Source: a virus
IMG/VR virus record: IMGVR_UViG_3300025030_000418
Coordinates: 1 to 23,813 of that record
Direction: 5' to 3' (one strand)
Length of the DNA stretch: 23,813 nt
Both the position numbers and the translations under genes were made by a program. The notes under the pieces are model-generated. The model saw only the letters and a program-made list of their open reading frames with translations. It made no database searches and was not told the origin of the DNA. Below are positions 1 to 23,813 of the stretch, piece after piece (positions within the stretch are counted from its first letter, which is position 1; every line of letters begins with the position of its first letter).

Positions 1-720
1 AGTGAAAACATTTACAGAGTTTTGTGATAAAGTGAAATCTGCCCCTGGAGTTAGACTTGTAATGCCCATTAACCCTTCCGCAGCCGAAGCCCGATTAATA
101 GCATGTGCAGTAGTTCCAATGTACATCGTCTGTGCCAAAGCCGCTGCACCTATGTCACTTAATACTTCTGCATAACTTCTGCCTAATAATCCCGTTGCCG
201 TGAACTTTGCATAATCATCTTCAGCTACATCAGCAGCGTTAATTTGGACTTTATTTGTATTTGCAATTCCAAAAGTTAAGCTTGCTTGTTTAGCAGCTAA
301 GGCAGCATCAAGATAGGCTCTTTTATAAAAATAAGTAGCACTATCAGCTATGGACAATTTTCCATTAGCAACAGCATCAATGTAAGCACGTTTATAGAAG
401 TATATGGCACTATCAGCAATACTAATTTTCAACAAGTCAGCAGCACTCCTTGCTGCGCGCTCAAGAATAAGTGAGTCATTTATTAAAGTTTTTGTTCTAG
501 CAAGATCACTAGTATTATAATCAAATATCATTGTTTGAGCAACGGCACTATTTACAAGAACATGAAGTGCAATTTTCTTAGTGATTCCGCCACTTACCAT
601 TATAGTATAATCTGTACTATCAGGTGAATTTAGTGTAGGCAATTCGGATATTTTTACCTGACCTATAATCATGGTTGAAAGTAAAATTGTAAAAAATAAT
701 ATGTATTTAAATTTTTTCAT
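1..720 (-). CDS. Fibre-like virion protein with signal peptide (partial, N-terminal 240 residues)
   Basis: The frame opens at an ATG at 718-720 and stays open to the window edge, so only the first 240 residues are present. The N-terminus (MKKFKYILFFTILLSTMIIG) is a charged-then-hydrophobic Sec-type signal peptide, and the mature part would start near Q21. It is followed by V-K-I-S-E-L-P-T-L and later V-S-G-G-I-T-K-K, a pattern I associate with tail-fibre or appendage N-termini. Residues 99-144 hold two copies of a 23-residue unit (IADSAxYFYKRAYxDA). From about residue 190 there is a stretch typical of phage fibre shafts (MYIGTTAHAINRAS). SD-like AGGAT lies upstream. It is last in the tail operon seen here. 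A secreted signal on a virion protein is odd. The assignment as fibre is by pattern only; the protein could instead be a host-like surface protein carried by the phage. Confidence 0.75.
   Translation of the reverse strand, partial: MKKFKYILFFTILLSTMIIGQVKISELPTLNSPDSTDYTIMVSGGITKKIALHVLVNSAVAQTMIFDYNTSDLARTKTLINDSLILERAARSAADLLKISIADSAIYFYKRAYIDAVANGKLSIADSATYFYKRAYLDAALAAKQASLTFGIANTNKVQINAADVAEDDYAKFTATGLLGRSYAEVLSDIGAAALAQTMYIGTTAHAINRASAAEGLMGITSLTPGADFTLSQNSVNVFT
289..426 (-). repeat. Tandem 69-bp in-frame duplication in fibre-like gene
   Basis: Two adjacent 23-codon units (358-426 and 289-357) encode I-S-I-A-D-S-A-I-Y-F-Y-K-R-A-Y-I-D-A and L-S-I-A-D-S-A-T-Y-F-Y-K-R-A-Y-L-D-A. They are identical at most positions in protein but differ at many third codon positions, so the duplication is not recent. 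Confidence 0.8.
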
Positions 721-781
721 AACAATATCCTATTTAAGTCTATAAAATACAAAATTCAATAATTAATCATAAAAACATAAT

Positions 782-862
782 TTAGTACCATGCTTTTATG
801 ACTTGTTTAAGTATAGAAGTTAAATCTTCTTTAGTTTTATATGGAAGTTTAATTGTTTTCAT
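782..862 (-). pseudogene. 26-codon ORF, possible relic of a TnpB-like protein N-terminus
   Basis: An ATG at 860-862, directly preceded by AGGAA, opens a 26-codon frame that begins MKTIKLPYKTKEDLTSILKQ and ends V-I-K-A-W-Y, stop TAA at 782-784. The opening resembles the start of phage- and IS605-type TnpB proteins, which typically begin with Lys-Thr-Ile-Lys-Leu-Pro-Tyr-like strands, but everything after about 20 residues is missing. It sits between two tail genes, a typical place for mobile genes in this window. It may be a deletion relic or a genuine tiny ORF. The similarity is from memory of the family and is weak evidence. Confidence 0.3.
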
Positions 863-872
863 TTTCCTGTTG

Positions 873-2465
873 TTATAATATTAGTGGTATACCATCTTCT
901 GTTAATAACACTAAATCATTTTCTGTTAACAAATAATATTCTGTATCTAAATTAGAAGTTCCCATTATATTGGCTAAAAATTTAGTTGATACTGTACTTC
1001 TTATATCAAAATTCTTACTAGCAACTTGAATGTTTATTATTTCTTTTGGTATACCTTTGTATACATGATGTTCAGTCTGATTTTTAGAAGTTATACTATT
1101 AATATAAATATAGTTGATATCAAAAATTTGAGCAATCATATCAATAAATTTAACAAAGTTGTCATTTTGTACATCTAACTGTATTTCCAATGGAACAAAA
1201 TTCGTTAACTTATTTGGGTTTTCATTATCATATACACTTGCACTATATATCTGAGAATTATACCAATCTATTGCTGCACTAGAAGAATATGAATATAATA
1301 AAAATGAACCTGAACCAGCAGAATTATACTTGGGCCATGTAGCAGCAGAAAATATTCCTTCTGAGCCGCTTTCAGCCGAATGACTCTCAAAATACATATA
1401 TTTTTCATAAGAATCAAATGAATTTAAAGTTTCAAATTTCTTATTATCGTAATATATCTTACTAGCAGATATTTCAGGTGTTCCTGTACTTGCACTTCCA
1501 ATTGTTCCTGATGTTAATGTAAATATTTTAGAATCATAAAATTCAATTTGACCGACTTTATATTTAAAATTTTGTAACCTCTGCGTTGCTGAGCTAAAAT
1601 GAATAAAATTACTAAATGCCCTAAAGTCGGTATTTAATTCCATTCCTTCAACTATACTACCACTTAAGAATGTTCTAATTACATCTTTATCTGTTATTGA
1701 ACCTGATGGTGCTGTTAATGAATCAAAATTTTCTAAGTTTGTTGTTCTCTGCGTAACATTTAGTAATTTATAATCTATTTTTGGACCTAGAAGTTTTTTT
1801 AGTTCTCCTTCATACTCAGGTATCTCTGTATACAAGGTAACTTTATCTTCATATGTATCTAATAATTTTTCTACTATCCAAAATGTATTATTAATATCTA
1901 ATGTACTACTCAAATATTCATAAAATTTAAAAAAATGTCTATTTTCTAATAATTTAGAATTAATGATTAAGTTGGAGTTACCTTCTCCAAAATTCACATA
2001 TGTTTTTAATTTTTTTATCCCTGCAATAACAGTATTAACATCATTAGAATAAGAAAGTGGTATTAAATATTCTATTTCATTTCTAGATGGGGAAATTTGT
2101 TTAATAAGTAATTTATTAGCTACATCATCAACTATTTCGTTACCTACTAATTTCCTATAAAATTCATATTTTATCTTATATACACCAGATGAATATCCTA
2201 ATACCCGTAAATGCATTCCAGGGTTAATTAATAAAGAATCATTTGTTACAAATATACTCTTATTTAATTCGGATTCAAAATTTAATTTATTATAGTTAAT
2301 TAACTCATTAGTAGCTACATTATATACAAATAATTCTAAATAAACATCTAGCCCTATATCCTGAATATATCCTGGTGAGAAATATCCTTCGCCAGTCTTT
2401 TCAAGTTTTTCTAATCTCTTATCAACTACTTTAACATCTCTATTTAAATTGTTGTTTATAGGCAT
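873..2465 (-). CDS. Tail/baseplate structural protein (530 aa)
   Basis: Large soluble protein without signal peptide or membrane segments, located downstream of gp25, gp6 and two other structural genes. That points to a baseplate or tail-fibre-attachment role. The N-terminal part has a charged helix (residues 10-25). It is followed by a beta-rich module ending in Y-K-I-K-Y-E-F-Y-R-K-L-V-G and then I-S-P-S-R-N-E-I (about residues 95-135), a combination I recognise from large structural proteins of T4-like marine phages. The middle (about 340-410) is rich in Ser, Gly and Tyr. The start is the ATG at 2463-2465. An AAAGGAG about 12 nt upstream lies inside the end of the preceding gene, whose stop is only 4 nt away, so translation is probably coupled. 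The specific T4 equivalent (gp7/gp8/gp10 type) cannot be decided from the sequence. Confidence 0.7.
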   Translation of the reverse strand: MPINNNLNRDVKVVDKRLEKLEKTGEGYFSPGYIQDIGLDVYLELFVYNVATNELINYNKLNFESELNKSIFVTNDSLLINPGMHLRVLGYSSGVYKIKYEFYRKLVGNEIVDDVANKLLIKQISPSRNEIEYLIPLSYSNDVNTVIAGIKKLKTYVNFGEGNSNLIINSKLLENRHFFKFYEYLSSTLDINNTFWIVEKLLDTYEDKVTLYTEIPEYEGELKKLLGPKIDYKLLNVTQRTTNLENFDSLTAPSGSITDKDVIRTFLSGSIVEGMELNTDFRAFSNFIHFSSATQRLQNFKYKVGQIEFYDSKIFTLTSGTIGSASTGTPEISASKIYYDNKKFETLNSFDSYEKYMYFESHSAESGSEGIFSAATWPKYNSAGSGSFLLYSYSSSAAIDWYNSQIYSASVYDNENPNKLTNFVPLEIQLDVQNDNFVKFIDMIAQIFDINYIYINSITSKNQTEHHVYKGIPKEIINIQVASKNFDIRSTVSTKFLANIMGTSNLDTEYYLLTENDLVLLTEDGIPLIL

Positions 2466-2469
2466 TTTA

Positions 2470-4425
2470 TTAATAATCTCCTTTAAACGATATGCTTAAT
2501 TGTGAATCTGCATTTGTTAAGTGTTCCACTGTTAAAGTAGTGAATGGTATAATTGGAATTGGTAAATCAATTGGTTGATAGTAAAATAAATCCTGATACC
2601 ATTCAAGTTTTGTCACATTAATAGGTTTTAATTCTTCACTAAATATAATATCTATAAGTCCTGGAGGTACCTCAGTGAATTGAATCTCATTAGACCTATC
2701 ACTTTGACTATATAAAGGTGGTCTAATTTGTTTATTAAATTTCTCAGGATGCAATCTAGATCTAACAGTAATAGTCACATCATCATATCTCCACCACCAA
2801 GATGAGTTTATGTCTTGCTTTAGAATAAGTATAAGATTACCTGTATTAATATTTTCTACATAGTGTCTAAATGTTATATTTATTTGTTTATTTGAGCTAA
2901 CATTTCCAGGTGGTCCAAAATATAATATCTTTTCATCTATATTCGCAACATTAAGATTATTAATTAGTTTTACATCAACATATTTACGATCTTCATATGG
3001 AAATGTTGGACCATTTTCATTATACCAGATTTCTTCAACATCATTAGGATCTATATTTTTACTAAAATCTATCTTAATATATCCAGGAGGAATTTTCGCT
3101 TCTTGTATGTATTTCCATTCTGCTTGTTCTGGAGTCCAAATTGGTTTATGTGTCCATGTATATTTACCAGAAGGAAATGTAACATGACTTATGGTAACAC
3201 CTAAATCAGAAACATCAAATTTTCCAGAATAATCTACAAATGTTAAACTCATTTTAGCAAATTGATTTTCATCAAAATAGACCTCTTTGTTACTAACTAT
3301 TATTCCAACTGTTGCAAAATTTTTAACTGTTGCATCTTTGATTAATAAATGGGTATTTCCTTCTTTAATACCTTTTATCACAAGCGTTTCACCATTTATA
3401 GATGCAATTGCAATTTCTGATTCAGGTGCATTATCTATTCTATATGGTAAAGCTCCATACTTTAATGTACAATTTATTTCTTGATTTTCGTTTATTGTCA
3501 CTATAGATGGAATTACAGTAATACCTTCACCTCCGCCCCCCCCTGATAATATAACATGTAATCGTGTAATTTCTTCTCTTAAAGATTTTGTTACGTTTAA
3601 CAAATATTGCCTTTCTCCTAATAATGCTGTTACAGTATCTGGATTTTCAAATATATATGCACCATAATAAAATGAATCAAATAAATATTTATCACTATAA
3701 GCAGTTTTATAATTGACATCTGTTTCATGTGTAATAATTTTAGAAACATAGGGTTTAATTCCATTTTGAGCCGACATAGATGCTACTACCTCATATGTAT
3801 AATCAACGTATGAAGATGTTCTACTTGCAATAGGTACCCTACTTTCAATTATACTTGAAAATGGAATATCAAACACTGCTCTTGTTGCATTTAGTACTAC
3901 CCAAAATTCATTAAATGATTTCTCATTTTCTGGTGAAAGATTATTGGGAAAGTGTTTACTAAATGGGTCTGAATATTTAACAATCTGTTTATCTAGTATA
4001 GTACTTGCTGCTTGGTCAACATATTTTACTATTGAATCCAATGAAGTATTTTCTGCCTTTAATATATAAATTTCATTGTCAAAGTAGCTTTTAGATACTA
4101 TTAAGTCTTCATGTAAATTTAGTACTAACGATTCTGTTGCTAACCAATCTGACTGACTAATCAATATCATACCAGGAGGTATTATAGATTGCTGAGCATC
4201 TATCAAATCTTGAGGTGGTACCAACTCTTTAAATTCTGTATCCATTATATCATCTAAATAGGGTGATGAATAATAAAACAGCATAGAATCTAATTCTACA
4301 AATTGGTGTTCATCGGTTGCCTTAATAGTTGAACTCGAAATTGACAGTATACTACCATCATCAGAACGACTAGTTACTAATTCACCTTCTATTGTGTTAT
4401 ATATTTGACTATTTATTTCTGCCAT
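2470..4425 (-). CDS. Tail/baseplate structural protein with Ig-like (Big_2-type) domain (651 aa)
   Basis: The protein is beta-rich and lies in the tail operon. Residues 1-290 form an N-terminal half of unknown type, with several long helices around 95-150 and 265-290. A glycine linker (G295-G299) follows. Residues about 303-385 look like a bacterial Ig-like domain: the pattern I-T-V-I-P-S-I-V-T-I-N near its start and L-V-I-K-G-I-K-E-G-N-T-H-L-L-I near its middle matches Big_2 repeats, which commonly decorate phage tails and bind surfaces. The C-terminal 250 residues are rich in Trp, Tyr and Pro and may be further beta domains. Start ATG 4423-4425; only a weak GAAG lies upstream, inside the relic left by the GIY-YIG insertion. 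The linker is encoded by a G8 run, unusual in this AT-rich DNA. Confidence 0.7.
   Translation of the reverse strand: MAEINSQIYNTIEGELVTSRSDDGSILSISSSTIKATDEHQFVELDSMLFYYSSPYLDDIMDTEFKELVPPQDLIDAQQSIIPPGMILISQSDWLATESLVLNLHEDLIVSKSYFDNEIYILKAENTSLDSIVKYVDQAASTILDKQIVKYSDPFSKHFPNNLSPENEKSFNEFWVVLNATRAVFDIPFSSIIESRVPIASRTSSYVDYTYEVVASMSAQNGIKPYVSKIITHETDVNYKTAYSDKYLFDSFYYGAYIFENPDTVTALLGERQYLLNVTKSLREEITRLHVILSGGGGGEGITVIPSIVTINENQEINCTLKYGALPYRIDNAPESEIAIASINGETLVIKGIKEGNTHLLIKDATVKNFATVGIIVSNKEVYFDENQFAKMSLTFVDYSGKFDVSDLGVTISHVTFPSGKYTWTHKPIWTPEQAEWKYIQEAKIPPGYIKIDFSKNIDPNDVEEIWYNENGPTFPYEDRKYVDVKLINNLNVANIDEKILYFGPPGNVSSNKQINITFRHYVENINTGNLILILKQDINSSWWWRYDDVTITVRSRLHPEKFNKQIRPPLYSQSDRSNEIQFTEVPPGLIDIIFSEELKPINVTKLEWYQDLFYYQPIDLPIPIIPFTTLTVEHLTNADSQLSISFKGDY
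3536..3543 (-). repeat. G8 homopolymer in coding strand of the 651-aa tail gene
   Basis: Eight consecutive C on the plus strand (G8 in the mRNA) encode most of the glycine linker just before the Ig-like domain. A gain or loss of one base would truncate the protein near residue 297. Confidence 0.85.
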
Positions 4426-4428
4426 TTT

Positions 4429-4500
4429 TTATCTTCATGTGACTAAAAATTCTGTTGGTAATTCAAAAATATTTTCTAAGGATCCAGAAATTACCTTAAT
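4429..4500 (-). repeat. Orphan copy of the 3' end of the upstream structural gene
   Basis: The last codons of the GIY-YIG gene encode S-G-S-L-E-N-I-F-E-L-P-T-E-F-L-V-T and match the C-terminus of the structural gene at 5239 (S-G-S-L-K-N-I-Y-E-L-P-V-S-F-K-V-V-R). After the endonuclease TGA the same frame continues AGA TAA, three bases, ATG, exactly as at the end of the structural gene. The protein pattern is kept but many synonymous positions differ. Confidence 0.8.
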
Positions 4501-5235
4501 CTTCTGTTTATTAAAATTTTTCCACCTAGTTTTTGCAGCATCTGACATTTTTTTAATAGTCTGATTAGAAAATTTTCTATTGGTGAGAGAATTTCTTTGT
4601 TTTTCTTTATATATTTTCATTTTATTATCTGCTTCTATTTTCCCATATTTTTCAACCCATGTGTTATATAAATTTTTTCCATATCTTGAATTATTTTTTC
4701 CTTTAGAAGTGCCCCGCACTATCATTATGTTGGAAATTTTTAATTTTTCTAATGCGCTCTTTATTCTACTATATGCACATTTTTTAGAACAATGTTTCTT
4801 ATACCAGCCTCTATTAAATTCATTTAATGTTAAACATAGTGTATACTTATTTTTACATTTTAAACATTCTAATATATAATTAAATCTTGGACACATCTTA
4901 GATATAGATAATTTATGTATTGCTTCTATTGATAATAATCCACCTTCACCACCATGTGTCATATTACACAAGTTGTCAATTCCTATTTCTTTAATTCTAC
5001 TAATTTCTTTTTGAAAACATTCTTGTTCATTTTCTGATTCAAAAGTTTTATTATATATTGGTTCTAATTTTTCGTCTATTAATTGTTTTAATTTATTTTC
5101 TAAGTGTTTATTAATTAAAGTTTTATTATTTTTTACTTTTTTAAAATGCTGATGCATTCTATTATTTTTGCCTTTTCCAACATAGAATATTAAATTAGTT
5201 CTTGGATCAACTAACTCATATGTATAATATATCAT
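4435..5235 (-). CDS. GIY-YIG homing endonuclease (266 aa) ending in a structural-gene relic
   Basis: The N-terminal GIY-YIG nuclease domain is clear: Y-T-Y at residues 4-6 and F-Y-V-G-K-G at 17-22 form the two signature strands, with R26 as the likely catalytic arginine and the typical N-M-T-H-G-G-E-G-G end of the domain near residue 93. A zinc-finger-like segment follows (C-L-K-C, then H-C-S-K-K-C, about residues 121-153), and a basic DNA-binding tail. It is a free-standing mobile gene whose product would cut an endonuclease-less allele to spread itself. The ATG (5233-5235) lies 3 nt after the stop of the upstream structural gene. The last 17 residues are homologous to the C-terminus of that gene rather than to endonucleases, so the frame has run into a relic of the original 3' end. 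Confidence 0.9.
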   Translation of the reverse strand: MIYYTYELVDPRTNLIFYVGKGKNNRMHQHFKKVKNNKTLINKHLENKLKQLIDEKLEPIYNKTFESENEQECFQKEISRIKEIGIDNLCNMTHGGEGGLLSIEAIHKLSISKMCPRFNYILECLKCKNKYTLCLTLNEFNRGWYKKHCSKKCAYSRIKSALEKLKISNIMIVRGTSKGKNNSRYGKNLYNTWVEKYGKIEADNKMKIYKEKQRNSLTNRKFSNQTIKKMSDAAKTRWKNFNKQKIKVISGSLENIFELPTEFLVT

Positions 5236-5238
5236 TTA

Positions 5239-5307
5239 TTATCTTACAACCTTAAATGAAACAGGAAGTTCATAAATATTCTTCAATGATCCTGATACAA
5301 CCTCAAT
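5239..5307 (-). repeat. Intact 3' end of the DNRLRE-like gene, partner of the copy at 4429-4500
   Basis: This encodes the functional C-terminus I-E-V-V-S-G-S-L-K-N-I-Y-E-L-P-V-S-F-K-V-V-R and stop. It is the counterpart of the relic on the other side of the GIY-YIG gene. Confidence 0.8.
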
Positions 5308-6327
5308 CCTTATATTATAGTATCTAGAGGGATGAAACGAATTCATCCAGATATTGAAAAAACTTCCACTGGAATCACAAGAGATTTTAGTGCTCCCTGT
5401 ATCAAATGGTATTAGAGTGTGTAATGATTGAGCATCTACAATCGAATAATAAGAAGATGATGGTAAATATTGCAACATTTCATATGCATTATTAATTGAA
5501 TATGATCTCCTTGGATATTTTTTTCTAACACCAAGTCTTATTTGTACTTTTTCTCCGTTATTATATTCACTGTCCATGTTCTTCGCATATATGTACATAT
5601 CGGTCATATTAGAAGAAGTTAAACTTCCAGTTATAAATGAAGAATCATCCCATGCTACTTCTAATTTAGGATTATATATTGTATTAGTATCTATAGAATA
5701 AAATTGTAAATAACCATAGTCTTTAGTATTAGTTTCTTCTGAATCTGATCTCTTAATTAAAAATCCATTGTTTACATAAGACTCATTAAACCAATTATTT
5801 ACTATACTTGTAACATCAGCCCTTAAATCTGCTAATTCATATGTATAATGACCAGACGATTGAAATGTATTTTCGTTAGACCACAAAGAAGTTGTTACAA
5901 TATCAGCCAAAATATAATCTGAACCAGTTGCATCCCAATAAGTTGGAACATCACCATCACTAGCTGTCCAGCTCGCACCTGCAGTTCTAATAGGATAGTC
6001 AAATCTTTTACCAACACCTTGTACCCAACTTGATGAAATTGGGTATATGTAAAGATTAGTAGTTTGTTCTTGATTTTTTGCAGTACAAATATACATATTT
6101 AAATAAAATCTAGGATTAGCAATTGTACCGTCAACAATGGATTGAGAAATATCAGTTAGATCAAACTGAACTAGCGCACGCGAGTTAATAGTTGACACTA
6201 TAGCTGAACTATAACTTGCCGAAGAAAAAGTCTTAATAATTTCTAGAATTTCGTCACGACCACAATTCTGTGTGGGATGATCCGAATATATAGTTGTATC
6301 GACACGCGCAAATTTAAGGTAATGCAT
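5239..6327 (-). CDS. Virion structural protein with DNRLRE-like beta domain (362 aa)
   Basis: The protein begins near residues 8-20 with D-T-T-I-Y-S-D-H-P-T-Q-N-C-G and continues with S-R-A-L-V-Q-F-D-L-T-D-I. This is the usual layout of DNRLRE/CBM96-type domains (a strand, exposed loops, then a 'L-x-x-F-D-L' strand), common in surface and phage appendage proteins. The remainder is beta-rich with many Ser, Tyr and Asn. It lies directly after gp6, so a baseplate or tail-appendage role is likely. I choose ATG 6325-6327 over the GTG three bases earlier, because a GGGAG (6335-6339) then sits 7 nt away, the same spacing as for the gp6 gene. That ribosome site lies inside the preceding endonuclease gene, which overlaps this gene by 14 nt. 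Its 3' end is duplicated beyond the GIY-YIG gene. Confidence 0.75.
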   Translation of the reverse strand: MHYLKFARVDTTIYSDHPTQNCGRDEILEIIKTFSSASYSSAIVSTINSRALVQFDLTDISQSIVDGTIANPRFYLNMYICTAKNQEQTTNLYIYPISSSWVQGVGKRFDYPIRTAGASWTASDGDVPTYWDATGSDYILADIVTTSLWSNENTFQSSGHYTYELADLRADVTSIVNNWFNESYVNNGFLIKRSDSEETNTKDYGYLQFYSIDTNTIYNPKLEVAWDDSSFITGSLTSSNMTDMYIYAKNMDSEYNNGEKVQIRLGVRKKYPRRSYSINNAYEMLQYLPSSSYYSIVDAQSLHTLIPFDTGSTKISCDSSGSFFNIWMNSFHPSRYYNIRIEVVSGSLKNIYELPVSFKVVR

Positions 6328-7180
6328 CACTTATCTCCCATTCTCTAAGTTCTATAAATTTACAATTGAGTAAAGAAACAATTTCTTGTTTTCTACCTTC
6401 ATCTCTATTAACTTTATTTTTATGAGCTCTCTCATAATATTCTATTACAGTATTTCGAATCTTATCATATCCGTCTACCCAATAACCCAGAGTTTTAATA
6501 TAAAATTCTCCACCATTTTCTGCATGTTGAAAGTTATAACCATTAGCTTTACCGTATTCGTCTATAATTTTGCAAGCTTCTATATTATAATTTGGGTATA
6601 GTTTACCATTATTGTTTAATTTAGATTCCTTATATTTTAAATAAGCTAATCTCATTTTTAATTTAGCATCATCAGAAACATGTTTACCCTTGTTATTTTT
6701 ATTACCAATGTTCACATTCCTTAACATAGATTTTAATTTATTTGCCTTTTTCTCACCATATAATTCTTCATATGTTTTACCACGTATAGAATCAAAGTGC
6801 TTATTCATTTTATCTATGACATCTTGTCGTTTCATTGCTAGTTTTGTTGCTATAGAAATCTTTTTTCTTTCTTCTGAATTTTCGTAATGTTTTCTATTAC
6901 CAACGGATATTTTGTCTCTTATTTCCTTACTTCTATGTGTTCCATAACGAGGATTATTTTTTCCAGACAATGAAATTGATATTTTTTTTCTAACATCTAA
7001 CCGTTTACTAGGGTTTTTGTTACCCATTTTTTGAATAGATAATTTTTTTCTAACATCAATTCTACATGCGGGATTTTTATCTCCAGTAATACTTATTCCA
7101 TAACATTGTCTAGAACAATATTTTTTATTTTTATTAGTTGCTTTAAATTTTACACCGCAGAGTATACATTTTTTATACAC
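6314..7180 (-). CDS. Homing endonuclease, Vsr/EDxHD-like family, with zinc finger and NUMOD3 repeats (288 aa)
   Basis: Modular mobile endonuclease. Residues 5-26 are a zinc finger (C5-x2-C8, C22-x3-C26). Residues about 32-185 carry repeated NUMOD3-like DNA-binding units (G-x-K-N-P-x-x-R-x-D-V-R-K-K-I-S). The C-terminal ~95 residues are shared with three other genes here and contain Y-W-V-D-G-Y-D, then V-I-E-Y-Y-E-R-A-H, then R-D-E-G-R-K-Q-E-I, a pattern fitting the Vsr-like EDxHD/PD-(D/E)xK nucleases. It starts with GTG overlapping the TAG of gp6 (TAGTG) behind a strong GAGGAG, and its last codons overlap the start of the next structural gene. It is inserted between two tail genes. The nuclease family name is by motif only; homing-endonuclease status is firm from the NUMOD repeats and position. 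Confidence 0.85.
   Translation of the reverse strand: MYKKCILCGVKFKATNKNKKYCSRQCYGISITGDKNPACRIDVRKKLSIQKMGNKNPSKRLDVRKKISISLSGKNNPRYGTHRSKEIRDKISVGNRKHYENSEERKKISIATKLAMKRQDVIDKMNKHFDSIRGKTYEELYGEKKANKLKSMLRNVNIGNKNNKGKHVSDDAKLKMRLAYLKYKESKLNNNGKLYPNYNIEACKIIDEYGKANGYNFQHAENGGEFYIKTLGYWVDGYDKIRNTVIEYYERAHKNKVNRDEGRKQEIVSLLNCKFIELREWEISDALP
6335..6339 (-). promoter_or_regulatory. Shine-Dalgarno GGGAG for the DNRLRE-like gene, inside endonuclease codons
   Basis: The endonuclease codons GAA TGG GAG (E-W-E) contain GGGAG, followed by 7 nt and then the ATG at 6325-6327. The endonuclease thus supplies the ribosome binding site of the structural gene. Confidence 0.7.
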
Positions 7181-9057
7181 TATTGACTCCTCACAAAAAT
7201 ATCTGAATTAGGATATTTTACCTGAAAAATTGATGGATCTAAAGACGTAAATACTACTCCATTAATAGTTGCAGACTGTATTCCATAAAAATTATTTGAA
7301 TATTGTTCCCCTGTTGAATCATATTTATTAGTTATTCGCACATCTGACACTGTTCTTACACCATCTACATTGTCCAATAAATTATAGATTTCTGATAATA
7401 TAATTGGCATTCCAATGGACCACTTATCAATTTCGAAGTACTTTTTTAATTCATTTACACACTGCAGGGAAACTTCCCTTTTATTAATTACATTCTGAAA
7501 TACAATTATATCTACATCTATTCCAATATCTATTATATATGCATCTTTTATATTTACCGCATCCGTTACCATTCTATAATTATCTAAATAAAATTTTAGA
7601 TTGTTTTTTATAGCTGCATTTAAAGGTATTAAGTGTTTATTTGAATCATATGCTAAACAATATGCATTTAAAGCTAAAGGATTTATAAATCTTATATTAT
7701 AATTAGTATTATCTTGTATAGTCTTACTATTCAATATCTGTGTATCTTGTTCTATCTTAACCTTAGCCACACTTCCATATTTAGGGTGCATAGAAAGTAT
7801 TCTTATCTCATAATCTTCTCTTGTTACACATCTGTCTTGGGCAGAAAAATATGCTAAGGCATTATTTCTTATATCCTCGATAGTTTCAGCTCCTTTAGAC
7901 CCGACTGCAGGCGTAGAATTTATAACTGCTACTGATGACTTTACTCTATTTAATAAAGCCGCATCTAATCCAGTATCATCGATTTCAACTATTGTTTTTG
8001 TTACAATATTAATATCTCCAGTAGCTACGTTTGCCCTCTCATCAGTACCTCTTACATAGACAATAGTCAACGTTGTATTGTTTGGTATTTGACCATAAGT
8101 TCTAGTACTTAAAAAACTCCGTGGATCAAGTGGCATATTAAAATATGTATATCCAACATTTTTTGGATTAGGAATTATCATTTCATCTGGATATGCAGAT
8201 GTACCTGCACCAAATTGAATTTCTGTTCTTCCATCTGCTCTTATTTTTTTAATAAATCTCTTTGCTACTTTTTTATATCTCAATAAATAGGGTACAGTTC
8301 TACTATATGAAGACAAATTGTCTTGATCTATCAATTCTGTCTTGACACTTTCTAAAATTGTATCTTGTGCTAAATAAGGTACTTGGTACCAATTATTCCT
8401 GTTAGAATCAACAACACTAACTATATCAATAATATCATTATCTGGTAATATAATAGTTAAATATTTTTCTAGAGATGTTATAGTAAAATCTTTTTCTACT
8501 ATTATACCAGAGGATGCAGGTACACTTTTCTTTAATAGAAAATAAGTTACTTCATCTCCTGCTGAGTTCGTCTCATATACTGTTATTTCAGTAGGATATG
8601 AACCAGATTCAGCAAAATCAATTACATCATCCACTCTAAATATTATATCAGAATTAGTTTCTGATACTGCTTTAAGATCAGAAATCCTCAGTGCATATCT
8701 CCAGTCAGGAGTAAAAGGAAATCCTGTTGCTGGAATAACTTGATACACATCTAAAGTAGTATAAGAAACACCTCCTAGTTTAGGTATATAACCAAGTGCA
8801 TATGCTCCATTAATAACATTTGTTTTATTTTGGGCCAATTGTATGAATGATTCTCTTAATTGAATGTCTGTATATAAAGATAGTATATCAGACACGTATG
8901 ATGCTATTTCGATCATCATCATCCCAGTTGAAGCCTGAGAAAAATCTTGATAATCATCTGGAAAATAAACTTTAGTAAAATCAATCAGGTTATTTCTAAT
9001 AGTTTTAAAATCTTTGTTTAAATATAAAACATCCTTCAAAACATTACGTGATGGCAT
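7180..9057 (-). CDS. 6: Baseplate wedge protein gp6-like (baseplate J family), 625 aa
   Basis: This is the counterpart of T4 gp6, which forms the inner ring of the baseplate wedges and links neighbouring wedges. Length is close to T4 gp6 (660 aa). The N-terminus shows the family layout: I-R-N-N-L-I-D-F-T-K (20-29), D-D-Y-Q-D-F (34-39), then M-M-M-I-E-I-A-S-Y-V-S-D-I-L-S-L-Y-T-D (46-64) and the E-S-F-I-Q-L-A helix, with A-L-G-Y-I-P (87-92). In the second half, G-A-E-T-I-E-D-I-R-N-N-A followed by R-C-V-T-R-E-D-Y-E (about 384-410) is the baseplate-J signature. The ATG at 9055-9057 has GGGAG 7 nt upstream inside the preceding endonuclease gene, which overlaps by 14 nt. It follows gp25, as in T4-like phages. 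Confidence 0.92.
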   Translation of the reverse strand: MPSRNVLKDVLYLNKDFKTIRNNLIDFTKVYFPDDYQDFSQASTGMMMIEIASYVSDILSLYTDIQLRESFIQLAQNKTNVINGAYALGYIPKLGGVSYTTLDVYQVIPATGFPFTPDWRYALRISDLKAVSETNSDIIFRVDDVIDFAESGSYPTEITVYETNSAGDEVTYFLLKKSVPASSGIIVEKDFTITSLEKYLTIILPDNDIIDIVSVVDSNRNNWYQVPYLAQDTILESVKTELIDQDNLSSYSRTVPYLLRYKKVAKRFIKKIRADGRTEIQFGAGTSAYPDEMIIPNPKNVGYTYFNMPLDPRSFLSTRTYGQIPNNTTLTIVYVRGTDERANVATGDINIVTKTIVEIDDTGLDAALLNRVKSSVAVINSTPAVGSKGAETIEDIRNNALAYFSAQDRCVTREDYEIRILSMHPKYGSVAKVKIEQDTQILNSKTIQDNTNYNIRFINPLALNAYCLAYDSNKHLIPLNAAIKNNLKFYLDNYRMVTDAVNIKDAYIIDIGIDVDIIVFQNVINKREVSLQCVNELKKYFEIDKWSIGMPIILSEIYNLLDNVDGVRTVSDVRITNKYDSTGEQYSNNFYGIQSATINGVVFTSLDPSIFQVKYPNSDIFVRSQ

Positions 9058-9538
9058 TTTTCATCTCCCATTCTTTAAGTTCTATAAATTTACAACCTAA
9101 ATATTCTATAATTTCCTGTTTTCTTCTTTCATCTTTATCTACGCGTCTTTTATGTGCATTTTCATAATATTCAATCACAACATTTTTAGTCTTATCATAT
9201 CCATCTACCCAATATCCTAGTTCTGGTATTCTATATTCTCCGCCATTTTCTGCGTGTTGAAAATTGTACCCGTTAGCTTTACCATATTCTTCCATTATTT
9301 TACACGCTTCTATATTATAATTGGGCCATATTATACCATTTCTATCTTCAATTCTTTTAATTGCTGATAATCTTAAGCGGGTTTTATGTTCTGATGAAAA
9401 CTTTTTGTTTAAGTTGTTGTGTGCATTATAACAGTGTCGACATTCAGCATTATTAATAATTGCAGCAATTAAGTATTTTCTCTTTCTATAAATAATTTCT
9501 ATATTACACATAGGACAACTTCTTTTAAATTCTGGCAC
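9044..9538 (-). CDS. Homing endonuclease, Vsr/EDxHD-like family, short form with zinc finger (164 aa)
   Basis: It has the same C-terminal nuclease block as the genes at 6314 and 10541 (Y-W-V-D-G-Y-D, V-I-E-Y-Y-E-N-A-H, K-D-E-R-R-K-Q-E-I), preceded by the shared G-K-A-N-G-Y-N-F-Q-H-A-E-N-G-G-E. The N-terminus is a zinc finger (C8-x2-C11, C33-x2-C36) with only one short NUMOD3-like unit, so it is a trimmed version of the family. It starts with GTG at 9536-9538, AAGGA 6-8 nt upstream. It lies between the gp25 and gp6 genes: 9 nt after the gp25 stop, and overlapping the gp6 start by 14 nt. It is probably active in spreading, since the frame and motifs are intact. Confidence 0.85.
   Translation of the reverse strand: MPEFKRSCPMCNIEIIYRKRKYLIAAIINNAECRHCYNAHNNLNKKFSSEHKTRLRLSAIKRIEDRNGIIWPNYNIEACKIMEEYGKANGYNFQHAENGGEYRIPELGYWVDGYDKTKNVVIEYYENAHKRRVDKDERRKQEIIEYLGCKFIELKEWEMKNAIT
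9065..9069 (-). promoter_or_regulatory. Shine-Dalgarno GGGAG for gp6, inside endonuclease codons
   Basis: GGGAG within the GAA TGG GAG codons (E-W-E) of the endonuclease lies 7 nt before the gp6 ATG. The arrangement is the same as at 6335-6339. Confidence 0.7.
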
Positions 9539-9547
9539 TTTATTTCC

Positions 9548-9916
9548 TTATTTAACAGTAATTTCTATCGTTTCCTGTAACGTAGAATTTGCTTTTAAAT
9601 AATATGATACTTTTATATTCAATTCATTTTCGTACCGCTCAATTTCTAAATTATTTAAAACTATTTCTGGCACATATTTTTTAATTTTGCGCTCTATTTC
9701 TAATCTAATAAATTCTTCTAACTCCATAGTTGAAGGAGAAAATAAATATTTATGTAGTCCTAATCCAAACTCTGGACTAAATGGTCTTTCGCCTGGCATT
9801 GTACGAAATAAAATATTTACTTTACTTCTAATAGCATCTACATTTGAATATGTTTTTTTAAAAAATCCATCACTTCCTTTTGTGATCGGATAATCTATAT
9901 TAATCCCAAATGCCAT
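9548..9916 (-). CDS. 25: Baseplate wedge protein gp25-like (122 aa)
   Basis: This is the counterpart of T4 gp25, a small conserved baseplate wedge protein that joins gp6 and gp53 and is required for sheath assembly initiation. Length is typical (T4 132 aa). The family core is plain at residues 35-59: I-L-F-R-T-M-P-G-E-R-P-F-S-P-E-F-G-L-G-L-H-K-Y-L-F, with the E-R-P-F and E-F-G elements. Ahead of it, S-N-V-D-A-I-R-S-K-V is the usual helix. After it comes an E-R-K-I-K-K-Y-V-P-E-I helix. The ATG overlaps the previous stop by one base (TAATG) and has GAGGAG about 10 nt upstream inside that gene, so translation is coupled. The gp25-gp6 order is conserved in T4-like phages and is here split by an endonuclease gene. 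Confidence 0.93.
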   Translation of the reverse strand: MAFGINIDYPITKGSDGFFKKTYSNVDAIRSKVNILFRTMPGERPFSPEFGLGLHKYLFSPSTMELEEFIRLEIERKIKKYVPEIVLNNLEIERYENELNIKVSYYLKANSTLQETIEITVK

Positions 9917-10527
9917 TACTTTATCACTCCTCTTCTAACCTTAGATTTTTCTTCAGTTGTTTTTAGTAATTCACTATAATCTCTTGTGAATGCTGACATT
10001 AATGCATCATTATTAGGTTGATGTATTATTGTAGATGGATCAACCTGTGATAAATCCACAGAATCTTCTGGATTATCAGAAACTATATCAGATGATACAG
10101 TATGTTTACTTAATGGAAGACTTTCATCTATAAGTTTTCCTGAGCCTCTCATATTAGATTTTGCAAACGCATAACTTTCGTTCTGTAGTGCAGCCATATC
10201 TATTTGTGCATTATTCAAATTAGCTATTGTAGATATAGCAGTTTTCTTTAAAATATTATCTAACAGTGGATTCTTAGAAAATGTTTTTCCTTGTATTTGT
10301 TGCTTTACAAGAACTTCTTCTTCTAAATCCTCATCTTCTGAAAATAAACTAGATAAACTAGTATTTATTCTAGTCTTCTTTAATGAAGACTCTCTAAGTA
10401 ATAATTTATCTATTCTTTTAGAAACTATTTTTTCTACTAATACATCAAATTCCTGTGAGTTCAAAACTCTTTTTAACCGTTTCTGCACAATTAAATCAAT
10501 TAATTTGGCAAGTTTTATATTGTCCAT
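9916..10527 (-). CDS. Unrecognised protein of the baseplate operon (203 aa)
   Basis: I do not recognise it. Residues 1-50 are a basic, helical N-terminus (I-D-L-I-V-Q-K-R-L-K-R-V-L, then V-S-K-R-I-D-K-L-L-L). An acidic patch follows (S-E-D-E-D-L-E-E-E-V, about 63-72), and the rest is low in hydrophobic residues and probably partly disordered. There is no signal peptide, membrane segment or Cys motif. It overlaps gp25 by one base and starts with ATG 4 nt after AGGAC. A place between the hub and gp25 genes suggests a small baseplate component or assembly factor, but that is inference from position only. Confidence 0.6.
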   Translation of the reverse strand: MDNIKLAKLIDLIVQKRLKRVLNSQEFDVLVEKIVSKRIDKLLLRESSLKKTRINTSLSSLFSEDEDLEEEVLVKQQIQGKTFSKNPLLDNILKKTAISTIANLNNAQIDMAALQNESYAFAKSNMRGSGKLIDESLPLSKHTVSSDIVSDNPEDSVDLSQVDPSTIIHQPNNDALMSAFTRDYSELLKTTEEKSKVRRGVIK

Positions 10528-10540
10528 AAATGTCCTATGT

Positions 10541-11092
10541 TTATTCTTTAATTTCTATAAATTCACAATCTAAGTAACTGATGATTTCTTGTTTTCTTTT
10601 TTCATCTCGTTCCTCATAATATTTATGAGCTTTCTCATAATATTCTATTACCACGTTCTTAGTATTATCATATCCATCTACCCAGTAACCTAAGTCTGGT
10701 ATACGAAATTCTCCACCATTTTCAGCGTGTTGGAATAAATAACCGTTAGCTTTACCATATTCTTCTATTATAGGAATAGATTTTGGATTATAAAATGGAA
10801 TTAGTTGATTTCCATTTAATTTATTTTCTTCTATTCTTTTTATAGCTGACAACCGCATTTTTATTTTAGTTTCTTCAGAGTGCTGTTTTCCAAGCATACC
10901 CATTGAACTAGGTTTACCTTTGTTATCAATAGATATTTTTTTTCTAGTTTCTTCTGAAAGAACTTTACCTTTCTTCGCCTCAGACATTTTTTTCTTAGTT
11001 TCTTCTGAAAGTATTCTACCCTTTTGTACCTTAGACATATTTTTTCTAGCTTCTTCTGAGAATGGTTTTCTAGTATAGACTCCACTTGGCAT
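10541..11092 (-). CDS. Homing endonuclease, Vsr/EDxHD-like family, with four NUMOD3 repeats (183 aa)
   Basis: The N-terminal half is a run of NUMOD3 units of the form S-E-E-T-R-K-K-I-S-x-x-x-K-G-K at about residues 12-75, which wrap DNA in homing endonucleases. The second half is the shared nuclease block (L-G-Y-W-V-D-G-Y-D, V-I-E-Y-Y-E-K-A-H, R-D-E-K-R-K-Q-E-I) and ends E-F-I-E-I-K-E, without the E-W-E tail of its paralogues at 6314 and 9044. ATG 11090-11092 has AAGGAAA about 7 nt upstream. It is the first gene after a copy of the recurrent intergenic module, so it may have its own promoter. It stands between two unrecognised structural-operon genes. Confidence 0.85.
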   Translation of the reverse strand: MPSGVYTRKPFSEEARKNMSKVQKGRILSEETKKKMSEAKKGKVLSEETRKKISIDNKGKPSSMGMLGKQHSEETKIKMRLSAIKRIEENKLNGNQLIPFYNPKSIPIIEEYGKANGYLFQHAENGGEFRIPDLGYWVDGYDNTKNVVIEYYEKAHKYYEERDEKRKQEIISYLDCEFIEIKE

Positions 11093-11110
11093 AAATTGTT
11101 TCCTTAATTT

Positions 11111-11141
11111 TATAAATATAAATATGTTCTTTTTATTTTTT
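11111..11141 (-). promoter_or_regulatory. Recurrent intergenic module, copy 1 (candidate promoter)
   Basis: Read on the minus strand, the stop codon of the gene at 11142 is followed by AAAAAATAAAAAG and, 4 nt after the A-rich tract, by ATATTTATA, here extended to a tandem ATATTTATATTTATA. The last TATTTATA ends 18 nt before the ATG of the endonuclease gene, leaving room for its AAGGAAA. The reverse complement contains TATAAATA, the T4 late-promoter consensus, so direction is ambiguous. Confidence 0.45.
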
Positions 11142-11654
11142 TTACCTAATTCCGCTCCAGGGGTATCCTATGGGTACGATGGTACCCATAACATATGTCA
11201 TTGCAGTATTTATTCCTGATACTGAAAAAGTGTGTAATTTAAATGCAGTTATCATATTTTTTGCTAATAACTTAGACGCCATTGAATTTCTTATCTGGAA
11301 ATTTAGTGGAGCTCCTGGATTTATTACAATATTAGAAACTACAGAAACTGTTCCAGGTGGAGGCATAATAGTATCAACTATAACTGCTCTCCAGTATAAC
11401 AATATTCCAGAACTAATTAATGAAACTATAGTTGATATACTGCCTGCTCTACCTGATTTAAGAGCACGCTTAATAAAATCTTCTAATATTGATTTATTAG
11501 ATTTTATTATACGATTTTTGTATATAGTTTCTCCAGTTTTAATATATCTGTCATATAGATCTGAGATTCTTCTAGCTGCATCATCTTCTGATTTCGCTAT
11601 TCTACTATCAAAATAATTTGCTAATTCATTCTCAAAACTTGACCATTGAATCAT
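11142..11654 (-). CDS. Unrecognised structural-operon protein (170 aa)
   Basis: I do not recognise a family. The N-terminal ~70 residues are a charged helical region (F-E-N-E-L-A-N-Y-F-D, then D-L-Y-D-R-Y-I-K-T-G). Residues about 72-100 are apolar (I-S-T-I-V-S-L-I-S-S-G-I-L-L-Y-W-R-A-V-I-V), followed by P-P-P-G-T-V and N-P-G-A-P-L-N-F. The apolar stretch could be a buried helix or a membrane segment. The C-terminus ends P-I-G-Y-P-W-S-G-I-R. The ATG follows the TAA of the hub gene with no gap (stop 11655-11657), indicating tight coupling. Its place right after the hub gene makes a hub- or tail-tube-associated role likely, by position only. Confidence 0.65.
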   Translation of the reverse strand: MIQWSSFENELANYFDSRIAKSEDDAARRISDLYDRYIKTGETIYKNRIIKSNKSILEDFIKRALKSGRAGSISTIVSLISSGILLYWRAVIVDTIMPPPGTVSVVSNIVINPGAPLNFQIRNSMASKLLAKNMITAFKLHTFSVSGINTAMTYVMGTIVPIGYPWSGIR

Positions 11655-12866
11655 TTATATAGTCCGGTTAGTTTTACTTAATATCTTATTTAATTTAATT
11701 TTAAGACCTTTATATTTAGCAGAATTTACTGGAGGACCAGATGGTCCTGATCCAGTTGGATGCGTTTCTGTAGCCAGTTCATCTAACAGTTCTTTAAACC
11801 AAGTTACTAATTCATCACCTAATACCATATGTTCTTTTGCATCCTTACCTAATAATATTTCTTTACTATCAATATACATTCCATTCTGAGCTTGAATGTT
11901 TAATTTGTTAACTGTTGTTATTCCTATATCTTTATAACAATCTAAAGCAATATATCCATTTGTACAAAATGACATTCCTTTATTAGAAAAAAATAACTGA
12001 TCGTTCTTTTTAGAATTAAATATTATTCCATCTGTATTTATTATTACTTGGTTACCATCATAAGTTGGAGTATCTTTTACAGATTTTAGGTGATATGCTT
12101 TTCCTTGAGTTATTGGTTGTATATCAACTTTTTCATTTGATAGAAACCACATTGAAGTAGGTACATTGTTTATGTCTTCTATATACACTTCACCTATATT
12201 TAATGAATCAACTTCTGGAACCTGACCAACTGTAATTTTAATATTTGGTAGATTAGTCTTAGGATTATTTCCCAACCGAATAGTTTGTCCGAATCTTCCT
12301 CTTAATAAAACATCTCCTTCTGATGGTTCTATAGGTTTAATTTTATCATTTGCATCTTTAAACGTATCTCCTAAATCATCTTCTTTTCCTTCTTTTTTTG
12401 GTATATTGGTGTCTGATGTATTAGAATATCCTGTTCCCGTACCACTTTTATCCTCAACAGGAGAATTACTTATTCCTGGATATGAATTATTGCTAATATT
12501 ATTATCATAATTCAATGAACCATAATAAAAAAATCTTCCTAATAATTTTATTACATGAACAATTTCATGTTTTACGGGATATGAAATTAAATATGAGTTG
12601 ATTGGCCAAGCCCATGTTAAGTTAACCTCATCATTACTTTTCTCCAAACCAATCAATTTAATTTTAACCTTACCTATATCATCATTGCCTAAAAAATCTA
12701 CATGCTTTGAATTTAATATAATATCTATTACCTCAGCAGTTTCTATTTGAGAAAAATCACTTTGATCTGCTGAGTTCGTCGAAGTGAATACAGAATTAGG
12801 AGTTGATAATCCCATATCCCGTCTATATTGTATGCTAGATCCAGTACTTTTATTTACTTGTGTCAT
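11655..12866 (-). CDS. 5: Baseplate hub/central spike protein, gp5-like (403 aa)
   Basis: Probable central hub/spike that pierces the outer membrane. Residues about 45-115 form a likely OB-fold (V-I-D-I-I-L-N, then I-G-K-V-K-I-K-L-I-G, then P-V-K-H-E-I-V-H-V). A low-complexity Gly/Asn/Asp linker (125-175) follows. Then comes G-D-V-L-L-R-G-R-F-G-Q-T-I-R-L-G (184-199), a signature I know from gp5-like hubs of marine T4-like phages. The C-terminal part has short beta repeats (D-G-I-I-F-N-S, then G-I-T-T-V-N-K-L-N-I-Q-A) fitting a spike beta-helix, and near 372-382 H-P-T-G-S-G-P-S-G-P-P, common in phage spikes. No lysozyme domain is visible, unlike T4 gp5. It overlaps the preceding gene by 17 nt. 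The hub identification is good; strict gp5 orthology is less certain. Confidence 0.78.
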   Translation of the reverse strand: MTQVNKSTGSSIQYRRDMGLSTPNSVFTSTNSADQSDFSQIETAEVIDIILNSKHVDFLGNDDIGKVKIKLIGLEKSNDEVNLTWAWPINSYLISYPVKHEIVHVIKLLGRFFYYGSLNYDNNISNNSYPGISNSPVEDKSGTGTGYSNTSDTNIPKKEGKEDDLGDTFKDANDKIKPIEPSEGDVLLRGRFGQTIRLGNNPKTNLPNIKITVGQVPEVDSLNIGEVYIEDINNVPTSMWFLSNEKVDIQPITQGKAYHLKSVKDTPTYDGNQVIINTDGIIFNSKKNDQLFFSNKGMSFCTNGYIALDCYKDIGITTVNKLNIQAQNGMYIDSKEILLGKDAKEHMVLGDELVTWFKELLDELATETHPTGSGPSGPPVNSAKYKGLKIKLNKILSKTNRTI

Positions 12867-13356
12867 TATTTTTACTTACATTTTGTATTAATTGTTTATC
12901 ATTAGAATTAATTTTTTCTTTAGCCAATTTTACTTTTTCTTCTAATTGTTTTAATGATTCATTTATTTCGTCATTATTAGCTGCTATTAAATCTGGAGTG
13001 TTACCTACTATTTGACGTTTTTCTTCTTCTGTAATAAACGGTTGCATAGGGTTTGTACCCATAAACCCAACTGGCTTATCTAATAAGCGTTGAATTATAG
13101 TTGCGAGTTTAACCAACTGATCGTCATTCTTTACTGAAATTTCTAATACTTCTTTCAAAATAGGCATCAAGATAGAAGTATCTGTAATGTTGGTCATTAA
13201 ATTTTTAACAGAATCTAATATAGCATCTATATTTTTTTGTTTAGATTTTGAATTGGTATAAATATCGGCAAATACATCTGATAATGATTTACCTAAAAAA
13301 ATCACACTATCCTTTGTTAGAGATTCTGTCATTATTTTTCCATTTACATTTGTCAT
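12850..13356 (-). CDS. Unrecognised helical protein upstream of the hub gene (168 aa)
   Basis: Predominantly helical, no Cys, no membrane segment. It has a possible coiled coil at the C-terminus (N-D-E-I-N-E-S-L-K-Q-L-E-E-K-V-K-L-A-K-E). ATG 13354-13356 has AGGTGG 4 nt upstream; a second ATG at 13330-13332 has no good ribosome site. The start lies inside the GIY-YIG gene (50-nt overlap in another frame), and the end overlaps the hub gene by 17 nt. It is the first non-mobile gene of the structural operon. A tail assembly factor or tape-measure-like accessory would fit, but no family is visible. Confidence 0.65.
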   Translation of the reverse strand: MTNVNGKIMTESLTKDSVIFLGKSLSDVFADIYTNSKSKQKNIDAILDSVKNLMTNITDTSILMPILKEVLEISVKNDDQLVKLATIIQRLLDKPVGFMGTNPMQPFITEEEKRQIVGNTPDLIAANNDEINESLKQLEEKVKLAKEKINSNDKQLIQNVSKNNDTSK

Positions 13357-14197
13357 TATGCCACCTAATTAAATTTAAAAGACTACACTTAATACCACAG
13401 TATACACACGTTTCTTTAGGACGATTCAACATACTATTTTTTAAGTTTTCCTTATGTTCTTTTGAAAATTTTCTACCTTTCAACGCTTCAGATAATTTAT
13501 TGCCCATTTCCATTAATTTTTTATTTGCAATTTCTTCACCAAACTTCTTCAACCAAATATTATATTGGTTTGTCCCATACATTAGATGATCATGTCCACG
13601 CTTTATTGAATTATTTTTTATTGATGTTTTTAAATAGCGCTCATACCTCTCTCTATATCTTTTATTCGCCTCTTCGTAACCATATTTCTTTGTTAAAATC
13701 TCCATAGTACTCCCTTGAAATTTTCTACGCGTGTAAGTATGTTTATGTCTCATATTATTTTTCCACTCTTTAGTAAAAGGTGGACGTGATTTGCCCCTCA
13801 GTCTATCTGCAAATTTTGATTTATTTTCTATTACTTCTGGACGTTTAAGGGATTCTCTGACTCCAATTGATATTTTTTCTTTATGTTCTACTGAGAGTTT
13901 TTTACCTTTCCTTGGACTCTGACATCCAGCGAATCCTCCCTCTCCACCATCACTAATATTGTATCCAATAGGAGGAAATGAATTAAATTTTTTAATAAAA
14001 TATTTTTCCTTCTTGTTTAACTCTGTCTCTGTAGAACATTCGGCTAAAATTTCTTTTTTAAAACATTTCTTACCATACTTCTGTATAGCATATTTGATCA
14101 ATTTTCCCGATCCAAAATAATTATCATCATTTTTGATATTCTTTCCAATATAAATTTTATTATTAATTAAATTGGTTATCATATAAATGTTGCTCAT
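13307..14197 (-). CDS. GIY-YIG homing endonuclease with NUMOD-type repeats and C-terminal zinc finger (296 aa)
   Basis: The nuclease domain is textbook: N-I-Y-M-I-T-N (3-9) and K-I-Y-I-G-K-N (14-20) are the two signature strands, then Y-F-G-S-G, a catalytic Glu near residue 64 (N-K-K-E-K-Y-F-I) and N-I-S-D-G-G-E-G-G closing the domain. NUMOD3-like units follow (S-V-E-H-K-E-K-I-S-I-G; later F-S-K-E-H-K-E-N-L-K-N-S). The end holds C-V-Y-C-G with R-W-H-N-D-K-C, a zinc finger. ATG with AAAGGA 5 nt upstream. It stands just after the terminator that closes the gp55 operon, first in the structural operon, and its last 50 nt overlap the start of the next gene. It is intact. Confidence 0.92.
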   Translation of the reverse strand: MSNIYMITNLINNKIYIGKNIKNDDNYFGSGKLIKYAIQKYGKKCFKKEILAECSTETELNKKEKYFIKKFNSFPPIGYNISDGGEGGFAGCQSPRKGKKLSVEHKEKISIGVRESLKRPEVIENKSKFADRLRGKSRPPFTKEWKNNMRHKHTYTRRKFQGSTMEILTKKYGYEEANKRYRERYERYLKTSIKNNSIKRGHDHLMYGTNQYNIWLKKFGEEIANKKLMEMGNKLSEALKGRKFSKEHKENLKNSMLNRPKETCVYCGIKCSLLNLIRWHNDKCKWKNNDRISNKG

Positions 14198-14252
14198 ATT
14201 GTTCCTTTAGAAGTTTCAAAATAACTTATTTTTAATATATATGCCCGGACAT

Positions 14253-14280
14253 AAAAAATGCCTGATATCAGGCGTTTTTA
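14253..14280. terminator. Bidirectional-looking rho-independent terminator
   Basis: The perfect palindrome GCCTGATATCAGGC (14260-14273; 5-bp stem with 4-nt loop) is followed on the minus strand by ATTTTTT and on the plus strand by GTTTTTA. It lies 27 nt after the stop of the gp55-like gene and before the structural operon, so its working direction is most likely minus. Confidence 0.75.
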
Positions 14281-14306
14281 TAAAAATAATTATTTAAAAT
14301 ATTACA

Positions 14307-15080
14307 TTATTTAAAAAATACACCACTATTTCTGACTATAATACCATATTTCATAGATATTTCCCCGGTAGAATTATATTCATGTAATAAATGACAATAT
14401 ATGGACTTCATTTTGTTCAATATCCGTGTAATATTCTGTGCTCTACTGTTCGTCAGTTCTTTAATTAAAATATAAATATTTTTCTTATTAAAATTTTCAA
14501 TATCTTCATAGTTCTGTATTAACTGAAGTATTGCATACCCTATCTTTAAATCAACCTGTTTCTTAAATATCTTTTGTAAATTGTTATCAAAAAATTCTAT
14601 TATCATACCTACAAACTCTTTTTTTTCATCTTGAAAATTATCATATTCAACATGAAAATCTTTAATATCTAACGTTCTATTAATATCATCTTTTGACTCT
14701 TCTAAATTTATTCTAACCTCAGATTTTAATTTATTAAAGTTACTGTTGTTAGATATAATTAGATAGTTCCTTGCAGCATAAGTAAAATATGAAAATGCAT
14801 TTCCTTTTGCTATATCATACTTTTCTAGGTTCAACATCAGATGAGAAACTACTTCAACTTTTTTATTTCTAAATGTATCTGTAACATAAGGAAATTTCCA
14901 ATTATTTAATACATTTTCTGCTAGCTTTTCAAAAGAATACTTTATCCTAGTATTATAAATTTTATTTCGCGTCGTATGATCGTCTGACCTCACATATTCT
15001 ACGATTGCATCGTTTACTTCTGGCGGAAAATACATAACCTTTCTATTTTTAGGAATAATAGTTGTTTTATTTTTTATCAT
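14307..15080 (-). CDS. 55: gp55-like late-transcription sigma factor (257 aa)
   Basis: Resembles T4 gp55, the minimal sigma factor that directs host RNA polymerase to late promoters (TATAAATA in T4). The diagnostic part is residues about 16-110 from this start: F-P-P-E-V-N-D-A-I-V-E-Y, a helix rich in Leu/Ala, F-P-Y-V-T-D-T-F-R, then Y-D-I-A-K-G-N-A-F-S-Y-F-T-Y-A-A-R-N-Y-L-I (88-108), which corresponds to the sigma region 2 core 'F-D-P-x-x-x-x-x-x-A-Y-F-T' of gp55. The C-terminal half is helical and basic. T4 gp55 is 185 aa, so this one is longer. The start is uncertain: ATG 15078-15080 is chosen, while a GTG at 15105-15107 in the same frame (9 more codons) is possible. It overlaps the preceding gene and is last before the terminator. 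Confidence 0.75.
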   Translation of the reverse strand: MIKNKTTIIPKNRKVMYFPPEVNDAIVEYVRSDDHTTRNKIYNTRIKYSFEKLAENVLNNWKFPYVTDTFRNKKVEVVSHLMLNLEKYDIAKGNAFSYFTYAARNYLIISNNSNFNKLKSEVRINLEESKDDINRTLDIKDFHVEYDNFQDEKKEFVGMIIEFFDNNLQKIFKKQVDLKIGYAILQLIQNYEDIENFNKKNIYILIKELTNSRAQNITRILNKMKSIYCHLLHEYNSTGEISMKYGIIVRNSGVFFK

Positions 15081-15387
15081 TTTGTTCTTTATTAGTTTCT
15101 TCTTCACTAATCATACCTGCTATATTATTATTTAATTTTAATATTTCTTTTCGAAGTGCCTGATAAAAATAACCCACATCATCATCACCTTCAAATATAT
15201 GGTTTACATCTAATTGTAAAATTCTATCTAATGCAGCTTGCATAAAGTCTTTTATACCTTCTAAAATAGTGAGATCATCATTAGCCATCTCTTCCAATTT
15301 ACTATTTTTCTTATACATAACTCTAAGTGCATATGTTTCACTTAGTATTATAATAACCAACAATATTATTAATAAGTAACTTATCAT
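15067..15387 (-). CDS. Small membrane-anchored protein (106 aa)
   Basis: Residues 2-20 are a single hydrophobic segment (I-S-Y-L-L-I-I-L-L-V-I-I-I-L-S), then a basic stretch (M-Y-K-K-N-S-K), so an N-terminal anchor with an inner-face or periplasmic helical domain. An acidic patch E-G-D-D-D-V-G lies mid-protein, and the C-terminus is charged. ATG overlaps the HD gene stop as ATGA, with a strong GGAGGT 5 nt upstream. The frame overlaps the gp55-like gene at its end. No family is recognised. Its neighbours suggest it is expressed with the HD hydrolase and the sigma factor. Confidence 0.65.
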   Translation of the reverse strand: MISYLLIILLVIIILSETYALRVMYKKNSKLEEMANDDLTILEGIKDFMQAALDRILQLDVNHIFEGDDDVGYFYQALRKEILKLNNNIAGMISEEETNKEQNDKK

Positions 15388-16127
15388 CTAGTACCTCCAT
15401 TTAAACTATTTTTTAATGCTCTTAATGCTTCTTGTGGGATATGTAGCTTTTGTTTAGGAAAAGAAACATTACTTTCTTTCTTTGGTTTATCATGAACTTT
15501 GTATTCATCTTTTTCGATTTGACATGCCAACATATCTGCTTGATGTAATATAGTTGGTAATTTACTTCTTAATTGACGATCTTCTGTATAATTAACCAAA
15601 TATGCTTTATTTCCCTCATCGTACATACCATCGTGTAGTAAAATAGCAATCATTTCCTTTTGATTATATTTAACATCAAACTGTGAGAGCAACCAGAGTG
15701 ACCTATGAGGTACCTGCATATTCTCTATATTAGGGTTATGAATATATAGTTCACCTCTTTCTTTTCTCCATCTTTCATTATGTTCTACGAAATAAGGTTC
15801 CTTTAGATCTCCTATTTTTCCTAGATCATGATTAATAGCGGTAAACACTAATTCTTCTAATGTATAATCCACTTGGGTAGAGTATTTTCTAATGACACCA
15901 TCTAAGTCAAGTGCTATTTGGTGTACACCTATTACATGCTTTAAATATCCACCTGGATATGCTCCGTGATAGAAATCTTTTCCAGATGCTGGAGCATATA
16001 ACATCCTATCTTGAAAATGATGATATAACTTCAAAAGATTTTCTCTTTTATCTAAAGCTATCTCACCGTGGATTATTTTTATAACCTTTTCCCAATTTTC
16101 TACTATCTGTTCTGGCGTTAATTTCAT
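15384..16127 (-). CDS. HD-domain metal-dependent phosphohydrolase (247 aa)
   Basis: HD superfamily hydrolases use a histidine/aspartate cluster to bind divalent metal and cleave phosphodiesters or nucleotides. The ligands are visible: H64 (Y-L-K-H), H100-D101 (A-I-N-H-D-L-G-K), and H195/D198 (H-Q-A-D). The preceding A-P-A-S-G-K-D-F-Y-H-G-A-Y-P-G-G-Y-L-K-H resembles the YhaM-type exoribonuclease HD domain (A-x-x-H-H-x-Y-x-G-G-L-L-x-H). The YhaM OB domain is absent, so substrate is open: RNA ends or nucleotides. ATG has GAGG 7 nt upstream. It lies 16 nt after the FkbM gene and overlaps the next gene by 4 nt. Confidence 0.85.
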   Translation of the reverse strand: MKLTPEQIVENWEKVIKIIHGEIALDKRENLLKLYHHFQDRMLYAPASGKDFYHGAYPGGYLKHVIGVHQIALDLDGVIRKYSTQVDYTLEELVFTAINHDLGKIGDLKEPYFVEHNERWRKERGELYIHNPNIENMQVPHRSLWLLSQFDVKYNQKEMIAILLHDGMYDEGNKAYLVNYTEDRQLRSKLPTILHQADMLACQIEKDEYKVHDKPKKESNVSFPKQKLHIPQEALRALKNSLNGGTR

Positions 16128-16143
16128 TATATGACCTCTTATA

Positions 16144-16824
16144 TTATTTGTAACATCTTATGGTTTTACCCCAACTTGTTATATTATTTTTTATGGGATC
16201 AACATATGTAAAATTCTTATTTAAAATATTTGATACCTCTTCTAACTTATTATTATTATCTTTTACATTAGATGGGTAGTGCCACTCAAATATAAACTCA
16301 ACTATATTTTTCCAATTTTCAATTCCTTTTATTAATTCATATTCATAACCTTCTACATCCATTTTTATCTTATTAATATTATATTTACTTATTGCCTTAT
16401 TAATATTATAACACTCCACTGTAATTACTTTCATTTTTCTATGTTTTTCAGTTAAAGAATGACTGGAAGTATCTTTTCCGAGATTTACATAAAAAATCTT
16501 AGAGGAATCATTATCGCTAACTAGCGCCTTTTTAACTAAAATACAATTATCTATTTTATTTATTTCAATATTTTTCTCAAAAATATGACAACATTCTTCT
16601 TCTGGTTCAAAAGAAATAATACATTTTACAAAATCATGATAATATGTGGCAAATGTTCCTATGTTTCCACCACAGTCCAACCAAATATCATCTTTTGTAT
16701 AGTTACATCTATAAGATTCTTTTATAGTTGTACTATCTCTAGTATCTTTTCTAATAAATACTTTCTTATTATTTTTATATTTACTTCTGCTTTTAATTAT
16801 TTTTAATTTAAGTAATTCTTCCAT
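16144..16824 (-). CDS. FkbM-family SAM-dependent methyltransferase (226 aa)
   Basis: FkbM enzymes O-methylate sugars or small molecules. The SAM site is clear: I-W-L-D-C-G-G-N-I-G-T-F (48-58, glycine-rich motif I), I-S-F-E-P-E (70-75, acidic end of strand 2), and later I-K-M-D-V-E-G-Y-E-Y-E-L-I-K-G (about residue 160), the hallmark of the family. It ends W-G-K-T-I-R. ATG with AAGG 7 nt upstream. The gene follows the lytic transglycosylase and precedes the HD hydrolase. In a phage it may modify host surface glycans or a nucleotide-sugar, but the substrate cannot be seen. A 14-codon GTG-led frame with a better ribosome site overlaps its start. Confidence 0.85.
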   Translation of the reverse strand: MEELLKLKIIKSRSKYKNNKKVFIRKDTRDSTTIKESYRCNYTKDDIWLDCGGNIGTFATYYHDFVKCIISFEPEEECCHIFEKNIEINKIDNCILVKKALVSDNDSSKIFYVNLGKDTSSHSLTEKHRKMKVITVECYNINKAISKYNINKIKMDVEGYEYELIKGIENWKNIVEFIFEWHYPSNVKDNNNKLEEVSNILNKNFTYVDPIKNNITSWGKTIRCYK

Positions 16825-16847
16825 ATATAACCTTTCTTATCTTTCAC

Positions 16848-16888
16848 AGTATCTCCTTTTCTTTATTATAAAAATAGAAAAAGATACT
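16848..16888 (-). promoter_or_regulatory. Hairpin between lytic transglycosylase and FkbM genes, sequestering a Shine-Dalgarno
   Basis: On the minus strand AGTATCTTTTTC (16888-16877) can pair with GAAAA-GG-AGATACT (16862-16848), a 12-bp stem with a 2-nt bulge. The 3' arm contains AAAAGGAGA, which precedes a GTG 5 nt on. No T-run follows, so it is not a convincing terminator; a translational control is possible. Confidence 0.35.
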
Positions 16889-16903
16889 CTTATATCATTT
16901 TTA

Positions 16904-17425
16904 TTAACCTGAGACATACCGAGCATAATTGTTAACCACTGGATACCCAGTGTTGTAATATCCAGCTACAGTTGTCCAATTACCATATATATCATATAAA
17001 TATCTTAAATATTTAAGGCCTAATTTTGTATTTAATCTTATATCTTTTAACACTCTTTGCTTAGTTATTGACTGTTTCTCATCATACATAAATCTTGCAG
17101 TTGAATATAATAGTTGCCATGGACCAAGTGCATTAGCAGAAGATATTTGAATTGGATTATAATCAACATCTAGTGGACCCCTGTAGTTTGTTTCTAATCT
17201 TAAAACTCTCCATGCAACTCTTTCTGGAACATCATATATGTCACAATAATAATTTGTATAATAAAATAATTGAATTCTAGGAGGAGACTTTGATAAATAT
17301 TTCTCAAAGATACTCGAAGAATTATAAGATACTCTATCAGCACGTGTCATAGCGCTGTTTGTGATATTACCAACTGTTGAATAAAGTAATATTGTAAATA
17401 GAGTTATAATATTGATAAGTTTCAC
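16904..17425 (-). CDS. Secreted lytic transglycosylase, SLT/goose-lysozyme type (173 aa)
   Basis: Cleaves peptidoglycan glycan strands; most likely the phage endolysin or an entry enzyme. Residues 1-25 are a signal peptide or signal anchor (K2 then I-I-T-L-F-T-I-L-L-Y). The SLT core follows: W-R-V-L-R-L-E-T-N-Y (72-81) with E78 as catalytic acid, A-N-A-L-G-P-W-Q-L-L (97-106, the usual G-x-x-Q-L/I motif), and A-G-Y-Y-N-T-G (154-160, the A-x-Y-N-x-G motif). All three are in the right order and spacing. GTG start with GGAG 7 nt upstream. It follows a small membrane protein gene, so the pair may form part of the lysis set. The signal implies Sec export rather than holin-dependent release. Confidence 0.88.
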   Translation of the reverse strand: MKLINIITLFTILLYSTVGNITNSAMTRADRVSYNSSSIFEKYLSKSPPRIQLFYYTNYYCDIYDVPERVAWRVLRLETNYRGPLDVDYNPIQISSANALGPWQLLYSTARFMYDEKQSITKQRVLKDIRLNTKLGLKYLRYLYDIYGNWTTVAGYYNTGYPVVNNYARYVSG

Positions 17426-17438
17426 TATTTTTCTCCGT

Positions 17439-17738
17439 TTATTTTTTATTTATTGATTTTATATATGCATCTTGGTGCTTCGTAGCATAGAATACATATA
17501 TTATTTGTAATAACGAATCCTTTACAATGTAGTCTATTTGACTTGTTTGTTTGTTTAGTAAACCAAAATTATTAGATTCTAATAATGCAGCTACTTCATA
17601 TTTTTCTAGTGTTAATGTAATTGGCGTATTAGTTTTTATATCAGATGGACTAACTAAATATACCATATATATATATATACACATACTTACTACTATAAGC
17701 GATACTAAACCTAATAATACCTTTTTTGTATCAAACAT
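17439..17738 (-). CDS. Small single-pass membrane protein, lysis-associated candidate (99 aa)
   Basis: After F-D-T-K-K comes one long hydrophobic segment (V-L-L-G-L-V-S-L-I-V-V-S-M-C-I-Y-I-Y-M-V-Y-L-V), then a periplasmic-type domain of about 65 residues with a helix L-L-E-S-N-N-F-G-L-L-N-K-Q. The ATG at 17736-17738 lies 12 nt after AAGGAG; a TTG at 17745-17747 is too close to that site to be likely. It is directly upstream of the lytic transglycosylase (gap 13 nt). The topology (N-in, C-out) would fit an inner-membrane spanin or signal-anchored lysis regulator, with the lipoprotein at 19032 as possible outer partner. That is inference from place and topology. Confidence 0.6.
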   Translation of the reverse strand: MFDTKKVLLGLVSLIVVSMCIYIYMVYLVSPSDIKTNTPITLTLEKYEVAALLESNNFGLLNKQTSQIDYIVKDSLLQIIYVFYATKHQDAYIKSINKK

Positions 17739-17838
17739 AATGTTCAATTGCTCCTTATTTGTGATTGAATAGAAATATAACCTTTGGTTAGAATCATCTA
17801 AACATACAGAAAAATTAAAAGAGTTACAAAATAGTCCC

Positions 17839-17847
17839 GTGGACCAG
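17839..17847 (-). repeat. Distal copy of the tmRNA 3' end (9-bp direct repeat)
   Basis: Minus strand CTGGTCCAC is identical to the last acceptor-strand bases of the tmRNA gene (18515-18523). It touches the stop codon of the endonuclease pseudogene with no gap. Confidence 0.8.
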
Positions 17848-18489
17848 CTATTCTTTAATTTCTATAAATTTACAATTTAAATTTTTTATTATCTCTTGTT
17901 TTCTTCTTTCATCTCTATCAATATTTCTCTTATGATGCTTTTCATAATACTCAATAACTACGTTTCGAATCTTATCATATCCATCTACTCAATATCCAAG
18001 TTCTTTAATATGAAATTCGCCACCATTTTCTGCGTGTTGGAAGTTGTAACCATTTGCTTTACCAAATTCTTCTATGATAGGAATTGATTTTGGATTATAT
18101 GATGGAGTTAATTGGCCCCCACCTAACCTATTATCTTTTATACGTTTGATTGCAGATACTCTCATCAATCGTTTTGTTTCTTCTGTGCGCACTTCTCCAT
18201 GTTTACCTTTATTCCCGATAGATATTTTTAACTTTGTTTCTTCTATATGGTGTTTTCCATACATATTATTATTTTTACCTTTCTGCGCCTCAGATCTTCT
18301 TAACACTATTTCGTCTGAGTATTTATATCCTCTATTAGAATTTGATATTTTTTGTCTAGTTTCTTCGGTGTGTTGTTTCCCTTTACGCCCATTAGATATC
18401 TTAAGTCTTGTTTCTTCTGAGTGGTGTTTGCCCATGTGAGAATTAGACATTCCATTTCTTGTTTCTTCTAATCTTATATAATTTATCAT
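17848..18489 (-). pseudogene. Homing endonuclease of the Vsr/EDxHD-like family, broken by an in-frame TGA
   Basis: The frame starts at ATG 18487-18489 and carries four to five NUMOD3 units (S-E-E-T-R-L-K-I-S-N-G-R-K-G-K), then the shared nuclease region. At 17989-17991 a TGA replaces the Trp of the invariant L-G-Y-W-V-D-G-Y-D. Reading on in the same frame gives V-D-G-Y-D-K-I-R-N-V-V-I-E-Y-Y-E and R-D-E-R-R-K-Q-E-I, ending E-I-K-E at TAG 17848-17850. The first 166 codons alone lack the catalytic block. TGA is an ordinary stop elsewhere in the window (peptide deformylase, HD gene), so recoding is unlikely. There is no good ribosome site at the start. It follows the tmRNA 3' end and is bounded by a 9-bp copy of it. 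Confidence 0.85.
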
Positions 18490-18514
18490 CTAACTTTTAT
18501 ACCTAATTAAAATT

Positions 18515-18523
18515 GTGGACCAG
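18515..18523 (-). repeat. Proximal copy of the tmRNA 3' end (9-bp direct repeat)
   Basis: CTGGTCCAC on the minus strand is the 3' acceptor strand and discriminator of the tmRNA. It is repeated at 17839-17847 on the far side of the endonuclease pseudogene. Confidence 0.8.
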
Positions 18524-18916
18524 GGGATTTCGAAATCCCGTCTTGATAGTTCTTAGAAAGAATTCTGTTACAGGTTTAGTTAATTTATCTTCCGGTAATT
18601 TTAATGAGCTACAAATTAACAACATACTCAGGTTCTTTTTCGGATTTAGTTCCAGTGATACCTTACTAACTGCCTTTTTACTGTTATGCTCAGTTTTCCG
18701 ATATTCGACGTTCAATATTTATATCGGAGTCTAGATATTGAACGGTTAGCTTCTATTAAGCTAAAGCTACTTTCTCTACACCAACGAAGTCCATGGCATC
18801 TTCGAAAGTAAATGAAGATTTCTCTTCTGCATTTATTTTATTTTGTATTGTTAAGGTCAATAACTCCACCTGCGTTCCTATCTAGTTCTTTACCAATCGA
18901 ATCCAATTACTGGCCC
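18516..18916 (-). ncRNA. ssrA: Transfer-messenger RNA (tmRNA)
   Basis: tmRNA rescues stalled ribosomes: its alanine-acceptor end enters the A site, then a short internal frame is translated as a degradation tag. The 5' end GGGCCAG pairs fully (one G-U) with CTGGTCC at the 3' end, followed by discriminator A. TAATTGGATTCGATTGG after the 5' strand is the tRNA-like 5' signature. The T-arm region is GGGATTTCGAAATCCC. PK1: AGGT/ACCT with TATTG/CAATA just before the tag. The tag frame (18759-18830) runs from GCA to two stops, TAA TAG, which lie in the loop of a TTAGCTT/AAGCTAA hairpin, as in E. coli. PK2: CGTTCAATAT/ATATTGAACG with CCGATAT/ATATCGG. P2 arms (GCAGGT/ACCTGT, TTGGTA/TATCAA) also pair. 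CCA is not encoded. Length (about 400 nt) is near the usual 350-400. Mature ends are inferred from the acceptor pairing. Confidence 0.94.
18753..18830 (-). other. tmRNA tag reading frame (24 codons plus TAA TAG)
   Basis: The resume codon is most likely GCA at 18828-18830, about 15 nt after PK1. The peptide begins A-E-E-K-S-S-F-T-F-E-D, passes through A-M-D-F-V-G, and ends V-E-K-V-A-L-A. Common tags have about 8-14 residues ending L-A-A; this one is long and ends A-L-A, still fitting a ClpX-type C-terminal degron. The exact first codon (AAT or GCA) is inference. Confidence 0.8.
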
Positions 18917-18990
18917 GAAATTTCTATTAATATGGTCCTCTGCCTCATTTGGGTTTCTATTTAGCAAACTTAGGTTTTAATTCTGTCTTT

Positions 18991-19031
18991 GTTGCCCTCA
19001 ATGCAACTATAAATATAAAACTTTTTATTTT
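18991..19031 (-). promoter_or_regulatory. Recurrent intergenic module, copy 2, upstream of tmRNA, with leader hairpin
   Basis: On the minus strand, after the stop of the lipoprotein gene, AAAATAAAAAGTTTT is followed by ATATTTATA (ending 19008). This is directly followed by a hairpin GTTGC-ATTGAGG-GCAAC (19007-18991). The tmRNA 5' end lies about 75 nt further on, so this is the likeliest promoter region for a tmRNA precursor. The stretch 18917-18990 between hairpin and tmRNA shows no gene. Confidence 0.45.
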
Positions 19032-19343
19032 TTACCTATTTCTAGTACCGTTTTTATTTCTTAAATCTTGATTACCTTTGGTTCTAGTATTTTTAGCTTT
19101 ATCAGTTTTATTATCATATTTCTTTGAATAATCTAGTGTATACTCATAATGTCTATAATAAATATAATTATATGGGTAATAATTGTACCGTGGATAATAC
19201 CAAGGATAATAAAAATCAACCACATAAATTACAGGATCAGATACTACTCGCTGTGTATAACATCCAGTTAAAGCAACTACAAATAATACAATTAAAATAA
19301 CAACATATACAATAAATGGTATTGAATCTAATTTAGTTTTCAT
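19032..19343 (-). CDS. Small Tyr-rich lipoprotein (103 aa)
   Basis: The N-terminus has a hydrophobic stretch I-V-Y-V-V-I-L-I-V-L-F-V-V-A-L-T-G-C (residues 11-28). It ends in a lipobox (A-L-T-G-C), so Cys28 would be lipidated after signal peptidase II. The mature part contains a remarkable tyrosine block (Y-Y-P-W-Y-Y-P-R-Y-N-Y-Y-P-Y-N-Y, about 45-60) and then a basic, Asn/Lys-rich tail. ATG with GAGGAG 8 nt upstream, a strong site. No family is known to me. Outer-membrane lipoproteins of this size act as o-spanins in phages, but the composition is not typical of them. It is the last gene before the tmRNA. Confidence 0.7.
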   Translation of the reverse strand: MKTKLDSIPFIVYVVILIVLFVVALTGCYTQRVVSDPVIYVVDFYYPWYYPRYNYYPYNYIYYRHYEYTLDYSKKYDNKTDKAKNTRTKGNQDLRNKNGTRNR

Positions 19344-19355
19344 TTTGATTCTCCT

Positions 19356-19916
19356 CTATGATATCCAGAAAAACTTATCATCTAATTTATCCTTTAATAA
19401 AAAATATCCTGACAACAATAAGTAATCAATGTTATCTGAGTTTTCAACTATCTCAGTTAATTTATTTGGAGTAACCCATATAGTTTTAGATTTTTTTTCA
19501 TAGTCCGTACCATCCGTTTCTGGTTTATCATATCTATAATTATCAATATTAATTATATAGATAGAACTTCTCAAGGAGGTTGACTTACATAATGGGATAT
19601 TCTTTTTATAATATAAAATTTTATAAGATAAAATTGTAATACCTGCTTCCTCTTTTAATTCTCTTACAGCCGCCTCTCCATCTGTTTCACCATCATCGAT
19701 ATCGCCTGTTATTACTGTATAAAACAACTCGTTTACATCATGATTTTTTAACAAATATGGAGGACAATATTCTTTTCTTATTCCTATCTTTTCACCTATA
19801 ATAGGGATCACAAATACTCCGTCATCTTCTAAAATTATTTCGTAAGGGGCAATTTTAGGAGATACCACAGTAATATATTTACCGTGCCACAAAATATCTA
19901 CATCTTCAGATTTCAT
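19356..19916 (-). CDS. Nudix hydrolase (186 aa)
   Basis: Hydrolyses a nucleoside diphosphate linked to another group, using Mg2+ held by the Nudix helix. The box G-x5-E-x7-R-E-U-x-E-E-x-G-U is complete: G71, E77, R85-E86-L87, E89-E90, G92, I93. The segment before it (F-V-I-P-I-I-G) and after it (strand with S-S-I-Y-I-I-N-I) fit the fold. T4 NudE hydrolyses ADP-ribose, FAD and Ap3A; the substrate here cannot be told from sequence. ATG with only a weak GAG upstream. It lies 12 nt before the lipoprotein gene and after a small gene. Confidence 0.9.
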   Translation of the reverse strand: MKSEDVDILWHGKYITVVSPKIAPYEIILEDDGVFVIPIIGEKIGIRKEYCPPYLLKNHDVNELFYTVITGDIDDGETDGEAAVRELKEEAGITILSYKILYYKKNIPLCKSTSLRSSIYIINIDNYRYDKPETDGTDYEKKSKTIWVTPNKLTEIVENSDNIDYLLLSGYFLLKDKLDDKFFWIS

Positions 19917-19936
19917 AATTTTCTCAAATATAAATT

Positions 19937-20224
19937 TTAAGCTTTAACCATTTTATCTTCGTCTAGTTTTTCTAAAAACGCATTTGTAACTTCTTCTTCA
20001 CTCTGTTTCATTAAAGTCTGTTCAAATTTTGTCATATTATCTATATTGATATCCAGTAATTTATTTAATTCTTCTTTTGTAAAAATTTTTTTCTCAATTA
20101 ATAAATCACTTAATGCTATTGAATATAAATTCAACATTTTAAAATTTCTTATCATCATACCCAAATTACTCTGTAACATCTCTGTTCTTGCACCAATATC
20201 ATCTAATATATCATCGATCTCCAT
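19937..20224 (-). CDS. Small helical protein of unknown function (95 aa, start uncertain)
   Basis: All-helical, acidic, without Cys or membrane segment (M-E-I-D-D-I-L-D-D-I, then F-T-K-E-E-L-N-K-L-L-D). No family recognised. The ATG at 20222-20224 has no good ribosome site. The frame stays open upstream with sensible codons (P-K-K-I-I-N-A-K-S-I-E-D-Y-Q) as far as an A10 tract. Just before that tract an ATG overlaps the peptide deformylase stop as ATGA (20280-20283), but one frame off. One extra A would make a 115-residue protein with a coupled start. Either the tract slips, or the short start is correct. Confidence 0.6.
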   Translation of the reverse strand: MEIDDILDDIGARTEMLQSNLGMMIRNFKMLNLYSIALSDLLIEKKIFTKEELNKLLDINIDNMTKFEQTLMKQSEEEVTNAFLEKLDEDKMVKA

Positions 20225-20268
20225 CTGATAATCTTCAATAGATTTAGCATTTATTATTTTCTTTGGAA

Positions 20269-20278
20269 TTTTTTTTTT
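20269..20278 (-). repeat. A10 homopolymer at the start of the gene at 19937
   Basis: Ten T on the plus strand (A10 in the mRNA) lie 2 nt after the ATG that overlaps the deformylase stop. A length of 11, or a -1 slip, joins that ATG to the frame of the downstream gene. Confidence 0.8.
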
Positions 20279-20279
20279 C

Positions 20280-20948
20280 TCATTGTATTGTCCAACCAGT
20301 CATCTTATAAGTAGATTCAAATTTTTTATATTTTGTTTCTAAGACTTGATCACCCTTACTTATTTTTACAATATCATTTCTACCATATTTTTTATCTGAC
20401 AGTATAGGTTGAGTCTTCTCATCTAAATCTGTAATCAATAATCCCATTGTATGTCCATACTCATGTTGAATGGCAACCACTTCTAACAATATTAAAAATA
20501 CAGAACGATCATATTTAACAATATTCATTTCTGCAGGTGTGATGCCAAACTGAACTGGTTTAGGCATGTTGTCCGCTTTAATAGTTACATTAATATGTCT
20601 ATGAATTATTGAATTTTTACGAGGAAGTGATAGACATGTTTCCCTATATGGAATTTGTTCATCTGATTCTGCTATTATATTAGGATTAATAAAATATAGT
20701 TTATTAATAACATTAACCACAAACACAGAATATGGTATACCTATTTGATTTGCCGTTAATGCGATACCATTGAGTCTTTTATTAGCAGATAAGGTTTTAA
20801 ATAATTTACCTGCTATCTTTTCTCCGAATTCTAGAGAATCAATATTACTACATGGATTCTCTAAATACTTAGAAAACTCAGGATCAGTTTTAGTAATAAT
20901 TTTACCGGGAGTACCCCAAAATTTATCAGGTTGATCTTCTAAAAACAT
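20280..20948 (-). CDS. def: Peptide deformylase (222 aa)
   Basis: Removes the N-formyl group from new polypeptides at the ribosome exit; the metal is held by one Cys and two His. All three motifs are present: G61-I-A-L-T-A-N-Q68 (motif 1, G-x-G-x-A-A-x-Q type), E103-T-C-L-S (motif 2, Cys105 ligand) and Q-H-E-Y-G-H (motif 3, H162-E163-H166). The usual H-E-x-D-H has Gly for Asp at position 165, and the first motif is G-I-A-L rather than G-x-G-L-A. Between motifs 2 and 3 the usual strands are present but longer. The C-terminus lacks the long bacterial extension. Phage deformylases are common in marine and T4-like phages. Stop TGA; start ATG with a weak AGAG upstream. Confidence 0.88.
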   Translation of the reverse strand: MFLEDQPDKFWGTPGKIITKTDPEFSKYLENPCSNIDSLEFGEKIAGKLFKTLSANKRLNGIALTANQIGIPYSVFVVNVINKLYFINPNIIAESDEQIPYRETCLSLPRKNSIIHRHINVTIKADNMPKPVQFGITPAEMNIVKYDRSVFLILLEVVAIQHEYGHTMGLLITDLDEKTQPILSDKKYGRNDIVKISKGDQVLETKYKKFESTYKMTGWTIQ

Positions 20949-20951
20949 AAG

Positions 20952-21413
20952 TTAATTCTCTAGTTGTTCTTTTTCTTTCTTTAATTTCTTTCTTGCTTCA
21001 ACTTTTTTCTCAAACTGTCTCACTAATCGTGATTCTCTCCGTGCTTTTCGTTCTTCTCTAATTTTCTTGTTCACTACACGTTTCTCTTTAAGTGCCTTTA
21101 AATCTGTAGACGGTAAAGTACCTTTTAGTTCTGGTTGTTCTATACCCTGATTAAATACTCTTCCATCTCCATGAACAAATACCTTTCTTAATTTCCATCC
21201 CTGAGAAAATCCAGTTGGTTTAGGTTGATCAACCTTTTTAATCAATGGAGCCATATTTAAAGTGCACACATGACAAATACCAGAAATAGCATCTGGGTCA
21301 ACCTCAACTTGTCTTCCACATCCCGTTGCACATTCAAGTGTAATAGTTTTTCTGTGCTGTTTAAGATTAGAAAACTCGGTTTTGGACATTCTGACAACTT
21401 TTTTTCTTTTCAC
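20952..21413 (-). CDS. Zinc-ribbon protein with basic helical tail (153 aa)
   Basis: Residues 28-50 contain four cysteines spaced C-x3-C and C-x2-C (E-C-A-T-G-C-G, then I-C-H-V-C-T), a zinc ribbon. The middle has G-W-K-L-R-K-V-F-V-H-G-D-G-R-V-F, and the last 60 residues are a strongly charged Arg/Lys/Glu helix, able to bind nucleic acid or a partner. The start used is GTG 21411-21413 with AGG about 8 nt upstream; ATG 21387-21389 (8 codons later) has no better site. No family is recognised. It lies 3 nt before the deformylase gene, so the two are co-transcribed, and a ribosome or RNA link is possible but unproven. Confidence 0.65.
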   Translation of the reverse strand: MKRKKVVRMSKTEFSNLKQHRKTITLECATGCGRQVEVDPDAISGICHVCTLNMAPLIKKVDQPKPTGFSQGWKLRKVFVHGDGRVFNQGIEQPELKGTLPSTDLKALKEKRVVNKKIREERKARRESRLVRQFEKKVEARKKLKKEKEQLEN

Positions 21414-21476
21414 TTGAAACCTATGTTTAATTTTAATTAAGTAAATATAATCAATTTTAGCAATACAATTAACAGT

Positions 21477-22469
21477 TTATTCTTTTGGCTCAATCCAATT
21501 AGAAGATTTCCATGGTATATATTTTGTTAACCTACTTGTCTTAGGTACCTCTGTTTTATCATCTTCTTTAACTTCTGATGCCTCAGAGATCACCTTTGGT
21601 GATACTTCATTATTATCATATATGACTTCAGAAGGTACTTCCTTAGTCACTGGAACATCTTTATTTGGATTCCTATTAAACAGATTAGTCCATTTAGGTC
21701 TCTCATAGTGTCTATTAATATAAATCATATTAGCAGCAACGATTAAAGAAATTGACAGTGGATCAAATACGAAAATCAATATTAATATGAACCACTTAAC
21801 TACTGAATCCATTTCCATATTAAGTGCTTTTGCGATATATTGTAGTGGACCTAATTCTCCACTAATATTTAATTGTTGTTTTTCTATTAATCGAGTATCG
21901 ACAACAGAGAGAGAATCAGACACTAATAATAATTTATTATTTAATATAGTTATCTCTTCATCTTGTCTTTTAATATTAGACTCAACACCACGAGCAGCTG
22001 ATATACTTTTTCTTGAATATAAACTATCTAATCTTGCTTCTTGACCCTTACGATTTCCTGTTAGGTCATTTAATCTTAATTGATACCTATCATATTCTTT
22101 TTGAAATAATGACTTTTTATTATCTAATAATAAAATTTCTTTATCAACAACATCATAATTACCTTTTGTTTTTTGATAAGATTCTGATAAATATCCAAAA
22201 ATACCACCAGATGTAATTGACATTAATACCAACAATGCAGATGTCATATATATTTTCATTCCCTTACTCATCACGTTCCAATAACGATATAGAATTGAAG
22301 CAAGTATAATTTTTCCTGCTTCCAAACTTCCCGCCATGATTGCAACCTGAATAAAGTGTCCAGAAAATAATGTTGCAATGCCAGTCACTGAAAATAATGC
22401 CGCTATACTTGCAATCACAATTGCTGATATTATGGTGAAAAATAGGAACGGTTTAAATTCGAATGCCAA
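21477..22469 (-). CDS. Membrane protein with coiled-coil domain (330 aa)
   Basis: Four predicted membrane helices: about 8-28, 33-60, 73-95 and 225-250. Between the third and fourth lies a long charged helical stretch (about 103-215) with heptad-like Leu spacing, a coiled coil on one side of the membrane. The C-terminal 80 residues are Pro/Glu/Lys-rich and soluble. The last helix contains F-D-P-L-S-I-S-L-I-V-A-A-N-M-I-Y, a pattern I have seen in uncharacterised membrane proteins of large phages. ATG with GGAG 12 nt upstream. No enzyme motif. It may act in remodelling the host membrane or in lysis timing, but nothing in the sequence proves it. Confidence 0.65.
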   Translation of the reverse strand: MAFEFKPFLFFTIISAIVIASIAALFSVTGIATLFSGHFIQVAIMAGSLEAGKIILASILYRYWNVMSKGMKIYMTSALLVLMSITSGGIFGYLSESYQKTKGNYDVVDKEILLLDNKKSLFQKEYDRYQLRLNDLTGNRKGQEARLDSLYSRKSISAARGVESNIKRQDEEITILNNKLLLVSDSLSVVDTRLIEKQQLNISGELGPLQYIAKALNMEMDSVVKWFILILIFVFDPLSISLIVAANMIYINRHYERPKWTNLFNRNPNKDVPVTKEVPSEVIYDNNEVSPKVISEASEVKEDDKTEVPKTSRLTKYIPWKSSNWIEPKE

Positions 22470-22488
22470 TAATTTTCTCCAATTAATT

Positions 22489-22674
22489 CTAGTTTAGGCT
22501 CTCGATTTCTTTGTCCAAAAGATTCGAAACATCGTCTAGTGTAGCAAGTATACTATTTAAATTAGCCACCACCTCTGCTGCTGTTATTTTGTTTCCTTGT
22601 AATCCTCTTTTAATTAATTGTAGCATGTTAGTGATATTGCTTACATATTCTGTAACTTTGTTTTTGTATCTCAT
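22489..22674 (-). CDS. Small helical protein, probably conserved in T4-like phages (61 aa)
   Basis: Sixty-one residues, two helices: N-M-L-Q-L-I-K-R-G-L-Q-G-N-K-I-T-A-A-E-V and L-N-S-I-L-A-T-L-D-D-V. The pattern 'L-I-K-R-G-L-x-G-N-K-I' is one I recall from tiny proteins of large T4-like phages of unknown function. ATG with AAAGGA about 7 nt upstream, a good site, and a copy of the recurrent module ending 18 nt before the start codon. That makes it a likely first gene of a transcription unit. The function is unknown. Confidence 0.6.
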   Translation of the reverse strand: MRYKNKVTEYVSNITNMLQLIKRGLQGNKITAAEVVANLNSILATLDDVSNLLDKEIESLN

Positions 22675-22692
22675 ATATGTGTCCTTTATTTA

Positions 22693-22718
22693 TATAAATA
22701 TGAAGTTTTTTATTTTTT
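22693..22718 (-). promoter_or_regulatory. Recurrent intergenic module, copy 3 (candidate promoter)
   Basis: On the minus strand, from the methyltransferase stop codon, AAAAAATAAAAAACTTC is followed by ATATTTATA (ending 22693), 18 nt before the ATG of the small gene. This has the same layout and spacing as copy 1. TATAAATA also occurs here on both strands as overlapping matches. Confidence 0.45.
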
Positions 22719-23658
22719 AAAAGAATTTATGGTTTACTTTATCATTTGGTGAGTTAAATGCAACATTATTAGTAATATGAGCTACATCTTTCTTGTTTTT
22801 AATTTTACCATTGTTAATATCTCCAACCAACTTGACATCTGTCTCATAGTTATATCCTGGAAATTTTTTAATATCGAACTCTTTAATTCGTCTCTCTGCT
22901 ATTTCAAAGTTAACCTTATCTAATTCATATCCTATAAAATTTCTGTTACTTAATAAGCATGCCAGTGCGGTTGTTCCAGAACCCATGAAGGGGTCAAGTA
23001 TCGTATCACCCTCATTACTGCTCAATCTAATAAGTCTTTCAATTAGCATAACTGGTTTTTGTGCAGTATGTAGCTGTTTTTCAGTTTTATGATTCCATTG
23101 AGGAGAACCATAAACCTGAACATTTCCTAATCCCGTAAACCTAACTTTTTTACCATCTTCATTTAGGAACCAACCCCTGGGTTTACCATCTTTTACATAA
23201 GGGGTTACAACTTCTCTTAAAGTTTGTAAATTGTTCCATGTAATCGGATAATCAACATCTTCATGAACAGCAGAATATTTAGGATTTTTGAATCCATAAT
23301 AAATATCTTCTCTCTGAGATTTTAGGTGCTTGCTGGTACCTCTCCCTTTCTGTCTTACCCAGATAATAGTGTTTCTCAAATCAACAGTAAAAAATATTTT
23401 CATTAAGTGAACAAATTTTGCACCTAAATACTCTTCACCACTTTTATCACAATATGACATAAAAGACCAAATTGTACCTCCCGGTTTAAGAACTCTAAAA
23501 CATTCTTGTAGCCATTTTTGATGAAACTCATCATCCTGTTTATCCCATTTTGCATATTGGATCCCATATGGAGGATCTGTTACTGTACAATCAATAGAAT
23601 TATCATCTAAATTACATGTTAGAAAATCTTCATTAAATAGTTTAATTTGTTCTCTCAT
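22717..23658 (-). CDS. Beta-class DNA N6-adenine methyltransferase, orphan (313 aa)
   Basis: Transfers methyl from SAM to an adenine (less likely cytosine N4) in DNA. Motif IV T-D-P-P-Y (27-31) comes first and motif I (L-D-P-F-M-G-S-G-T-T, 221-230) near the C-terminus, preceded by H-T-A-Q-K-P-V-M-L-I-E-R-L-I (197-210, motif X). This order defines the beta class. The target-recognition domain is the middle (about 105-195). Length is normal. No restriction endonuclease gene is adjacent, so it is likely a phage 'orphan' enzyme, protecting the DNA from host restriction or marking it. ATG 23656-23658 is 4 nt after the stop of the previous gene. Specificity cannot be predicted. Confidence 0.9.
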   Translation of the reverse strand: MREQIKLFNEDFLTCNLDDNSIDCTVTDPPYGIQYAKWDKQDDEFHQKWLQECFRVLKPGGTIWSFMSYCDKSGEEYLGAKFVHLMKIFFTVDLRNTIIWVRQKGRGTSKHLKSQREDIYYGFKNPKYSAVHEDVDYPITWNNLQTLREVVTPYVKDGKPRGWFLNEDGKKVRFTGLGNVQVYGSPQWNHKTEKQLHTAQKPVMLIERLIRLSSNEGDTILDPFMGSGTTALACLLSNRNFIGYELDKVNFEIAERRIKEFDIKKFPGYNYETDVKLVGDINNGKIKNKKDVAHITNNVAFNSPNDKVNHKFF

Positions 23659-23662
23659 GATT

Positions 23663-23813
23663 TTACAATGTTATATGATCCTCTTCTTTAGGATCTAGAT
23701 CATATATACTGGACACCTGAGCCTTTAAAGTAGAAAACCATGAAATTCCAAAACTTTCAATTATGTAAAGAAAATCCTTGACATTATGGTCTCTAAGTTG
23801 AAATAACACATTA
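23663..23813 (-). CDS. C-terminal end of an unrecognised protein (partial)
   Basis: The frame is open from the window edge to TAA 23663-23665 and codes for 49 residues, including V-L-F-Q-L-R-D-H-N-V-K-D-F-L-Y-I-I-E-S-F and ending P-K-E-E-D-H-I-T-L. It is helical with normal composition for this genome and ends 4 nt before the methyltransferase start, as expected for an operon neighbour. There is too little to assign a function. Confidence 0.6.
   Translation of the reverse strand, partial: NVLFQLRDHNVKDFLYIIESFGISWFSTLKAQVSSIYDLDPKEEDHITL

Follow-up and report, generated by a model that had tools for sequence, protein, structure and literature searches.

A phage-encoded tmRNA with a conserved motif inside its long tag

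What does a phage gain from encoding its own tmRNA, and what does the length of the tag contribute? The DNA analyzed here (the window, a 23.8-kb IMG/VR fragment taken at its full length of 23,813 nt) comes from a T4-like tailed phage. An earlier note, made from the sequence alone, had proposed that this phage carries its own tmRNA with an unusually long tag. The presence of the tmRNA is now supported by a covariance model, by identity elements, by synteny with other phages and by a second sample.

Infernal (cmscan, Rfam) matched RF00023 over the full model (1-374) on the minus strand at 18916-18513, with 62.7 bits against a curated cut-off of 47 bits and an E-value of 1.5e-22 (3.6e-26 when scaled to one genome). 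The tmRNA on the minus strand of the window is genuine and of the one-piece type. The Infernal run was one of the checks suggested in the earlier note, and it returned this full-length match above the cut-off. Another, ARAGORN, did not call the tmRNA and called 0 genes in the window. This is probably because the T-loop has 6 nt, compared with 7 in all 41 relatives examined; ARAGORN is a detection heuristic, and a call by it is not a defining biochemical feature of tmRNA. A contig from another sample (L039) is 99.85% identical to the window over 8.9 kb, with 13 differing sites, none in the tmRNA. The odd T-loop is therefore not an assembly slip, and we rejected assembly error as its cause; the identical copy also speaks against a sequencing error.

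The RNA and its identity elements can be read directly (Table 1). The mature tmRNA runs from about 18916 to 18516, and the 3' end that the earlier note had placed at 18516 falls exactly on the discriminator A73, after which the gene encodes CAA, not CCA. The paired acceptor strands (7/7 pairs), the 5' signature, PK1 before the tag and the P2 arms that had been described were all seen again. The stems of PK1 have 4 and 5 bp, and the P2-type duplex that closes the RNA has a predicted energy of -14.2 kcal/mol. The G3.U70 alanine identity pair occurs in 42/42 distinct sequences compared, the window included. The tag frame has no start codon. Its 24 codons are followed by TAA TAG, as the first reading had it, with the stops in or at the hairpin loop.

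Table 1 Features of the tmRNA gene and its neighbours in the window.
Feature	Position	Strand	Basis
tmRNA (ssrA) gene	18513..18916	-	RF00023 full model; letter-for-letter copy in L039
Acceptor stem 5' strand GGGCCAG, G3 at 18914	18910..18916	-	7/7 pairs with 18517-18523
5' signature UUGGAUUCGA, D-loop region of tRNA-like domain	18897..18906	-	RF00023 alignment, strand reading
PK1, before tag	18846..18871	-	AGGU (18871-18868):ACCU (18857-18854) and UAUUG (18862-18858):CAAUA (18850-18846)
Tag reading frame, 24 codons, AEEKSSFTFEDAMDFVGVEKVALA, resume codon GCA at 18830	18759..18830	-	Matching tags in 77 IMG/VR stretches
Inner tag motif FTFEDAMDFV	18783..18812	-	L353 (found without the motif) and IMG/VR copies
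Stop codons TAA TAG	18753..18758	-	Directly after tag
7-bp hairpin UUAGCUU-AAUAG-AAGCUAA, stops in or at loop	18746..18764	-	Strand reading
Post-tag stem CGUUCAAUAUC / AAUAUUGAACG, PK2-type	18709..18744	-	RF00023 alignment, strand reading
T-arm GGGAU-UUCGAA-AUCCC, 5-bp stem, 6-nt loop	18524..18539	-	Strand reading
Acceptor stem 3' strand CUGGUCC, U70 at 18519	18517..18523	-	Pairs with 5' strand
Peptide deformylase, upstream neighbour kept in both tag classes	20280..20948	-	Pfam PF01327 2.8e-18; neighbourhood clustering
NUMOD3 homing-endonuclease-like ORF directly 3' of tmRNA	17989..18489	-	Pfam PF07460 8.9e-21
247-aa protein, conserved downstream neighbour; used for neighbour tree	15384..16127	-	Clustering; no Pfam match at 0.01
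106-aa membrane-type protein, conserved downstream neighbour	15067..15387	-	Neighbourhood clustering

The genes around the tmRNA all point in the same direction. Upstream are a NUDIX gene and the peptide deformylase gene, which as search bait found no relative. Downstream, past a NUMOD3 ORF that is probably an insertion outside the system, conserved phage genes follow. Homing-endonuclease-like ORFs are frequent in this fragment, with six in 24 kb of structural genes (4435-5235, 6314-7180, 9044-9538, 10541-11092, 13307-14197 and 17989-18489; the last by its NUMOD3 match, the other five by sequence resemblance). An FkbM-type methyltransferase (16144-16824; PF05050, 2.3e-12) also lies among the structural genes. 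The baseplate protein (7180-9057) has ~40-46% identity to proteins of Flavobacterium phages (immuto), Microcystis phage Mel-JY01 and the 484-kb uncultured phage LR756508.1. Further relatives come from contigs that were binned with genomes of Flavobacteriales and others, which makes a Bacteroidota host likely for the window phage.

Blind to the tag, we looked for tmRNAs in phage records that encode a related baseplate protein. In LR756508.1 the tmRNA lies ~12 kb from the baseplate gene, compared with ~9.5 kb in the window. A 181.6-kb phage contig (L353) yielded the tag ANEISDFTFEDALSFVSNEVAIAA; S.FTFEDA..FV is common to it and the window tag. This similarity was reached in 0/5000 shuffles, and the four differences within the shared motif are synonymous. 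A scan across IMG/VR with a codon-degenerate FTFEDA-x-x-FV pattern (the second base of the first x codon held at T) returned 79 stretches, 77 of which lie in a short tag-type frame with a stop 17-28 codons after the motif start. The 77 represent 51 distinct DNA sequences (45 of 24 aa, five of 25 aa and one of 34 aa), counts that are not of independent lineages, as IMG/VR contigs are fragments and many are near-identical. We defined the FTFEDA class as tags with S.FTFEDA[ML].FV, FTFEDA six codons after the start of the resume codon and a stop at 24-25 codons. The class consensus is [AN][ED]E[KIL]S[ST]FTFEDAM[AS]FVGA[DE]YAVAA, and the consensus tag is AEELSSFTFEDAMAFVGADYAVAA. The window tag belongs to the class so defined, and its C-terminus, KVALA, departs from the consensus YAVAA; an exact-DNA search of IMG/VR for the window tag end gave no match.

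Residues within the scan pattern are fixed by construction, so that their invariance in the 77 copies is not evidence, and only L353 and the unconstrained codons count. At pattern-free codons, pN/pS is 0.59 in frame and 0.34 over the last four codons, compared with 1.43 and 1.14 in the shifted frames. Ser5, outside the scan pattern, is invariant across TCT, TCA, TCC and TCG. The long frame is thus best read as translated and selected as a peptide. Synonymous codons vary across these tags while the amino acids are kept, and the long tag is maintained as a protein-coding stretch across many phages. Without knowledge of the motif, ARAGORN called a tmRNA in 53/78 FTFEDA loci, mostly with the same long tag, and RF00023 scored above the cut-off at all but one of 20 loci and, with both tag classes counted, in 47/50 records. 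One FTFEDA tmRNA is followed, ~2 kb downstream, by a GOLLD RNA containing a tRNA (L382:2961-3444; RF02032, 184.7 bits).

The second tag class came from tag-blind tmRNAs in three records (G021, G067 and G068). Its layout is G[DE].SL..L.IDWHLAEYD, then a linker whose length varies, then QPTYAYA(A), and we defined it by SL..L.IDWHL within the tag. The corresponding DNA pattern gave at least 65 copies with an intact tag, at least 54 of them distinct, with lengths of 34-43 aa except for one that has lost its stop. Synonymous variation affects the Leu, Ala, Ile and His codons, and the tags differ in length by whole codons. The resume context AAUUGGC is the same as in Flavobacteriia ssrA (tag GENNYALAA), so that IDWHL tags look like a host tag with an insert. 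In L195 (5265 onward), the TAA stop of an IDWHL tag has become CAA and the tag is extended to 49 aa. The window tag does not contain the IDWHL motif; homology between it and the IDWHL class was considered and rejected, as the alignment score was reached by 4320/5000 shuffles. Searching for solved structures resembling either tag returned none. As both scans used fixed patterns, the true spread of each class is underestimated.

Neighbour clustering revealed that both tag classes occupy the same locus, between the deformylase gene and the 247-aa and 106-aa genes. In a quick tree of the 247-aa neighbour, in which some branches are long, the phages whose tags are short (9-10 aa) are nested in the IDWHL group, two of the three cases having starred support, and six label changes are required for four labels. 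The nested short-tag phages and the label changes indicate that the tag type switched more than once at one locus.

Other tmRNA forms occur among the relatives. LR756508.1 has a candidate 36-aa tag, GVNNADYESAGFTAEDFAQMDGESLYHGSERKPAAV, with an odd C-terminus (L005:1501-1947; LR756508.1 92434-92880), for which ARAGORN gives GRRKPLSW; its alignment with the window tag was reached by 138/5000 shuffles. This tmRNA is near CCA-adding-enzyme-like and Thg1-like genes. Besides the full tmRNA, LR756508.1 carries a 112-nt RNA that corresponds to the tRNA-like domain of tmRNA (L007:1501-1612; LR756508.1 414804-414915; 58.2 bits), with G3.U70 and without tag or pseudoknots. For mycobacteriophage DS6A, a tRNA-like domain alone ('TLD only') was reported, and molecules of this type are said to inhibit tmRNA (PMC4131195). 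Two contigs of the same baseplate family have permuted two-piece tmRNAs (ARAGORN tmRNA*; L354:1526-1816 and L355:1514-1856), with the tags GEQVEMAMAA and GEHVEMAMAA.

The putative hosts differ from these phages in their tags: the tags of 30 Bacteroidia tmRNAs are 8-16 aa long (GENNYALAA, for example) and lack both motifs, and the FTFEDA pattern was absent from the 395 Bacteroidota genomes scanned. The description of the window tag as unusually long therefore holds relative to hosts, although tmRNA tags on record range overall from 8 to 35 aa (PMC8012679). We looked for SmpB and detected none in the 23.8 kb of the window, nor in most relatives, whose contigs are fragments. Two related contigs, L464 and L465 (134 and 254 kb), encode an FTFEDA tmRNA together with an intact SmpB that has the DKR motif. 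The smpB gene there lies between genes for TROVE/Ro60-like and CCA-adding-enzyme-like proteins, named by sequence resemblance. No SspB-like adaptor was found in 39 phage records. ClpP was present in 9/40 phage records; we did not take this as evidence, as these proteins may be prohead proteases.

Our preferred explanation, to which we assign a probability of roughly 60%, is a working phage trans-translation RNA in which a docking motif has been inserted in the tag ahead of an ordinary C-terminal degron. The anatomy and the known biology of tmRNA (PMC8012679) support an active phage tmRNA that uses host SmpB. The chain that we infer leads from charging and SmpB binding through tagging in vivo to docking and degradation. 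The RNA would be charged with alanine via G3.U70 and bound by SmpB, supplied by the host for most of these phages and by the phage itself for the two relatives. It would then enter ribosomes stalled on broken or non-stop mRNA, where translation would switch to the 24-codon tag. The ends of the tag appear ordinary and ssrA-like, with a short start (A-E-E) and an alanine-rich C-terminal degron, and between them lies the inserted, conserved, helix-like motif S.FTFEDAM.FV. This motif would most likely be a docking site through which phage-tagged products are picked up in the infected cell by a protease, unfoldase or adaptor. When stalling becomes frequent through the decay of host mRNA, the phage would in that way decide what happens to stalled proteins. 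The known ssrA tags combine an adaptor-binding part with a protease-binding end, and the Mesoplasma florum tag is read by its own Lon (mf-ssrA/mf-Lon), so that one protease can have a tag to itself (PMC8138137). By analogy with such two-part tags and the Mesoplasma precedent, the FTFEDA motif is most simply a docking site before a C-terminal degron.

A functional tmRNA could also have a tag whose extra length is passive, that is, an ordinary degron behind a neutral spacer with no docking role. This would agree with the 8-35 aa range of recorded tags, with the freely varying length of the IDWHL linker (34-43 aa tags) and with the 9-10 aa tags of phages at the same locus. However, S.FTFEDA[ML].FV holds one position in 51 distinct tags and in the blind-found L353, and SL..L.IDWHLA persists in at least 54 distinct tags; a neutral stretch would retain neither, and we consider a passive spacer quite unlikely. 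The earlier note had suggested that the RNA might clear ribosomes from cleaved host mRNA or re-route tagged proteins. The conserved motif favours a specific fate for tagged proteins, without showing which. If the tag were a re-routing or interference signal, it would give tagged proteins a fate other than degradation or titrate a protease or adaptor of the host. Related phages have two conserved inner motifs, unrelated to each other, at the same locus, as would be expected if each engaged a different partner, and Bacteroidia hosts use short tags without either motif. The C-termini, on the other hand, stay degron-like (AVAA, YAYAA), and among the free codons constraint is strongest at the C-terminus (pN/pS 0.34), which fits ordinary proteolysis and leaves re-routing or interference an unlikely reading.

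Decay of the tmRNA in the window phage would account for the shortened T-arm, the CCA that is not encoded and the homing-endonuclease-like ORF alongside. The 6-nt T-loop, unlike that of the relatives, the ARAGORN miss and a covariance-model score below those of the close relatives L401 and L406 (94.8 and 88.8 bits) all point that way. Against this, the acceptor pairs, PK1, the open tag frame and the motif are all intact, the same sequence occurs in a second sample, and many tmRNA genes in this set are without CCA, which an enzyme adds. We regard decay as very improbable.

The window tag is one of a large and apparently new group of long viral tags with a shared inner motif, which suggests that the virus controls what becomes of unfinished proteins in the infected cell. 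A broader and more tentative idea, which we would put at somewhat less than even odds, is that trans-translation has become programmable in this phage group: interchangeable motifs (FTFEDA, IDWHL and perhaps others) would hand stalled proteins to a partner of the phage's choosing, be it a protease, an adaptor or a phage protein, and not to the host's ordinary route. There has been no direct handle on why phages carry tmRNA, and these tags offer a first one. More than 100 distinct phage tag sequences sort into two conserved classes that differ from the sampled host tags; the classes share one locus, at which close relatives have switched to short tags. As every tag is a peptide short enough to test, it can be used to fish out its partner, and both motifs would double as new degrons. 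Automatic annotation hides many long tags: ARAGORN missed the window gene and often begins the long tags at an internal position, several IDWHL tags among them (it gives GNDQPTYAYAA where the tag has 36 aa and AEYAVAA where it has 24).

Phage tmRNA is already known, and the FTFEDA and IDWHL tag classes appear to be new. A tblastn search of 50,697 phage records found neither tag, blastn of the tmRNA region against phage records gave nothing meaningful, and the string FTFEDA was not found in the open literature searched (subscription papers and the tmRNA Website lay outside this search). Like the window phage, the Bxz1 group, Bacillus phage G and DS6A (PMC4131195), methylophage Melnitz (PMC9004378) and huge phages, sometimes with SmpB (PMC7162821), have a tmRNA gene in the phage genome. 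Such genes are rare in phages, as the earlier note had stated, only in a loose sense, being present in 2.3% of phage genomes in one count (PMC9004378). The annotated phage tags that we compared are ordinary and short (for example, ANSKNASAYALAA and DNSNVAFALAA), unlike the window tag.

With bacterial one-piece tmRNAs (E. coli ssrA, AANDENYALAA; Flavobacteriia, GENNYALAA), the window RNA has in common the whole-model match, G3.U70, PK1, the resume codon context, the stops in a hairpin and the degron-like tag end. It differs from them in its 24-aa tag with the inserted FTFEDA motif, its 6-nt T-loop and its carriage by a phage. Proteobacterial ssrA tags assisted by SspB follow the same two-part logic of an adaptor segment and a ClpX-binding end, but the FTFEDA motif is unlike their SspB-binding segment. 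The ssrA tags of Mesoplasma florum and Mollicutes are long. The mf-ssrA/mf-Lon system, with a long tag and a selective protease, is a working precedent for a long two-part tag, although the sequence and hosts differ and the gene there is chromosomal; the likeness is functional and not one of homology. As no record of an FTFEDA or IDWHL tag was found, the window RNA is therefore a member of the tmRNA family that is new in its tag.
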